Below the pieces are notes generated by a model that saw nothing but the letters and a program-made list of their open reading frames with translations, searched no databases and was not told the DNA's origin. Below, piece after piece: positions 1 to 64,000 of a stretch of DNA of 64,000 bases (the stretch's first letter is position 1; the number at the start of each line of letters is the position of its first letter). The stretch covers positions 124,001 through 188,000 of the forward strand of contig NZ_FZNS01000007.1 of the NCBI RefSeq assembly GCF_900188255.1, written 5' to 3'. Position numbers and translations under genes: made by a program. The DNA is from Hymenobacter mucosus. Lineage in GTDB: Bacteria > Bacteroidota > Bacteroidia > Cytophagales > Hymenobacteraceae.

Positions 1-1941
1 CGCTGGGAGAAGGAGGAAGACCTCAGCCATGAACTGTATAACTCGGGCCACCTCTACGAAGCGGCCGTGGCGCACTACCAGGCGACCGGTAAGAAAACCC
101 TGCTCGACATCGCCACCAAAAATGCCGACCTGCTGGTGCGGGACCTCGGCCCCGGCAAGGTGGAGGTGTACCCCGGTCACCAAGTAGTGGAAATCGGGCT
201 GGCCAAGCTTTACCGTGTAACGGGCAAGCAGCAGTACCTCGACCTGGCCAAGTTCTTCCTGGACGTGCGCGGCCCCAAGGGCAACGACTACAACCAGGCT
301 GCCAAACGCGTGGTGGACCAGGATGAAGCCGTAGGCCACGCCGTGCGCGCTACCTACATGTACTCGGCCATGGCCGATGTGGCTGCCCTCACCGGTGATA
401 AGCGCTACCTCACGGCCATCGACGCCATCTGGAACGACGTGGTGAGCAAAAAGCTCTACATCACGGGCGGCATTGGGGCCACCGGCAACGGAGAGGCGTT
501 CGGCAAGCCGTTTGAGCTGCCGAATATGTCGGCCTACGCTGAAACCTGTGCCTCCATTGCCAACGTGTACTGGAATCAGCGCATGTTCTTACTGCACGGC
601 GACGCGAAGTACGTGGACGTACTGGAGCGTACTCTTTATAATGGCCTGATTGCGGGCGTGTCGCTGAGCGGCGACCATTTTTTCTACCCCAATCCGCTGG
701 CTTCCATGGGGCAGCACCAGCGGGGCGCGTGGTTTGCCTGCGCCTGCTGCATTTCCAATATGACGCGCTTCATGGCCTCGGTGCCGGGTTACGTGTACGC
801 CCAAAACGCCGATAACCTGTACGTGAACCTGTTCATGACCAGCACCAGCGACATGCAACTGCCCTCGGGCAAAGTCGGCATAGAGCAGAAAACCAACTAC
901 CCCTGGGATGGCCAGCTTGATTTAGCCGTAAATCCGCAGAAACGGCAGGAGTTTACGCTCCGCATTCGTATTCCGGGGTGGGCGCAGCAGCAAGCTAGCC
1001 CCGGCGGCCTCTACCGGTTCATGGATGCCACACCCCAGCCCATTCCGCTGCGTGTCAACGGTAAGCCGGTGCAGTACACCCTCGACCATGGCTACGCGGT
1101 GCTGAAGCGGCGCTGGCAGAAAGGCGACCAGGTGACGCTAACCTTGCCGATGGCTACTGAAAAGGTAATGGCAACCACCCAGGTGAAAGACGACCTAGGC
1201 AAATTTGCGCTCCAGCGCGGCCCCGTGGTGTATTGCCTCGAAGGCCCCGATAACGCCAACGGCCTCGTGCAGAACATCACCGTCGACCAAAAAGCCCCCG
1301 TAGAAGTAGTGTACCAGAATGGCTTGCTTAATGGTATCAACCTACTGACTACCAACGGTGTGAGTACCCGCCGCCAGCTTAATTCCGACCAGCTCCTAAC
1401 CACACCGCAAGCGGTGAAAGCCATTCCCTACTATGCCTGGGCCAACCGGGGGCCGAGCGACATGACGGTGTGGGTCCCCTACGAAGCCTCGGCGTCCAAG
1501 CCCCAGCCCGCGCCCACAGTGGCCTCGCGCAGCACCCCTAGCTCGTCGCTGAAAAGCACGAAAACACTCAAGGCCCTCGCCGACCAATACGACCCCATCG
1601 ACTCAAAGGACGCCAACTACCCCTATCTGCACTGGTGGCCGAAGAAGAACACCATTGAGTTTGTGCAGTATGATTTCGCCGAGCCCACCACGGTGTCAGA
1701 GTCCAAGGTATATTGGTTTGACGATGGTCCCTGGGGCGGCTGCCGCATTCCGGCTAGCTACAAGGTATACTACCAGAAAGACGGCAAGTGGGTGCCCGTA
1801 AAAAATACTACCCCCTACACCGTAGCCAAAGACAACTATAACACCGTGAATTTTGAGCCCGTGCGCACCACCGCTCTCAAGCTGGAAGTGCAGCTGCCCG
1901 TCGACAACGCCACCGGCATTCACGAGTGGATGGTTAAGTAG
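1..1941 (+). CDS. GH127 beta-L-arabinofuranosidase with extra C-terminal domain (5' end outside window)
   Basis: Retaining beta-L-arabinofuranosidase of family GH127, probably periplasmic. The reading frame is open from base 1, and those first codons align with residues preceding the same block in the paralogue at 6188, so the true start and signal peptide lie upstream. Zinc/catalytic motifs of the family are present: E-T-C at window residues 181-183 and the C-C pair at 249-250, matching Glu338/Cys340 and Cys417/Cys418 of the Bifidobacterium enzyme HypBA1. After the beta-sandwich there is a linker rich in Ser/Thr/Ala and Pro (about residues 485-530), then a ~115-residue Trp/Tyr-rich domain that the paralogue lacks and that resembles an F5/8-type or carbohydrate-binding beta-sandwich. 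Near-identical DNA blocks shared with 6188 suggest a recent duplication. Family assignment is firm; linkage specificity is inferred. Confidence 0.93.
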   Translation, partial: RWEKEEDLSHELYNSGHLYEAAVAHYQATGKKTLLDIATKNADLLVRDLGPGKVEVYPGHQVVEIGLAKLYRVTGKQQYLDLAKFFLDVRGPKGNDYNQAAKRVVDQDEAVGHAVRATYMYSAMADVAALTGDKRYLTAIDAIWNDVVSKKLYITGGIGATGNGEAFGKPFELPNMSAYAETCASIANVYWNQRMFLLHGDAKYVDVLERTLYNGLIAGVSLSGDHFFYPNPLASMGQHQRGAWFACACCISNMTRFMASVPGYVYAQNADNLYVNLFMTSTSDMQLPSGKVGIEQKTNYPWDGQLDLAVNPQKRQEFTLRIRIPGWAQQQASPGGLYRFMDATPQPIPLRVNGKPVQYTLDHGYAVLKRRWQKGDQVTLTLPMATEKVMATTQVKDDLGKFALQRGPVVYCLEGPDNANGLVQNITVDQKAPVEVVYQNGLLNGINLLTTNGVSTRRQLNSDQLLTTPQAVKAIPYYAWANRGPSDMTVWVPYEASASKPQPAPTVASRSTPSSSLKSTKTLKALADQYDPIDSKDANYPYLHWWPKKNTIEFVQYDFAEPTTVSESKVYWFDDGPWGGCRIPASYKVYYQKDGKWVPVKNTTPYTVAKDNYNTVNFEPVRTTALKLEVQLPVDNATGIHEWMVK

Positions 1942-2000
1942 GCAAGGGTACACGTAGCACGTTTCTTGAATTTAATATAGTTTATTTCAAGTAGTTAAAC

Positions 2001-2070
2001 CTGACTAATCGAAGTATCTCTTCTAGTTGCACAGGGCCAATTAACAACCCGATAGAGATGCTTCGGTCAG
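2001..2070. repeat. Degenerate inverted repeat related to the 18.7-kb repeat
   Basis: An imperfect inverted repeat: the left arm at 2001-2021 holds CGAAGTATCTCT and the right arm at 2054-2070 holds AGAGATGCTTCG, with CTGAC/GTCAG at the outer ends. The right arm shares its core with the outer arms of the perfect repeat at 18714-18917, so this looks like a decayed relative of a dispersed intergenic element. It lies between two glycosidase genes and could also form an RNA hairpin after the first one. Confidence 0.5.
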
Positions 2071-2211
2071 TCAAGTATAACCAGTAGTTGAAAACTGAAA
2101 CATGTTTTTGGTAAGATAGTCACCGAAGCAAGCGGGTTCGGGGGCATCCATTCTTTGCGTACCTCAAGCTAGCTTTTACTCTTTTCCAATTCCCATCCCT
2201 ATTCCTTCACC

Positions 2212-4584
2212 ATGACTCCCCTCCCGAAACGCGCTTGGTTGCTACCGATACTACTTGGTGCTCTCATCGGCCCCGTAGCACAGGCCCAAACCTACCTGCC
2301 TACCCCCAACGATGCGCGGATGAAGGTGCAGCCTCAGGTACCAGTGAAGGCGTATGCGTTCAATCTTGCTCAGGTGAAGCTACTCGATAGCCCATTTAAG
2401 GTGGCCGAACAAGCTGACACTAAATACTTGTTGAAAATTGAGCCCGACCGGTTGCTGGCTGATTTTCGGGAGCACAGCGGCTTGAAAGCCAAGGGCGCCC
2501 GCTACGGCGGGTGGGAATCATCAGGGCTGGCGGGGCACACGCTGGGGCACTACCTGTCGGCCTGCGCGCTGGCCTACGCCTCCACCGGCAACGCCGAATT
2601 CAAACAGCGGGTGGACTACATTGTGGCCCAGCTAGATGAGTGCCAACAGGCCCGCAAAAATGGCTACGTAGGAGCCATTCCGAAGGAAGACCAGCTATGG
2701 GCGGAGGTAGCCAGCGGTACCATTCGCTCGCGTGGCTTCGACTTGAACGGGGCGTGGTCGCCGTGGTACACGGTGCACAAAATCATGGCTGGTTTGCTCG
2801 ACGCGTACTTGTACTGCGACAACAAGACGGCCCTCACTGTCAACCAAGGTATTGCCGACTGGACGGGTAACATCATCAAAGGCCTCGACGACGCTAAGAT
2901 GCAAGAAATGATGGTGTGCGAGTACGGGGGCATGGCTGAAACCCTCGCCAATACCTATGCCCTGAGCGGTGATAAGAAGTACCTCGACCTTTCGTACCGC
3001 TTCTACGACAAAAAAATCTTGGACCCACTGGCCGCCGGCACTGATATTCTGCCCGGCAAGCACTCCAACACCCAGATTCCGAAAGCCATTGCCAGTGCCC
3101 GCCGCTACGAGCTAACCGGCGACAAAAAGGACGCCGCCATTGCCCAGTTTTTCTGGCAAACTGTGACCGAAAACCACTCTTACGCCACCGGCGGCAACAG
3201 CAACTATGAGTACTTGGGGGAGCCCCGCAAGCTTAACGACAAGCTCAGCGAAAACACCACCGAGACCTGCAACACCTACAACATGCTGAAGCTCACGCAG
3301 CATTTGTTTGCCCAACAGCCCTCGGCGAAGCTGATGGATTACTACGAAAAGGGACTTTACAATCATATTCTGGCCTCGCAGCACCACGAAACTGGCATGA
3401 CGACCTACTTCGTGCCGCTGCGCATGGGGGGCCGCAAAACCTACAGCGACGAGTTTAACACCTTCACCTGCTGTGTAGGCTCGGGCATGGAAAACCACGT
3501 GAAATATGCTGAGAACATCTACTTCCAGGGCGCGGACGGTAGCTTGTACGTCAACCTGTTCATTCCCTCGGAGCTAAACTGGAAGGAAAAAGGCGTGACC
3601 CTGCACCAGGAAAGCCAGCTGCCGGCCAGCAACCAGGTTACGTTTACCGTAGCGGCCGCCAAGCCTCGCGCCTTTAAGCTGCGCCTGCGTCAGCCCAAGT
3701 GGGCTAAGAACCCGCAAGTGCGTGTGAACGGCAAAGTAGCAGCCGTGAGGCCCGACGCGGAAGGTTACCTTGTGCTTGACCGCAAGTGGAAAAACAAGGA
3801 CCGAGTAGAGTTGACCTTGCCCGCCGACTTCTACACCGAAGCCTTGCCCGATAACCCCGACCGGCGTGCAGTGTTCTATGGCCCAACGCTGCTAGCCGGC
3901 GTGCTAGGAAACACTGAGCCGGAACCCGTCACCGGCGTGCCCGTACTCGTGACAGCAAACAACAGCGCCAACGACTGGGTGAAACCGGTGGATGCCAAGC
4001 AGCTACGCTTCCAGACAGCGGGCCTAGGCGTGCCGAATGATGTGCCCTTGATTCCCTTCAACCAAACCGGCAATGAGTACTACACCGTGTACTGGGACGT
4101 ATTTACGCCCGAGAAGTGGGCTACCCAGCAGCGCGTATACGAGGCCGCCCGCAAGAAGCAGCAAGAGCTGGAAGCCCAAACCGTAGATGTGCTGCGCGTG
4201 GGCGAAATGCAGCCTGAGCGCGACCATAGCTTCACCATCACGGAGAAAGCCGAAACCGGTGAGGAACACGGCCGTAAGTGGCGCATGGTAAATGAAGGCG
4301 GCAACATGACGTTCACCCTAAAAGTAGCCCCCGCCAAAGCCAACACCCTGCTGCTCACTTACTGGGGCACGGACAACCGTGGCCGCGTATTCGATGTGCT
4401 GGTTGATGGCGAGAAGATTGCCACCGAAGACCTCAACAAATACAAAGAGAGCCGCTTCTACGACATTTCGTATCCCATCCCTTCCGCGCTAACGAAGGGT
4501 AAGCAGCAGGTAAAAGTGACTTTCCAAGCCAAGCCGAATAATAGCGCTGGCCCAGTCTACGGCATCCGCAACGTGCAACAATAG
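2212..4584 (+). CDS. GH146-like (DUF1680) beta-L-arabinofuranosidase
   Basis: Predicted secreted beta-L-arabinofuranosidase, 790 residues, with a signal peptide ending near VAQAQ (residues 22-26). The (alpha/alpha)6-barrel shows GGWESSGLAGHTLGHYLSA near residue 105, the E-T-C motif at 351-353 and a Cys pair at 420-421, the same metal-binding pattern as GH127. Overall character (TETCNTYNMLKLT; TCCVGSGMENH) is closer to Bacteroides GH146 enzymes of the DUF1680 superfamily. A beta-sandwich follows, then two C-terminal beta-rich modules (about 645-790) of the sort named DUF4986/DUF6805 in databases; that naming is from memory. It follows the first GH127 by 270 bases on the same strand and probably acts on a different linkage or chain context. 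The superfamily is firm; GH146 rather than GH127 is likely. Confidence 0.88.
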   Translation: MTPLPKRAWLLPILLGALIGPVAQAQTYLPTPNDARMKVQPQVPVKAYAFNLAQVKLLDSPFKVAEQADTKYLLKIEPDRLLADFREHSGLKAKGARYGGWESSGLAGHTLGHYLSACALAYASTGNAEFKQRVDYIVAQLDECQQARKNGYVGAIPKEDQLWAEVASGTIRSRGFDLNGAWSPWYTVHKIMAGLLDAYLYCDNKTALTVNQGIADWTGNIIKGLDDAKMQEMMVCEYGGMAETLANTYALSGDKKYLDLSYRFYDKKILDPLAAGTDILPGKHSNTQIPKAIASARRYELTGDKKDAAIAQFFWQTVTENHSYATGGNSNYEYLGEPRKLNDKLSENTTETCNTYNMLKLTQHLFAQQPSAKLMDYYEKGLYNHILASQHHETGMTTYFVPLRMGGRKTYSDEFNTFTCCVGSGMENHVKYAENIYFQGADGSLYVNLFIPSELNWKEKGVTLHQESQLPASNQVTFTVAAAKPRAFKLRLRQPKWAKNPQVRVNGKVAAVRPDAEGYLVLDRKWKNKDRVELTLPADFYTEALPDNPDRRAVFYGPTLLAGVLGNTEPEPVTGVPVLVTANNSANDWVKPVDAKQLRFQTAGLGVPNDVPLIPFNQTGNEYYTVYWDVFTPEKWATQQRVYEAARKKQQELEAQTVDVLRVGEMQPERDHSFTITEKAETGEEHGRKWRMVNEGGNMTFTLKVAPAKANTLLLTYWGTDNRGRVFDVLVDGEKIATEDLNKYKESRFYDISYPIPSALTKGKQQVKVTFQAKPNNSAGPVYGIRNVQQ

Positions 4585-4746
4585 CTGCCCGACTTACCAG
4601 CGTGAACCGGAGCATGCTTACCCCAAAGACACTATAGCTGAGCGCCTAGCGGCAGCAAGCATTCAGTTCAGCTTGGTTTGCCGTCTCTTGAGGTGGTTAC
4701 AGTTTCAGCCTACTAATCAGAAAGCGGCGCGCTGGCAGGCCATCAC

Positions 4747-5808
4747 CTAGCTATTGCGCAGGGAGGAGGCGCGTATGAGCAGTTCGGGCTGCAACACAAT
4801 GTGGTGGGTAGCCGTGGGCGGAGATGCTTGCTGCAGGTCCAGAAATAGGCGCACCGCCGCCTCGCCCATCTGTTCGCAGCACTGGTCTACCGATGTAAGC
4901 CGCGGCGTGGTCAGGGACGTGAACATTTCGTTGCTGAAGCCCGCCAAGGCCACTTCTTGCGGCACTTGCAGCCCGTGCTCTTCCAACACTTGCAGCGCTC
5001 CGGCTATGGCGGCGTCGCTGCTGGAGAAAATAGCATCTGGGCGCTCGGGCAATTGCAACACTTGGCGCATGGCTTCGCGGCCGGCGTCCAGCGTGATGGG
5101 GTCGCAGTATACAATTTGCTCTTCCGCCACTGGTAGTCCATGCTTACGCAGGGCATCAAGGTAGCCTTGCCGCCGATGGGTGTAGATGCCGAGGTGCTGG
5201 GGACCGGCAAAGTGACCAATGCGCTGGCAGCCTTGCTCTATTAGGTGCTCCGTGGCAATAAACCCACCTGTGTAGTCGTCCAGCAGTACGGCATTTACTT
5301 CCGTACCTGGCAACACTCGGTCAAAGAAAACCAAAGGAATGCCTCGGTTCTGCACCTTTTCGAAGTGAGCGAAATCGTGGGTAGTGCGCGAAACTGAAAC
5401 TAAAATGCCTTCTACTTGGGCCCGCAACAAGGTCTCGATATTCTGCCGCTCATGAGCCACCTCCTCATTCGACTGGCAAATGATGACGCTAAAGCCCGCT
5501 TGGCTGGCGGCCAGTTCAATACCCTTGATAACTACCGCGAAAAAGCGACCATCAATGTAGGGTACAATTACGCCCAGCAGCTTGCTTTTGCCCTTGCGCA
5601 GTCCGGCAGCCAAGTGGTTAGGCTGGTAATTCAGCTGTAAGGCCAGTGCCTGCACTCGTTGCTTGGTTGCTTGACTGATGCGAGAGTCATTATTTAAAGC
5701 CCTCGATACACCGGATACTGATAAACCCAGCTGCTTTGCTAGGTCCGTTATCGATACTTGCTTCGTTTCTCTTCTTTTGGCCAAGATCTGAATAGTTATA
5801 GTGCGCAA
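4747..5808 (-). CDS. LacI-family transcriptional regulator
   Basis: Sugar-responsive DNA-binding repressor. The N-terminal helix-turn-helix (about residues 20-45, ITDLAKQLGLSVSGVSRALN) and hinge helix (NYQPNHLAAGLRKGKS) are classic LacI features, followed by a periplasmic-binding-protein-like effector domain with SVSRTTHDF, VFFDRVLPG and SSDAAIAGALQVLEEHG. It is transcribed head-to-head with the GH127 gene at 6188 and sits inside the arabinose locus, so control of that locus is a reasonable inference. No ATG exists upstream of the helix-turn-helix: the frame begins with TTG at 5808, and a second TTG at 5784 would give a more typical short N-terminus. Effector identity (arabinose or an arabino-oligosaccharide) is not visible in the sequence. 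Confidence 0.93.
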   Translation of the reverse strand: MRTITIQILAKRRETKQVSITDLAKQLGLSVSGVSRALNNDSRISQATKQRVQALALQLNYQPNHLAAGLRKGKSKLLGVIVPYIDGRFFAVVIKGIELAASQAGFSVIICQSNEEVAHERQNIETLLRAQVEGILVSVSRTTHDFAHFEKVQNRGIPLVFFDRVLPGTEVNAVLLDDYTGGFIATEHLIEQGCQRIGHFAGPQHLGIYTHRRQGYLDALRKHGLPVAEEQIVYCDPITLDAGREAMRQVLQLPERPDAIFSSSDAAIAGALQVLEEHGLQVPQEVALAGFSNEMFTSLTTPRLTSVDQCCEQMGEAAVRLFLDLQQASPPTATHHIVLQPELLIRASSLRNS

Positions 5809-5974
5809 AGATAAAAAGGCATGGCCCTGCTCCTTGGTTAAACCGAAAGAGTAATCTCAACTAGCCTTAACCAACAGCTTACATAGAGGTTCTAGCCAAT
5901 TCTGAGGGCTGCTTCTCTATAGGGTAAGTAAGTAAACCGCTGGGAGCTGTTAACTCATGATTTAACATGCTGCT

Positions 5975-6004
5975 TTTGCATTGTAATTAACCTATAAATA
6001 TTTG
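5975..6004 (+). promoter_or_regulatory. Predicted Bacteroidota promoter for the GH127 gene
   Basis: TTTG at 5975-5978 (-33 box) and AATATTTG at 5997-6004, one mismatch from TAnnTTTG (-7 box), are separated by 18 bases, a spacing expected of the Bacteroidota primary sigma factor. Transcription would begin near 6010 and leave a 5' untranslated leader of about 175 bases before the ATG at 6188. Confidence 0.5.
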
Positions 6005-6006
6005 TT

Positions 6007-6016
6007 CAAACGTTTG
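6007..6016. promoter_or_regulatory. Candidate LacI-type operator
   Basis: A perfect 10-base palindrome centred on CG, CAAACGTTTG, flanked on the right by CGCAA. It has the form of LacI/PurR-family operators (core AAACGTTT). It lies in the spacer between the divergent LacI gene and the GH127 gene, at the expected transcription start of the predicted promoter, a position suited to repression. Confidence 0.55.
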
Positions 6017-6187
6017 CGCAAAGCACAGTTAAATAATATGTTTGTGAAGGAGTAAGTAGTTACTCATTACTCCATCCGTAGCAGCCACGATAACTCAGTC
6101 AGTAGACAACTGAGGACTCTTACACTGCTTTGTCTCCCTAGGTGGCGGACCCCGACGCGCTATTCTTCACTTCTCTGATTAGCATAC

Positions 6188-8227
6188 ATGGTCAAATTTG
6201 CTTTTACCGCTCTAGCGTTCAGCCTGACAACTGCTGCCTTGGCACAGCGCTCCGACTATCCTATTCGGGCGGTGCCGTTCACGCAAGTCAAGCTAACCGA
6301 CACCTTTTGGTTGCCCCGCCTCAAGACTAACACCGACGTCACCATTCCCGCTTCGTTTCAGCGCTGTGAGGCTACTAACCGCGTGAAAAACTTTGAGATG
6401 GCGGCCGCCAAACAGGGCAAGTTTGCCACTACTTTTCCTTTCGACGATACGGATATTTACAAGACCATTGAAGGCGCGTCCTACTCGATGAGCCTGTATC
6501 CCGACGAAAAACTGGGTGCTTACGTGGATGCGCTCGTTGCCAAAGTAGGCGCCGCGCAAGAGCCCGATGGGTACCTGTACACAGCCCGCACCATTGACCC
6601 CGCCCACCCGCATCCTTGGGCCGGACCAGAACGCTGGGAAAAAGAACGGGAGCTAAGCCACGAGCTGTACAACTCAGGCCACTTGTACGAGGCCGCCGTG
6701 GCGCACTACCAGGCGACCGGCAAGAAAACCCTGCTCAACATTGCGCTGAAAAACGCCGACTTAGTGTGTGCAGTGTTCGGGCCCGGCAAACGCCGCGTGG
6801 CACCTGGCCACGAGATTGTGGAAATGGGCCTGGTGAAGCTCTACCGCGTAACGGGCAAACCAGAATACCTGAGCACGGCTAAGTTCTTCCTCGAAGCCCG
6901 GGGCCACTACAAGGGCTATGACCCCCAAAGCCAGGACGCCTGGAAAAACGGCTCTTACTGGCAAGATGACAAGCCCGTAGCAGACCAGCGCGAGGCCGTG
7001 GGCCATGCCGTGCGTGCGGAGTACCTCTACTCGGCTATGGCCGACGTGGCCGCTCTTACGGGCGACCAGCAGCTGCTGGCGTCGGTAGACAGCATCTGGC
7101 ACAACATGGTCTCGAAGAAGCTCTACGTGACGGGGGGGACGGGCGCCGTGCCGGGGGGCGAGCGGTTCGGGGGCAACTATGAGCTGCCCAACACCACGGC
7201 CTACAACGAAACCTGCGCCTCGGTGGCTAACGTGTACTGGAACCAGCGTATGTTTCAGCTCCACGGCGACTCGAAGTACGTGGACGTGCTGGAGAAGGTG
7301 CTCTACAATGGGTTGATTTCCGGGGTAGGACTGGATGGCAAGTCCTTCTTCTACTCCAACGCCATGCAAATCAAGAACAGCGTGAGCTTCGCACAGAGCG
7401 AGCCTCAGCGCGCGGGCTGGTTTGACTGTTCCTGCTGCCCGACCAACTTGGCGCGGTTGTTTCCTTCGTTGCCGGGCTATGTGTACGCCCAGAAAGGCAA
7501 CGAGGTGTACGTCAACCTCTTTGTGAGCGGTAGCACCGACTTGCTCGTGAACAAGAAGAAGGTGCAGATTACCCAGCAAAACAACTATCCCTGGCAAGGC
7601 GACCTGAAGTTCACGGTAAACCCTGCCGCCAGCACCGACTTCAACCTGCTAGTGCGCTTGCCGGGCTGGGCTCGCAACGAGGCTGTCCCCTCCGACCTGT
7701 ACACGTTTGCGACGCCTTCGCAGGAAAAGGTAAGCATCAAAATCAACGGCAAACCCGTGACCTACACCGTGCAGAAAGGCTACGCGGTGCTAGCCAAGAA
7801 GTGGCGTAAGAATGACGTGGTAGAAGTAACGCTGCCTATGGAAGTGCGCCAAGTGGTAGCAAATTCTAACGTGAAAGCTGACTTGGACAAAGTGGCGTTG
7901 CAACGCGGCCCCGTGGTATACTGCGCTGAGTGGAAGGACAATGGGGGCAAAACCAGCAACCTGATTGTGCCAACCACGACCACCTTCACTGCTGCCTACA
8001 CGCCTGAGGTCCTCAACGGCATCATGCAGCTCACCGCTACCATACCGGCCGTGCAAGTAGATGCCGCCAAGAACTCCGTTCGTACCGTGCAGCAGACCAT
8101 GACCGCCGTTCCCTACTACGCCTGGGCCAACCGGGGCAAGGGAGAAATGACTGTGTGGTTTCCCCAACGCGTAACCGACGTTGACCTCATCAGTCAACCT
8201 ATTGTCGAAGCAGTAGTCAACAAATAA
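6188..8227 (+). CDS. GH127 beta-L-arabinofuranosidase
   Basis: Secreted retaining beta-L-arabinofuranosidase, 679 residues, the usual length for the family. A signal peptide ends at TTAALAQ (about residue 20). The helical barrel carries YNETCASVANVYWNQRMF, with Glu341 and Cys343, and FDCSCCPTN with Cys416-Cys417, in near register with Glu338/Cys340/Cys417/Cys418 of HypBA1. The C-terminal beta-sandwich ends with VPYYAWANRGKGEMTVW, also present in the first GH127 of the window, but the extra C-terminal domain of that protein is absent. It is the first gene rightward of the LacI regulator and leads into susC/susD. HypBA1 removes beta-1,2-linked L-arabinofuranose from hydroxyproline-linked arabino-oligosaccharides; a similar substrate is inferred here. 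Confidence 0.95.
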   Translation: MVKFAFTALAFSLTTAALAQRSDYPIRAVPFTQVKLTDTFWLPRLKTNTDVTIPASFQRCEATNRVKNFEMAAAKQGKFATTFPFDDTDIYKTIEGASYSMSLYPDEKLGAYVDALVAKVGAAQEPDGYLYTARTIDPAHPHPWAGPERWEKERELSHELYNSGHLYEAAVAHYQATGKKTLLNIALKNADLVCAVFGPGKRRVAPGHEIVEMGLVKLYRVTGKPEYLSTAKFFLEARGHYKGYDPQSQDAWKNGSYWQDDKPVADQREAVGHAVRAEYLYSAMADVAALTGDQQLLASVDSIWHNMVSKKLYVTGGTGAVPGGERFGGNYELPNTTAYNETCASVANVYWNQRMFQLHGDSKYVDVLEKVLYNGLISGVGLDGKSFFYSNAMQIKNSVSFAQSEPQRAGWFDCSCCPTNLARLFPSLPGYVYAQKGNEVYVNLFVSGSTDLLVNKKKVQITQQNNYPWQGDLKFTVNPAASTDFNLLVRLPGWARNEAVPSDLYTFATPSQEKVSIKINGKPVTYTVQKGYAVLAKKWRKNDVVEVTLPMEVRQVVANSNVKADLDKVALQRGPVVYCAEWKDNGGKTSNLIVPTTTTFTAAYTPEVLNGIMQLTATIPAVQVDAAKNSVRTVQQTMTAVPYYAWANRGKGEMTVWFPQRVTDVDLISQPIVEAVVNK

Positions 8228-8236
8228 GAATATTGA

Positions 8237-8272
8237 GCCACTAGACCCTGGCCCACATCAGGTTCTAGTGGC
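8237..8272 (+). terminator. Hairpin after GH127 gene
   Basis: Arms at 8237-8250 and 8259-8272 pair over 14 positions with one mismatch and an 8-base loop, ten bases after the GH127 stop. There is no long T tract, so it may be a weak or attenuating terminator before susC. Confidence 0.5.
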
Positions 8273-8307
8273 CTCGACTTACCCTCCGCTTGTGTCCTTA
8301 GTTCCCC

Positions 8308-8331
8308 AGTTGCGCAATCGATTGTGCAACT
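8308..8331. promoter_or_regulatory. Candidate operator upstream of susC
   Basis: A 24-base palindrome centred on CG with a single mismatched pair; the inner part reads TTGCGCAATCGATTGTGCAA. The symmetry and CG centre resemble LacI-family operators. It lies about 55 bases before the susC start, so the nearby LacI protein or another regulator could act here. The half-site differs from the palindrome at 6007, so identity of the bound protein is open. Confidence 0.45.
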
Positions 8332-8385
8332 GATAGGTCGGTTGTTGCCTTGTCCCTGGTTCTTTCCCCATCTAATGTTTTGCCC

Positions 8386-11300
8386 ATGAAAATTCCCTTA
8401 CCCCACACAAACAATCTGGTGCTGCTCGCTTCGCTCTGCGGGGTAGCCGTAACAATGCCCCAGAAAAACTTGGCCGCTACTCGGATTAGCACGTCTATTT
8501 TCCAAGCAGATGGGCCAATCAAGGGTCGAGTAATCGATAACACTGGTGCTGGCTTACCCGGCGTGAACGTGGTGGTAAAAGGCACAACTACTGGGGCCCA
8601 AACCGACGCAGATGGCAACTACTCGCTCACGGCTCCCGACAATGCCGTGCTCGTGTTCAGCTTTGTCGGTTCTACGGCGCAAGAGGTGGCTGTTGGCGGA
8701 CGCTCAGTCATCAACGTAACGCTGCAACCGGACTCGAAAGCGCTTGGTGACGTGGTGGTAGTAGGCTACGGCACCCAGCGGCGCGCTGACCTGACCAGCT
8801 CGGTAGCAAGCGTAAAGGAGGAGAGTTTTATTAAAGGCGCAACCAAGGACGCGGGCCAGTTACTACAAGGCAAAGTGGCGGGCCTCACGGTGAGTACGCC
8901 TAGCGGCGACCCAACCGCTAACAGCCAGATCTTGCTGCGCGGCACGGCTACACTAAACTCCAGTACCCAACCGCTGGTGTTGATTGATGGTATTCCGGGC
9001 ACGTTAAACACAGTAGCCCCCGAAGACATTGAGTCGATTGACGTGCTAAAAGATGGCTCCGCGGCTGCTATTTACGGTACGCGCGGCACCAACGGGGTAA
9101 TTCTCATTACTACGCGCCGCCCGAAAGGCAACATTGAGCCTACTATTGAATACAGTGGCTACGTGAGCACCCAGCGTATTGCGCGCCGCCCCGAAATGCT
9201 CAGCGCCAGTGAGTACCGGCAGCAGCTAGCGGGCGGCGTGGCCTTCACTGACCAAGGCAGCAGCACCGACTGGATAAAGGAAATTAGCCAAGACCCGCTC
9301 ATTCACGTGCACAACCTAACCTTTAAGGGAGGAAATGGGCAAACGAACTACCTACTCAATGGTAACTATCGTTACCTCGAGGGCATTTTTAAGAAATCGG
9401 ATAACCGTACATTCACCGGTCGGGCCGACATCAACCACGCCATGTATGATGGGCGGGTGAAGATCAATCTTGGCATTCTAAACACCAACAACCGTTTTAC
9501 GACAACAGCCGACGGCGGCAGCTTCAATGGTTATACCTACCGGCAAGCTGTCATTCGCAATCCAACTGCCCCAGTCTACAATGCTGACGGCACCTATGCT
9601 CAGCAGCTTTCCCTCTTCAACTACGAAAATCCCCTCTCACGCCTCTACAACTCAGATGGTGAAAACACATTCCAGAATACTCGCCTGAACGGTAGTATTG
9701 TGTGGGAGCCCATCGACAATCTACAGTTGAAGGCGCTGGCGTCTAACACGCGTTATAACCAAATACGGGGCTACTCAGAAAATAAGCAGCATCCTTCTAC
9801 TCTGCGGGATGGCTTAAATGGCTTCGCGTCCCGGGGCACAACTCAGATTATTGATAAGCTGGCCGAGCTGACCGCTTCGTACAACCGTAGCTTTGGTGAG
9901 CACCGCTTTTCCGCCCTGGGTGGCTATAGCTACCAGCAAAATACGGCCGAGAACTACTTCATGCAGAACTGGGATTTTCCCACTGATCTGTTTACGTACA
10001 ACAACATTGGCATTGGCAATGCGCTACGACTTGGCCGGGCACCTATTTATAGCGATAAGACACGTTGGAACCTGGTCGGCTTTTTCGGCCGCGTGACTTA
10101 CAACTACAAGGAAAAATACTTGCTGTTGGCAAGTGTGCGACGCGAAGCTTCATCGCGCTTCTTAGGAGCTAAGCAGCCGTGGGGCACCTTCCCGGCTGTG
10201 TCGGTGGGCTGGCGTATCAACCAGGAAAACTTCTTGCAGGGCGCTACCTTCCTTGACGATCTGAAACTACGAGTAGGCTACGGCGTGACGGGCACGGCTC
10301 CTGATGCCTCGTTCCTGGGGGTAGCTCGCCTTGGCTATACAGGTTACTTCCTCTCCAATGGTACGTGGGTACAAACTTTGAGCCCCGTGAGCAACCCCAA
10401 CCCATCCCTGCGCTGGGAGGAGAAGCAGGAGTCTAACGTGGGTATTGACTACTCCGTGTTCAAAGGGCGCATCAGCGGTACGGTAGACTACTACCTCCGG
10501 CGCACGAACGGTCTGCTGTACGATTACCAGGTGCCTTCGCCTCCAAACCTGTTTACGACGACAACCGCCAACGTGGGCGCCATGGAAAACAAGGGCATTG
10601 AAGTGCTAGTCAACGTGGTTCCGGTGCAAACCAAAAACTTTGTCTGGAACTCAAGCTTCAACTTCTCTACCAACCAAAACAAGCTGGTTTCGCTCACCAA
10701 CGACCTTTACACGCTTACCAATAACTTCTTCAACACGGGTTATACCGGCGAGCCAATTCAGACTTACACCCACCGGATAGAGGTTGGTAAGCGCCTCGGT
10801 GATTTCTACGGCTATAAGGTAGTAGACGTAACCGACGATGGGCAGTGGATTTACGAAACCAAAACGGGCGAGCGGCTACCCTACAGCCAATTCTCACACA
10901 GCGAAGACGATAAGCAAGTGCTCGGCAACGGGTTGCCCAAGTACTACGCCGGGTGAAACAACAACTTCCAGTACAAGCGCCTCGACTTGGGCATCACGAT
11001 GCGCGGTGCATTCGGCTACCAGATTCTGAACTTCCAGCGCATGTACTATGAGAACACCGGTGTAACGCAGTACAACCGCCTGAATACGGCCTTCGATAAG
11101 GTGTTTGACAAGGCAGTACTCAATAAGAGCATGCCCCTAGAGTACAATAGCTACTACATTGAGGACGGCGACTTCTGGAAAATTGACAACATCACCCTCG
11201 GCTACAACTTCAAGCCGAACTTGGTGAAGTACATCAAAAACATGCGCGTGTACGTGGCCACGCTCAACACCTTTACCATTACGGGCTACTCGGGCATCGA

Positions 11301-11400
11301 CCCCGAAGTGAACCGGATCGGCCTGGCTCCCGGCAACGATGAGCGTGACAAGTACCCCACCGTCCGCACCTTCACTTTTGGCGCTAACCTAACCTTTTAA
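8386..11400 (+). pseudogene. susC: SusC/RagA TonB-dependent outer-membrane transporter, interrupted by in-frame TGA
   Basis: Outer-membrane importer of the SusC/RagA family that pairs with SusD to bring oligosaccharides into the periplasm. From the ATG at 8386 the frame has a signal sequence, a carboxypeptidase-regulatory-like domain (KGRVIDNTGAGLPGVNVVVKG, about residues 45-120), the TonB plug starting VVVVGYGTQRR (about 125), TRGTNGVILITT near 235, and a 22-strand-type barrel. A TGA at 10954-10956 (codon 857 of 1004) interrupts the frame, which then continues without a shift to 11400 and ends in the usual aromatic barrel terminus TFGANLTF. The context YYAG-stop-NNNFQYK fits a conserved Trp, so TGG to TGA is likely. 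This may be a true nonsense mutation, a base-call error or, less likely, read-through. A TTG at 8350 could extend the N-terminus, but the signal sequence favours 8386. Confidence 0.9.
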
Positions 11401-11416
11401 CCCGCCTTCCCTTATC

Positions 11417-13042
11417 ATGAATACTATTGCTAAGTCACTGCGGGTTAGCGTACTGGCCGCTACTGCGCTCGGTCTGTTCAACGCCTGCACCAAGCTCGAC
11501 GATGAGAGCTACAATCAAATTGTTACCAGTCAGTTTACCCCCACGTCTCAGGACGTACTGGCCCTGATTGGTCCTGCCTACAGCACGTGGCGCCCCTTAT
11601 ACCTAGAGTTCAACGGCGTCTACCGCATCAATGAAACATCCACGGACGAGACGGTTACCCCTGCCCGCCCCAATGGCTGGGTAGATGATGGTTCGTTCCG
11701 GCGCCTGCATGAGCATAAATGGACGGCGCTGGATGCTACCCCGCGCGACGCTTGGAATCAGTCGTTCGCCGGCATCACCAACTGTAACCGTGTACTTTTC
11801 CAAGTGGAATCGGGTCAGGTGCCTGTGCCTACTGGCAAAGAGCAGCTTATTGCGGAACTGCGCGTGCTGCGGGCCTCGTACTACTACATGCTGTGCGACC
11901 TATTTGGAAACGTGCCAATTGTAGACCGGTTTGACGTACCAGCCGGCTTTCTACCAGAGCAAAATACCCGCAAGCAGGTCTACGACTTTATCATCAAGGA
12001 AGTAACGGAAGCCCTACCCCTACTCAGCGACGCGGCCGACGCCACCACGTACGGGCGCTTTAGCAACAAGTGGACGGCACAAGCCCTACTAGCCAAAATG
12101 TACCTCAACGCGCAGGTATATACCGGTCAGGCTGAATGGGTAAAGTGTATTGCTGCCTGTGATGCCGTAATAAACTCGGGCAAATACGCACTGGAGCCCA
12201 TTCAAGCCAACGTATTCAAAACGCAAAATGAGGGCTCGAAGGAAATCATCTTTGCCATTCCCTTCGATGAAGTGTATGCCACGGGTTTTCGCGTGCACAT
12301 GCAAACCCTACAGCCGCAGAATCAAGCAACGTACAATGCCCAGGCCAGTATGTGGGGCGGTGGCATCTGCGCCATTCCACAGTTCATCAACACGTACGAC
12401 CCCGACGATACTCGCTTAAGGCAGAACTGGATTCAAGGCCAGCAGTTTTCCTCCTCGGGGGTGCCCCTGGTGGGAGTATTTGGGGCCTTTACGGGCAAGC
12501 CCTTAATTTTTACGAACACCTTACCTGGCATTGACAATTCTGCGGAAGTAGATGGCTTCCGGGTAGGCAAGTTTGAAATCAAGCAAGGCGTTCGGGTTGA
12601 TTTGAGCAACGATTTCCCCTTGTTCCGCTACGCCGATATTCTCATGATGAAAGCCGAAAGCTTGCTGCGCTTATCCCAAACCACGCAAGCGGCTGACCTC
12701 GTAACCCAGGTGCGGCGGCGCAACTTTGCAACTGCTGCGAAGGCTACCGTAACGGCGGCCGACCTGTTGCGGGGCAGCGTGTACCAATATGGTCCGGCTC
12801 GCAACAACGTGGTGAGCCCCGTGGAAGGCGGCGCCGATATTCAGTACGGCCGATTCCTGGATGAGCTAGGCTGGGAGTTCACAGCCGAAGGTCACCGCCG
12901 TCAGGATATGATTCGTTTCGGAGTGTACACCAAAAAGTCGTGGCTCTCGCACGTGCCCAATGGGGATTACCGCACGCTAATGCCTATTCCACAGAACGTC
13001 CTGAATACCAACGCCAAGTTAAAGCAAAACCCAGGCTACTGA
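11417..13042 (+). CDS. susD: SusD/RagB outer-membrane glycan-binding lipoprotein
   Basis: Surface lipoprotein that captures oligosaccharides and forms the lid of the SusC channel. It has a lipobox (LGLFNAC, Cys24) and SusD-family features: an N-terminal tetratricopeptide-like helical part with ELRVLRASYYYMLCDLFGNVPIVDRF (about 140-170) and WTAQALLAKMYLNAQVY (about 220), and a C-terminal RagB/SusD part with FPLFRYADILMMKAESLLRL and LGWEFTAEGHRRQDMIRFG. It starts 16 bases after the susC stop, so the two are co-transcribed. It appears intact even though susC carries an internal stop, which suggests that the nonsense change is recent or an error. Confidence 0.96.
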   Translation: MNTIAKSLRVSVLAATALGLFNACTKLDDESYNQIVTSQFTPTSQDVLALIGPAYSTWRPLYLEFNGVYRINETSTDETVTPARPNGWVDDGSFRRLHEHKWTALDATPRDAWNQSFAGITNCNRVLFQVESGQVPVPTGKEQLIAELRVLRASYYYMLCDLFGNVPIVDRFDVPAGFLPEQNTRKQVYDFIIKEVTEALPLLSDAADATTYGRFSNKWTAQALLAKMYLNAQVYTGQAEWVKCIAACDAVINSGKYALEPIQANVFKTQNEGSKEIIFAIPFDEVYATGFRVHMQTLQPQNQATYNAQASMWGGGICAIPQFINTYDPDDTRLRQNWIQGQQFSSSGVPLVGVFGAFTGKPLIFTNTLPGIDNSAEVDGFRVGKFEIKQGVRVDLSNDFPLFRYADILMMKAESLLRLSQTTQAADLVTQVRRRNFATAAKATVTAADLLRGSVYQYGPARNNVVSPVEGGADIQYGRFLDELGWEFTAEGHRRQDMIRFGVYTKKSWLSHVPNGDYRTLMPIPQNVLNTNAKLKQNPGY

Positions 13043-13053
13043 TATAGGTGCTG

Positions 13054-13100
13054 TTAGAGGCGAGGAGCCAGCACAAAGATGGGTTGCTCCTCGTCTCTAA
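13054..13100 (+). terminator. Terminator-like hairpin after susD
   Basis: Arms at 13054-13068 and 13086-13100 pair over 15 positions with one mismatch around a 17-base loop, beginning 12 bases after the susD stop. It probably ends or attenuates the susCD transcript before the FG-GAP gene. Confidence 0.55.
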
Positions 13101-13183
13101 AGCCTCGGGTAGCTGCGGTCTAAGCACTGTTACGCGCTGAGGTATGCTCCATCGTCCCCCACCCGTCTCCATTCTCGTTATTC

Positions 13184-16100
13184 ATGCTTTGCAAGCACCC
13201 GTTCCTTCTAGCGGCTAGCCTGCTGATTTTGCTTTACTTGTCTGGGTGCCAGCACGAGCAGCGCGCCGTAGTGAATAAGAACGCGCTGTTTCAACTAGTG
13301 CCGTCGGAGCAAAGCCACGTCACGTTCCGCAACGACTTCCAGGAGGACGAGTTGACCAACGTGCTGGTGTACGAGTACACCTATAACGGCGGTGGCGTGG
13401 CCCTCGGTGACGTGAACAACGACGGCCTCGACGACATCTACTTCACGGCTAACAAAGGCAGCAACAAGCTCTACCTGAACAAAGGAAACCTTCGTTTCGA
13501 GGATGCTACTGATGTGGCGGGCGTGGCCTTGCCGAAAGGCTGGAAAACTGGCGTCACGATAGTAGACCTGAACGCCGACGGCCGCCTCGATTTCTACGTG
13601 TGCCGCTCGGGCGACTTGCCGGGTAAGCTCCGCCAAAATCAACTCTTCCTCAACCTAGGTCCGGATACGCAAGGGGTGCCCCACTTTCGGGAGCAAGCCG
13701 CTGCGTGCGGGTTAGCCGATTCGGCCTACAGCACCCAGGCCGTCTTTTTCGATTACGACAAAGACCAGGACCTCGACATGCTGCTGCTGAACCACAGTCC
13801 GCGCCGATTTGAGAACCTGGATGAGTTTTACATCAAGCAACTCATGCGCACGCCCGATGCGCTGACGGGGCTAAAGCTGTACCGCAATGAAGGCAGCCGA
13901 CAGGGCTTGCCGCAGTTTCGGGAGGTGGCCACCGCGGCGGGCTTGCTGAACACGCGCTTGTCCTTTGCTCTCGGCGCCTCTGTGGCAGACCTCAACAACG
14001 ATGGCTGGCCCGATATTTACCTGTCGAGCGACTACCTAGCCCCCGACTATCTCTACCTCAATAACCACGACGGCACGTTCACCGACCAACTCGGCAGCCA
14101 AATGGGCCACACGTCGCTCTCCTCGATGGGCAACGACGCGGCCGACCTCAACAACGACGGCTACGCCGATGTGTGCACCCTCGACATGCTGCCCGAGGAC
14201 AACCGGCGGCAGAAGCTGCTCTTCGCCAGCGACAACTACGAGTTGTTCCGCATCCGCGACGAAGCAGGGTTGCACAAGCAGTACATGCGCAACATGCTGC
14301 ACCTCAACAACGGCAACGGCACCTTCAGCGAGATTGGGCAGTTAGCCGGCATCTCGAATACTGATTGGAGCTGGGCCCCACTGCTGGCCGATTATGACAA
14401 TGACGGCTGGAAAGATCTGTTTATCACCAATGGCTTTCTGCACGACTACACCAACCTAGATTTCCTGAAGTACATGGGCGACTTTCTGCACGACCGCCAA
14501 GGCGACGTGCAGCGCAAAAACCTACTAGATCTGGTGCGCAAGATGCCTTCCTCCAACGTGATGGGCTACGCATTCCGTAACAAGGGCAACGCGACCTTCG
14601 CCAACGTCAGCGCCGACTGGGGCATCACGGAACCCGCCAACAGCAACGGTGCCGCTTACGCCGACCTCGACAACGACGGCGACCTAGATGTGGTGGTCAA
14701 CAACCTCAACGGCGAGGCGTTTCTATACCGCAACACCGCGGAGAAACGGCTTAAAAACCGGGGCTTATCCGTGCGGTTGGAAGGCCTAGGTGCCAACCGC
14801 CTAGGTATCGGGGCGAAGGTGCTGCTGTATAGCAACGGCCTGACCCAGACCCAGGAACAGCTAGTCGGGCGCGGCTACGAATCGAGCGTGTCGCCGGTGC
14901 TGCACTTTGGCCTAGGTCAGCAGCGCCAAGCCGATTCGGTGCGCGTGGCGTGGCCGAGCGGCCGACAGCAGGTGGTGCGCGCCGTGGCAGCAGGTAAGCT
15001 GCTGGTACTGCGCGAAGCGGAGGCGCAGAAGCCAATGGCATCAGCTCCGACCAAAGCTAGCCTACCGGCGTTTGCGGCGGTAGCTTCGCCGATTACGGCG
15101 GTGGCGGAAGAAAACAACGTCAACGACTTTAAGCGCCAACCGCTGCTCGTCAACAGCTTATCGTACAGTGGGCCGTGCCTGGTGCAGGCTGATGTGAACG
15201 GCGACGGTCGGCAGGATATGTTCATGGGTGGCGCCTCGGGCCATGCCAGCCGACTCTTTGTACAACAGGCTACGGGCCAATTTACGGAGTTGCCGCAGCC
15301 TGCTTTGGAAGCTGATTACCTACAGGAAGACACCGACGCCGCTTTCCTGGATGCAGACCACGACGGCGACCTAGACCTCTACGTGGCCAGCGGCGGCTAC
15401 GACAACTTCTTACCCGGCGACGCGCTCCTGCAAGATCGGTTGTACCTCAACGACGGGCGCGGCAACTTCAGCAAAAGCCCCGCGGGCAGCCTGCCCGCCA
15501 TGCCCACCAGCACCGCCTGCGTGCGAGTAGCCGACGTGAACGGCGACAGCGCCCCCGACCTCTTCGTGGGAGGCCGCGTGACACCCGGCCGCTACCCCGA
15601 ACCGCCCACCAGCTACCTGCTGCTTAACGATGGCCACGGCCACTTCCGCGACCAAACCGCGAACCTAGCCCCTGCGCTCCGGCAGCTAGGTATGATAACT
15701 GACGCCGCCTGGGTGGACCTGAACCAAGACCAACGCCCCGACCTGGTGACGGTAGGCGAATGGCTGCCCGTGCAAGTATGGCTGAACCAGAACGGCCGGC
15801 TTACTGACCAAACTGCGACTTACCTGCCCGGCAAGCTGTCGGGTTGGTGGAACAAGCTGCTAGTAACCGACCTGAACAAGGACAACAAACCGGACCTAGT
15901 AATCGGCAACATGGGCCTGAACACTCAGTGCCGGGCCAATGCGCAGCAACCCGCGGAGCTGCACTACAAGGACTTCGACGACAACGGCGCCATCGACCCG
16001 ATTTTGTGCATGTATTTGCAAGGCAAAAGCTACCCCTTCGTGTCGCGCGATGAGCTGCTGGACCAGCTCAGCATGACGCGCAGCCGCTTCCCGAACTACA

Positions 16101-16540
16101 AGAGCTACGCCGACGCCCAACTCACCGACATCTTTAAACCAGACGAGTTAAAGGGCACCAACGTACTACGCGCCAACCATCTGCAAACCAGCTGCCTACT
16201 GAGCACCCCGCAAGCTAGGTATCGGCTAGCTTCCCTCCCACCCGAAGCGCAATACACCCCCATCTTCGCCCTCACTACCCTCGACTACAACCACGACGGC
16301 AACCCCGACTTACTGCTCGGCGGCAACGCTACCCACAGCCGCATCCGCTTCGGCAACAACGATGCGGGCTATGGCCTGCTCTTGCGCGGCAACGGGCGGG
16401 GCGGCTTCACCACGGTTCCGCAGCGGCAGTCGGGCTTGCGGGTGCAGGGCGATGTGCGCAGCTTCGCCCAACTCGGTAAGGTGCTCGTGGTAGGGCGCAA
16501 CAACCAGCCTTTGCAAGCCTATGCTTTGCAAAGTCCATAA
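13184..16540 (+). CDS. FG-GAP/VCBS-repeat lipoprotein with ASPIC/UnbV domain
   Basis: Large predicted lipoprotein (1118 residues; lipobox LYLSGC, Cys22). It is built from many calcium-binding-like FG-GAP/VCBS repeats of the form D-x-N-x-D-G-x-x-D: DVNNDGLDDIYF, DLNADGRLDFYV, DLNNDGWPDIYL, DYDNDGWKDLFI and DLDNDGDLDVVV in the first half, then DVNGDGRQDMFM, DADHDGDLDLYV, DLNKDNKPDLVI and DYNHDGNPDLLL in the second. Between the halves (about 535-610) sits an ASPIC/UnbV domain with GIGAKVLLY and VRVAWPSGRQQ. The repeats predict one or two seven-bladed beta-propellers. Such proteins often follow susCD pairs in Bacteroidota, where they are suspected to bind glycan or protein at the surface; no enzymatic role can be assigned. 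Confidence 0.9.
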   Translation: MLCKHPFLLAASLLILLYLSGCQHEQRAVVNKNALFQLVPSEQSHVTFRNDFQEDELTNVLVYEYTYNGGGVALGDVNNDGLDDIYFTANKGSNKLYLNKGNLRFEDATDVAGVALPKGWKTGVTIVDLNADGRLDFYVCRSGDLPGKLRQNQLFLNLGPDTQGVPHFREQAAACGLADSAYSTQAVFFDYDKDQDLDMLLLNHSPRRFENLDEFYIKQLMRTPDALTGLKLYRNEGSRQGLPQFREVATAAGLLNTRLSFALGASVADLNNDGWPDIYLSSDYLAPDYLYLNNHDGTFTDQLGSQMGHTSLSSMGNDAADLNNDGYADVCTLDMLPEDNRRQKLLFASDNYELFRIRDEAGLHKQYMRNMLHLNNGNGTFSEIGQLAGISNTDWSWAPLLADYDNDGWKDLFITNGFLHDYTNLDFLKYMGDFLHDRQGDVQRKNLLDLVRKMPSSNVMGYAFRNKGNATFANVSADWGITEPANSNGAAYADLDNDGDLDVVVNNLNGEAFLYRNTAEKRLKNRGLSVRLEGLGANRLGIGAKVLLYSNGLTQTQEQLVGRGYESSVSPVLHFGLGQQRQADSVRVAWPSGRQQVVRAVAAGKLLVLREAEAQKPMASAPTKASLPAFAAVASPITAVAEENNVNDFKRQPLLVNSLSYSGPCLVQADVNGDGRQDMFMGGASGHASRLFVQQATGQFTELPQPALEADYLQEDTDAAFLDADHDGDLDLYVASGGYDNFLPGDALLQDRLYLNDGRGNFSKSPAGSLPAMPTSTACVRVADVNGDSAPDLFVGGRVTPGRYPEPPTSYLLLNDGHGHFRDQTANLAPALRQLGMITDAAWVDLNQDQRPDLVTVGEWLPVQVWLNQNGRLTDQTATYLPGKLSGWWNKLLVTDLNKDNKPDLVIGNMGLNTQCRANAQQPAELHYKDFDDNGAIDPILCMYLQGKSYPFVSRDELLDQLSMTRSRFPNYKSYADAQLTDIFKPDELKGTNVLRANHLQTSCLLSTPQARYRLASLPPEAQYTPIFALTTLDYNHDGNPDLLLGGNATHSRIRFGNNDAGYGLLLRGNGRGGFTTVPQRQSGLRVQGDVRSFAQLGKVLVVGRNNQPLQAYALQSP

Positions 16541-16643
16541 CCAATTGATTATTCGCACGCTACCGAAACACGAGCTTCTCTCCGACAGACCTAGGTTCCG
16601 GTACGTAACGTCAAACCTGTTCAGTTCTCACTAGCATACCCCT

Positions 16644-18674
16644 ATGAAAATCTCCCCGTCTTCCCTGCTGCTGACGTGCTTAGGCCTAGCATCCTTGCTG
16701 CCTGGTCGTAGCGAGGCGCAGAAAGCCCCCAGAAAAGCGCAGCCCGACCTAGCCGCTGGCAAACCTATCAGCCAGGATCTGTTCGGTATCTTTTTCGAAG
16801 ACATCAACTACGCCGCCGACGGGGGCCTCTACGCCGAGCTAGTGCAAAACCGCTCTTTCGAGTACACTCCCAACGACAACGCCGCTTGGCATTCCCTCAC
16901 GGCCTGGGAGTTTCTGCGGGAAGGCTACTCCTTCGGCACCATGTCGGTGGAAACGGCGGCGCCCGTCAACCCCAGCAACCCGCATTACGTGACCTTGCAC
17001 GTGGAGAATGAGATGCAGAAAGGGCTTGGCTTGAAGAACAGCGGCTTCGATGGCATTCCGGTGAAGGCTGGCGACCAGTATAATTTCTCGGTGCAGGCCC
17101 GGGTAAAGGGCGGCAAAACCGTTCCGCTGCTTGTTCAATTGCGCGACAAAGAAGGCGGCGTGCTGGCGACGGCATCGCTACCGGTGCAAAACGCCTCTTG
17201 GCAGCCCTACCGCGTAACGCTTACCCCCACGGGCACCGATGCCGCCGGCAGCCTAGTGGTGGTGGCCACCGGCAAAGGCACCGTCGACCTTGATTTGATT
17301 TCCCTGTTCCCGCAGAAAACCTTCAAGAACCGCCCCAACGGCATGCGCGCCGACCTAGCCCAGGCCATAGCCGACTTGCAACCGAAGTTCGTGCGCTTTC
17401 CCGGCGGCTGCCTCGCCCACGGCGACGGCTTGGAGAACATGTACCGCTGGAAAAACACCATCGGCCCCCTGGAGCAGCGCGTGGCGCAGCGCAACATTTG
17501 GAACTACCACCAGACCGCCGGCCTAGGGTACTTCGAGTATTTTCAATTCTGCGAAGACATTGGTGCTAAGCCTCTGCCGGTAGTACCAGCGGCAGTATCA
17601 TGCCAAAACTCGGGCGGCACGTGGCGCATCGGCGGCACCGGGCAGCAGAGCATTGCCATGGCTGAAATGCCGGAGTACGTGCAGGAAGTACTGGACTTGA
17701 TTGAGTACGCCAACGGCCCCACTACCTCTACCTGGGGCGCCAAGCGGGCCGCGGCGGGCCACCCCGAGTCGTTTCACCTAGAGTATGTAGGCGTCGGCAA
17801 CGAAGACAAGCAGACTCCAGAGTTTCGCGAGCGGTTCAAGCTTATCTACGACGCCGTCAAGCAAAAGCACCCCGAAGTCACGGTGATTGGTACCGTGGGG
17901 CCAGCCCCTCGCGGTGAGGACTTTGACCAGGGTTGGACCTTCGCCAATCAGTTGGCCGTGCCCATGGTGGATGAGCATTACTACGAGAGTCCCGAGTGGT
18001 TCCTGAAAAACAACCGCCGCTACGACAGCTACGACCGCAAGAAGTCTACCGTGTACCTAGGGGAGTACGCTTCGCGGGGCAACACCCTTTTCAACGCCCT
18101 GGCCGAAGCCGCCTACATGACCTCGTTGGAGCGCAACGGCGACGTAGTACGCCTCGCTTCCTACGCCCCGCTGCTCGCGAAAGAAGGCCACACCCAGTGG
18201 AACCCCGACCTAATATACTTCAACAACTCCACTGTGTGCCCTACCGCGAACTACTACGTGCAGCAGCTGTTCTCGCGCAACCAGGGCAGCGAGTACTTCG
18301 GCGGCGTGCTCACGGCCACCGACTCGGCCGTGGTCAGCTCCTGCGTGCGCGACGCCAACAGCGGCGACGTGATTCTGAAGCTGGTGAATTCCGGCGCTAC
18401 CGCCCAGCCCGTGCGCGTGGATTTGTCGCGCTTCAAGCGCCTGCGCCCCACGGCCGAAGTCATCACGCTTTCCGGTCCGCGCGATGCCAAAAACACCTTC
18501 GCCAGCCCGCAAACGGTAGTGCCCAAAACAGCTCCGTTCAAAGCTAGCGGCAACTTCGCCTACACGGCTGCGCCTTATTCGCTCACGGTGATTCGGGTGA
18601 AAGGCAGCGACGCCAAGCCGCGTAAGGACGTGTCGCGGGGCAGCACGGCCAGCAGTGGCTCCGCAGGTCGTTAG
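16644..18674 (+). CDS. GH51 alpha-L-arabinofuranosidase
   Basis: Secreted retaining alpha-L-arabinofuranosidase, 676 residues, releasing alpha-linked L-arabinofuranose from arabinan, arabinoxylan or arabinogalactan side chains. A signal peptide ends at RSEAQ (about residue 25). The N-terminal catalytic part starts DLFGIFFEDINYAADGGLYAELVQNRSFE, a GH51 hallmark; a CBM4/9-like module is inserted at about 105-215. FVRFPGGCLAHG is near 250. The acid/base is Glu387 in VGVGNE, the probable nucleophile Glu474 in YLGEYAS, and MVDEHYYESPEWF between them is also typical. The C-terminus is a beta-sandwich followed by a short Arg/Ser-rich tail. Its place after the GH127/GH146/susCD genes shows that the locus handles both alpha- and beta-arabinofuranosyl linkages. 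Confidence 0.95.
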   Translation: MKISPSSLLLTCLGLASLLPGRSEAQKAPRKAQPDLAAGKPISQDLFGIFFEDINYAADGGLYAELVQNRSFEYTPNDNAAWHSLTAWEFLREGYSFGTMSVETAAPVNPSNPHYVTLHVENEMQKGLGLKNSGFDGIPVKAGDQYNFSVQARVKGGKTVPLLVQLRDKEGGVLATASLPVQNASWQPYRVTLTPTGTDAAGSLVVVATGKGTVDLDLISLFPQKTFKNRPNGMRADLAQAIADLQPKFVRFPGGCLAHGDGLENMYRWKNTIGPLEQRVAQRNIWNYHQTAGLGYFEYFQFCEDIGAKPLPVVPAAVSCQNSGGTWRIGGTGQQSIAMAEMPEYVQEVLDLIEYANGPTTSTWGAKRAAAGHPESFHLEYVGVGNEDKQTPEFRERFKLIYDAVKQKHPEVTVIGTVGPAPRGEDFDQGWTFANQLAVPMVDEHYYESPEWFLKNNRRYDSYDRKKSTVYLGEYASRGNTLFNALAEAAYMTSLERNGDVVRLASYAPLLAKEGHTQWNPDLIYFNNSTVCPTANYYVQQLFSRNQGSEYFGGVLTATDSAVVSSCVRDANSGDVILKLVNSGATAQPVRVDLSRFKRLRPTAEVITLSGPRDAKNTFASPQTVVPKTAPFKASGNFAYTAAPYSLTVIRVKGSDAKPRKDVSRGSTASSGSAGR

Positions 18675-18713
18675 TTTAGACTTCGTCCTGAACTAGCATT
18701 AGCAAGAAAGAAC

Positions 18714-18917
18714 GTCATGCTGAGCTGGTCGAAGCATCTCTACCGCGTCGTTGCAGACGTCAGAACCATGTAGAGACGCAATATTTTGCGTCTCCTCGTG
18801 GAACGATCCACCTAGAACGACCCAGCTAAACAACATCAGCAACGAGGAGACGCAAAATATTGCGTCTCTACACCGGGTAACAAAGCGGTAGAGATGCTTC
18901 GACCAGCTCAGCATGAC
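18714..18917. repeat. Nested perfect inverted repeat (REP/MITE-like intergenic element)
   Basis: Two perfect inverted repeats are nested. Outer arms of 33 bases lie at 18714-18746 and 18885-18917 (core GAAGCATCTCTACC). Inner arms of 31 bases lie at 18769-18799 and 18842-18872 and contain AGACGCAA and its complement; each inner arm is itself partly palindromic around AATATT. No coding potential is visible. The element sits between the GH51 stop and the next gene and could form a long cruciform or RNA stem. A related decayed core occurs at 2001-2070. Confidence 0.85.
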
Positions 18918-18967
18918 CGCCATATGTTACCGACCTTTTGCTTCGAGACAAGACTTTTGCATAAACC

Positions 18968-20710
18968 ATGTATTTACCAAATAGTATGCAGCGTCGGGCG
19001 CACTTGTTTTTGTTGGCTACCCTAGGGTGGTTGGGGGTGTTTGTGGAGCCGGCCAGGGCTCAAAATGAGCTGCTGCCCCTCACTTCCCTTGATGGGGTGT
19101 ATACGCCAGCCAAGGGCAAGGGCGAAATGAAATTCAGCTTCGCGTGGCCCGAGCCATCGGCAGAGTTTGCGGGCTTTCAGTTTAGCTTTCGGGTGCAGAC
19201 GTTCGAGAATGCCTACGCCATCGACCCGGCCCGCACGCGGCTGGAGCGCTCCGGCGACCGGCTGCGCTACGTGTGCCAGGGCTTTACGTGGGCCGGCGGG
19301 CAGGAAAAGGCGGCCGGCGAACTCACAGCCGAGCTGCAACGCAACCCTGATGGCAGTGTGAAGTGGCGCGTATCAGCCCAAATGAACCAGCCGATCAAGT
19401 CCATTAGCACCGTGGTACGGGGCATTCCGCGGGGCGAACTGTCGTTGGCGGGCAGCAACTTCATGGACCCGCACGACGACGAAAACACGTTTGAGTACCC
19501 GCAGCTATTTGGCCAGCTTTCTACGCCGCTGATTGTCATTAAGAAGCCCCAGGGTGGGTTTTTCGAGCTTTCGGCCCGGCAGACGGAAGTGCGCCCCGCT
19601 AGGTTTTACTTACAACCTGGCCCCGACAGCTACCGCGCCGAGCTGATTTATGAGCAAGCCGGTTGGGACAGGCGCAAGCGCGTGCAAAGCTGCCTCTGGC
19701 GCATCGGGGCGGCCCCGACTTACGAGGCCATTGCCAAACCGTTCTTTGCCCACGTCTCCCAAGCCTACCGCATTCCAGCCTACGCCACCCGCCCCGACGT
19801 ACCCGCTTGGCTGCGCGACACCAAGCTGGTAGTGGCCCTGCACGGCGCCCACTGGACGGGTTTTATCTTCAACGACTACGCCAAGCAGCTCAGCATTTTG
19901 CGCTGGATAGCCACTCAAATTGACCCGAAAAACGTGCTGGTGTTTCTGCCCGGCTGGGATGGGCGCTACTACTGGAACTACCCACTCTACCAAACTGACC
20001 CGCGCATGGGCGGCGACAAAGGCTTTCGGCAGCTCATCAATGAAGGCCACAAGCTAGGTTTTCACTTCTCGGCTATGTTCGGCACCAACTCGGCCAACCG
20101 CGAGCTGCCCGTGTTCAAGAAGTTTGCCGATGCCATCACCCAGCACACCGACGGCGACAACTGGGACCTGAACTGGGTGGATTGGGACAACGACCGCCAC
20201 GGCGACGGCTGGATGCCGGTGATGAACGTGGGCGTGGCCTCGTGGCGCAACTACTTGCGCGACCGGATCGACAAAGTTATCAAGGATTACCACGTCGATT
20301 CGTACTTTATGGACATTGCCGGGCTCTGGGAAAACAACCCCAAAGCCGACATGTACGTGGGCACCCAACAGTTGGTAACGGACCTAGCTCGGCGCCACCC
20401 CGGCGTGCTGCCCATTGCCGAAATGCACTACGACGCCCTGATGAGCGTGTTCCCCCTGACGCAGGTGCCGCGCTACGCGCAGTACCCGGCCGGCTTCTAC
20501 ACTTACGTGGATAGCTACAACCACCTCAGCACCCCGGCGCCGGGCTCGGGCAGCACGGGCGTACATGAGTACGGCTTCAGCAAGCCCCGGCCTGTGTCGG
20601 CCAGCCAGCGCCCCATCCCCACCATCACCTTCGCCGACGACACCTTCGATAAGTACCGCGAGCAAGTTGCCCAGGATATTCAGGCGGCCAAGGCACGCAA
20701 GGTGGAGTAA
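18968..20710 (+). CDS. Secreted TIM-barrel-like putative glycosidase, family not recognised
   Basis: 580-residue secreted protein (signal peptide ending near ARAQ, residue 32; an internal Met at codon 7 could also start it). The first ~270 residues are beta-rich and resemble an N-terminal beta-sandwich. The second half has strand-helix alternation typical of a TIM barrel: KNVLVFLPGWDGRYYWNYP, LGFHFSAMFGTNSAN, WDLNWVDWDNDRHGDGW, VDSYFMDIAGLWENNPKADM and VLPIAEMHYDALMSVFPL. The Asp of YFMDIAG and the Glu of IAEMHYD stand where catalytic acids often lie in clan GH-A/GH-D-like barrels, but no family could be named. It may be one of the DUF6259-like glycosidase relatives. Location after GH51 supports a role in glycan breakdown. 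Confidence 0.6.
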   Translation: MYLPNSMQRRAHLFLLATLGWLGVFVEPARAQNELLPLTSLDGVYTPAKGKGEMKFSFAWPEPSAEFAGFQFSFRVQTFENAYAIDPARTRLERSGDRLRYVCQGFTWAGGQEKAAGELTAELQRNPDGSVKWRVSAQMNQPIKSISTVVRGIPRGELSLAGSNFMDPHDDENTFEYPQLFGQLSTPLIVIKKPQGGFFELSARQTEVRPARFYLQPGPDSYRAELIYEQAGWDRRKRVQSCLWRIGAAPTYEAIAKPFFAHVSQAYRIPAYATRPDVPAWLRDTKLVVALHGAHWTGFIFNDYAKQLSILRWIATQIDPKNVLVFLPGWDGRYYWNYPLYQTDPRMGGDKGFRQLINEGHKLGFHFSAMFGTNSANRELPVFKKFADAITQHTDGDNWDLNWVDWDNDRHGDGWMPVMNVGVASWRNYLRDRIDKVIKDYHVDSYFMDIAGLWENNPKADMYVGTQQLVTDLARRHPGVLPIAEMHYDALMSVFPLTQVPRYAQYPAGFYTYVDSYNHLSTPAPGSGSTGVHEYGFSKPRPVSASQRPIPTITFADDTFDKYREQVAQDIQAAKARKVE

Positions 20711-20752
20711 TCTAGCTTCCGTTCCCTCATCAAGTTCATACTCATTTATTCC

Positions 20753-22159
20753 ATGCCTTTGCCCGTGAGCCGTTTTCTGCTGAGCATGTTGCTGTTAGTT
20801 GCCAGCGTGGGCGGGCAATCCTGCCGGCGCATGGTGCCCGCGGACTACGAGCCCCCGGCGGATCGGATCGGCTGGGTCGTGGATGAGATGAACGAGCTGA
20901 TGATGCACGACGTAACCAACCCGCCGCTGGCCGCCCGGTTTTTTGCCTATGCGCTGCTCGCCGGCAACGAAGTGTTGGCCCAAACCGACTCCACTTGCCC
21001 CGCTTTAGCAGGCCAGCTACACGTTCCGCTAACGGTACCTAGGCCGGCAACCCCAGGCTACTCACCTAGGGTGGCTGCGCTGCTCGCCATGCTGCAAACG
21101 GCTGGTAAGCTCCAACCTTCCGGCAGTGAGCTGAAAGCCCGCGAACAAGAATTGTTGGACGACTGCCGCCACCGAGGCATGCCGGCGGAGGTGCTAGCGG
21201 CCTCGCAGCAGGTGGCCCAGCAAGTTGCGCAAGCGGTGCTGGCGTACGCCAAGCAAGACGGCTACTATCGCATCAGCGACCGGCCGCGCTACTCGCCCAC
21301 CGAGGGCACGGGCTACTGGTACCCGACCCCGCCCGGCTACTTCGCGGCCGTGGAGCCCTATTTCAGCACGATCCGTCCCTTTTTCCTGGATTCGGCCGGA
21401 CAATATGCGCCAGCACCACCCCTAGCTTTTGCTCCCACTAAAGGCTCTGGTTTTTACCAACTAATGGACAGCGTGCGGCAAGTAGGCAACACGCTCACCA
21501 CGGAACAACGGCAGATAGCTAGCTTTTGGGACTGCAACCCGTTTGCGATGCAAGACCAAGGGCATTTGCAGGTTGGACTCAAGAAAATGTCGCCGGGAGC
21601 GCACTGGATGAAGATTGCCGGCACTGCCTGTCGGCAGAGCCGAGTCTCCTTTGGCCGTGCTATGCAAGTGCACACCGTGCTGGCCCTCACCCTCACCGAT
21701 GCCTTTATCTGCTGCTGGAAGGAAAAGTACCGGAGCAATCGGATACGCCCCGAAACGGCCATCCGTCGCTACCTCGATCCGCAGTGGAAGCCCATGCTTC
21801 AAACCCCGCCTTTCCCGGAGTACCTGAGCGGACACTCGGTCATTTCCACGGCGGCAGCAGGTGTGCTTAGTCACTATTTTGGCCCCGCATATGCCTACAC
21901 CGACGATACCGAAAAAGAATTTGGCCTGAAACCTAGGCGCTTTACGTCCTTCCAACAAGCGGCGGCCGAGGCGGCCGTGTCGCGCCTCTACGGCGGCATT
22001 CACTTCCCCGACGCTGTGCGCCAAGGTCAACTACAGGGTCATAAGGTGGGACAATTGGTGGTGCGGCGCCTTACGCATTCTGCAACAGGTGAGTATGCGC
22101 AATCATACCAACCTACCGCGGTATTTCCTCTCACAAGGCTACCCAAGCGTAATCCTTGA
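20753..22159 (+). CDS. Vanadium-dependent haloperoxidase / PAP2-family lipoprotein
   Basis: 468-residue exported protein of the vanadium haloperoxidase/PAP2 acid-phosphatase superfamily; a Cys in GGQSCRRM (about residue 24) may be a lipid site. All three superfamily motifs are visible in the C-terminal half: K-x6-RP as KYRSNRIRP, the SGH motif as YLSGHS, and SR-x5-H-x3-D as SRLYGGIHFPDAV. These residues bind vanadate or phosphate. Helical segments between residues 30 and 170 are typical of bacterial vanadium haloperoxidase-like proteins. The sequence cannot tell peroxidase from phosphatase. It lies downstream of the glycan locus without an obvious functional link. Confidence 0.88.
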   Translation: MPLPVSRFLLSMLLLVASVGGQSCRRMVPADYEPPADRIGWVVDEMNELMMHDVTNPPLAARFFAYALLAGNEVLAQTDSTCPALAGQLHVPLTVPRPATPGYSPRVAALLAMLQTAGKLQPSGSELKAREQELLDDCRHRGMPAEVLAASQQVAQQVAQAVLAYAKQDGYYRISDRPRYSPTEGTGYWYPTPPGYFAAVEPYFSTIRPFFLDSAGQYAPAPPLAFAPTKGSGFYQLMDSVRQVGNTLTTEQRQIASFWDCNPFAMQDQGHLQVGLKKMSPGAHWMKIAGTACRQSRVSFGRAMQVHTVLALTLTDAFICCWKEKYRSNRIRPETAIRRYLDPQWKPMLQTPPFPEYLSGHSVISTAAAGVLSHYFGPAYAYTDDTEKEFGLKPRRFTSFQQAAAEAAVSRLYGGIHFPDAVRQGQLQGHKVGQLVVRRLTHSATGEYAQSYQPTAVFPLTRLPKRNP

Positions 22160-22262
22160 TGTAGCCCGAAGACCTTCCGGACTTCAATAAACCAGTCCCT
22201 AATGTACCGAGCATACCCTTTGACGTCACTTAACCCTTCATCTTACTCCACACCAAGCTTTG

Positions 22263-22416
22263 AACGTGTAGTATCACTCGGCGCAGGTTGCAATCCTCAG
22301 CACACACTTGTAAGGGACGGTGTTTGCTAAAAGCACAGGTGCAAGCGCTGCTACACTCAGCAGCAGTTCAGGCAAGCGTGGGAACTTGCTCAGACTGTTG
22401 AGTGATACTACACGTT
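22263..22416. mobile_element. MITE-like element with 17-bp terminal inverted repeats
   Basis: A 154-base non-coding segment is bounded by perfect 17-base inverted repeats, AACGTGTAGTATCACTC at 22263-22279 and its reverse complement at 22400-22416. It carries no open frame. The structure is that of a miniature inverted-repeat transposable element. A clear target-site duplication is not seen, so insertion by transposition remains an inference. Confidence 0.6.
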
Positions 22417-22588
22417 TATGTTTATTCTGAAAATCACTGCTACTACAAGTAGGGAAGATGCCTGCTATGCTATTCCCTTTCTACCTACTACAGATAGAAT
22501 AGCAACTCTTAGTAACGCCCTAGCTCTAAAGGCCAGGTCTGCATTTGTGCAAATACCCCCGGCAGTTCAAACCAAAGGCTGGTAGGAA

Positions 22589-22930
22589 CCTACCCTCAAG
22601 ATTCGTTTTCTTGCCGTACAACTGCCCGCTTTGCACCACTATCTACTGCTCAAATTGCCTACTCTTACGCTCACCTACGACCTATTCAACGAATACATTG
22701 AGGCTCAGTGGAATGACCTGCCTGCGTTGCCCACCTTGCTCACGGCTACGAGGAGATATTGCTGGTCCTCACCCGGGTGCAGTACGCCCGGGTGAGGACC
22801 AGCGAACTTTCTGGGACCCTGGCCCGATGAGGCGCAGTGGATAGCACGAGACTGGTTTCCTCGGGCGCAGGCCGCAGGAATGAAGAACTTCGATACTAAG
22901 GAAAAGGCCCGCGGCACACTGCTGTTGTAA
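22589..22930 (+). pseudogene. Decayed gene remnant
   Basis: Coding-like peptide stretches run in successive frames of the plus strand: YDLFNEYIEAQWNDLPALP (about 22676-22732), then GYEEILLVLTRVQ in a second frame, then DEAQWIARDWFPRAQAAGM (about 22828-22884) in a third, ending at TAA near 22930. No ATG opens the first part, and a TAG precedes it. This is best read as a broken gene with at least two frameshifts. The tail resembles small uncharacterised proteins I associate with Hymenobacter; no function is assigned. A strong hairpin at 22761-22803 lies inside it. Confidence 0.5.
22761..22803. repeat. Perfect 17-bp-stem hairpin inside gene remnant
   Basis: GCTGGTCCTCACCCGGG at 22761-22777 is exactly complementary to 22787-22803 across a 9-base loop. 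It lies at the point where the reading frame of the remnant breaks. It may be a small inserted palindrome or a natural feature of the lost gene. Confidence 0.7.
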
Positions 22931-23166
22931 GCTGGTGTAGAGAATTGATAACTCACCTGGATAGGATTCAATTTCATGCCCGCACCATTAGTAGGCAGAA
23001 GCTACCCACTACTGAAAATCAGCCTTCTTCATGCGTTGCGCAAGCCGGGTCAAATCACAGCTTCATTAAGCACCAATAGCCCCTGGCGTACGCTTTGTGT
23101 TTATTACGGAGGAGGAACCTTCCCCACGCGCATATTGCTTAGGTTTACGCTTTAGTTATCCTCCTG

Positions 23167-24255
23167 ATGTTTGACGATTACCCGCAGTTATTTCGCTCGT
23201 TCCTGCAGCAGAGCCAGACCGTCTTTTTTTCGTACGATGTGGTCCAACACCGCCTGGCCTACGTAAGCCCCGCCTACGAGCAGGTGTTTGCCAGCCCCGC
23301 CTCCCTTGCAAATCAGCAGTTGCCTACCTTCCTGACGCACGTGCACCCCGAGGACCAGCCCCTACTACGCCAACACTGGCAGCGGGCCTTGGCGGGCGAA
23401 CAGGTGGAAGGTGTAGAAGTGCGCATGATGCAGCCCACGGGCGGGCCCCGCTGGCTATGCCTGGCCGCCAGCCGGGAGCAAGTCTCCGACGGCTCGGTTT
23501 ACTTGAGTGGCACTGCCAGCGACATCACCCATGCCAAGGCAGTAAGCCTGAACGCGCAGAAGTTTAATACGAAGAAGGATGCCACCCTGGAGATTCTCTC
23601 TCACGACTTGGCAGCTCCGCTCGTGCTGCTCCAACAGCTGACAGAGCATTTGCGCAGCGAAGCATCGGCGGAGAATGCAATGGTGCATCATCTGCTGGAG
23701 CTTATGGAGCGCACTTGCTCCCAGGGGGTAGGGCTAATCCGCGACTTCGTAGACAACGAATTTATGGAGTCGGCCAATGTGGAGCTTAAGTGCGAGCGGG
23801 CAGATTTGGTTGCTTGGCTGGAAGTGATTCTGCAAGAGTACAAGCAGTCGGAGTGGCACACCCATTTGCAGTTTGCCTTCACTGCCCACGAGCAGCCCTT
23901 GTACGTCAGCTTCGACATCAACAAGTTTCAGCAGGTTATCAACAACCTCATTAGCAACGCCATCAAGTTTACCCCCGACGGAGGACGCATTCATGTTACG
24001 GTGGCACGCCATGGTACCCAGGCGGTAGTCACGGTGGCCGATACGGGCGTGGGCATTCCGGAGGCGGTGCAGCCGGTTCTGTTTGACAAATTCACCAAGG
24101 CCCGCCGCCCGGGTTTGCGCGGAGAGAAAACCAATGGGCTGGGCATGTCCATTATTCAGACCATTGTTGCATTGCACAACGGGCACATCTCCTTTGAGAG
24201 TACGGAAGGGGTAGGCACTACCTTCGTTGTGGAGATGCCCGCCCTAGAAGCCTAA
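23167..24255 (+). CDS. PAS-domain sensor histidine kinase
   Basis: Cytoplasmic sensor kinase of 362 residues. A PAS fold covers about residues 10-125 (SYDVVQHRLAYVSPAYEQVF, PRWLCLAASREQ). The HisKA helix has the phospho-acceptor His146 in LSHDLAAPL. The HATPase_c domain has the N box NNLISNAIKFT, the G1 box VADTGVGIP and the G2 box TNGLGMSI. No transmembrane segment is present, and no response regulator gene lies nearby, so it is an orphan kinase. It stands 141 bases before a second sensor kinase on the same strand and may be co-transcribed with it. The signal is unknown. Confidence 0.93.
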   Translation: MFDDYPQLFRSFLQQSQTVFFSYDVVQHRLAYVSPAYEQVFASPASLANQQLPTFLTHVHPEDQPLLRQHWQRALAGEQVEGVEVRMMQPTGGPRWLCLAASREQVSDGSVYLSGTASDITHAKAVSLNAQKFNTKKDATLEILSHDLAAPLVLLQQLTEHLRSEASAENAMVHHLLELMERTCSQGVGLIRDFVDNEFMESANVELKCERADLVAWLEVILQEYKQSEWHTHLQFAFTAHEQPLYVSFDINKFQQVINNLISNAIKFTPDGGRIHVTVARHGTQAVVTVADTGVGIPEAVQPVLFDKFTKARRPGLRGEKTNGLGMSIIQTIVALHNGHISFESTEGVGTTFVVEMPALEA

Positions 24256-24396
24256 TCGTTTTTTGGTAGCGGCTGGCCGGGGTGCCGTACGTACCCGGCA
24301 ACTCGGTAGCAGCAGGCCGCCTCGGCTTTGCGGAGTTTGCGTCCCGTGCCGCCGTATTCTTTCGCTAGTGTTCGTACTCCCCTTCCACTCTTGGTC

Positions 24397-26768
24397 ATGT
24401 CCGTTACTAACCCCTTCGAGGCTTTCTTCGACCTGGTTCCTACCGGGGCAGTGCTTTACGCGCCGGTCTTCGACGCCGACGGCGACCTAATCGATTTTCG
24501 CTTCGTGCGCCTCAACCCGGCGGGGCAGCGTTTATTGGGGCTACCCCCGGAGCCAACCAAGACTTTTCGGGAGCAGTACCCGCATAGCGTACCCAGCGGC
24601 ATCTTTGCCCAGTATCGCACAGCTTACCTGACAGGCCACGCGTCAACATGTGATGTGCCCTATGAGGGAGACGGCATCGACACCTTCTTTCGGCTGGTGG
24701 CTCAGCGCAGCGGCGAACTGCTGGTCGTCAACTTCACGGACATGGCCGATTTTCCCACTCGGCGGTTGAGCAGTCCTTGCGCAAAAGCAAGGAAAAGGAG
24801 AAGGCGGCACGGGTAGCGGCGGCGCACGCAGCCCAAGCCGCTTTAAACCAGGAGCGCGCTACCTTTTACCAGGTGTTTGCCATGACGCCGGCGGCAATCT
24901 GCATCCAGCGCGGGCCCGAACACCTCTTTGCGTATGCCAATGACGCGTATTTGCAGTTCTTTCCGGGTCGCGAGATTGTAGGAAAAACAGCGGCCGAGGC
25001 CATTCCCGAAATTGTGGACAGCGGGGTGCTGGCTTTGCTAGACCACGTTTACCAAACGGGGGAAACGTATTATGGCACCGAGCTGCCTTTGCAGATTAAG
25101 CAGCCCGACGGTTCGTTCCGTCAGATGTACTTTACCTTCACTTATCAGGCCTTTCACGAGAACGGAGAAATTGCGGGCATTTCTACCTTCGCCTACAACG
25201 TAGCCGAGCAGGTGCTGGCCCGGCAGCAACAAGAAGACCAACAGCAACAGCTCCAGGAGCTTTTCCTGCAAGCCCCTGCGCCCATTGTCATCCTCGACGG
25301 TCCGGAGTGGGTGTTTCAACTCGTGAACCCAGCCTACCAGCGCAATTTTCCTGGGCGGGAATTGGTAGGTAAGCCGCTATTGCAGGCCTTACCTGAACTA
25401 GTTGGCACGCCCATTCCAAAACTCCTCACGTGGGTGTACCAAACTGGCGAGCCGGTTACGATGGAGGAGCTACCCTTGTGGATGGCACGCTACGAAGGGC
25501 AGGCACTGGAAGAAATGTATTGGTCGTTTACCTGCCAGGCCCGGCGGAACGCACAAGGCGACATAGATGGCGTGCGCATCTTTGCTCATGACATTACCGA
25601 GCAAGTTCGCACGCGTCGGCAGGTCGAAGCCAGCACCCAACAATTGCGCCTAATTACCGACTCTTTGCCCGTACTGATTAGCTACGTCGATCGGGAGCGG
25701 CGCTACCAGTTCGCCAACGAAGCCTACCGGAACTGGTTTAGGCAAGACCCCGCCCAGCTACTGGGCAAACCCGTCTGGCAGGTGATTGGCGAAACGGCTT
25801 ATGCAGCGGTGGTAAACTATCAGGATCGGGTGCTGGCGGGCGAGCGGCTGGCGTTCGAGACCCGTATGCCCTACCGCAAAGACTTTGTCCGCCACATTCA
25901 CACCGACTACATTCCCGATGTCCGGGCGGGGCAAGTGGAGGGCTTCTACGCTTTGGTAACAGACGTTACCGAGCAGGTGCTGGCGCGCGAACAGGTGCAA
26001 GCGCTAAATGAGGAGCTGGCCGTTGCCAACGAGGAGCTTCAGGCTACCAATGCGGAGCTACATCAGGCAAATGCGCAACTCACGCGCACCAACGTAGACC
26101 TGGACACGTTCATCTACACGGCCTCTCACGACCTGAAAGCACCCATTGCCAATATCGAAGCTATTCTGCTGGCCCTTCGCACGCAGCTAGCCCCCGAAGT
26201 GCAAAACGAGGCCATTATTGCGCAGTTACTGCACCTACTGGGAAATACAGTGAGCCGCTTCAAGCGTACCATTGCCCAACTCACGGACATTACCAAGCTG
26301 CAATTGGTCCACGCTGGGCCGGTTGAGTGGGTTCACCTAGCTACCCTTGTGGAAGAGGTGTGCCAAGACCTAGCACCCGCCCTACACGAGGCACAGACAG
26401 AGCTTACGGTGACAATACCTGCGAATTTGGTTGTCTCCTTTTCGCCGGCGAACCTACGCAGTATTATTTACAATCTCCTCAGCAATGCCGTGAAGTACCG
26501 CGCCCCCAACCGGGCTTCGCTTGTGCAGGTGCAGGCCTCCCAAATTGCTCAGACCATTATACTCACGGTGCAGGACAACGGCCTGGGACTAAGTGAGCTA
26601 CAGCAGCGCCAACTCTTCGGCTTGTTCCAGCGCCTGCACACGCATGTAGAAGGCACTGGTGTTGGCCTTTACATCGTCAAGCGGCTCGTAGAAAACGCGG
26701 GCGGAACCATTACCGTCCAAAGTCAGCCCGACGCAGGGGCCACCTTTACCGTGACTTTCCCTGCCTAA
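24397..26768 (+). pseudogene. Multi-PAS sensor histidine kinase, frameshifted near 24755
   Basis: One kinase gene of about 790 codons split by a -1 frameshift. The ATG at 24397 opens MSVTNPFEAFFDLVPTGAVL, a PAS-like domain (about 1-120) similar to the N-terminus of the kinase at 33796. After DMADF the frame leaves at a TTTTCCC run (24750-24756); in the alternate frame the protein continues HSAVEQSLRKSKEKEKAARVA, a normal coiled-coil linker, then three PAS domains (about 150-525), a second coiled coil (NEELAVANEELQATNAEL), HisKA with the His in ASHDLKAPI, and HATPase_c with LLSNAVKY, DNGLGL and GTGVGLYIV. A single missing C would explain it. Sequencing error, mutation, or two separately translated parts (TTG at 24777) remain possible. 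No response regulator is nearby. Confidence 0.85.
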
Positions 26769-27446
26769 GCTTTTATTCCTGAGTTCTTTTCCTGTGGCTT
26801 AATAGCTGGGGGAGCAACTCGCTGACGAAGGACTTTACTGGTTTGAAGCCACTGGGATGGAACTAGGCGCCAAGCATCATTTCTAGCGGGCCTGCTACGC
26901 ACTGGTAGCCGGCGCCGCCTGCAGCCGAGGCACGCTAGGGGTCCCAGCTATGAGGTTGCGAAGCCCAAAATTACGGGTTTATCGCCCTGCAAACCCGTAC
27001 TAACCCCGAAGCCAAACGGTAAGCAGAGCCGTTAAACCGAAGGCTTTCTACTTCATCCCCTCATCGGCGGCACCCATGTGCGCCCCTTTTCTCTACTTTT
27101 TCCCTAGCACACACTCCCTGGTACCGGCGTACGCTACTTCTTTGCTGGCGGCCCGCTGGTGCCGGGAAAGGCCGCTACCGTTGTGACATGATGAGCACCC
27201 TGGCTGGCTTATTTAGTAGTACTGGTTATTGGCCTCATTGCAGGACCACCACTATACCTTTACTTTTTTCCTGAAGCCCCGACCCCAAGTGCCCACCTGA
27301 CCGTAGGCAGCCCCAGAATAGTTTGGGTACGGCGAATTTTCCCCGGCTCAGTTTCGCACGGTACTACCGACCACGTTCTAGGGCTGCACCTTCTCTCTCA
27401 AGCTGTGGCAAACGGGCGATGCTTGTTTCTCTTTCTTCTTTTTCTC
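26769..27446. other. Non-coding or decayed stretch
   Basis: No supportable gene. Around 26820-26880 a short plus-strand peptide (DEGLYWFEATGMELGAKHHF) reads like a coding remnant but ends at a stop with no start. From about 27190 a frame without stops runs into the MFS gene and encodes a hydrophobic stretch (LVVLVIGLIAGPPLYLYFF); lacking a start codon, it is not annotated. Confidence 0.35.
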
Positions 27447-28625
27447 GTGAACAAACACTTATTACCCCTCTCCCTCGGAGGACTTGCCATCGGTACCACT
27501 GAATTCGTGATGATGGGCTTGCTGCCCTACATTGCCCGCGACTTCGACGTCTCTATTCCGCAGGCGGGCTACGGCATCTCTGCCTATGCTCTGGGCGTGG
27601 TTATTGGAGCCCCACTGCTTACGGAACTAGGTCGCAACCTTGCACCAAAGAAACTGCTGCTACTGTTAATGCTGCTGTTTACCGTCTGTAATACGCTTTC
27701 AGCCTTCGCCCCCAGCAACACCGTTTTATGTCTGACCCGGCTGCTATCGGGCTTGCCGCACGGTGCGTTCTTCGGCGTGGGCTCGGTGGTGGCAAGCCGG
27801 CTGGCCGCCGAAGGCAAACAGGCCCAGGCAATTTCCGTCATGTTTGCCGGCCTCACCATTGCCAATTTGCTAACCGTGCCGCTAGGCACTTTCGTTGGGC
27901 AGCATTACTCCTGGCGCTACGCCCTCGGCGGCCTGGGCGGGGTAGGACTGCTGACGCTATTAGCCATTTACTTTTTCCTGCCCGCATTACCTGCTCAACG
28001 AGTTGGCAGCCATAGCGCCGAGCTAGCCCTGATTAAGAAAGCAGATACTTGGCTGATTATTCTAATCACGGCCATCGGCACTGGGGGGCTGTTTTGCTGG
28101 GTGAGCTACATTGCCCCGCTCATGACGGAGGTTTCGCGCTTCCCCGCCCATTACGTGCCCTACATCATGATGCTGGTTGGCCTGGGCATGTTCGTAGGCA
28201 ACCTGGTAGGCGGCAAGCTCGCCGACCGCGTTGCGCCGGTGCAAGCGTGTTTGGTTTTGCTGCTGGCCATGGCGGGGGCCCTGGTGGTCATCTTTTTCGT
28301 GTCAGAAAACCAAATACTGTCGCTGCTAATGACGTTTGTGGCTGGCTGCTGCTCCCTAGCCTTGGCCGCGCCCATTCAGATTCTGATGATCAATAGCTCT
28401 AAGGGTGCCGAAATGCTGGGTGCTTCCATCACGCAGGCGGCCTTCAACATGGGTAATGCCCTAGGGGCTTTTCTGGGCGGGCTACCCCTGGCGGCGGGCT
28501 ATGGTTATACCTCGCCCGAACTTGTGGGCGTGGGCATGGCACTGGCCGGGTCGGGCTTTGCCTACGTGCTGCTCAGCCGGTCTCGCCGGATAGAACCTGC
28601 CCCAGCTCCCGTTCCGGTGGGCTAG
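27447..28625 (+). CDS. MFS transporter, DHA1 (AraJ-like) family
   Basis: Twelve-helix inner-membrane transporter of the major facilitator superfamily, about 392 residues. The first helix LPLSLGGLAIGTTEFVMMGLLPYIA is strongly typical of the AraJ/sugar-efflux-like DHA1 group; a conserved loop follows as LTELGRNLAPKKLLLLL, and RLLSGLPHGAFFGVGSVVA is also a group hallmark. The frame is open upstream to a GTG at 27405, but the GTG at 27447 (VNKHLLPLSLGG) puts the start directly before the first helix as in relatives. Such proteins export sugars, arabinose-like compounds or drugs. The substrate is unknown, and a link to the arabinose locus 7 kb away is only suggestive. Confidence 0.92.
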   Translation: MNKHLLPLSLGGLAIGTTEFVMMGLLPYIARDFDVSIPQAGYGISAYALGVVIGAPLLTELGRNLAPKKLLLLLMLLFTVCNTLSAFAPSNTVLCLTRLLSGLPHGAFFGVGSVVASRLAAEGKQAQAISVMFAGLTIANLLTVPLGTFVGQHYSWRYALGGLGGVGLLTLLAIYFFLPALPAQRVGSHSAELALIKKADTWLIILITAIGTGGLFCWVSYIAPLMTEVSRFPAHYVPYIMMLVGLGMFVGNLVGGKLADRVAPVQACLVLLLAMAGALVVIFFVSENQILSLLMTFVAGCCSLALAAPIQILMINSSKGAEMLGASITQAAFNMGNALGAFLGGLPLAAGYGYTSPELVGVGMALAGSGFAYVLLSRSRRIEPAPAPVPVG

Positions 28626-28664
28626 CATGCCTAGTCGATTCGTCTTTCCGTAGCCTTTTTCCGT

Positions 28665-29528
28665 ATGGAACCCTCGTTGCCCTGGCATGCTGCCTTTTAC
28701 CCTGTGAATCCTTCTCTGCCGTATTTCCTCTGGCTGTATGAAATGCCCACGTGGCTACTAGCCGTGCTGATTGTGGGCCTGACTTTGCTGCTCTCGTTGG
28801 CGGGCCTGTACTTCACTCACCGTTGGCTGCACCAGAGTGAGGCGCCCAACCAAATTGACAACGGAACGGTTGGCTGGTTTTTTTCGGGCGTCACTGTGCT
28901 TTATGGCCTGACCCTGGGTTTACTCACCGTGGCCAGCTGGCAGAACTACTCCACGGCATCCGGTATTGCGTCTCAGGAAGCAGCCACCCTAGCCGTGCTC
29001 TACCGCGACCTGAGCGGCTACCCCGATAGCACCCGCCAGCCGCTGCAACGGCAACTACACAACTACACCCGCTTCATTGTGCAGGAGTCGTGGCCGGCCC
29101 AGCAGCGGGGCTTAGCCAACGACACCGAACGGTTGGTACTCACAAAGTTTCAGCTTGCGCTCCTGCACACCGACGTACCCACACGAGCCCTGCAGGTGCT
29201 GCATGGGGAGGTCATCGAAACCTTCAACACCCTGGTAGAATTGCGCCGACAACGCATTGAAAGTGTGGGCACCGGCGTACCGGCTGTGCTATGGGCTGCC
29301 GTACTGATTGGCGCATTGGTTACCATTGGCTTTTCCTACTGCTTCGTGGTAGCAAGCTTCCGCCTGCACGCTCTCCTAACCGGGCTGCTAGCGCTGATGG
29401 TGGGGATAATGGTCTTTCTGATTGCGGCCCTAGATCATCCGTACCTAGGGGAAGTCAGCGTTACGCCCGAAGCCTACCAACTGGTGCTCAACCAAGTAAT
29501 GGCCCCAACCAAGCAACCCTTGCCGTAG
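28665..29528 (+). CDS. DUF4239-type membrane protein
   Basis: 287-residue integral membrane protein with helices near residues 28-50 (WLLAVLIVGLTLLLSLAGLYF), 70-90 (VGWFFSGVTVLYGLTLGLLTV), 205-230 and 235-255. The central part is a soluble helical segment (EAATLAVLYRDLSGYPDSTRQPLQRQLHNYTRF). This arrangement matches the DUF4239 family, which is distantly related to bestrophins. An internal Met at MPTWLLAVLIV would give a shorter start. It lies 39 bases after the MFS gene and may share its transcript. The function is unknown. Confidence 0.7.
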   Translation: MEPSLPWHAAFYPVNPSLPYFLWLYEMPTWLLAVLIVGLTLLLSLAGLYFTHRWLHQSEAPNQIDNGTVGWFFSGVTVLYGLTLGLLTVASWQNYSTASGIASQEAATLAVLYRDLSGYPDSTRQPLQRQLHNYTRFIVQESWPAQQRGLANDTERLVLTKFQLALLHTDVPTRALQVLHGEVIETFNTLVELRRQRIESVGTGVPAVLWAAVLIGALVTIGFSYCFVVASFRLHALLTGLLALMVGIMVFLIAALDHPYLGEVSVTPEAYQLVLNQVMAPTKQPLP

Positions 29529-29903
29529 CGGCGCACCTTACTAGCACCTCAGCCCGCAAGTGCAGTAGAACTGTTACGCGATAAAACGTAGGGGCTAGCA
29601 ACGCTATTCTGAAGTTGACTACCAGGGTGCTTGGGTGAAGAGGCCGAGTAAGAAACGGGAAATCCTTTTTGTCCGCTGCCAGCACTAGTAGCACTGGGCG
29701 ACCCAATAACCTTACGTTGATGGCTACATCACCTCGTATTCTCCACTTTTTCGCAAGTCTAATCCGTTCAACTTAGGGGAAGCCACGCCTGTCCTCTTAT
29801 TGCAACTAGCTATCTGCGTGGAGTACGCAAAGTACCCCTACCCGACGCCAAAAAAGCTCTGACCGGTTGGCCGTTCACTAGTACTCATTGAGCGGTCCGG
29901 TTA

Positions 29904-30590
29904 CTACAGTGGGTATTTTTCGAGCACGAATACGTGCAGGGGCTTACGGAGCTCGAAGCCCAACCTCCGATATAAGGCGTAGGCTCTGGTGTTGTCCTCG
30001 TACACATGCAGAAAGGGCGTGCGGCCCGCAGCCAAGATACGGCTCAGCTGATGTAGCATGAGCTGCTGGGCATACCCGCGGCCAAGGTACTCAGGGTGAG
30101 TGCACACCGCGCTGATTTCGGTGTAGGATGATGGCTGCAGGCGTTGCCCAGCCATGGCTACCAGCTGGCCCTCTTGAAAGACGCCGTAGTATTCCCCCAG
30201 AGCGATAGTGCGGGCCAAAAACGGACCGGGGTTGGTCAGGGACGTGAGAGCGAGCATGGCTGGTACATCCTGCTCTTGCAAAGCCACCAAGTTGCTGTCA
30301 GCTACAGCAAGGGGCGCAGAATGGGGGTATACCAGTTGCAGTAGTTCTTTGTGTAGCAGCAGCTTCCAGCCAACGGGCAGGACCAAGGGTTCTGCCGTGA
30401 AAAGTACGGTTGGAGCACCTAGCGGAGACAACTCGTGTAAGCGGGCAAAAGCCTGGGTCGAGGTATCGGCCATACCTGCAAAGGCTCCAATGTCGCGAGG
30501 GAAGACCCGGGCTAGTTCGTCGCCTAGTGCTAGGGTCTGGTTGCCAGTGCATAAGGCATTCCAGATGGGGTTATCTAAGGGGTGCTCCAT
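29904..30590 (-). CDS. GNAT-family N-acetyltransferase
   Basis: 228-residue acetyl-CoA-dependent acyltransferase. The C-terminal half holds the GNAT fold: YTEISAVCTHPEYLGRGYAQQLMLHQL is motif A with the acetyl-CoA pyrophosphate loop (R/Q-x-x-G-x-G/A as LGRGYA), and HVYEDNTRAYALYRRLGFELRK is motif B. The N-terminal half (LDNPIWNALCTGNQTLALG) is typical of FR47-like members in Bacteroidota. The acceptor is unknown. It is transcribed away from the upstream plus-strand genes and stands alone. Confidence 0.9.
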   Translation of the reverse strand: MEHPLDNPIWNALCTGNQTLALGDELARVFPRDIGAFAGMADTSTQAFARLHELSPLGAPTVLFTAEPLVLPVGWKLLLHKELLQLVYPHSAPLAVADSNLVALQEQDVPAMLALTSLTNPGPFLARTIALGEYYGVFQEGQLVAMAGQRLQPSSYTEISAVCTHPEYLGRGYAQQLMLHQLSRILAAGRTPFLHVYEDNTRAYALYRRLGFELRKPLHVFVLEKYPL

Positions 30591-30767
30591 GTAGGTGTAT
30601 GAGACCAGAAGGCAGATAGCAACCTATCGGCTTCGTTCAATTTGCTGGGCGCTTGCCGGGGTAGATGAGATGATAGCAAGCGCAAAGCTACGCGCCCCTG
30701 TGCGTTGATACTACCCCCACGGAGCAGGCCAGTACTGATTGTGCCTACCCCACGGTGTTGCGGCGCT

Positions 30768-31230
30768 TCAGCAAGTCGGTGCCGCGCCAAATGCCGTGCC
30801 GTTGTCCGATTTTTTCCGCCGACTTACTAGCCGGAAGCCGGCCGCTTCGTGCAGGAATACACTGGCCGGATTCTCAGTAAATGCCTGCCTGCAACGTCCA
30901 CATGCCTTGGGCTTCCGATTCGGCCACCAGCGCTGGTAGCAACTGCCGTCCCGCACCCTGCCTGCGGGCATCGGCCGCCACGTATATGCTCACCTCCCCC
31001 ACGCCGCCGCACACGCAGCGGCCCGACCTTAGGCTAAGAGCCGCCTAGCCCAGTGCCCGGCCCCCGTCAATGGTAGCTACAAACCGGCTGTGAGTTAGAT
31101 GATCTTTGTCCCACTCTTTCCAACTGGGCGCCGTGGTTTGAAAGGTAGCATTGCCAGTGTCAAGGCCCTACTCCTAGATGGCTAGTACCTCGGGCCAGTG
31201 GACGACGATAAACGTCTGTAGAATCCTAAC
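30768..31230 (-). pseudogene. Phosphinothricin acetyltransferase-like GNAT pseudogene
   Basis: Minus-strand remnant of a GNAT enzyme of the PAT/YncA type. Reading down the strand it gives HWPEVLAI, then two stops within five codons, then GNATFQTTAPSWKEWDKDHL, SRFVATIDGGRALG, a TAG where a Trp is expected, AALSLRSGRCVCGGVGEVSIYVAADARRQGAGRQLLPALV, ESEAQGMWTLQAGIY, a frameshift, and ENPASVFLHEAAGFRLVSRR. Family landmarks (GNATFQT; R-x-x-G-x-G as RRQGAG; WTLQAGI; LHEAAGF) are clear, and with at least three stops and one frameshift it cannot make a working enzyme. Confidence 0.8.
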
Positions 31231-31287
31231 AAGTAGGAGCAGTAGGGGGCGGGCTCAGTTACGCTGAAGCCTCACATAGTACATTGC

Positions 31288-31599
31288 TTAACAAATACTT
31301 TCCGCCAGCACTTGCTTAATCAGGGAAGGGGCTACCGGCCAGCTGGCGGGAAATTTAGCAAGAAGTAAAAGCCCCGCCACTAAGGCAAACAGCACAGCCA
31401 CGCACAGCCACCAAAACAACCGTTGCTCCGTTGCAGGAGGTTGGGGCCACCACAGGATTAGGGGAAGCACCAGCGGCATGAGGGTAGTTACTTGTTGGTG
31501 CCCCCGCAGGTGCAAGCATATCCCAGTGGCAATGGCTAACGCAGCCCCTATCACCAGCAAGTATTGCTGCCAGCGAGGAAGGTTAGGAAGTGGTATCAT
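31288..31599 (-). CDS. Small hypothetical membrane protein
   Basis: 103-residue protein with three predicted membrane helices: YLLVIGAALAIATGICLHL, TTLMPLVLPLILWW and LFWWLCVAVLFALVAGLLLLA. The ATG at 31599 (MIPLPNLPRWQQ) puts the first helix close to the N-terminus and is preferred over the upstream start at 31641. No family was recognised. It is flanked by the GNAT pseudogene and a long spacer, so context gives no hint of function. Confidence 0.55.
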   Translation of the reverse strand: MIPLPNLPRWQQYLLVIGAALAIATGICLHLRGHQQVTTLMPLVLPLILWWPQPPATEQRLFWWLCVAVLFALVAGLLLLAKFPASWPVAPSLIKQVLAESIC

Positions 31600-31641
31600 A
31601 GAACGACAAGTGCCAAGTGAAATAATAGCTACTGCGCCCAT

Positions 31642-32665
31642 CCTATCAGGGTGTCAGCAACATAATGTAGAATGTGGACCGATGGTTGACCTTTGGGATC
31701 CAACGCAGGGGTGAAAGGTAGGATTAGCAGTATCAGCAGCTAAGTGACTGATATACAGATGCCAACTTGTCAATTTCCTTTATCTTCTTCCCATAGCATT
31801 CTAGAGCCTAGGAGCTGCCCACCTTTCTGTGGAAATCAAGCCTAGTTCCTGAGGTAAAAAAAGAAGAGATACATCCGCACTCCAAACCCTCCCACAAAGA
31901 CAAGAGCTATGCTATGCTACCCTACCGCATACCCCACATGCCCACAATATTCACGCCCGGTGCACATAGTGCCGCAAGGGCACACCCAAAAATCCGGTAC
32001 AACCTGTGTACTGACCACACTAAAATGGCAATGCTGATTTTTGGACGTTACGCCCGGACGGCACGATTCACACTGGAGTACAAGGGTAGATACGCAGCGA
32101 ATATAGTAGGTAATCGGTGAGTGAGCCTCGTTGCTACAGTCTCCGTCCCCGCCGACATTCCAGTTAGCCAAGCCCAACCTGGGCCGGTGCTGACTTACCA
32201 GAAGCAGAACACCGCCTACACTAGATGCCCAACGGTGTCGTACTCCTACCCTACTAGTAATAGAAGCCCTACCCTGGCAAGTAGTTTCCAACACTCTGTC
32301 ATACAGTTATTTACAGATTTTATTTTACCCTTACCAAATGGCAGCTACGCTCTTTCTGAACCACATGACTTGCTGGCATAGACGAATTTCTTGCGTGTCA
32401 CTTGCAGTTCATACTACCCAACCAACCACAACTTTATTTTACTGCTAATTAAGCTACCACCTTGTCGCTATGTAAGGCCACCTACTTGCTGATAAGAGCC
32501 GAAAAAGCGGTACAGGCCTGCGGAGGCAATGCGCTGTGAGTTGCGCCGAAGCAGCCTAGATGCCCTGGTTGTCAATCGACACATGCGCCTCGCACTCCTA
32601 GTAATGCATTTGACATTCAACGTACTAATCCAATGCTCACCTATGCGTCATTGCTTCTGGCTGCA
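31642..32665. other. Long intergenic stretch without supported features
   Basis: About 1 kb in which short open frames on both strands show no recognisable protein character or consistent codon bias. No tRNA, repeat or hairpin was seen until the terminator at 32666. Confidence 0.4.
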
Positions 32666-32720
32666 CTGCCTAAACAGAGCAGCCCGCGGCCAATGGCCGC
32701 GGGCTGCTCTGTTTAGGCAG
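32666..32720 (-). terminator. Strong intrinsic terminator hairpin
   Basis: Perfect 27-base-pair inverted repeat, 32666-32692 with 32694-32720, ending six bases from the stop codon of the roadblock-like gene. The stem contains GCAGCCCGCGG and is closed at its base by A/T-rich AAACAG/CTGTTT. It serves the minus-strand gene and could act in both directions. Confidence 0.8.
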
Positions 32721-32726
32721 CTTACC

Positions 32727-33089
32727 TTAGTTCAAGACAGCCGATTGCGATTTCAAGATTTGACGGGCTACGGCCAGGTTGGTGTCGCGGGAATTCACAG
32801 CCAGGTAGATGAACTTGTCTGCTTTTGGCGACAGCTTAATTAGGTGTAGCTGATCGGTTAGGGTCAGCAGAATGTCCTGCACTGATTGATTAAGCTTCAG
32901 AGCCTGAATGGCTTTGAGCTTTTGCTTTACTACTTCCGTATTGTAGGCAGCAGCAGTATCAATATCAAACTCGGCGATGTTGGAATGAGACGCCAAGGGC
33001 ATTCCGGTTTCGGTTTCAACAACGGCTACTGCTAACAGAGTAGGTAGCGCTTCTAGAATTTCTTTTACGGCTTGCTTAGAAGACGGCAT
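32727..33089 (-). CDS. Roadblock/LC7-like small protein
   Basis: 120-residue soluble protein starting at MPSSKQAVKEILEALP (ATG at 33089; an upstream start at 33167 would add an unlikely hydrophobic leader). The strand-helix order and the pattern LLAVAVVETETGMPLASHS at the start, DILLTLTDQLHLIKLSPKADKFIYLAVNSRDTNLAVARQIL at the end, resemble roadblock/longin folds that in bacteria regulate small GTPases or polarity systems such as MglA/MglB. Assignment rests on fold resemblance only. The gene is monocistronic, with a strong terminator directly behind it. Confidence 0.6.
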   Translation of the reverse strand: MPSSKQAVKEILEALPTLLAVAVVETETGMPLASHSNIAEFDIDTAAAYNTEVVKQKLKAIQALKLNQSVQDILLTLTDQLHLIKLSPKADKFIYLAVNSRDTNLAVARQILKSQSAVLN

Positions 33090-33795
33090 AAGAGTAAGAA
33101 AGAAGAAAAAGAGTAAGTGAAAGCAATACTGTGATAACCTATACCTAAGCCGCCACGTGGGCAACACTAAGTAGGAAGGGGTTGCAAAACTAAGTAAAAG
33201 CCAATCGCTATGTTGCTACACCGCGATATGTACTTTATGAAGGCAAAGTAACTTCATGAGCCTCAAACTGATTTTTAGTCTTATACGAAACTCACATTAT
33301 ACCCTTCGAATGAAGGCAAATGCCAAGCCAACGGAGGTACACTAACACTGAATAAGTAAAATTCTTTGTCGAGTATTTTCCTTGCTGCCGCATATCCACT
33401 GAGCGCGCGGAACATTTTATTGCTAAGTGTGCCTGCTTCATTAACTATTGCGCCAGTATAGCTTTTACCTCCTAAAAGTTGCGTTTACGGTTCAGCTGAC
33501 CCATTTAGTCTAAAAACGTTTCTGATATGCTAACCCAAGATGGTGGGCTGCTGCGGTAATGCTAGTGGGTGGTATAGCTTTCTGCGTTGTATTCTTGCAG
33601 AATCCCTATCCTTACCCCTGCTGAGAAGGTTGCTTCTCCCACGTTCTATACCTCCCCAACTGCTCTTGCCGCTGGGTGCTCCTGATGTCTGGCAGCGGTT
33701 TAGGAATTGGATGCCGCCGCATTGGGCTATGCGCGGGAACTACGCTGTTCCCTTATGAGGTGAGAGTGTATATTCACGACCCTGTTTGCGCTCCT
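33090..33795. other. Intergenic region between divergent genes
   Basis: About 700 bases separate the roadblock-like gene from the large kinase, which are transcribed away from each other. It should hold both promoters, but no convincing -33/-7 pair was fixed by eye. The kinase frame is open upstream to 33676, without protein character there. Confidence 0.35.
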
Positions 33796-36700
33796 ATGCA
33801 CGCTGCTTCCCCCTTCCAAGCCGTTGAACTGTTTCCCGCCGAATCATTGCTGCCGACGCTGCTCGACCTGGCAATAAATGGCCTCGTGCTTTGCACGCCC
33901 GTCTACGACTCCGCGGGTGCTCTTTCAGACCTGGCCCTGACGTATCTCAATCCTGCGGCGCAGGGCCTGCTACGGTTACCCGCCCAACCAGCCAGCACCT
34001 ACACTCAGCAATTTCCCAGCAGCCGCACGGACGGCAGTTGGGAAGCTTTGTACGATGTGTTCCAGTCAGGGCAGCAGCGCCAATTTTCACTTACCTACTC
34101 CATTGGAGGCGCGCAGCACATCTTGCGCGTAACCAGCCAGCGTGTGGGGGGCGGCCTGCTCCTGAGCCTCGCAGAAGATAGTTTACCCGGCGCTTCATCT
34201 GCGGAGAAAATACGCTGGGAGGATGGCAACCCGCACCTCTTGGACGCGGTGCTCGAAGGGCTGCAAGAATTCGTGTATCTGTTTGACCTCGACGGCCGCT
34301 TTCGGTACGTAAACAAACCCCTACTAAACCTGTGGGGTATAACGTTGGAGCAGGCCGTTGGCAAAAATTTCTTCGACCTTGGATACCCCGATGAACTAGC
34401 CCGACTGCATCAGGCGCAGATTCAGGAAGCCATTACCACCCAGCAGCCCGTGATGGGCGAGACGCTTTACACGAGTCCGGCCGGCAACACGGGCTATTAT
34501 GAGTACACATTTGTGCCGTTACTAGGAGCCGATGGTAGCGTGGAAGCCGTAGGGGGCCGCACCCAGCCCCTAACGGAATACCAGCAGGCCGCGGCTGCCT
34601 TAAGCGAGAGCGAAAGTAAGTACCGCGTCCTCTTCGATAGCATTGACGAAGGCTTTTGCCTGATTGAGATGTTATTCGATGAACTCCAGCACCCATTCGA
34701 CTACCGCTTTCTGGAAGTAAACCCCGCCTTTGAGAGGCAAACGGGCCTGGTGCAAGCCACTGGGCGTACTATTCGGGAGTTTGCACCCTTGCACGAGCAG
34801 CACTGGTTCGACATCTACGGCGAGGTAGCACGCACCGGTAAGCCGGTGCGCTTCGAGCAGCGCGCCGAGCAGCTACACCGCTGGTACGACGTATACGCCT
34901 TCCGCGTGGGTGAGCCGAACCAACACCAGGTAGCAGTCTTGTTCAGCGACATCTCTCAGCGTCGGCAGGCCGAGGAAGCCCTCCGCCGCAGTGAGCAGCA
35001 GCAGGCGTTTCTGCTTCAGTTCAGCGACCGGCTGCGGCCCCTGTCCGATCCGGCCGATATTCAATATCAGGCCGCGTGTGCGCTGGGCCAGCACTTAGGA
35101 GCTAGCCGGGTAGGCTACGCCGAGGACCAGGGCGACAACGAGCACATCGTCGTCACGCGCAACTACACCCAGCCTGGCGTACCCAGCATTGAGGGCCGCT
35201 ACCACTACAACGACTACGGGCCGGAGCTGCTGCACGCGTTCAAAGAAGGCCGAACGGTAGTCCGCCCCGACGTTGCCCGCGACCCCACGCTCACCGCCGA
35301 AGAAAAGCATGCTCACGCTGTGCTCCAACTTGGAGCCACCATTAATGTGCCTTTACTCAAAGACGGGAAGCTCATTGCAGTGCTCTTCATGCACTACCCG
35401 GAAGCACACGCCTGGACGGACTATGAGCTACTCTTGCTGAAGGAAACGGCCGAGCGCACCTGGGGCGCCGTGGTGCGCGCCCGCACCGAAGCGGCCCTGC
35501 GTGAGAGTGAGGAGCGCTTCCGGGTTATGGCCGATGCCGTGCCGCAGATTGTTTGGATTACCGATGGAGAAGGCCGGACGGAGTTCTTCAACCGGCAGTG
35601 GAGCCGCTATACTGGAGTATCCTACGAGTCCAGTACGGCAGCCGCTATATCCGGTGGCTTTGTACACCCGGAAGATGGCGCCCGCACGATGCAGGCGTTT
35701 GAGGAAGCGCGGCAAACCGGCGTCGTTTTTGAAGTCGAGCACCGCATTCGAGCTGCTGATGGTACGTACCGCTGGTTTCTGGTGCGAGCTGAGCCGTTTC
35801 ATGACCCCGTGAGCGGTCAAGTTACCCGTTGGTTTGGTTCTTCCGTCGATATTCATGACCGCAAACAGGTAGAAGAAGCCTTACGCCGAAGCGAGGAGCG
35901 CCTGCAAAAAGCGTTGTCCATTGATACGGTAGGCATCCTTTTCTTCGACTTGGATGGTCATATTCACGACAGCAACGCGGCCTTCGAGCGCATGAGCGGC
36001 TATACCCGCGCCGACTTAGCCAGCGGCCACATTCACATAGACACGCTGACAGACCCGGAGTTTGTCGCGGCCTCTCACCAGGCCTTGCAAGAGTTGCGCA
36101 CTACTGGGGAAAGTACGCCCTTGGAGAAGCAGTACCGGCGTCCCGACGGCGCGCCCTGGTGGGGTTTGTCTGCGGGCAAGCGCCTAAGCGAAACGGAGTG
36201 CGTGAAGTTCATACTCGACATAACGGAGGCCAAGCGCGCGGAAGAAGCCCTTCGCCGGTCGGAACAACAGCACCAGCGCTCCAACGCGCGGCTCATGCGC
36301 ACCAACCAAGACTTGGACAACTTCGTGTACGCCGCTTCGCACGACCTCAAGCAGCCAGTCAATAATCTACGTGGCTTGTTTGAAGAGCTGTACCGCAGCA
36401 TTCAGTTTACCGATCCGGAGGAAGAGGAGTTGTTGGTACCGCTGATTCAGCAGGCTTTGCAGCAGCTCGGCAGCACCATTGATGAGCTAGCCGCGCTAGG
36501 ACAAGCCCAGCAAGCCGGCGAGGCCCCAGCCGAAACCGTGTCGTTAGCTGAGCTGACGGAAGAGGTGCTTAGCTTGTTAGAGCTCCAGGTGCGAACGGCG
36601 CGGGCCCGTATTACCACCGACTTCGGCGCCTACCCCATTCTATCCTTCCCACGGGTTAACCTACGTACTATCCTGCTAAACCTGTTAAGCAACTCGCTGA

Positions 36701-36990
36701 AATACACCGACCCGCAACGGCCGGCGCGCATTCACATTTCGGTATGGCTCGACGCCGGGCAGCCCGTGCTGGTAGTGGAAGACAACGGCCTGGGCTTCGA
36801 CGCGGAGAAGTACGGGGAGCAGCTATTTCACTTGTTTCGTCGGCTGCACCAGCACACCTCCGGCTCGGGGGTAGGGTTATACTTGGTCAACCGTATTGTG
36901 CAAGCCAGCGGCGGCCGCATCGAGGTTGATAGCCAAGAAGGGGAAGGCGCTACCTTCCGGGTATGGCTAGGTCAGCCTTCACTAGGCTAG
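33796..36990 (+). CDS. Large PAS/GAF hybrid sensor histidine kinase
   Basis: Cytoplasmic sensor kinase of 1064 residues from the ATG at 33796 (MHAASPFQAVELFP). Order: an N-terminal PAS-like domain (about 10-140, similar to the kinase at 24397), PAS (about 150-265, FVYLFDLDGRFRYVNKPLLNLWG), PAS (about 285-400), GAF (about 415-575, INVPLLKDGKLIAVLFMHY), PAS (about 580-705, WFLVRAEPFHDPVSGQVTRW), PAS (about 710-830, SNAAFERMSGYTRADL), HisKA with the phospho-acceptor His849 in ASHDLKQPV, and HATPase_c with LLSNSLKYT, EDNGLGF and GSGVGLYLV. No membrane segment or receiver domain is present, and no response regulator is encoded nearby. The signals sensed are unknown. Confidence 0.94.
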   Translation: MHAASPFQAVELFPAESLLPTLLDLAINGLVLCTPVYDSAGALSDLALTYLNPAAQGLLRLPAQPASTYTQQFPSSRTDGSWEALYDVFQSGQQRQFSLTYSIGGAQHILRVTSQRVGGGLLLSLAEDSLPGASSAEKIRWEDGNPHLLDAVLEGLQEFVYLFDLDGRFRYVNKPLLNLWGITLEQAVGKNFFDLGYPDELARLHQAQIQEAITTQQPVMGETLYTSPAGNTGYYEYTFVPLLGADGSVEAVGGRTQPLTEYQQAAAALSESESKYRVLFDSIDEGFCLIEMLFDELQHPFDYRFLEVNPAFERQTGLVQATGRTIREFAPLHEQHWFDIYGEVARTGKPVRFEQRAEQLHRWYDVYAFRVGEPNQHQVAVLFSDISQRRQAEEALRRSEQQQAFLLQFSDRLRPLSDPADIQYQAACALGQHLGASRVGYAEDQGDNEHIVVTRNYTQPGVPSIEGRYHYNDYGPELLHAFKEGRTVVRPDVARDPTLTAEEKHAHAVLQLGATINVPLLKDGKLIAVLFMHYPEAHAWTDYELLLLKETAERTWGAVVRARTEAALRESEERFRVMADAVPQIVWITDGEGRTEFFNRQWSRYTGVSYESSTAAAISGGFVHPEDGARTMQAFEEARQTGVVFEVEHRIRAADGTYRWFLVRAEPFHDPVSGQVTRWFGSSVDIHDRKQVEEALRRSEERLQKALSIDTVGILFFDLDGHIHDSNAAFERMSGYTRADLASGHIHIDTLTDPEFVAASHQALQELRTTGESTPLEKQYRRPDGAPWWGLSAGKRLSETECVKFILDITEAKRAEEALRRSEQQHQRSNARLMRTNQDLDNFVYAASHDLKQPVNNLRGLFEELYRSIQFTDPEEEELLVPLIQQALQQLGSTIDELAALGQAQQAGEAPAETVSLAELTEEVLSLLELQVRTARARITTDFGAYPILSFPRVNLRTILLNLLSNSLKYTDPQRPARIHISVWLDAGQPVLVVEDNGLGFDAEKYGEQLFHLFRRLHQHTSGSGVGLYLVNRIVQASGGRIEVDSQEGEGATFRVWLGQPSLG

Positions 36991-37319
36991 TAAGCCCCTG
37001 ACTGGTGAGGCCAAGTTGGCTAGCAGGACGCGGTAGCACGCTTATACATAGCCCACCAACTATAAGTATATTCCTAAACTGTGCTGCTGGGCCCCTACGG
37101 CTGCATTAACTGACGCTGGCACGACTCTACTATACATTGGCCTTAGAAGTAGTAACACCTCGGGCGAAGAATCGCGAGGCAATGGCATCACCCCTGAACT
37201 ATATATCACTACATGAATGCAACCTTCTAGCCAGTAAGAGAATCTGATTTAAGCCTGGGTTTCTGGCATTGCCAGACCACCCGTTTATTTCTTCTTCCTC
37301 TCTTTACTGTAGTTGCCTC
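36991..37319. other. Intergenic region
   Basis: 329 bases without a supported gene, hairpin or repeat. It precedes the LVIVD lipoprotein gene and presumably carries its promoter. Confidence 0.35.
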
Positions 37320-38585
37320 ATGCTACGACTATCTACTTATTTGTTTAGCTGGATGCTGTTATTGGGGATGGTGTCTTGCACTGCTCCTGCCGAAGACGAG
37401 CCCCAACCCAGCACCTACTACGTGGACGGCTACTGCCCACAACTTTTGGACCGGGCCGTACTAGAAAAATCGGTGGAGGCCCTGGCGGCCCGGCCCATGC
37501 ACACCACGGGCAAGATCTATCTGTTAGGCCGCTACCTCTTTATCAACGAGCGGTACGAAGGCATTCACATCATCGATAACCAAGACCCGAAGCAGCCGCG
37601 CCCAATTAGCTTCCTGCGTATTCCCGGTAACGTGGACATGGCCGTGAAGGGAAACCTTCTTTACGCGGACAACGGTCCTGATCTGGTAACTATCGACATT
37701 ACCAACCCCGCAGCGGTGCAGGTTAAAAGCCGCGTGCGGGATGCCTTCCGGGAGCTGCCCATGCCCGAAATGGCGCTCGTACCGCAGGAATGCACCCCGG
37801 GGACTCGCCCAAGCAATACCGTGGTAGTTGGCTGGCAGAAGGTTAAAGTCCCCGCCCCCGCCTACCACAACTGGTTCAACACGTGGCGGCTCTCATTTGC
37901 AACCAGTCCTACGTCGGCAGCTCCGGGCACAATTGGCAAAGGCGGCTCGCTGGCCCGCTTTGCCGTGTTAGGCAATACGCTCTACACCGTGGACGAGCAA
38001 AGCCTGCGCCTGTTCAGCTTGGCTGCACCCGCTACCCCCGCCCCAGGCCAAAAAATTCCCCTGCAATTTGGCGTCGAAACCATCTACCCCAAAGATCATT
38101 ACCTCTTCCTAGGCACCCAGCGTGGCATGTATATCTTTGATGTAGCCACCCCGCAAGCTCCCCAGCAAGTGGCCTACTACCAACACGTAGTGAGCTGCGA
38201 CCCCGTAGTGGTAGATGAGCGCTACGCCTATGTAACGCTCCGAAGCGGCCGCAACTGCGGCGGCGGCCCCAATCAACTTCAAGTTATCGACCTGACCACA
38301 CTCAGCCAGCCCCGCCTAGCCCGCACGTACGCAATGACGGGCCCCCAGGGCCTTGGAGTAGATGGCAGCCAGCTATTTGTGTGCGACAGCGACGGCCTCA
38401 AGGTGTTCGATACCAGTAAAGCCCCTCTACTCACACAAACACAGTCGTTCCCTATCAAGGTGTTTGACGTAATTCCCGACCGTGGCACGCTGATGGCTAT
38501 TGGTGCTACTGGCTTGTACCAGTATAGCTACTCGGGCAGCCAATTGCAGCAACTGAGCCTACTACCTATCACGCCGGTGCAGTAA
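37320..38585 (+). CDS. LVIVD-repeat lipoprotein
   Basis: 421-residue lipoprotein from the ATG at 37320 (MLRLSTYLFSWMLLLGMVSC; lipobox Cys at residue 20). The mature part is a run of LVIVD-type beta-propeller repeats: GRYLFINERYEGIHIIDNQDPKQPRPIS, KGNLLYADNGPDLVTIDITNPAAVQV, GNTLYTVDEQSLRLFSLAAP, HYLFLGTQRGMYIFDVATPQAPQQV, RYAYVTLRSG...LQVIDLTTLSQPRLA and GSQLFVCDSDGLKVFDTSKAP. Such proteins are cell-surface propellers without a known enzymatic role. Its TAA overlaps the ATG of the next gene by one base (TAATG), so the two are probably translationally coupled. Confidence 0.85.
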   Translation: MLRLSTYLFSWMLLLGMVSCTAPAEDEPQPSTYYVDGYCPQLLDRAVLEKSVEALAARPMHTTGKIYLLGRYLFINERYEGIHIIDNQDPKQPRPISFLRIPGNVDMAVKGNLLYADNGPDLVTIDITNPAAVQVKSRVRDAFRELPMPEMALVPQECTPGTRPSNTVVVGWQKVKVPAPAYHNWFNTWRLSFATSPTSAAPGTIGKGGSLARFAVLGNTLYTVDEQSLRLFSLAAPATPAPGQKIPLQFGVETIYPKDHYLFLGTQRGMYIFDVATPQAPQQVAYYQHVVSCDPVVVDERYAYVTLRSGRNCGGGPNQLQVIDLTTLSQPRLARTYAMTGPQGLGVDGSQLFVCDSDGLKVFDTSKAPLLTQTQSFPIKVFDVIPDRGTLMAIGATGLYQYSYSGSQLQQLSLLPITPVQ

Positions 38586-39280
38586 TGGACGCACAACATC
38601 TGCTACGCAGGGGCGGGTGGCTGCCGCTGCTGGTTTTGGCGCTAGTTGCGCGGGGGCAAACCCCTAGCCCTGACCTAGGTCTGCTGCTTAAAATGACGCC
38701 GCAGTACGTGGTGGTAGGTGGCTATTGGCTGGAGGTAGAACAGCGCTGGAACCAGCACCCGCGACAAAGCTTCCTGGTTGCCCCGCAAGTATATGCCGGT
38801 CCTGTGGGGCGGCCCAATCAGCAGCATACGGATTTTCTCGGCACCGATGAGTCGGAGAAAGTGCGCGGTGCGGGGCTGCAAGTGCTACACCGCTGGTACC
38901 TGAGCGAGTCGAAAACGGCTTATCCCTCGGGGCTGTACGTTAGCTACGGACCTTCCTTCCAGCATTTGGCCGTCTCGCGCCAAGGTATGGGCTGGAAAGA
39001 AGTGACGGGGCCTACTGGCCTGCCCCTGCTTGAGTACCGCTATGGCCGCCACACCGAGACCATCAACCGCTACGGCGCCACGGCCCAGCTAGGTTACCAG
39101 GCTCCTTTGTTGCCGGGGCGGGTTTTCCTGGATCTATACGCCGGGCTCGGGTGGCGGGAAAGCCAAAGCCGTACTAACTCTCGCCCCGTTAGTAGTCGTT
39201 ACCGTTTAGGCACCTCCGACTATGGGCACCAGGGATTCTACTTCCCAGCTGGCGTGAAGATTGGAGTAGCCATTCGCTAA
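38585..39280 (+). CDS. Predicted outer-membrane beta-barrel protein
   Basis: 231-residue exported protein with a signal peptide ending near ALVARGQ (about residue 25). The mature chain alternates hydrophobic and polar residues with many Tyr/Trp (YVVVGGYWLEVEQRWN, GLYVSYGPSFQHLAV, RYGATAQLGYQAPLLPGRVFLDLYAGLGWRE) and ends PAGVKIGVAIR, a pattern of a small outer-membrane barrel. Its start overlaps the stop of the LVIVD lipoprotein gene, which suggests that the propeller and the barrel work together at the cell surface. No named family was recognised. Confidence 0.7.
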   Translation: MDAQHLLRRGGWLPLLVLALVARGQTPSPDLGLLLKMTPQYVVVGGYWLEVEQRWNQHPRQSFLVAPQVYAGPVGRPNQQHTDFLGTDESEKVRGAGLQVLHRWYLSESKTAYPSGLYVSYGPSFQHLAVSRQGMGWKEVTGPTGLPLLEYRYGRHTETINRYGATAQLGYQAPLLPGRVFLDLYAGLGWRESQSRTNSRPVSSRYRLGTSDYGHQGFYFPAGVKIGVAIR

Positions 39281-39378
39281 GTGGTTGATCTTGGAACTGC
39301 ATCCCTGCCCAGATAAGTAGAAGAGTGCTCATCATGTAGTAGCCCAAGCTTGCAGCGCCCAGGTTGTTACCAAGAAGG

Positions 39379-39965
39379 CTACTGGCTTTGCTGCTCCTGA
39401 AGAATCCGCCGCAAATCTCGCCCCGCTTTGTCAATGTCGGTTAGGTAACCAGCGCGGTCAAGGAAAGGAGTTACTGGATTGGAAACCGTAGTGCGCTCTG
39501 TAACCTTACTTTGAAAACGTTTGGGCGTGGGAGGACAAGTAGATGTTCGCCGGTAAGCGGCGCAGCAGGGCGAAGCCGCGCGCAATTTCGCCCTGCATGG
39601 CTGCGTCATACTTCCAGCGAACCAGGGATGTGGATACGGACAGCGTAAGACTACCCACGCTGATAGCTAGTAACTTCCGATTGCCTTCCTGAAGGAGAAA
39701 TGGCCCAAGTGGTGTAGCCCGGTGTATGCGCCCCCGCAAAGCGGTCAAACCACCAGCATGGTCGAAGTGTGCATGCGAATTGAGTAAGATTGTCACATCC
39801 CGGATGGTAAAACCCAGCGTGGCAATGCTCTTGCAGATCAGGGAGCAGTACCTGGGTAGCCGCCGTCAATCAGCACGTAGCCCTCATAACTAGTTAGTTA
39901 GTAAGAGGTAACGTCGCGCGTGCCCATATACGTGTCAAGCAGGCTCCACTTGTGTGGTGCCAAAC
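39379..39965 (-). pseudogene. Subclass B3-like metallo-beta-lactamase pseudogene
   Basis: Minus-strand remnant of a metallo-hydrolase resembling B3 metallo-beta-lactamases. It reads YMGTRDVTSY, a TAA, LTSYEGYVLIDGGYPGTAP, a frameshift, LICKSIATLGFTIRDVTILLNSHAHFDHAGGLTALR (the zinc-binding H-x-H-x-D-H motif), then jumps after a short unrelated stretch to the C-terminal part RWKYDAAMQGEIARGFALLRRLPANIYLSSHAQTF, another frameshift and NPVTPFLDRAGYLTDIDKAGRDLRRILQEQ. The segment expected between the HxHxDH motif and the C-terminus is largely missing. One stop, at least two frameshifts and the deletion make it non-functional. Confidence 0.82.
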
Positions 39966-40498
39966 GAGTTCGTTTTGACAGTTCACCACTAGGCTTGCAG
40001 AAAAGCTGATACCGAGGAGCTTAGCAGTGTAGCTTCTAGTTGGCACTAGGGTGTATTGGGATGAGCATTTCTTCACCAACGTCTTTTCCTCCGCGTTAGT
40101 AAGTGCGGACGTTAGAAGCCCCTGCTATTTGGCGTAGGTACTAGTTCAGAAGCGCCGCTGTGTACTGTTATATGCGCGTAGAAGAAGTTTCTGAAGCAGA
40201 AAGTAAGTATATGATATTTAGAATAATAGGCTCTAACGAATTAGTACCCGATTAAGTACGTGCCTAACGACTTTTAGCGTTCTGTACGCAGCTATTTTGC
40301 CTAATCTGAGCCAAGATGAGCAGGTAATTTAGTTTTATAACTATTCTATCATTAAGTTGCATAAACGTGACTACTAGTGCGTAGCTTTACTGAGAACGGC
40401 TGGCAATGTTTCTGAGGATGAGCCAACCATCAGGTTTTCTTTTCTAGGGGCAGAGGGCGGTATGACAGCCTTCTGTGTACCCGCCTACCTGCCCCACT
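39966..40498. other. Intergenic region
   Basis: No supported gene; AT-rich from about 40200 to 40370, where the promoter of the long T9SS cargo gene may lie. A frame opening at GTG 40475 joins the cargo gene, but the ATG at 40499 is preferred. Confidence 0.35.
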
Positions 40499-43400
40499 AT
40501 GCCCACTGAATTATTGCTTTCTACTCTACCTACTTCCGCGGATCCTACCCTAACTTTCTCTACCAGCGCTACGGGTACCGCTGGCAACCAGCATCTGGCC
40601 TGGCGGGTGAAGCCAACGGCTGGTTGGGTGCTGGCCTGGCTGGTTATGTTGCTACACTTCGCGGCTACTACCGCCTTCGGCCAGGGAACATCCCCGGAGT
40701 GCGCGGCCGATGAGAAGTTTGCTAATACCTGGTACTTCGGCTTTAAAGCGGGGCTAGACTTCAATGAGGCTTCTGCCGACTCCCTTCCGAAGGTGCTCAC
40801 TGATGGGGCAATGGATGCTCCTGCCGGCTCGGGGGTGATGTCGGATAGAAATGGCAAAATTCTCTTTTACAGCAACGGCGAAACCGTATGGAACGGAGAT
40901 GGCACTGTAATGACCAACGGCACAGGGCTGGCGGGCAACCGCTTCACCACCGACGGCCCCCTACCCATCAGAATGCCGGGCATAGTTACGCCGGGTCAGC
41001 CGACGCGCTACTTGCTCTTCACCCTAAACAGCACGGTAGGCCTGAGCTACTCAGAAATAGAGATTCCCGCGGGTGGTGGGCCAGGCACCGTCATAGCAGC
41101 CACTAAAAACACGCCCCTGGCCCGCGGCACGGCGGAGAAGCTAACAGGCGTATTTCATAGAAATGGCTGCGACATTTGGGTTATCGCGCACGGCTGGGGC
41201 GATGCCAAGACTGGTAATGACAACCGGGGCGATGCCTTCCTAGCCTACCGCGTAACAACGACGGGCGTACAGCCTACTCCTATTATTTCGGCCATTGGCA
41301 GCCTGCACGCGCCGAGCGTGGCACCCCAGGGCTACAAGGGCCAGATGAGGGTAACTGCCGAAGGCAAACGGCTGGCCTTGGCCCGCTACAGCGAGGTAGC
41401 AGGTGATAGTAGCAGCACCGTCGAGCTGTTTGGATTCGATAACGGCACCGGCCAGGTTAGCGTCGACCCTCAGGTTCCATACATCGTGGATAGCGGCGCG
41501 GGAAAATACTACGGGGTGAGTTTTTCGCCCGGTAGCTACCTCTACGCCACGGTGCGCAACCCGCCCCAACTGTTGCAGTTTGATATTAGCGGCAGCGGGC
41601 CGGTTACTAAGCAGGATATTCCACTCAAGCAGAAGGCCTCTGCCGACCTGGGCTCTATGCAGGCCGCACCTGATGGCAAGATTTACGTGGCCCGCGAGAA
41701 TCAGTCTGCGCTGGGCTTTATTGCTTACCCCGACTCGCTGGGGGAAAAAGCCCTTTACGCCGACGACAGCCTGCAATTGGGCGGCCGCCTGAGTGGCCTG
41801 GGGCTGGTCAATTTTAACCAAAGCTCCCTGTTGCGCGTGGGTCCCAGCGCGCAAATCACGGGTTGCCGGCAAATTTCATTTAGGGCCCCACCCATTGACT
41901 TCGACGGAAAAACCTATGCTTGGACGTTTGGCGACGGTAGCACCTCAACAGAAGAGAATCCCGTTCATACTTACGCTACACCTGGCAACTACACCGTAAC
42001 GCTACGCATCACGACCGCGTGCTTTTGCCGCGAAAGCTCGGGCAGTATTCAAGTGCCCAATTTGCCGAATCCGGGTAGCATTGCTAGTCCGCAAACGCTG
42101 TGCGCAGGCACAGCGCCGGCCATTCTTACCAGTGCAGTTGCGGCTTCCGGTGACGCTGGCCTGCCGCTTGTTTACCAGTGGGAAACCTCAACGGATAACA
42201 CCACCTGGGGGCCCGCACCCGGCAGTTCCACCAACGCCAGCTACCAGCCATCTAACTCCTTACCAACTGGTGTTACTTATTTCCGGCGGCGTGCTCAACT
42301 GCTGCTGCCTGATCAATCAGGACCTTACTGTACCCCTAGCTTTACTGCTTCAGTAGCACTTACCGTTCTGCCTGCTCTAACGGCCGGTGGTATTGCCGCC
42401 GACCAAACCGTGTGCACAGGCGGCCCCATTGCCCCCTTCACCAGCACCGCCCCAGCTACCGGCGGTACTGGTACGTTTGCCTACCAGTGGGAAGCATCAG
42501 TAGACGGCACTACCTGGACGCCGATTCCAAACGCTACCAACGAAACCTTGGCGCCCGGTCCGCTCACGGTTACAACCCGCTTCCGGCGGCAAGTAACGTC
42601 GGGAGCTTGTACCGTCGCGCCATCCAATACCGTTACAATAACCGTGGTGCCCGCCCTAGTGCCCGGGACCATTGCTGCTAACCAAGCCATTTGCGCCGGT
42701 TCAGCGCCTTCTCCATTGACCAGCGAAACCCCGGCCACGGGCGGTAGCGGCACCATCACTTACCAGTGGGAATCGTCAGCGGATAACGCAACCTGGGGCC
42801 CTATTAGCGGAGCCACGCAAGCCACGTACGCACCGCCCTCACTAACTGCTACTACTTACTTCCGCCGCCAGGCCAGTTCGGGTAGTGCTTGCGCCCCGGC
42901 CTTGTCGAATGTCGTTACCATCACAGTAGCGCCGGCACTGACGGCGGGCACCATTGGTAGTAATCAGACGCTGTGCCTGGGTGCTACCCCAGCCCCCCTC
43001 ACCAGCATAGCTGGAGCCAGCGGTGGTGCAGGCCCCTTTGCCTATCAGTGGGAATCTTCGCTAGATAATACCAACTGGACGGTTATTGCTGGCGCCACCG
43101 AGGAGACATTTGCCCCCGGTCCGCTTACCATCACTATTTACTTGCGGCGCCGCGTAACAGCGGGAGCTTGCGGACCAGTGTACTCGCCTGCCATTCAGCT
43201 AACGGTATTGCCTGACCTTGTGGCTGGAAGCATTGCCGCCAACCAAACGTTGTGTTCTGGTGCTACTCCGGCCCCGCTTACCAGCACCGAAGGCCCCGGA
43301 GGCGGCACCGGGAGCTACAGCTACCAGTGGGAATCATCAGTAGATAACACCAGCTGGACTGCTATTGCGGGCGCTACAAACGCTGACTACACGCCGTCGG

Positions 43401-45379
43401 TGCTCACCACAACCACTTTCTTCCGCCGCCGGGTCACTTCCGGCACGTGCGGGCCGGTGTACTCTTCCTCCGTGACCCTAACCGTGTTGCCGGCGCTAAC
43501 GGCGGGCACCATTGGCTCCAACCAAACGCTGTGCCTAGGGGCCACCCCAGCTCCCCTTACGAGCACCACCGCAGCAGGCGGTGGCACGGGCACGGTGGCG
43601 TATCAGTGGGAAGCGTCAGCCGACAACACCAACTGGTCTGCTATAACTGGGGCCACGGGTCCAACCTATACGCCGGGTCCGCTCACAGCCACAACGTATT
43701 ATCGGCGCCGCGCGGCATCAGGCGACTGCGCACCGGCCTTCTCCAACGTTGTCACCATCACGGTATCACCGGCGCTGGTCGCTGGCACCATTGGTAGTAG
43801 CCAAACGCTGTGCCTAGGTGCTACCCCGGCCCCGCTGACTAGCACCGCCCCGGCTACGGGGGGAATAGGTACACCAGCCTACCAATGGGAATCCTCGCTG
43901 GATAACACCAACTGGGCAGCCATTGCCGGTGCTACGGGCGAGACCTTCGCGCCAGGTCCACTCACCACCACGACCTACTACCGCCGCCGCGTAACGGCCG
44001 GTGCTTGCGGCCCCGCCTACTCACCTGTTGTTCAGCTGACGGTGCTTCCTACCCTCGTGGCAGGTACCATTAGCGCTGACCAAGAAGTTTGTGCGGGCAC
44101 CACTCCGGCCCCGCTGAACGGCAACAGCGCCGGCGGCGGCACGGGCACCTTTGCCTACCAGTGGGAGTCTTCGACGGATAATGCAACCTGGACGGCCATA
44201 CCAGGCGCTACAAACTTCAACTTTGGCCCCGGTCCGCTTACGGCAACTACTTTCTTCCGGCGCCGCGTGACCTCGGGTACGGGCACCTGTGCTACCGTGG
44301 TTTCAAACGTTGTGACGATACGGGTGCAGCCCTTCGTGACGCCCAGCGTGACCTTGGCAACTCCGCCCGTGCAGTGCTCAGGTACTCCCCTTACCTTCAC
44401 GGCAGTGGCTACCAATGCGGGGGCCGCTCCTACCTTCCGCTGGTTTGTCAACAACTCAGCCGTTGCCAGTGGGCCCACTTTCACCAGTAGTACGCTTGTT
44501 ACTGGCGACCAGGTGCGGGTTGAGGTGACGCCCACAACGGGTCTGTGCAGCGCCGGACCCGCCGTAGCCACGGTTACGGTGACTCGCACGGCCACGGCCC
44601 TACCTACCCTCACCATTGCCGTGCAGCCAGGCGGCCCGGTCTGTCTTGGGGCGCCTCTTACGTTCAGCATTGCCAGTGTAAGCGAGGCTGGCCCGGCTCC
44701 CATCTACCAGTGGCGAGTTGATGGCAACGACGTGGCCGGTGCCACTGGCCCGGTCTTCACGAGCACAACGCTACGTGCGGGCCAAGTGGTAACTCTACGC
44801 CTGCGCACCACCGACACGTGTGGACAGCCCGTTGCAGCCGTTTCCAACGGGGTGACCGTGCGCATTCAGCCGCCCGTGGACGTGGATGCCGGCCCTGACA
44901 AAGAAATTCTAGCGGGCACCTCCGTGATTCTGGATGGACGCGCCGATGGCTCTTACCCCGTGCGCTGGACGCCAATGGAAGGCATGACGTTTTCGAGTGA
45001 TTCTTTGCGCCCCACGGTTGCGCCCAAGGTAACTACTACCTACACCCTCTCAGCCGGAAGCGGCGGCTGCGCCGACTCGGATCAGGTGACGGTGACCGTG
45101 CGCCCGCCCATCCGTATCCCCAACGCCTTCACGCCCAATGGCGACGGCCGCGACGACACGTGGCAGATTGAGTTCATTGAGCAGTTCCCCGACAATACGG
45201 TGAGCGTGTTCAACCGTTGGGGCAATCGGGTATTCTCCGTCAACAACTATAGCCGGGCCAATGAGTGGCGCGGCGACATCAACGGCCAGCCCGCCCCGGT
45301 TGGCACCTACTACTATGTTGTGGTCACGAAGGGTCCGCTAGGCCGGTCCTACAGCGGCTCAATTACGATTCTGTATTAA
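40499..45379 (+). CDS. Giant secreted PKD/Ig-like-repeat protein with T9SS type B sorting domain
   Basis: Predicted cell-surface or secreted adhesin-like protein of 1626 residues. A long N-terminus ends in a signal segment (WVLAWLVMLLHFAATTAFGQ, residues 44-63). Then comes a ~400-residue region with beta-propeller-like repeats (KILFYSNGETVWNG, QAAPDGKIYVARENQSALG), a PKD domain (AYTWTFGDGST-like, YAWTFGDGSTSTEENPVHTY, about 480-520), eight tandem ~93-residue Ig-like repeats, two more Ig-like domains and the C-terminal gliding-motility type B domain: IPNAFTPNGDGRDDTWQI, VSVFNRWGNRVF, WRGDINGQPAPVGTYYYVV. That domain directs export through the type IX secretion system. The gene directly downstream is a PorP/SprF protein, the usual partner of type B cargo. 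Confidence 0.93.
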   Translation: MPTELLLSTLPTSADPTLTFSTSATGTAGNQHLAWRVKPTAGWVLAWLVMLLHFAATTAFGQGTSPECAADEKFANTWYFGFKAGLDFNEASADSLPKVLTDGAMDAPAGSGVMSDRNGKILFYSNGETVWNGDGTVMTNGTGLAGNRFTTDGPLPIRMPGIVTPGQPTRYLLFTLNSTVGLSYSEIEIPAGGGPGTVIAATKNTPLARGTAEKLTGVFHRNGCDIWVIAHGWGDAKTGNDNRGDAFLAYRVTTTGVQPTPIISAIGSLHAPSVAPQGYKGQMRVTAEGKRLALARYSEVAGDSSSTVELFGFDNGTGQVSVDPQVPYIVDSGAGKYYGVSFSPGSYLYATVRNPPQLLQFDISGSGPVTKQDIPLKQKASADLGSMQAAPDGKIYVARENQSALGFIAYPDSLGEKALYADDSLQLGGRLSGLGLVNFNQSSLLRVGPSAQITGCRQISFRAPPIDFDGKTYAWTFGDGSTSTEENPVHTYATPGNYTVTLRITTACFCRESSGSIQVPNLPNPGSIASPQTLCAGTAPAILTSAVAASGDAGLPLVYQWETSTDNTTWGPAPGSSTNASYQPSNSLPTGVTYFRRRAQLLLPDQSGPYCTPSFTASVALTVLPALTAGGIAADQTVCTGGPIAPFTSTAPATGGTGTFAYQWEASVDGTTWTPIPNATNETLAPGPLTVTTRFRRQVTSGACTVAPSNTVTITVVPALVPGTIAANQAICAGSAPSPLTSETPATGGSGTITYQWESSADNATWGPISGATQATYAPPSLTATTYFRRQASSGSACAPALSNVVTITVAPALTAGTIGSNQTLCLGATPAPLTSIAGASGGAGPFAYQWESSLDNTNWTVIAGATEETFAPGPLTITIYLRRRVTAGACGPVYSPAIQLTVLPDLVAGSIAANQTLCSGATPAPLTSTEGPGGGTGSYSYQWESSVDNTSWTAIAGATNADYTPSVLTTTTFFRRRVTSGTCGPVYSSSVTLTVLPALTAGTIGSNQTLCLGATPAPLTSTTAAGGGTGTVAYQWEASADNTNWSAITGATGPTYTPGPLTATTYYRRRAASGDCAPAFSNVVTITVSPALVAGTIGSSQTLCLGATPAPLTSTAPATGGIGTPAYQWESSLDNTNWAAIAGATGETFAPGPLTTTTYYRRRVTAGACGPAYSPVVQLTVLPTLVAGTISADQEVCAGTTPAPLNGNSAGGGTGTFAYQWESSTDNATWTAIPGATNFNFGPGPLTATTFFRRRVTSGTGTCATVVSNVVTIRVQPFVTPSVTLATPPVQCSGTPLTFTAVATNAGAAPTFRWFVNNSAVASGPTFTSSTLVTGDQVRVEVTPTTGLCSAGPAVATVTVTRTATALPTLTIAVQPGGPVCLGAPLTFSIASVSEAGPAPIYQWRVDGNDVAGATGPVFTSTTLRAGQVVTLRLRTTDTCGQPVAAVSNGVTVRIQPPVDVDAGPDKEILAGTSVILDGRADGSYPVRWTPMEGMTFSSDSLRPTVAPKVTTTYTLSAGSGGCADSDQVTVTVRPPIRIPNAFTPNGDGRDDTWQIEFIEQFPDNTVSVFNRWGNRVFSVNNYSRANEWRGDINGQPAPVGTYYYVVVTKGPLGRSYSGSITILY
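42073..44342 (+). repeat. Eight tandem ~280-bp repeats within the T9SS cargo gene
   Basis: Eight in-frame units of about 92-103 codons each begin GTI/GSI-x-x-x-Q-x-x-C-x-G and contain YQWE-S/A/T-S-x-D-x-T-x-W, T-x-F/Y-R-R and a V-T-I/L-T-V end. Units 4, 6 and 7 share the block GSNQTLCLGATPAPLTS or nearly so, showing recent duplication or gene conversion; unit 1 is the most divergent. Repeat number could vary between strains. Confidence 0.9.
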
Positions 45380-45382
45380 TAC

Positions 45383-45414
45383 GAGGCCCGGCCGCGCTGG
45401 TGCGGCCGGGCCTC
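45383..45414 (+). terminator. Intrinsic terminator after the T9SS cargo gene
   Basis: Perfect 13-base arms, GAGGCCCGGCCGC at 45383-45395 with its complement at 45402-45414, followed by a pyrimidine-rich run. It lies four bases after the stop and before the PorP/SprF gene, so the latter may be less expressed than, or separately from, the cargo. Confidence 0.75.
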
Positions 45415-45449
45415 CTTCCTCCTGCAAGGCCCAAAGGTGCATTCTGCTT

Positions 45450-46418
45450 ATGATAAGAGCCCTACCTCTACTGTTGTTGCTGTTGCTACTCGTCGGTGCG
45501 CCGGCCCGTGCCCAGCAGCAGGCTCAGTACAGCCAGTACATGAACAACAACTACATTCTAAACCCCGGCGCAACGGGGGTGGAAGACTACATTGATATCA
45601 AGGCTAGCTACCGTACCCAATGGCAGGGACTGGAAGGAGCACCCAGGACGTACTACGTTAGTGCCAGCTCCTCGCTGGGCAAATGGCGCACCACCAGCAA
45701 GCGTACCCTGCGCGACCGGCGTCGACCGTTTCACGCGCTGGGCGGCCTGGTGTACAACGACGAAACTGGCCCTACGAGCCGGAAGGGGGCCTACCTTTCG
45801 TACGCCTACAACCTAGTGCTGCGGCCCAACCTGCGGGCGGCGCTAGGCGTGTCGGTGGGCATGCAGCAGTTTGCCGTAGATGGGCAGCAGCTGCGCTTTT
45901 TCGATCCCACCACTACTGCGGCCAGCGACGCTTCGCGGGTGCTGGATGGCTCTATTGGCCTGTGGGTGTACAGTTCCGATTTCTACGTAGGGGTTTCCGG
46001 TGCGCAGCTGCTGGCCAATAAGCTTGATTTTTCGTACGGCCCGACGTCCCTGGACGCGGGCGTGGGCAACTCCCTGAAGCGCCACTACTTCGTTACGGGT
46101 GGGGTCCGGGTGCCGCTCAGCGACGACTGGTCCCTGGTCCCATCGGTACTCGTCAAGGCCGTTAACCCCGCTCCCCTTTCCCTTGACCTCAACGCCAAGC
46201 TCAAGTACCAGGACCTGCTTTGGGGCGGCGTATCCTGGCGCGCCCTCGACTCGTTCGTGGCAATGGTCGGGCTCAGCTACGAGCAATTCACGTTGGGCTA
46301 TTCCTACGACGCCGGCCTCTCGGAGCTAGCCGGCTACCATGGTGGCAGCCACGAAATACTACTGGGGCTACGGCTCAAGAAAAAGGCGCAAGTGGTGTGC
46401 ACCAACAGGTTCTGGTAA
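45450..46418 (+). CDS. PorP/SprF-family type IX secretion membrane protein
   Basis: 322-residue outer-membrane barrel of the PorP/SprF family. A Leu-rich signal peptide ends at ARAQ (about residue 22), followed by the family start QAQYSQYMNNNYILNPGATG. The rest holds barrel strands such as IDIKASYRTQWQGLEGAPRTYYVSASS, HALGGLVYNDETGPTSRKGAYLSYAYN and HEILLGLRLKKK. Relatives are needed for secretion or surface retention of specific T9SS type B cargo (SprF for SprB). Its place right behind the type B cargo gene suggests the same here. Confidence 0.92.
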   Translation: MIRALPLLLLLLLLVGAPARAQQQAQYSQYMNNNYILNPGATGVEDYIDIKASYRTQWQGLEGAPRTYYVSASSSLGKWRTTSKRTLRDRRRPFHALGGLVYNDETGPTSRKGAYLSYAYNLVLRPNLRAALGVSVGMQQFAVDGQQLRFFDPTTTAASDASRVLDGSIGLWVYSSDFYVGVSGAQLLANKLDFSYGPTSLDAGVGNSLKRHYFVTGGVRVPLSDDWSLVPSVLVKAVNPAPLSLDLNAKLKYQDLLWGGVSWRALDSFVAMVGLSYEQFTLGYSYDAGLSELAGYHGGSHEILLGLRLKKKAQVVCTNRFW

Positions 46419-46720
46419 GCGCCCTGCTAGGGGCAGAAAGCACATGCGTTTGCTTCTTTGTGAAGTATGAAGCGGCAGTAGGTTGAACTACCAGTAGGCA
46501 AGTACTGGGGCACTCTCCTACTACACTGGAAACAGCCCGAAGCAAAACCAGCGACGGAATAAAGAGGCATCCTACGTGCATGCCTGCGCAACATGCGGTG
46601 GTGGAAAGGTTTCAATCTAAGCGCAATTGTAACAAGGTGTTAATGCTCGCGTCATGCTGAAATAACATGGATGCAGAACCTTTGTGCTACCAATCAGCCC
46701 TAGTTCTCAATCCTTTCCGC
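46419..46720. other. Intergenic region
   Basis: About 300 bases without a recognised feature, preceding the PhoX-like gene. No Pho-box-like repeat was identified by eye. Confidence 0.3.
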
Positions 46721-48205
46721 ATGGACTCTTCTCTACTTCTTCGCGCTGCGCGTCTCACGACCCTGGGCTTGCTGCCGGTCCTGGCCGCTTGCAATAACGA
46801 CGATGATACTTCGGGTACCCCTACCGACCCTATCGAACTGAAGGCGCACTCCGTCAACCCCTCGCTGGTGAAGGCCATGCCCGGCTACGAATCCCTGGAG
46901 ATTTTGCCGCTCATCTCCTCCGACGACGTACTGGCCGAATCTCCGGCCTTTGTTTTCGGCCCCCAGCCAGACGGCGCGGGCCTGATGCGCAACCCCACGG
47001 GTGATGGGTTCGTGCTGATCAACAACCATGAAATCTCGCAATCCGTGTCGCGGGTTTACCTCGACAAAACCTTCAAGCCAGTAAAAGGCGAATACATTCT
47101 AGACTATAACGGCGGTACTACCCGGTTGTGCTCGGCTACCCTGGCTACCCCCGAAGAGCACGGCTTTCCGGCTCCTGTGTTTCTGACGGCTGGTGAAAGC
47201 GGTGCCGAGAGCATGGTGCACGCTATTGACCCAGTTGGGGCCGTTGACAAAGCAAACACTAGCCGCCGCAAACCAGCCCTGGGCAAAGCCAGCATGGAAA
47301 ACGCCGTACCCCTAAACAAGCAGGCGTACCCTGGCAAAACGGTTATCGTCATTGGGGAAGATGACACCAACGGGCAGGTTTTACTGTACGTGAGCGATAC
47401 CCCCGGTGACCTCGACAACGGCAAGCTCTACATGCTCAAGCGCCCGTCCGGCGACCCAGTGGAAACCAACATGGTGATGGGTACGAGCTACGATGTAGAG
47501 TGGGTGGAAGTAACCGGTGCCAAAACCATGACGGGGGCGCAGATTGCCTCTTTCTCGACGGCGAATGGCGTATTGCAGTTGGCTCGCGTGGAAGATTTGG
47601 ACTATCGTAAAGGCAGCGCCGTCAACAACCGTGAGCTGTACTTTACGGCTACCGGCGTAAGCCAAGCCGATAAAGTAACCCCGGTGGCGGGCAAAACAAT
47701 GTGGGGCCGCGTGTATAAGCTGAACCTCAACGCAACTAACCCCACTGGTGCCGCCAAGCTGGAAGTGGTGGTGGATGGCGCCCAGGACCCCGGTCGCTAC
47801 ATCGTGAACCCCGATAACATCTGCGTGACGGAGAACTACGTGTACATTCAGGAGGATGGGGATTCATTCTACCGTGACAATGACCACGACGGCCGCATTT
47901 GGCAGTGGGGCATCAACAGCCCCGGCCAGCGCGCCAAGGCCATGCTGGAGATGGACCACCGCCGCACTGATGCTACCTTCAATGCGAAGTACAACCCCAG
48001 CAACTCCCAACTGAAAAGCTCCTGGGAATACGGGGCAATGCATGACATCAGCGACCTGGTGAACACGCCTAACACCTTCCTGGTGAACATTCACCCGCAC
48101 ACGTGGCAGGACGCCAAGTTTAAAAACGCTGATGGCTCGGGTGCCGCCGCCAACACCAATAGTGAGGGTGGGCAAGTTGTCATTGTGCGCGGGGTAGCCA
48201 AATAA
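46721..48205 (+). CDS. PhoX/DUF839-like lipoprotein, putative phosphatase
   Basis: 494-residue lipoprotein from the ATG at 46721 (MDSSLLLRAARLTTLGLLPVLAAC, lipobox Cys24; the in-frame ATG at 46667 would hide the signal). The mature part resembles PhoX/DUF839 beta-propeller phosphatases: FVLINNHEISQS near residue 95, VIGEDDTNGQVLLYVSDTPG, VEDLDYRKGSAVNNRELYFTATG, NPDNICVTENYVYIQEDGDS and FLVNIHPHTWQD. In characterised PhoX enzymes acidic residues in such motifs bind calcium and iron; the corresponding positions are plausible here but not checked by alignment. It could also be a non-catalytic relative. Confidence 0.72.
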   Translation: MDSSLLLRAARLTTLGLLPVLAACNNDDDTSGTPTDPIELKAHSVNPSLVKAMPGYESLEILPLISSDDVLAESPAFVFGPQPDGAGLMRNPTGDGFVLINNHEISQSVSRVYLDKTFKPVKGEYILDYNGGTTRLCSATLATPEEHGFPAPVFLTAGESGAESMVHAIDPVGAVDKANTSRRKPALGKASMENAVPLNKQAYPGKTVIVIGEDDTNGQVLLYVSDTPGDLDNGKLYMLKRPSGDPVETNMVMGTSYDVEWVEVTGAKTMTGAQIASFSTANGVLQLARVEDLDYRKGSAVNNRELYFTATGVSQADKVTPVAGKTMWGRVYKLNLNATNPTGAAKLEVVVDGAQDPGRYIVNPDNICVTENYVYIQEDGDSFYRDNDHDGRIWQWGINSPGQRAKAMLEMDHRRTDATFNAKYNPSNSQLKSSWEYGAMHDISDLVNTPNTFLVNIHPHTWQDAKFKNADGSGAAANTNSEGGQVVIVRGVAK

Positions 48206-48246
48206 AACCAGCTTTCCATAGTACGCACTAGTAGTAAAACACACTG

Positions 48247-48276
48247 CAACCTCCTGTCGCGCGCGGCAGGAGGTTG
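48247..48276 (+). terminator. Terminator hairpin after the PhoX-like gene
   Basis: CAACCTCCTG at 48247-48256 pairs with 48267-48276, and the stem extends inward to a CGCG-type tetraloop. It follows the stop by about 40 bases. Confidence 0.65.
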
Positions 48277-48343
48277 TCTAGCATCTGGTTGAGCCGTTCC
48301 TACCTTCTGGGTGAAAACTAGCCTGGCCGCTTGCCTGTCCCAT

Positions 48344-50266
48344 ATGAAATACATCCTGACCGGCCCGCTGGGCCTCTTGCTGATAATACTCATTCTACTA
48401 AGCAGTTGCGAGTCCCCAACCACTCAATCTGCTGCTACTACCTCGGCCCCAACTGGGCAAACTACCGAGCAGAAAAACTCCCGTCCCGCCCAGCTAAAGT
48501 CGGCCGTGGCTCAGGACCTGGCTGCCCTGCTTCACCTCATCGACGTCAGGCTGCTACCTCTCACCCAGCGGGCAGCCACCCGGCCGGTACCCCTCGACTC
48601 GCTACGCCAAGCCTTCCGGCAGTGCCGCTTGGCATACAAGCGGGTAGAGCCCTTTACCGAGTACTTCTTACCCGCCACAAGCCGCCTGGTGAACGGAGCG
48701 CCGGTGCCCGAGGTAGAAGTTGAGGAAACGAAGATGTTTGAGCCGGCAGGCTTACAAGTACTTGAGCCCCTGCTCTATCCTGATCCCGCCCCAGTGACAA
48801 CTGATACGGCAGCCTACCGCGAATTGCGGCGGCAAACGGTGCGCCTGCGGCGGCAGGTACTGTCCTTGCAGCTGCTCTGGGACGAGCAGGAATTTACTGA
48901 TGCCCACGTGTTTGATGCGCTTCGGCAGCAAGTATTTCGAGTGGTGGCCTTGGGCATCACCGGGTTCGATACCCCACTTAGCGCCGCCGCTTGCTTGCCC
49001 GAAGCCGCCGCCGCGCTTTCTGCGCTAGAAAAGCCATTGCGCCTGTACATCAAGGCTCCAAGAGAAGCGGCCCCCAGCTTGATACCTAAGTTACAAGCGG
49101 CTAGTGCGTTCTTGCGCCGGCACCCAGATTTTGCGGCCTTCGACCGCATGGCTTTTGTCCGTGAGCATGCCAACCCACTGAGCCGCGGCCTGCTGGCCCT
49201 GCAACGGCAACTAGGCATTGAGCCTTTCAGCGGCGAATTGCGGGCGCTACGGCCCGAAACGGCTACCTTGTTCGATTCGAACGTTTTCAACCCGGATTAC
49301 TACACGGGGAACCGGCAATGGTTCAGCAACCCGGCCAAGGTAGCGCTCGGCCGCCAGTTGTTCTACGACCCTGTTCTGAGCGGAGGAAAAGGGCGCTCCT
49401 GTGCTTCGTGTCACCAGCCCGAAAAAGCTTTTACCGATGGGGTGGCCCGTAGCAGTACCCTCACTGGTGGCACGCTGCGTCGAAACACGCCCACCATCCT
49501 CAACGCGGCGCTGCAAGCCGGCCAATTCTACGACCTCCGCTCTCCAAATCTGGAAAACCAGGCCGTAGACGTAATCGGCAACCGCGACGAGATGCACGGC
49601 TCCTTGGAAACTGCCGTTGGTCAGCTAGCCCGGCAGCCTCGTTACCTAGCCCGCTTCCGGGCGGCCTTCCCAGAAGCGGCCACCGCTCCCGAGCCGGTGG
49701 TAAGTCCCGTGCGTATCCAAAATGCGCTGGCAGCTTATGAGCGTAGTCTCGTGCGCCTAAACTCCCCCTTTGACCGCTACGTGCGCGGGGAGAACGGGGC
49801 CGAGCTGAGTGCTTCCGCCATTCGGGGCTTCAACTTATACGCTGGCAAAGCCCGTTGCGCCACGTGTCACTTTCTGCCCCTCACCAATGGCACCGTGCCG
49901 CCCACCTTCCAGGATTCCGAGGCGGAAGTACTGGGCGTACCCACTCATCCTGGCTCCACCCGGCTTGACCCCGATTTGGGCCGCTACGAGCTAACCAAGC
50001 TGGCGCCTTTGCGCAATGCCTTCAAAACCCCAACCTTGCGCAACGTAGCCCTTACCGCTCCCTACATGCACAATGGGCAGTATCGCACCTTAGAGAAAGT
50101 GCTGGATTTCTACAACCAAGGCGGCGGAGCGGGTCTGGGCATTGCCATTGAAAACCAAACGTTACCGCCAGACAAGCTGCACCTAACCCGGCAAGAGCTA
50201 GCCGATCTGAAAGCCTTCATGCTGGCCCTAACCGATACCACGAACACCCGAGCGCCCGGCAAATAA
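48344..50266 (+). CDS. Di-haem cytochrome c peroxidase with imelysin-like N-terminal domain
   Basis: 640-residue lipoprotein (MKYILTGPLGLLLIILILLSSC, Cys22; ATG at 48344 chosen because the signal follows directly). Residues about 45-275 form a helical domain resembling imelysin-like proteins (LRQAFRQCRLAYKRVEPFTEYFLPATSRLVNG). From about 315 comes a MauG/CcpA-type di-haem peroxidase: GRQLFYDPVLSGGKGRSCASCHQPEKAFTDG with haem site C353-x-x-C-H357, NTPTILNAALQAGQFYD, and the second site C505-x-x-C-H509 in ARCATCHFLP; a late Met in YMHNGQYRTLEKVLDFYN may ligate a haem. It should act in the periplasm on peroxide or another oxidant. The fusion links an iron-related fold to redox haems. Confidence 0.88.
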   Translation: MKYILTGPLGLLLIILILLSSCESPTTQSAATTSAPTGQTTEQKNSRPAQLKSAVAQDLAALLHLIDVRLLPLTQRAATRPVPLDSLRQAFRQCRLAYKRVEPFTEYFLPATSRLVNGAPVPEVEVEETKMFEPAGLQVLEPLLYPDPAPVTTDTAAYRELRRQTVRLRRQVLSLQLLWDEQEFTDAHVFDALRQQVFRVVALGITGFDTPLSAAACLPEAAAALSALEKPLRLYIKAPREAAPSLIPKLQAASAFLRRHPDFAAFDRMAFVREHANPLSRGLLALQRQLGIEPFSGELRALRPETATLFDSNVFNPDYYTGNRQWFSNPAKVALGRQLFYDPVLSGGKGRSCASCHQPEKAFTDGVARSSTLTGGTLRRNTPTILNAALQAGQFYDLRSPNLENQAVDVIGNRDEMHGSLETAVGQLARQPRYLARFRAAFPEAATAPEPVVSPVRIQNALAAYERSLVRLNSPFDRYVRGENGAELSASAIRGFNLYAGKARCATCHFLPLTNGTVPPTFQDSEAEVLGVPTHPGSTRLDPDLGRYELTKLAPLRNAFKTPTLRNVALTAPYMHNGQYRTLEKVLDFYNQGGGAGLGIAIENQTLPPDKLHLTRQELADLKAFMLALTDTTNTRAPGK

Positions 50267-50406
50267 GGCGGCAAAGTTTGAGCAGGCGGCGCTGGATCGA
50301 GTTTAAGGTTAAATTTGTAAGCGCGGGGGCTTTATTCTCCCCGATGAAGAGGCATAGCCGCCAGTCGTTGATATACAAAACGCTGTTACTTCATACTCCT
50401 ATTTTT

Positions 50407-51141
50407 ATGTTACTGAACAAGATACGCCGTGTTCTACCTTTGTTGCTCTTAACAGCAGCCTGCCAGCAAAAAGAAGATGTGAAGCCCGTAGCGGCCGAAA
50501 ATGCAGACTGGATTACCCTTGAAATTCCAACCATCCTCTCCGGTGATGAGGCGTATTCCATCGTGGGCGACCTAGATAAAACCCTGCTGGTTTCCACGCG
50601 GCAAGGGGTGTACGTAACTTCCGACCAAGGTAAAACGTGGCGTCAGTCACGCAACTTCTATGGCCCAGTAGCCGGATTTCTACCGCGCAACGACACCATT
50701 TTTGCTTTAACCATGACGGGTATAAGCCCGCAAGGAGAACTCTTTGCCAGATACGCCGACATGTTTACCGCGGACTGGGGCAAAACCTGGGTGTACTCCC
50801 AAAGTGTCTACTCATATCGGGTCTACCCCGAGATGCAGGCATCTAGCAGGCAGGTGCAAGCAGCCGGCATTACGTACCGTACAACGGAAAACACTGAGCC
50901 CATTCCCAACTCATCTTCGCGGCTGGTGCTGGCTTCTGACCTATGGCGCGAGCAAGGAACGGCCCGTACGTTGGTGCAGCTTCCTGCCCGGCACTACTTG
51001 AAAGGCTTGCACGTAGATGCGCAGCAACGCTTATACGTGGCCGCTTCCGGGTTGCGCTTTGATGTCAAAACCGGCCAGGCTATCAACCCAACTGTGGGGC
51101 GGCCCGCCATTGTGTATGTGTCCCGCAGGCCGCTGCCTTAG
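50407..51141 (+). CDS. BNR/sialidase-repeat-like lipoprotein
   Basis: 244-residue lipoprotein from the ATG at 50407 (MLLNKIRRVLPLLLLTAAC, lipobox Cys19); the frame is open to 50278 but those codons precede the signal. Two Asp-box-like motifs are visible, TSDQGKTWRQS and TADWGKTWVYS, and VSTRQGVYVTSD and HVDAQQRLYVAASG look like propeller blades, suggesting an exo-sialidase-like or photosystem-assembly-like beta-propeller. No catalytic residues can be assigned. It follows the peroxidase gene by 140 bases and ends at a strong bidirectional terminator. Confidence 0.65.
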   Translation: MLLNKIRRVLPLLLLTAACQQKEDVKPVAAENADWITLEIPTILSGDEAYSIVGDLDKTLLVSTRQGVYVTSDQGKTWRQSRNFYGPVAGFLPRNDTIFALTMTGISPQGELFARYADMFTADWGKTWVYSQSVYSYRVYPEMQASSRQVQAAGITYRTTENTEPIPNSSSRLVLASDLWREQGTARTLVQLPARHYLKGLHVDAQQRLYVAASGLRFDVKTGQAINPTVGRPAIVYVSRRPLP

Positions 51142-51146
51142 TAGCC

Positions 51147-51232
51147 AGTAGCCTTATAACAGGCAGCCCGCGCAACCCTCTTTCTCTTTAACGAGAAAGG
51201 GTGTTGCGCGGGCTGCCTGTTATAAGGCTACT
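51147..51232. terminator. Strong bidirectional terminator between convergent genes
   Basis: A 40-position stem, 51147-51186 with 51193-51232, has one mismatch and one G-U pair and a 6-base loop. It lies between the convergent BNR-like gene and the tricorn protease gene. The stem contains AACAGGCAGCCCGCG, nearly the same core as the terminator at 32666-32720. Confidence 0.85.
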
Positions 51233-51258
51233 ACTAGTGGCGCTTCAGGCGGATGGTT

Positions 51259-54200
51259 TTACGGTTTGGCACGCTCGGGGTGCTGTACGGGAATGAGTAG
51301 AGGCTTGAAGGATTGCTTCTTCAGGTCCGCCATGATGACCTCCACGGCTTTGGCTAGCTGGGGGTCGTCGCCGTTTTGAGTGGCGCTGGGTAGTACATCC
51401 ACTTCAATATCGGGTGCAACGCCCTCATTCTCGATTTCCCACTTACCCTCGGGACTGTAGATGGCAAAGCTAGGCGACGTCACGCTACCCCCATCCATGA
51501 GTACAGGGTAGCCCGAAATGCCAACCAAACCGCCCCAGGTACGCTTGCCCACGATGGTGCCTAGCCCCCGCCGCCGGAAGAAAGCGGGTAAGGCATCGCC
51601 CCCCGACCCCGCAAACTCGTTTACCAGCATCACCTTAGGTCCGTAGATGGAAGCGCCCGGCGACGTGAAAGCCCGGCCTTCGCGCGGGGCCCAGTAACTC
51701 AGCAGGGGCCGGTTGAGCAGGTCCAGAATGTAGTCGGCCACGAAACCGCCCCCATTGAAACGCTCGTCCACAATAACTGCTTCTTTATCCAGCTGGCTGA
51801 AATAGTAGCGGTTAAAAAACTCGTAGCCCTCGGCGCTGGTGTTCGGCAGGTACACATAAGCCACGCGGCCCCCGGTCAGTTCGTCCACCTTGCGGCGGTT
51901 GCTTTCTACCCAAGCAATGCGGCGCAAGGTTGCTTCGTTGGCAACGGGCACCACCGTTACCTCACGGGCGCCGCGTAGGGTAGGCTGATCGTTCACGGTG
52001 AGGGTGATTTGCTTGCCCACCGTGTTTTCGAAAAAGCTATACACGTTATCGGTGGGTCGCAGAGGGCGGTTATTCACGGCCAGTAGATAGTCGCCTGCCC
52101 GCACATTCACGCCGGGCCCGGTGAGCGGGGCGCGTAGACCAGGGTTGAAGCTCTCCCCATTGAAGACGCGCTTAAAGCGGTAATGGTCATTCGCAATTTC
52201 ATAGTCGGCTCCTAGCAACCCCACTGGGCCAGCTTGCATGGCGGGCATATCGCCCCCACTCACGTAGTTGTGGCCTACTACCATCTCCCCCATCATCTCG
52301 GCAAACAGGTAGTTAAGGTCGGCACGGTGCGCCACGTGCGGCAGGAAGGAGGCGTACTTCTTCTTGGTAGCGGCCCAGTCGAGGCCGTGCATATTGGCAT
52401 CGTAAAAGTAATCGCGCTCCAGGCGCCATACCTCGTTGAACATCTGTTCCCACTCGTGGCGCGGGTCAATATAAGAATCGAGGCCAGTGAGGGCTAGCTT
52501 GCCATCCGTGGCGGTGGGCTTGCCGGCAGCTTCCACAATCCCGTAAGCGTTGCCAGGGCCCATATATAAGATCTTCTTTCCATCGGCACTGAGGGCGTAG
52601 CCCTTTACTTCAGCCATAAATACCTCATCCTTGCGTTCCTTCAGGTCGAAGCGGTGCAGGCGCTGCGCGGGCTCCGGAGTAGTGGCCGTGGGGCCAGCCG
52701 GGGCAGTGGCGGGCGTACTTTCCAGGTAGAAAACCTTGTCGCCGTCGGCGGCCTGCACGTCACTCAAATCGCCCACTGCTGAGCCGGGTACTACCAGAAT
52801 GCGTTGCCGCAGGCCCACGGTATCAATAGACACTTTGATGGCGTCCGGTTTCTTTGGTTTGAGGTCCTTGAGGGCTACTTTGGGAGCGGCGCGGTTGCCT
52901 ACCGGCTTACCTACTACTACTGAGTCGGGCTTGAGCACGGCGTCTTTCTCCTCGTCGCTTTGCGGAGCGAAGGGAGATGGGTCCTGCTTGTTGAGTACGG
53001 CCACGTAAAGTGTGCGTTTGCTCGTGCGGTCGTAGGAGGTCATATCGAGCCAGGTGGTGCGCAAACCCACATCCGTGCTGGCGGAGAAGAACAGGTGCTT
53101 CCCGTCGCGACTGAACGCGGGCGCCGTTGCGTCGCTGCGTCCGTCGCTCACGGCAAAGCGCCGCCCGGAGGGCAAGTGGTACACGTACACCGAACGCAGG
53201 TGGTTAGGCATCAGCACGGAGTAGGCCAACCATTGCGCATCGGGCGACCACGCAGGAGCCATAACGGCATCATCAAGCAAGGGGCCGAACGCGTCGGTAG
53301 CTACCCGCACTGGCTTTTTTGTGGCCAAGTTCAGGTACCAGAGGTTCAGATTTTTATCTGTGTAGGCTATTTTCTTACTGTCCGGCGACCAGAGCGGGTG
53401 GTAGTAGAACGAAGGCTTACCCAGCGAGTAGGCCTGAGCGGGCGTAGTGCCCCGTTGGTCTTGCACCAGCAACTGGTACTCGCCCGAGGCATCCGACAGG
53501 TACGCAATGCGCGTGCCGTCCGGCGACCAAGCGGGGTACCGCTCGTGCGAGGCGTCGGAGTGGGTTAGGTTGCGGCTCTCGCCTTTCTTGGCTGGCACCG
53601 TAAATATGTCGCCGCGGGCTTCCACTACGGCTCGCATACCGGTGGGCGATATGGCCGCCGTGCGCACCATGGGCGCTACATTGCGGTACTGAGGGCGCAG
53701 GGCCAGCACTTCGGGCGTGATGCGGATGCTCAGGTCAGTGGTTTTGCCCGAGGTGGTATTGAAAAGGTGTAGCCGCCCGGCTTGCTCGTACACCAGCTCG
53801 TCGGCGTAGCCGCTGAGGGCCTTCACGTCGTAGTCGGTATGACGGGTGAGCTGGGCTACCTGCTTGGTTGCCACGTCGTACACAAACACGTTGTTGGTGC
53901 GCTGCCGGTCACTGAGAAAATACACCTTGCCGCCCAGCCATAGGGGGCTTGTATCGGTGGCGTTTTCATGCGGAATTTCTTCCGTGGTCAGCGTTTGGAG
54001 GTTGGTTAGCCAAATGGGTCCCGTCTGGCCACCGCGGTAATGCTTCCAGGTGCTGGTAGCATTGGTGATGTGAGTATGCGCCAGTTGCTTCCCGTCGGCA
54101 GAGTAGCTTCCCTTCTCCCCCATCAGCAAAGGCAAACGGGTAGGCAGGCCCCCAGCTGTTGCTACCGTAAATAGCTGCAACGAACGCGCATAGGCTTCCT

Positions 54201-54588
54201 GGGAGCTGCTGAACAGGATGCGCTGCCCATCGGGCGTCCAGTCGCGCACGGTCTCCACGGATGGATGCCACGTGAGACGGCGCGGCTGCCCCCCGCTCAC
54301 GGCCACCACGTATACATCCGAGTTACGGTCGTAGTCGCCGGTGTAAGCAATCCACTGCCCATCGGGCGAGAAGTGCGGACTAGTCTCTACCCCTGGGCCT
54401 ACCGTTAGCCGCTGCGGGTTGCTACCGTCGCGGTTGGCGGTCCAAATGTCGCCGGCGTAGCTGAAGGCTAGCTTGTTGCGACTAAGAGCGGGCTCACGCA
54501 GCAGCATGGTTTCAGCAGCGGGCGACTGAGCCAGCGCGGCACGGCTCAGCAGTGCAGCACAAGCTAGCAAAACGTAGTAGTGGGTCAT
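51259..54588 (-). CDS. Tricorn-type S41 peptidase
   Basis: 1109-residue exported protease of the tricorn family. A signal peptide ends at RAALAQ (about residue 21). The N-terminal half is a TolB/WD40-like six- and seven-bladed propeller with repeats such as PHFSPDGQWIAYTGDYD, YPAWSPDGTRIAYLSDASG and HPLWSPDSKKIAYTDKN. About residues 700-800 match the tricorn core C1 domain (HEWEQMFNEVWRLERDYFYD), a PDZ domain follows (GPGVNVRAGDYLLAVNNRPL), then the S41 catalytic domain with VDERFNGGGFVADYI and the probable nucleophile Ser995 in NEFAGSGGDALP. It degrades oligopeptides in the periplasm. Transcribed alone behind the convergent terminator at 51147-51232. Confidence 0.95.
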   Translation of the reverse strand: MTHYYVLLACAALLSRAALAQSPAAETMLLREPALSRNKLAFSYAGDIWTANRDGSNPQRLTVGPGVETSPHFSPDGQWIAYTGDYDRNSDVYVVAVSGGQPRRLTWHPSVETVRDWTPDGQRILFSSSQEAYARSLQLFTVATAGGLPTRLPLLMGEKGSYSADGKQLAHTHITNATSTWKHYRGGQTGPIWLTNLQTLTTEEIPHENATDTSPLWLGGKVYFLSDRQRTNNVFVYDVATKQVAQLTRHTDYDVKALSGYADELVYEQAGRLHLFNTTSGKTTDLSIRITPEVLALRPQYRNVAPMVRTAAISPTGMRAVVEARGDIFTVPAKKGESRNLTHSDASHERYPAWSPDGTRIAYLSDASGEYQLLVQDQRGTTPAQAYSLGKPSFYYHPLWSPDSKKIAYTDKNLNLWYLNLATKKPVRVATDAFGPLLDDAVMAPAWSPDAQWLAYSVLMPNHLRSVYVYHLPSGRRFAVSDGRSDATAPAFSRDGKHLFFSASTDVGLRTTWLDMTSYDRTSKRTLYVAVLNKQDPSPFAPQSDEEKDAVLKPDSVVVGKPVGNRAAPKVALKDLKPKKPDAIKVSIDTVGLRQRILVVPGSAVGDLSDVQAADGDKVFYLESTPATAPAGPTATTPEPAQRLHRFDLKERKDEVFMAEVKGYALSADGKKILYMGPGNAYGIVEAAGKPTATDGKLALTGLDSYIDPRHEWEQMFNEVWRLERDYFYDANMHGLDWAATKKKYASFLPHVAHRADLNYLFAEMMGEMVVGHNYVSGGDMPAMQAGPVGLLGADYEIANDHYRFKRVFNGESFNPGLRAPLTGPGVNVRAGDYLLAVNNRPLRPTDNVYSFFENTVGKQITLTVNDQPTLRGAREVTVVPVANEATLRRIAWVESNRRKVDELTGGRVAYVYLPNTSAEGYEFFNRYYFSQLDKEAVIVDERFNGGGFVADYILDLLNRPLLSYWAPREGRAFTSPGASIYGPKVMLVNEFAGSGGDALPAFFRRRGLGTIVGKRTWGGLVGISGYPVLMDGGSVTSPSFAIYSPEGKWEIENEGVAPDIEVDVLPSATQNGDDPQLAKAVEVIMADLKKQSFKPLLIPVQHPERAKP

Positions 54589-54824
54589 AAGAAGGCGAAA
54601 GGTGAGACAACTAAAAGTAGTAACATCCCGGGAGTAAGCTGCACGAAAATCATGCTTATACCACTGTGTTATCTATTTCTCAGCTCCCAATACGCTTCTT
54701 CTAGCAGAGGCCAACAAAATGATGCTACCAGGCTGCCTTCTGATGAGGAAAGCGGCTCCTAAAAAGAGGAGACTACTGCTCCATCCAGAAGGTACTGATA
54801 TTGATTAGGCAAGGCTAGCCAAGG

Positions 54825-56888
54825 TTATTTCTCCTCTACAATTTGCACGCCCCAAGGGCCTAGCTGTAGCTCTTGACCCTGGCGCACGGCCATACCAGCT
54901 AGCAGTTCCTTGCCCGCGCCGTGGGGGTAGCGTACGGTGCCCGGCGTGGCCGAATAGTTAAAATAGTAGTGCACCTGCTTACGACGTTGGTTAAGGCCGA
55001 CGCGGGTAATGAGCGGGAACTGCAACTCCTGGTCGATGCCCCACAGGTTGGCCTTCTTCACGGCGTCGGTCACCAGCTTATCCACTACCGCGTCGGTGGT
55101 GTGGCAGCCCACGTAGGTAGCCAAGCCTTTACCGTACTGGTTTTCCGTAATGGCCGCGTACTGCCCCCAAGCCGGGTGCTCGTAGCGGGCCAGTACTTTG
55201 GCGGTGGTTGGCGTGAGCAGCTCTATCCAATTCGTCACCTGGCCCTTGTCGGCGGGGTAAGCATCGCTCTGCAGGCCTACTCCGCTGGGGGTGGTAAAGA
55301 GGCTATAGGTTACGCCGCACACCTTACTCAGGCCGCCCGGCTGCATGGAGCTGCGCACCTGCACATGCTCATCGGAAAAGCCGCTGCGGTAGGTCACGAG
55401 CAGGTGGCCGCCTTGCTGCACGTACTGGTCGAGGCGGGCTAGTAAGCTCGCGGGCGCGGCGTACAGCATGGGCACAATCAGCAGGGAATACTGGTTTAGG
55501 TTGGGGCTGCTGGGGTCCACTAGGTCGCAGCCCACATTGTGGCGGTAGAGCGGGTCGTAGAAGGAGCGCAACACCTCGTTATAGTCCAGGCCGTTGCGAA
55601 ACCAGCCTTCGGCCGTTAGGGCTTCGTTGCTGAAGAGAATGGCTACCTTGTTGGTTTTCTTTAAGTTAAGCAGGTTGGAACTCAGGCGCTGAAAGTCCCG
55701 CCCAATGGTTTTGGCCTCGTCGTAAACCGGGTTGGGCTGAAAATCCTGGCTGAGCAATCCTTTCCAGTAGGTTTCGAAGGAGTTGTGGGTGGAATGCCAA
55801 TGCCAATACTCCACCATGTTGGCTCCCGAAGCCAGGTGGCTGAAGGCCTGCAAGCGCAGCTGACCGGGGTAGGGCACCCACTGCGGAAATCCCTGGGCTT
55901 CAGTTTCGAGAACCAGGTAGTTCTGCCCCCCTTTCATGGAGCGGGTCACGTCGCCGCCGAAGGCAATTTCAGTGCCCGTGAGCTGGTCCTGGCTGGGGTG
56001 GTAAATGTCAATACCCGCCACATCGAGTGCCTTGGCTGCGGCAAAGTGGTCCACTTCGGGCTGAATGCCGAAGGAGTGGCCGCGCCAACCCAGGTCAAAG
56101 TTTTGGGTAATGAATTGGTCGGGCTTCTTGTATTCGCGCACTAAGGCAGCCTGCCAAGCCAGGAAGTCGGTGACGAGCTGGCGCTGAAACCGGTTGAACT
56201 CGCTTCCCAACCCCGCGTTGATGGTACCTACCATGGAAGGAAAATCCTCCCAGGCGTTGATGCGGTTGCTCCAGTAATCGAGCCCGTAGGCTTTGTTCAG
56301 CGCGTCCAACGACGAAAACTTGCGCTGCATGTACTGCACAAACTGCTTTTGCACAGCGGGCCCAGCCGTACCATAAGCCTTGGTTTCGTTATCCACCTGA
56401 TAGCCGATGATGGCCGGGTGGTCCTTCACGTGGCCCAGCAGCGCCCGAATCACCGCCTCGGCGTGGCGGCGGTAGTCGGGGTTGCTGATGTCCATATTTT
56501 GGCGCGGGCCATACTGGTTTTGCCCGTGATTCGTGACAGCTAGCACATCGGGGTACTTGCGCACCAGCCAAGTAGGTACGGCGTACGTGGGCGTACCGAT
56601 GATGACCCGGATGCCGGCTTTGTGCATGGCATTAAGCACCCGATCCACGTGCGAGAAATCGAACTTGCCTTCCTGAGGCTCCAGCGTACTCCACGTCGAT
56701 TCGGCAATGCGCACCACATTAATGCCGGCCGCCTTCATCATCTGCACATCCTGGGCGAGGCGGTCGTAGGGCATGTACTCATCATAGTACGCCACGCCGT
56801 AGAGGAGCTTGTCTTGCTTGGGCGCTTGGGCCAGCACCCGGCCAAAAGACAAGGCAAGTAAAAGAAGCGCAGGAAGGAGCTTGTGCAT
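54825..56888 (-). CDS. GH42 beta-galactosidase, secreted
   Basis: 687-residue retaining beta-galactosidase of family GH42 from the ATG at 56888 (MHKLLPALLLLALSFGRVLAQ, signal peptide); an upstream start at 57008 would bury the signal. The TIM barrel begins LLYGVAYYDEYMPYDRLAQDVQMMKAAGINVVRI. The acid/base is Glu168 in IIGYQVDNET and the probable nucleophile Glu328 in YLVLETEAQGFPQW. The B domain (about 395-600) is a flavodoxin-like trimerisation fold with LLIVPMLYAAPASLLARLDQYVQQGGHLLVTYRSGF, and a C-terminal beta domain closes the protein. Export is notable because many GH42 enzymes are cytoplasmic. It may act on arabinogalactan or galactan, complementing the arabinofuranosidases at the left end. 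Confidence 0.94.
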   Translation of the reverse strand: MHKLLPALLLLALSFGRVLAQAPKQDKLLYGVAYYDEYMPYDRLAQDVQMMKAAGINVVRIAESTWSTLEPQEGKFDFSHVDRVLNAMHKAGIRVIIGTPTYAVPTWLVRKYPDVLAVTNHGQNQYGPRQNMDISNPDYRRHAEAVIRALLGHVKDHPAIIGYQVDNETKAYGTAGPAVQKQFVQYMQRKFSSLDALNKAYGLDYWSNRINAWEDFPSMVGTINAGLGSEFNRFQRQLVTDFLAWQAALVREYKKPDQFITQNFDLGWRGHSFGIQPEVDHFAAAKALDVAGIDIYHPSQDQLTGTEIAFGGDVTRSMKGGQNYLVLETEAQGFPQWVPYPGQLRLQAFSHLASGANMVEYWHWHSTHNSFETYWKGLLSQDFQPNPVYDEAKTIGRDFQRLSSNLLNLKKTNKVAILFSNEALTAEGWFRNGLDYNEVLRSFYDPLYRHNVGCDLVDPSSPNLNQYSLLIVPMLYAAPASLLARLDQYVQQGGHLLVTYRSGFSDEHVQVRSSMQPGGLSKVCGVTYSLFTTPSGVGLQSDAYPADKGQVTNWIELLTPTTAKVLARYEHPAWGQYAAITENQYGKGLATYVGCHTTDAVVDKLVTDAVKKANLWGIDQELQFPLITRVGLNQRRKQVHYYFNYSATPGTVRYPHGAGKELLAGMAVRQGQELQLGPWGVQIVEEK

Positions 56889-57251
56889 TTGCGAAAAGAA
56901 AGTAGCCGGGTACGGTAGCGTAAAACAAGTTCGCAGGCGGTATAAAAGACCATCCATCTCGCCTGCCTTGCTTTGGCAGAGCAATACTATCAACGCTACG
57001 CCGCCCAAAGGGCGAAAAATTCGGCAACTAGGGTAGGTGTTTTATTCATTGCTGAGTTCTCCATAGAATGAAGCGCATACCTCTACCCATGAGCTCACGC
57101 CTTGCAGCTGACGCGAGACCTTATTGTATTCCGAATAACTGCTACTTAGGTACACTTTCGACTACCGCTGCCGTGAATTAAGCAAGTAGGGTCGCTGAGA
57201 CGAGGCCTGCACATGCTCACCAACCTCTGCACTACCACTTAGTACCAATGC
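56889..57251. other. Intergenic region upstream of the GH42 gene
   Basis: About 360 bases with no supported gene; it should contain the minus-strand promoter of the GH42 gene. No operator-like palindrome comparable to 6007 was found by eye. Confidence 0.3.
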
Positions 57252-57674
57252 CTACTGCGCTGGCTGCCGCAAGGCCTTCAGTGCGCCCGTAGACCACAGC
57301 GCCCAGCCCATGAGTACGGGCTGAAAGAACAGCCGCGCCAACCGCTTGCCGTCCGAGTCAAGCCCGAAGGCGCTGATATGGTGGGTGTACTGATGCACGT
57401 TGCCAGGAAATACCATCCCGTAGAACGTAGCCAAGCCCAGGCCCATGGGCACTCTGCGCTTCTTGGCAAGTAGCAACGATAAGCCAAGGCCTATTTCGAC
57501 TACGCCCGAAAGCAGCACTACTATGTCCTTATCCATGGGAACCCAATCGGGCACTTGTGCCTGAAAGGCGCGGCGGGCAAAGGTGAGGTGGCCTGTGCCA
57601 GCGCCTACCATAAAGGTAGCCAGCACCACGCGCCCAACGTCTTGCAGGGTTGTTGTCTGTGTTGTGTATGACAT
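57252..57674 (-). CDS. DoxX-family membrane protein
   Basis: 140-residue inner-membrane protein from the ATG at 57674 (MSYTTQTTTLQDVGRVVLATFM). Four hydrophobic segments are seen: VVLATFMVGAGTGHLTFA, DIVVLLSGVVEIGLGLSLLLA, VPMGLGLATFYGMVFPGNVHQY and LFFQPVLMGWALWSTGAL. The glycine-rich helix with FMVGAGTGHL and the overall layout are those of DoxX-like proteins. Function in this group is poorly known. Confidence 0.8.
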   Translation of the reverse strand: MSYTTQTTTLQDVGRVVLATFMVGAGTGHLTFARRAFQAQVPDWVPMDKDIVVLLSGVVEIGLGLSLLLAKKRRVPMGLGLATFYGMVFPGNVHQYTHHISAFGLDSDGKRLARLFFQPVLMGWALWSTGALKALRQPAQ

Positions 57675-57799
57675 AGCGAGCAAGCAGGAAATGGTCCTGC
57701 TGCCCCTACCTACGGCCAATTGAGTAGTAAAGTATACAGTGGCCCTGTAGCAGCACGTACTGCCAAGCTAGCATTCCCGCTCAACTTACGTTGGCGCAG

Positions 57800-57860
57800 T
57801 ACTACGGATACTGAAACAGCCGCCTGGAATTCTCAGGCGGCTGTTTCAGTATCCGTAGTA
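57800..57860 (-). terminator. Strong terminator hairpin after the bestrophin gene
   Basis: Perfect 27-base arms, 57800-57826 and 57834-57860, around a 7-base loop; the inner part is CAGCCGCCTG/CAGGCGGCTG. It lies 40 bases downstream of the bestrophin stop and separates that transcript from the DoxX gene. Confidence 0.8.
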
Positions 57861-57900
57861 TGTAGTGTCCAGGAAAAGGCAGGCACTGCCTTACCGGCTA

Positions 57901-58815
57901 TTAGAGCACGTAGAAGGTACTTTCGGCTGGGGCGGGCTCCCGCACCACGCGCTTTTCGCCTACCATCTGCTTGAGGTTGCCTTCAATGGTTTGGGCAATG
58001 GCAGTTACTGGGGTGTCGGTGGGCTTGCTTTCAAAGGGGTCCTGCAAGTGAATAGCCATTTTCTCGATTAGGAAAAAGGCGGAAGAAATGGCCACTACCA
58101 TCAGGACTTCCAGCATGCCGAACACCTCTAGCAGGGCGAAGGGCAGCAGCAACACGAAGAAGAACAAACAGAAGTGAATGTACAAGGTGTAGGTAGCCGG
58201 AAACACCGTGTTCTTAATTCGCTCGCACCGGCCCATAGAGTCGGTGAGCTTAGTGAGGATGCCTTCCATTTCCACTTGCTGATAGGCATTGATCCAGCCT
58301 TCGCGCAACGCAAACCGCAGGTCTTGGGCGTGCAGTTGCAGCAAGGCGTTGGGCACGTTGTCGTGTTTGCCCACAAAGGCTATATCATCCGGCGTGAGAA
58401 ACATGCGGATTTTCTCAATGTCCATTTTCTTGCGCAGCGACATTCCCACGCTGTAGGCCCAGGCAATTTGACGGTCGGTGAGGCGCTTTACCCACTCCGC
58501 AGCTTCTTCCGAGCCGTAGGGGGCTTCCGTGAAACATAGCACTTGGCGGATTAAGGAACGAGAGTCGTTTACGATGGCTCCCCAGGCAATGCGGGCTTCC
58601 CACCACCGGTCGTAGGCTTGGTTTGACTTGAAGGCCAGCAGCAACGACAGCACGGTACCCAGCACCATGGGCACGCTCAGGGGAAGGGTCACCTCCATCA
58701 CGTGCAAGAGCTTATCTTCCAATGCAATGAGCGAGGCGTACACGAATACAAACAAGACTTCCCATTTTATCTTACCAAACACGTAGGAAAGTGGGATTTT
58801 CGTCTTCAACAACAT
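57901..58815 (-). CDS. Bestrophin-family anion channel
   Basis: 304-residue membrane protein of the bacterial bestrophin family (YneE-like, formerly UPF0187). N-terminal helix WEVLFVFVYASLIALEDKL, then PLSVPMVLGTVLSLLLAFKSNQAYDRWWEARIAWGAIVNDSRSLIRQVL, which is the family signature (F-x-x-N-x-A-Y-x-R-W-W-E-x-R), and LYIHFCLFFFVLLLPFALLEVFGMLEVLMVVAISSAFFLIEKMAIHLQDPFE near the end. Bacterial relatives form pentameric ion channels. It starts 49 bases after the stop of the universal stress protein gene on the same strand, so the two may be co-transcribed. Confidence 0.95.
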   Translation of the reverse strand: MLLKTKIPLSYVFGKIKWEVLFVFVYASLIALEDKLLHVMEVTLPLSVPMVLGTVLSLLLAFKSNQAYDRWWEARIAWGAIVNDSRSLIRQVLCFTEAPYGSEEAAEWVKRLTDRQIAWAYSVGMSLRKKMDIEKIRMFLTPDDIAFVGKHDNVPNALLQLHAQDLRFALREGWINAYQQVEMEGILTKLTDSMGRCERIKNTVFPATYTLYIHFCLFFFVLLLPFALLEVFGMLEVLMVVAISSAFFLIEKMAIHLQDPFESKPTDTPVTAIAQTIEGNLKQMVGEKRVVREPAPAESTFYVL

Positions 58816-58863
58816 AACGGGGGCAGAAAAAGAAGGGGAGAAATAGGAGATGGTCCGCGCCGC

Positions 58864-59667
58864 TTAGGCGACGGATAGGCAGGGTACTTTTGTGGCGCTG
58901 GCCCGCTCACTGCTACTGGCTTTTTGGCCCAAGCGCAGGTGGTCGAGCATACTTTTCTTTTTGCAGTTGACCACTAAGTCAACTTCGAACTTCTTGATAA
59001 ACGCGACAATACCTTGGGTAAAGTTGCGCTGTGGCACCACCTGGCCCGAATCCGCTACTTTCGCCAGCATGGGCGAAGCGTGTAGCCGGCTTAGGGCCTG
59101 AGTGAGCGCATCGGTGCTAAAGCCAGGCTTGGTTACTAGCAGGAAGCTGACGCCGCACTCCCTCCGCCGCCGCAACTCAATGAGCTCTTGGTTGGGAAGC
59201 AAACCGTTTTTTGCTTCTACGTCTAGCACGAAGACAATTCGGCGCAAGCAGTTTGGGACGGAAAATCCGGGACCATACGGGACCGGCAACAGAACATCTT
59301 GCAGCAGTTTGCTACGGAAGCTCAGGGCTGCGGTATTGTGGCTGCACGAAATGGTACTCAAGACCAGGTCAATCTGCTCCTCTAGAACGTGTTTTGTGAT
59401 GTATGAAGAGTCTTTGCCGTGCAGGCGCGCAATTTCAAGGCCCTCAATCCCGCTAAAGTTCAATTTTTGCAGCTGCTCAATGGCGCTGCTAAACTCTGCA
59501 TCGGGCTGCTGAGAGGAAAGGGGTAGTAGGTCGGTGCTGGTGGTGGAAACGGGCGCTACGTACAGAAGAATGACATAACAGCTTTGCTCCTGCACCAGAT
59601 TCAGCGCGCAACGAATCAGGTGCAAAGAGTACAGCGTCAGGTCAGTTGGCAGCAACATTTTCTTCAT
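58864..59667 (-). CDS. Universal stress protein
   Basis: 267-residue cytoplasmic protein of the UspA superfamily. It begins MKKMLLPTDLTLYSLHLIRCALNLVQEQSCYVILLYVAP, where the Asp of LPTD is a usual nucleotide-site residue. Later segments (DLVLSTISCSH; ALTQALSRLHASP; VDLVVNCKKKSMLDHLRLGQK) resemble a second, degenerate Usp half. The glycine-rich ATP loop G-x2-G-x9-G-S/T is not seen, so it is probably non-ATP-binding. It lies upstream of the bestrophin gene in a likely two-gene unit. Confidence 0.8.
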   Translation of the reverse strand: MKKMLLPTDLTLYSLHLIRCALNLVQEQSCYVILLYVAPVSTTSTDLLPLSSQQPDAEFSSAIEQLQKLNFSGIEGLEIARLHGKDSSYITKHVLEEQIDLVLSTISCSHNTAALSFRSKLLQDVLLPVPYGPGFSVPNCLRRIVFVLDVEAKNGLLPNQELIELRRRRECGVSFLLVTKPGFSTDALTQALSRLHASPMLAKVADSGQVVPQRNFTQGIVAFIKKFEVDLVVNCKKKSMLDHLRLGQKASSSERASATKVPCLSVA

Positions 59668-59996
59668 GCGCCTTTCTAGTTTTATTCCAATTTGTGTCTT
59701 TTTTACAAGTACAAAGCAAACTCACAATTATTAAAGTGATATTAATACTGAATTATAACGACGTTAAAAGCAGACTCTAGGGAGCCATAAGCTGAACTGT
59801 AAACGCATGCTGTTCGGCACATCTGTGTCTTCTAAAAGGGGCCCTTTCTGGTAGCTTCTTACCACCCGAAACACTGGCGTGCAGTCAGCACGGTGTTTTA
59901 TCAATTTATTACCATCGGGTAAAGCTTGTGTGATATCTGCTCGTCCGCCATTCTATCGTATAACCAGCCTTCTACTTTTGGCGCAAAGAATGCGCT
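59668..59996. other. Divergent promoter region
   Basis: About 330 bases between the divergent universal stress protein gene and the sigma factor gene, AT-rich from 59690 to 59770. It must contain both promoters; no box pair could be assigned with confidence. Confidence 0.35.
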
Positions 59997-60545
59997 GTGG
60001 CTACTGACAATTTACTTGAGCTGCTGGAGCGAATCCGCACCAACGACTACCAAGCCTTCGAGCTGCTGTTTGAGGAGCAGTGGCGTGCCCTTTACCGCTA
60101 CGCGCACAAAGTCCTGCGCAATGCTTCCGATGCGGAAGACATTACCCAGGAGCTGTTCTGCGACCTGTGGGCGAATCGGGCCCAGTTGCATGTGCAAAGC
60201 AACGCGGCCGGCTACCTCTTGGGGGCCTTGCGCAAAAAGATCCTGACCCGTTTTCGCGACGCGGATATTCGCAGCCGCCACTTACAGCACTATGGCGCCA
60301 TTCAGGAAGCCAGCGCCGAGCTGACGCTGCGGCACTTGGTTAGCCACGATACGCTGGCGGCCGTGCAGGCGCGGGCTCAGGAATTGCCCCCGAAGGAGAA
60401 AGAAGTGTTTTTGCTGGGTATGCTGCACGACTTTTCAGTGAAGGAAATAGCTGAGCGCTTTGCTACGTCGGAGCAAACGGTACGCAACCAAATGAACAGC
60501 GCCCTGCACAAACTCTCGCCCTTCTTGGTCAAGCTGTTAAGCTAA
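59997..60545 (+). CDS. ECF RNA polymerase sigma factor (FecI-like)
   Basis: 182-residue sigma-70 family factor of the Bacteroidota ECF group. Region 2 has AFELLFEEQWRALYRYAHKVLRNASDAEDITQELFCDLW (the usual DAEDITQE/F-x-x-LW pattern), and region 4 has LPPKEKEVFLLGMLHDFSVKEIAERFATSEQTVRNQMNSALHKL. The start is GTG at 59997; the ATG at 59990 is out of frame. A FecR-type anti-sigma gene and an STN-bearing SusC gene follow downstream, so it is likely the sigma factor of a cell-surface-signalling cascade, with a phosphatase gene between it and the anti-sigma gene. Confidence 0.94.
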   Translation: MATDNLLELLERIRTNDYQAFELLFEEQWRALYRYAHKVLRNASDAEDITQELFCDLWANRAQLHVQSNAAGYLLGALRKKILTRFRDADIRSRHLQHYGAIQEASAELTLRHLVSHDTLAAVQARAQELPPKEKEVFLLGMLHDFSVKEIAERFATSEQTVRNQMNSALHKLSPFLVKLLS

Positions 60546-60823
60546 TCTGAGTCCGCCACAACGAGGAACGCTATGTTACCTATTCGTTAAATAGTAGGGT
60601 AGCAATGGTTGAGGAAGTGCCCATCTGCAACTAGCTAAGTGTAGGTGGCAGCCCCGGCCGGGAAAGCACATAGCCCGCCATCTACCAGCCGCCCGGCGGC
60701 TACCTCCAGCGTCCGCCCTCTTCCGGTGGGTTGCTTTCGGCAGTACCCCTACTGCGCCTTTTCTTCTTTCCTGCTTCGGTACTCGGGCGGACTTTTTCCG
60801 TGCGGTAGTGCCTCATCTTGTGT

Positions 60824-62476
60824 ATGTTTCGAAAAATTCTGCTTTCCGCACTTCTACTGGGTAGTGCGCCAGGTCTGCTCGCTCAGGGCACCAAGAAACC
60901 TAAGCTACTGGTAGGCATCATGGTTGACCAAATGCGGGCCGACTACCTCCCCCGCTTCTACGACCAGATGGGCAATGATGGCTTTAAACGCCTGCTGCGC
61001 GAGGGGTTTCAGTGCCGCAACACCCACTACAACTACGTACCTACCGTCACGGGGCCCGGCCATGCCTCCGTGTACACGGGCACCACGCCCCGCTACCACG
61101 GCGTGGTGGGCAACTCCTGGTACGACCGCAGCCTACGCCGCGACGTGTATTGCACCGACGACACAACGGTGCAGCTGGTGGGCACACCCAAAGGCATGGG
61201 CGTTTCGGCTCGCAACCAAGTGAGCACCACCCTGGGCGACGAAATGAAGATGGTGTCGAACGGGCGCAGCAAGGTGGTGGCGTTGTCACTGAAGGACCGT
61301 GCCTCGGCTCTACCGGCTGGCCATATGGCCGATGGGGCGTTCTGGTTTGACATGAACACTGGCGACTTTATTTCGAGTACCTACTACATGCCCGCCCTGC
61401 CCAAGTGGGTAGCCGATTTTAACGCCCAAAAGAAGGCCGACTACTACCGCCAGCAAACCTGGACGCCTCTTCGCGGCCCGGAGGCCTACCTCAATAGCGT
61501 AGCCGATTCTAACTCCTTTGAGCGCATTTTCAAGGGTAAAACGGCGGCTACGTTTCCTTACGAACTCAGCAAGATAGCCCCACTGAACCCGCCAGCGTAC
61601 GAGGCCGTCAATATCTCGCCCTTCGGCAACAACTTACTCACGGACCTGGCTCTGACTGCCTTGGCTAACACCGACTTGGGCCGCGACGATGTGCCGGACT
61701 TGCTGGCTATCAGCTACTCCAGCCCCGACCCGGTGGGCCACACGTTCGGGCCGCTTTCTAAGGAAGAGAACGACCTCTACCTACGCCTCGACCTAGAGAT
61801 TGCACGCCTCCTGCAAGCTCTCGACAAAACTGTGGGCAAAGGCAACTACACCATTTTCTTGACTGCGGACCATGGCGCCAGTGAGGTGCCCAAGTACCTG
61901 GCTCAGCACCACGCACCCGGCGGCGCCCAGACGCACGCCACGCTTAACAAAGGGGCCGCTGACTACCTCGTGGAGCAACTCGGGCCGGGCCAGTGGCTTG
62001 AGACGGAGCGCAACAACATGTACTACCTCAACCGCCCCCTCATTGCCAGCCGCAAGCTAGAACTGGCCCGTGTGCAGAACCTCCTGGCCGACTACCTGCG
62101 CAGCCAGCCCGGTATTGCTCAGGTGAATACCACCGCCCAGCTGCTTACAAGCAGCACAGGGGCTTTCCTTGAAACCAAGCTGCAGAACGGCCTCTACTAC
62201 CAGCGCTTCGGCGATGTACGCTTTGAGCTGGCACCCGGCTGGACTTGGGAGCTAGGGGTGGGCGCCACCCACGGCTCGGGCTACCTCTACGACAGCCACG
62301 TACCGTTGCTGTGGTTCGGAGCTGGCATTACACCCGGCATCAGCTACCAGTACCACGCCATCACCGACATTGCCCCCACGGCTGCCATGCTGGTAGAAAG
62401 CAAGCTGCCCAGCGCTTGTACCGGCCAGCCCATTGTGGAAATGCTCAGCCCCGCACCCATCAAAAAGCGCCGCTAG
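60824..62476 (+). CDS. pafA: PafA-type alkaline phosphatase
   Basis: 550-residue periplasmic phosphomonoesterase of the alkaline phosphatase superfamily. The signal peptide ends at GLLAQ (residue 21); the ATG at 60824 is preferred to the TTG at 60818. Active-site features match PafA of Elizabethkingia: metal ligand Asp35 in MVDQMRADY, catalytic Thr76 in PTVTGPGHASVYTG, the Lys and Arg of SLKDRA that contact phosphate in PafA, SPDPVGHTFGP, TADHG and a final metal-binding His in ATHGSG. It sits between the sigma and FecR genes and may belong to their transcript, which would tie phosphate release to the surface-signalling system. Confidence 0.9.
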   Translation: MFRKILLSALLLGSAPGLLAQGTKKPKLLVGIMVDQMRADYLPRFYDQMGNDGFKRLLREGFQCRNTHYNYVPTVTGPGHASVYTGTTPRYHGVVGNSWYDRSLRRDVYCTDDTTVQLVGTPKGMGVSARNQVSTTLGDEMKMVSNGRSKVVALSLKDRASALPAGHMADGAFWFDMNTGDFISSTYYMPALPKWVADFNAQKKADYYRQQTWTPLRGPEAYLNSVADSNSFERIFKGKTAATFPYELSKIAPLNPPAYEAVNISPFGNNLLTDLALTALANTDLGRDDVPDLLAISYSSPDPVGHTFGPLSKEENDLYLRLDLEIARLLQALDKTVGKGNYTIFLTADHGASEVPKYLAQHHAPGGAQTHATLNKGAADYLVEQLGPGQWLETERNNMYYLNRPLIASRKLELARVQNLLADYLRSQPGIAQVNTTAQLLTSSTGAFLETKLQNGLYYQRFGDVRFELAPGWTWELGVGATHGSGYLYDSHVPLLWFGAGITPGISYQYHAITDIAPTAAMLVESKLPSACTGQPIVEMLSPAPIKKRR

Positions 62477-62573
62477 CGTGCCCCTACGCTAAGTATCCTA
62501 CCTCGTCAATATTACGCTTTCGTTACATCAAGCACCGCGGATGGTTACTTCCGCGGGCTTGTGCAACTCTGTT

Positions 62574-63533
62574 ATGAAGCCCTCGAATTCCCGATTCCAC
62601 CAGCTGCCCTCCCGCCTGCAACGCTACCTCCGAAGCCGCCTTGCTTCGCAGCAGTCCGAGCAGCAACGGGGGCAGTGGTTGGATGACCTGGCAGCTGCTA
62701 CCCCAGACGATGACGTGCTCATCAATCGGGAGTTGGAGGCGGCGCGGCGGGCACGGATTCTGGCGGGAATCTATGCCCGTACGCAGCCTTCGGTGCGGGT
62801 TTTTCAGCTGTGGCCGGCCCTGCAACTAGCCGCGGTGCTGGTTCCGTTGCTAATAGTAGGGGCCGTGCTGTGGCTGCCGCTAGGGCCGCCGCGGGTGTTG
62901 TGCTACGCTACAGGCGTGGGGGAACACCGCGAAGTGGTACTGCCCGACAAAAGCCACGTGTGGTTGCGGCCCCGGTCGGAGCTGACGTGTGCGGCCTCCT
63001 TTGGGGCCGTGCGCGACGTGCAACTGCGTGGGGAGGCATTTTTTGCCGTCACGAAAAACCCCGCGCAGCCTTTCGTGGTGCACACCCCCAAAGTGACGGT
63101 GCGGGTGCTGGGCACGTCCTTTCTGGTGAAGGCCTATCCACAGCTTTCTATTACTACCGTGCACGTGCGCACCGGCCGGGTACAGGTAGCCCGCCAAGAC
63201 ACCTTACTAGGCCTACTCCGGCCGCACGATCAGCTCGTGTATACCTCGCACAACCAACAGGTTAAACTTTCAAGCAACGAATTCGACGATACTCTTCCCA
63301 GCAGCCGCATGCTAACCTTCGAGCAGGCTTCTTTACCCGAGATTTTGCTTTTGCTGGAAAACTACTACCCTATCCGCTTTACCCTGCGCCGCGACGCTCC
63401 CACCGTGGCCCTGACTGGCACCCTGGACCCTGCGCTTTCTGCCGACCAGGTCACCGACGTGCTTAATGTGCTTTTACAACGCCATCATCTCCGCATTACC
63501 AAGCGCAGTACCGCTACCTACCAGGTAGAATAA
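62574..63533 (+). CDS. FecR-family anti-sigma factor
   Basis: 319-residue inner-membrane anti-sigma regulator from the ATG at 62574 (MKPSNSRFHQLPSRLQRYLRSRL). A cytoplasmic helical part of about 75 residues should hold the sigma factor; one membrane helix follows (LQLAAVLVPLLIVGAVLWL, about 85-105); then the periplasmic FecR domain (VVLPDKSHVWLRPRSELT, VRDVQLRGEAFFAVTKNPAQPFVVHTPKVTVRVLGTSFLV) and a DUF4974-like C-terminal domain (SLPEILLLLENYYPIRFTL). It receives a signal from the STN domain of the SusC protein encoded 88 bases downstream and controls the sigma factor encoded upstream at 59997. Confidence 0.94.
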   Translation: MKPSNSRFHQLPSRLQRYLRSRLASQQSEQQRGQWLDDLAAATPDDDVLINRELEAARRARILAGIYARTQPSVRVFQLWPALQLAAVLVPLLIVGAVLWLPLGPPRVLCYATGVGEHREVVLPDKSHVWLRPRSELTCAASFGAVRDVQLRGEAFFAVTKNPAQPFVVHTPKVTVRVLGTSFLVKAYPQLSITTVHVRTGRVQVARQDTLLGLLRPHDQLVYTSHNQQVKLSSNEFDDTLPSSRMLTFEQASLPEILLLLENYYPIRFTLRRDAPTVALTGTLDPALSADQVTDVLNVLLQRHHLRITKRSTATYQVE

Positions 63534-63621
63534 CGCCGGCTGCCGGCTCCTTCTGTCCTTCCTCTTTCAAGACCAGGCTTTTGGCCTGCCGGGCAGCGCC
63601 TTGCCCAAACGCTACCACCGT

Positions 63622-64000
63622 ATGATGCACCTACACTCCTCGACTACCGGCCGCTCGTACGGCCGCAACCTTCTGCTAGCCAGCGCCGTGCTATTGACTG
63701 GCATGAGCATACCCCAGCAAAGCCTGGCTCAAAAAGCCAACGCTGAAGTAGCCTACTTCGCTGTGCAAACCGGCACCCTCTCCACGGCCTTGCAGCACCT
63801 GCAGCGCCAAGCTGGCGTGAACATCGTGTACGAGGCCAACGACCTAAAGGAGTCCAAGGTGGAGGCAGCCGAGTTTCGGGGCGCCAAGGTGGGCGAAATT
63901 CTGCGCCAACTGCTGCGCAACAAGCCCTTGCGCTTCGAGGAAAAGCAGGGCGTCATTATCCTACAGCCTGCTCCTGCTACGCCAGTGGGCAGTCAGGGCC
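63622..64000 (+). CDS. susC: SusC-type TonB-dependent transporter with STN signalling domain (3' end outside window)
   Basis: The first 126 codons of an outer-membrane transducer/transporter; the frame is open to the window end. An ATG pair at 63622/63625 opens a signal sequence (NLLLASAVLLTGMSIPQQSLAQ), followed by an STN domain: VAYFAVQTGTLSTALQHLQRQAGVNIVYEANDLKESKV and GEILRQLLRNKPLRFEEKQGVIIL. STN domains touch the FecR periplasmic part and pass on the substrate-bound state. The carboxypeptidase-like, plug and barrel domains are expected beyond the edge. The adjoining FecR and sigma genes support this role. Its ligand is unknown. Confidence 0.88.
   Translation, partial: MMHLHSSTTGRSYGRNLLLASAVLLTGMSIPQQSLAQKANAEVAYFAVQTGTLSTALQHLQRQAGVNIVYEANDLKESKVEAAEFRGAKVGEILRQLLRNKPLRFEEKQGVIILQPAPATPVGSQG

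Follow-up and report, generated by a model that had tools for sequence, protein, structure and literature searches.

The window, the 64 kb stretch of DNA analysed here (G000:C25:124001-188000), belongs to a genome of 5.53 Mb that is available as a 35-contig draft, and its susC gene sits in a polysaccharide utilisation locus. The locus has three genes of the GH127 type: one at 67-1941, a second, intact glycosidase gene on the plus strand at 2212-4584 (PF07944, 410.5 bits), and another intact one upstream of susC at 6188-8227, also on the plus strand (PF07944, 366.5 bits). A LacI-type regulator (Pfam LacI and Peripla_BP_3) is encoded beside the locus on the minus strand (4747-5808). The susC-like gene follows on the plus strand, divided by an in-frame TGA (10954-10956) into a part before the stop (8386-10953) and a part behind it (10957-11400), and 16 bases separate its TAA from the ATG of an intact susD-like gene (11417-13042, plus strand; Pfam SusD_RagB and SusD-like_3). 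An intact gene for an FG-GAP / UnbV_ASPIC repeat protein (13184-16540, plus strand) lies downstream of susD, and an alpha-L-arabinofuranosidase gene (16644-18674, plus strand; PF22848, 334.6 bits) comes after it. Because of the GH127 matches, the substrates of the locus are probably beta-L-arabinofuranosides. The alpha-L-arabinofuranosidase has no match at E 1e-20 in the searched stretches of the related genomes G026, G023, G024 and Hymenobacter crusticola, and the two genes that flank it have orthologues that are immediate neighbours in G026. In G023 (L063), the orthologues of the GH127 genes at 67-1941 and 2212-4584 are found on the strand opposite to susC, and thus the species differ by a rearrangement of this locus.

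Translation of the susC frame from 8386 to 11400 encounters a single internal stop, the TGA at codon 857, behind which 147 codons follow in the same frame before the TAA. The initial annotation had described one SusC frame that runs on past its only TGA, and translation and the TIGR04056 profile both confirm this, since the two halves match consecutive stretches of the profile, positions 3-824 (residues 45-853, 615.9 bits) and 829-981 (84 bits). The 856 codons before the stop encode a carboxypeptidase-like domain, the plug and most of the barrel (Pfam CarbopepD_reg_2, Plug and TonB_dep_Rec_b-barrel), and this part alone exceeds the TIGR04056 cut-off of 368.25, the score rising to 709.9 bits when the stop is read through. 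The adjacent susD partner characteristic of the SusC family is likewise present (SusD_RagB, 11417-13042). What the standard-code product does not retain is a complete barrel with its C-terminal strand, as it ends at residue 856 and loses the strands up to residue 1003. Measured against the SusC/RagA family (TIGR04056), the table 11 product is 148 residues short, close to the loss of about 150 originally estimated, and ends inside a predicted barrel strand. The domain order is the same as in a solved relative, 8aa4_A, a 'SusC homolog' (phmmer E 1.3e-111 over residues 34-1004 of the read-through protein). The continuation behind the TGA is no chance open frame, because the protein encoded by the read-through gene is 86-90% identical to three orthologues and 73% identical to a fourth. 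As had been proposed, susD and the GH127 genes around it are intact, and their alignments to relatives show no internal stops.

The SusC loci most similar to the window gene come from G026 (90% protein identity), H. crusticola (L031, 89%), G023 (86%) and G024 (73%), the next ones falling to 42%. In all four, the orthologous susC is followed by an orthologue of the window susD, and in G026 and G024 the FG-GAP orthologue lies directly 3' of susD as well. The TGA had been taken to stand for a probable conserved tryptophan, which an alignment with the closest SusC proteins should reveal; indeed, the codon 857 column holds TGG, and thus Trp, in four of four orthologues, none of which ends at the position of the stop. 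The interruption therefore amounts to one G-to-A substitution, at base 10956, that is private to the window genome. In a wider but biased sample of 59 aligned SusC loci (29 paralogues from the same genome and 30 loci from other genomes), the column contains Leu (19 loci), Trp (12), Val (8), Phe (8), Ile (7), Ala (3), Gly (1) and one gap, the gap being L051, whose frame is broken there by a frameshift beside seven G. Column 857 is thus a hydrophobic position, and Trp occupies it in the eight most similar of the 59 loci. No genome of the same species was met among 59 genomes, the nearest orthologue being the one at 90% identity.

The age of the lesion can be approached by way of private changes, that is, differences between the window gene and codons that agree across three orthologues (G026, H. 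crusticola and G023). There are 62 synonymous and 8 nonsynonymous private changes before the stop, and 11 synonymous and no nonsynonymous ones in the 147 codons behind it, where the same count for the other three lineages yields 16/2, 8/1 and 9/5 (synonymous/nonsynonymous). If the region behind the stop had been neutral over the whole private branch, the probability of finding 0 nonsynonymous with 11 synonymous changes would be 6e-8 to 2e-6 (transition weights 1 to 6), and at the 95% level no more than 8-12% of the branch can have been neutral, both figures coming from a simple count with no fitted codon model and from lineages whose interspecies synonymous divergence is near saturation. The pattern therefore leaves three possibilities: a stop that has existed for no more than roughly a tenth of the private history of the lineage, a stop that is an artefact, and a stop that is read through. 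Relaxed constraint, which would be expected of an older pseudogene only, is not seen behind the lesion, and a disrupted frame with intact orthologues is what a recent pseudogene should display. Purifying selection thus appears to have acted behind the stop until very recently, as judged from the aligned codons, and the lack of nonsynonymous changes is equally compatible with a very young lesion, with an error and with read-through. The window susC resembles young bacterial pseudogenes made by a nonsense point mutation in its single lesion, its intact orthologues and its undecayed downstream part, but differs in that the lesion could still be a base-call error.

The scenario that we favour, and consider probable, is that a single, very recent G-to-A mutation put a stop at Trp857 into a susC gene that is intact in all other respects, provided that the assembly consensus gives the right base. 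In its genome the gene belongs to a family of 31 SusC proteins that score over the cut-off, 29 of them without a flagged stop; the exceptions are the window gene and L021 (G000:C18:225720-231590), whose SusC passes from one reading frame into another near profile position 82 and is otherwise intact. Broken copies in this 31-member family are therefore not unique to the window gene. A literature search on SusC pseudogenes or premature stops returned, among the matches listed, none that deals with SusC by its title, and the term is unspecific as 'susc' also matches 'susceptible'; a search on SusC/SusD nonsense mutations in Bacteroides led to a single paper, PMC11501099, which in its excerpted text concerns an anti-sigma gene.

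A less probable alternative, although one that deserves serious attention, is a sequencing or assembly error, with TGG in the real genome and a false consensus base at 10956. The complete lack of decay behind the stop (no nonsynonymous private change) would be readily explained in this way, and the sequence is a 35-contig draft in which tRNA-Ile(GAT) and tRNA-Ala(TGC) are absent from the 42 tRNAs; the assembly is therefore incomplete, perhaps missing an rRNA operon. Moreover, related SusC genes break at the same GG-x motif beside G-runs (seven G in L051 of G010, four G in L141 of G026), and many split SusC matches occur in the G010, G005 and G067 assemblies among the matches listed. However, the L051 and L141 lesions are frameshifts rather than a substitution. 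For the same reason a mutation hot spot at the GG-x motif, which we considered since both genes break at the same column, was discarded and the shared position treated as coincidence; among the matches listed, SusC breaks in relatives are scattered over many other parts of the profile, with position 144 a frequent one. The 751 bases around the TGA match only one place in their own genome, which gives no support to a duplicated segment and makes the collapse of a second copy unlikely. Nor do 80 histidine-kinase ATPase matches of about 100 codons each from the same genome, a small sample, contain any isolated nonsense lesion: three of the 80 were flagged with a stop, two at the proteins' own ends and one in a thoroughly decayed gene. 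Since two of the three flagged kinase matches were own protein ends, such flags were not taken to measure how frequent nonsense lesions are, and TAG flags on SusC genes of G004, G008 and G005 were left out of the counts because a flag can mark a normal protein end. A stretch elsewhere in the genome, L147 (G000:C34:26600-28200), holds the strongly decayed remnants of histidine kinase and response regulator sequence, in which stops and shifts of frame are numerous. In G026, G023 and G024, with 49 matches scored each, no SusC over the cut-off is flagged with a stop, while several in G026 are split among the matches listed. A random error thus appears somewhat less likely than a true mutation, a choice that the counts from this genome and its relatives leave undecided.

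The remaining explanations take the TGA as real and ask whether it terminates translation. Release factor RF2 is encoded (prfB, 480.4 bits against a cut-off of 370), and prfB keeps its programmed frameshift site, CTT TGA C, behind an AGGAGG; this autoregulatory site is described as conserved in the portion available of PMC5289835. The window susD itself ends in TGA (13040-13042), where four of four orthologues (H. crusticola, G026, G023 and G024) have TAA. TGA is the rarest stop, ending 10 of 102 ORFs of at least 200 aa from 66 loci of this genome, which overlap in part and include the interrupted susC; it also ends 3 of the 29 window ORFs of at least 200 aa, the interrupted susC among them, and 2 of 30 other, hand-picked window ORFs. 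Together, RF2, the susD stop and the other ORFs that end in TGA indicate that UGA functions as a stop here, and no support was found for a general recoding of UGA. ARAGORN, run on all 42 tRNA match loci of the draft assembly, predicted no UCA anticodon among the 42 tRNAs, and the one tRNA-Trp among them has the anticodon CCA. Programmed recoding, with selenocysteine or otherwise, would suit an in-frame UGA flanked by conserved coding sequence, but it can practically be dismissed: the best tRNA-Sec match in the draft genome (44.9 bits, cut-off 47) is a tRNA-Ser(TGA), the best SelB match (184.9 bits) lies below its cut-off of 242.25, and all four orthologues carry Trp, neither Cys nor UGA. It is hardly more plausible that the gene now encodes two proteins, with SusC cut short and a second product starting anew near 10987. 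While a mechanical ORF list includes 10987-11400 and in-frame ATGs occur at 10999, 11041 and 11131, the orthologues consist of one uninterrupted frame in which these ATGs are internal methionines, and no start codon is conserved at 10987, where the window has TTG and the orthologues have TTA, CTA, TTG and CTG. Moreover, the barrel fragment would lack a signal peptide and thus not be exported.

Near-cognate read-through, in which the ordinary tRNA-Trp reads UGA-A often enough to provide some full-length SusC, seems very unlikely. The stop does lie in the UGA-A context, one that tRNA-Trp tends to misread in E. coli according to the accessible part of PMC5289835. In the ORFs counted, no stop is rarer than TGA, and no nonsynonymous change has accumulated behind the one in susC. 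Furthermore, the tRNA-Trp has an A at position 24 and a G.U pair at 27-43, and the Hirsh UGA suppressor of E. coli is described, in the excerpts of PMC11805395 and PMC13092985, as a G24A change in tRNA-Trp. Yet A24 and the G.U pair are shared by this genome and all eight relatives examined (L095 and L131-L138); the tRNA-Trp genes of the relatives are 94-100% identical, those of G026 and G018 matching that of the window genome over all 72 bases. Being common to relatives, these features represent no new mutation and no private suppressor, and A24 need not suppress outside E. coli. The tRNA also differs from the tRNA-Trp with a 4-bp anticodon stem dealt with in the available portion of PMC13092985, in that it keeps five stem pairs, with the G.U on top, in a genome that encodes RF2. 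The present case shares with known cases of UGA reading by tRNA-Trp a UGA that replaces a Trp codon and precedes an A, as well as a tRNA-Trp with A24, but a second TGA-for-Trp was not seen: 28 other SusC frames of the genome contain 320 TGG codons and no in-frame stop, and none of the four orthologues keeps TGA at codon 857. One might extend the idea and propose that UGA is naturally leaky in Hymenobacter through A24 and the weak G.U top pair of its tRNA-Trp, such that TGG-to-TGA changes before A lower but do not abolish SusC and are tolerated as expression-lowering alleles, a speculation that we regard as slightly more improbable still. The initial annotation had left the choice between a recent change, an assembly error and suppression. 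The first two stand, whereas suppression has become unlikely after the search for a UCA tRNA, RF2, tRNA-Sec, SelB and a private change in tRNA-Trp, although ordinary near-cognate misreading at a low level keeps a small probability. The observation is thus real and its explanation in all likelihood ordinary. Functional read-through is the sole reading of wider interest, one to which we give very little credence, and its support is circumstantial because only the UGA-A context, the A24 and G.U 27-43 of tRNA-Trp and the rarity of TGA back it. If true, it would bear on the strictness of UGA termination in these Bacteroidota.

Should the favoured nonsense mutation be real, a recent G-to-A change would have turned TGG into TGA at Trp857, and translation under the standard code, with no special decoding, would end after 856 residues. 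In an AlphaFold2 model of the protein read through at the stop, built from a 36-row alignment (mean pLDDT 79.9, pTM 0.77), residue 857 lies in a predicted strand (853-863), and the long strands 866-876, 930-941, 952-966 and 993-1003 follow. The truncated product would be devoid of these remaining long strands, including the C-terminal strand paired by BamA, and should thus fail to assemble and be degraded. The SusCD pair, which probably serves beta-L-arabinofuranoside uptake, would then be non-functional in the isolate, with susD, the glycosidases and the rest of the locus intact. The window susC should accordingly be annotated as interrupted, and, until the base has been checked, the isolate should not be credited with a functioning uptake system at this locus. 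With a gap of just 16 bases from the original end of susC to the start codon of susD, early termination in susC might also lower susD expression.
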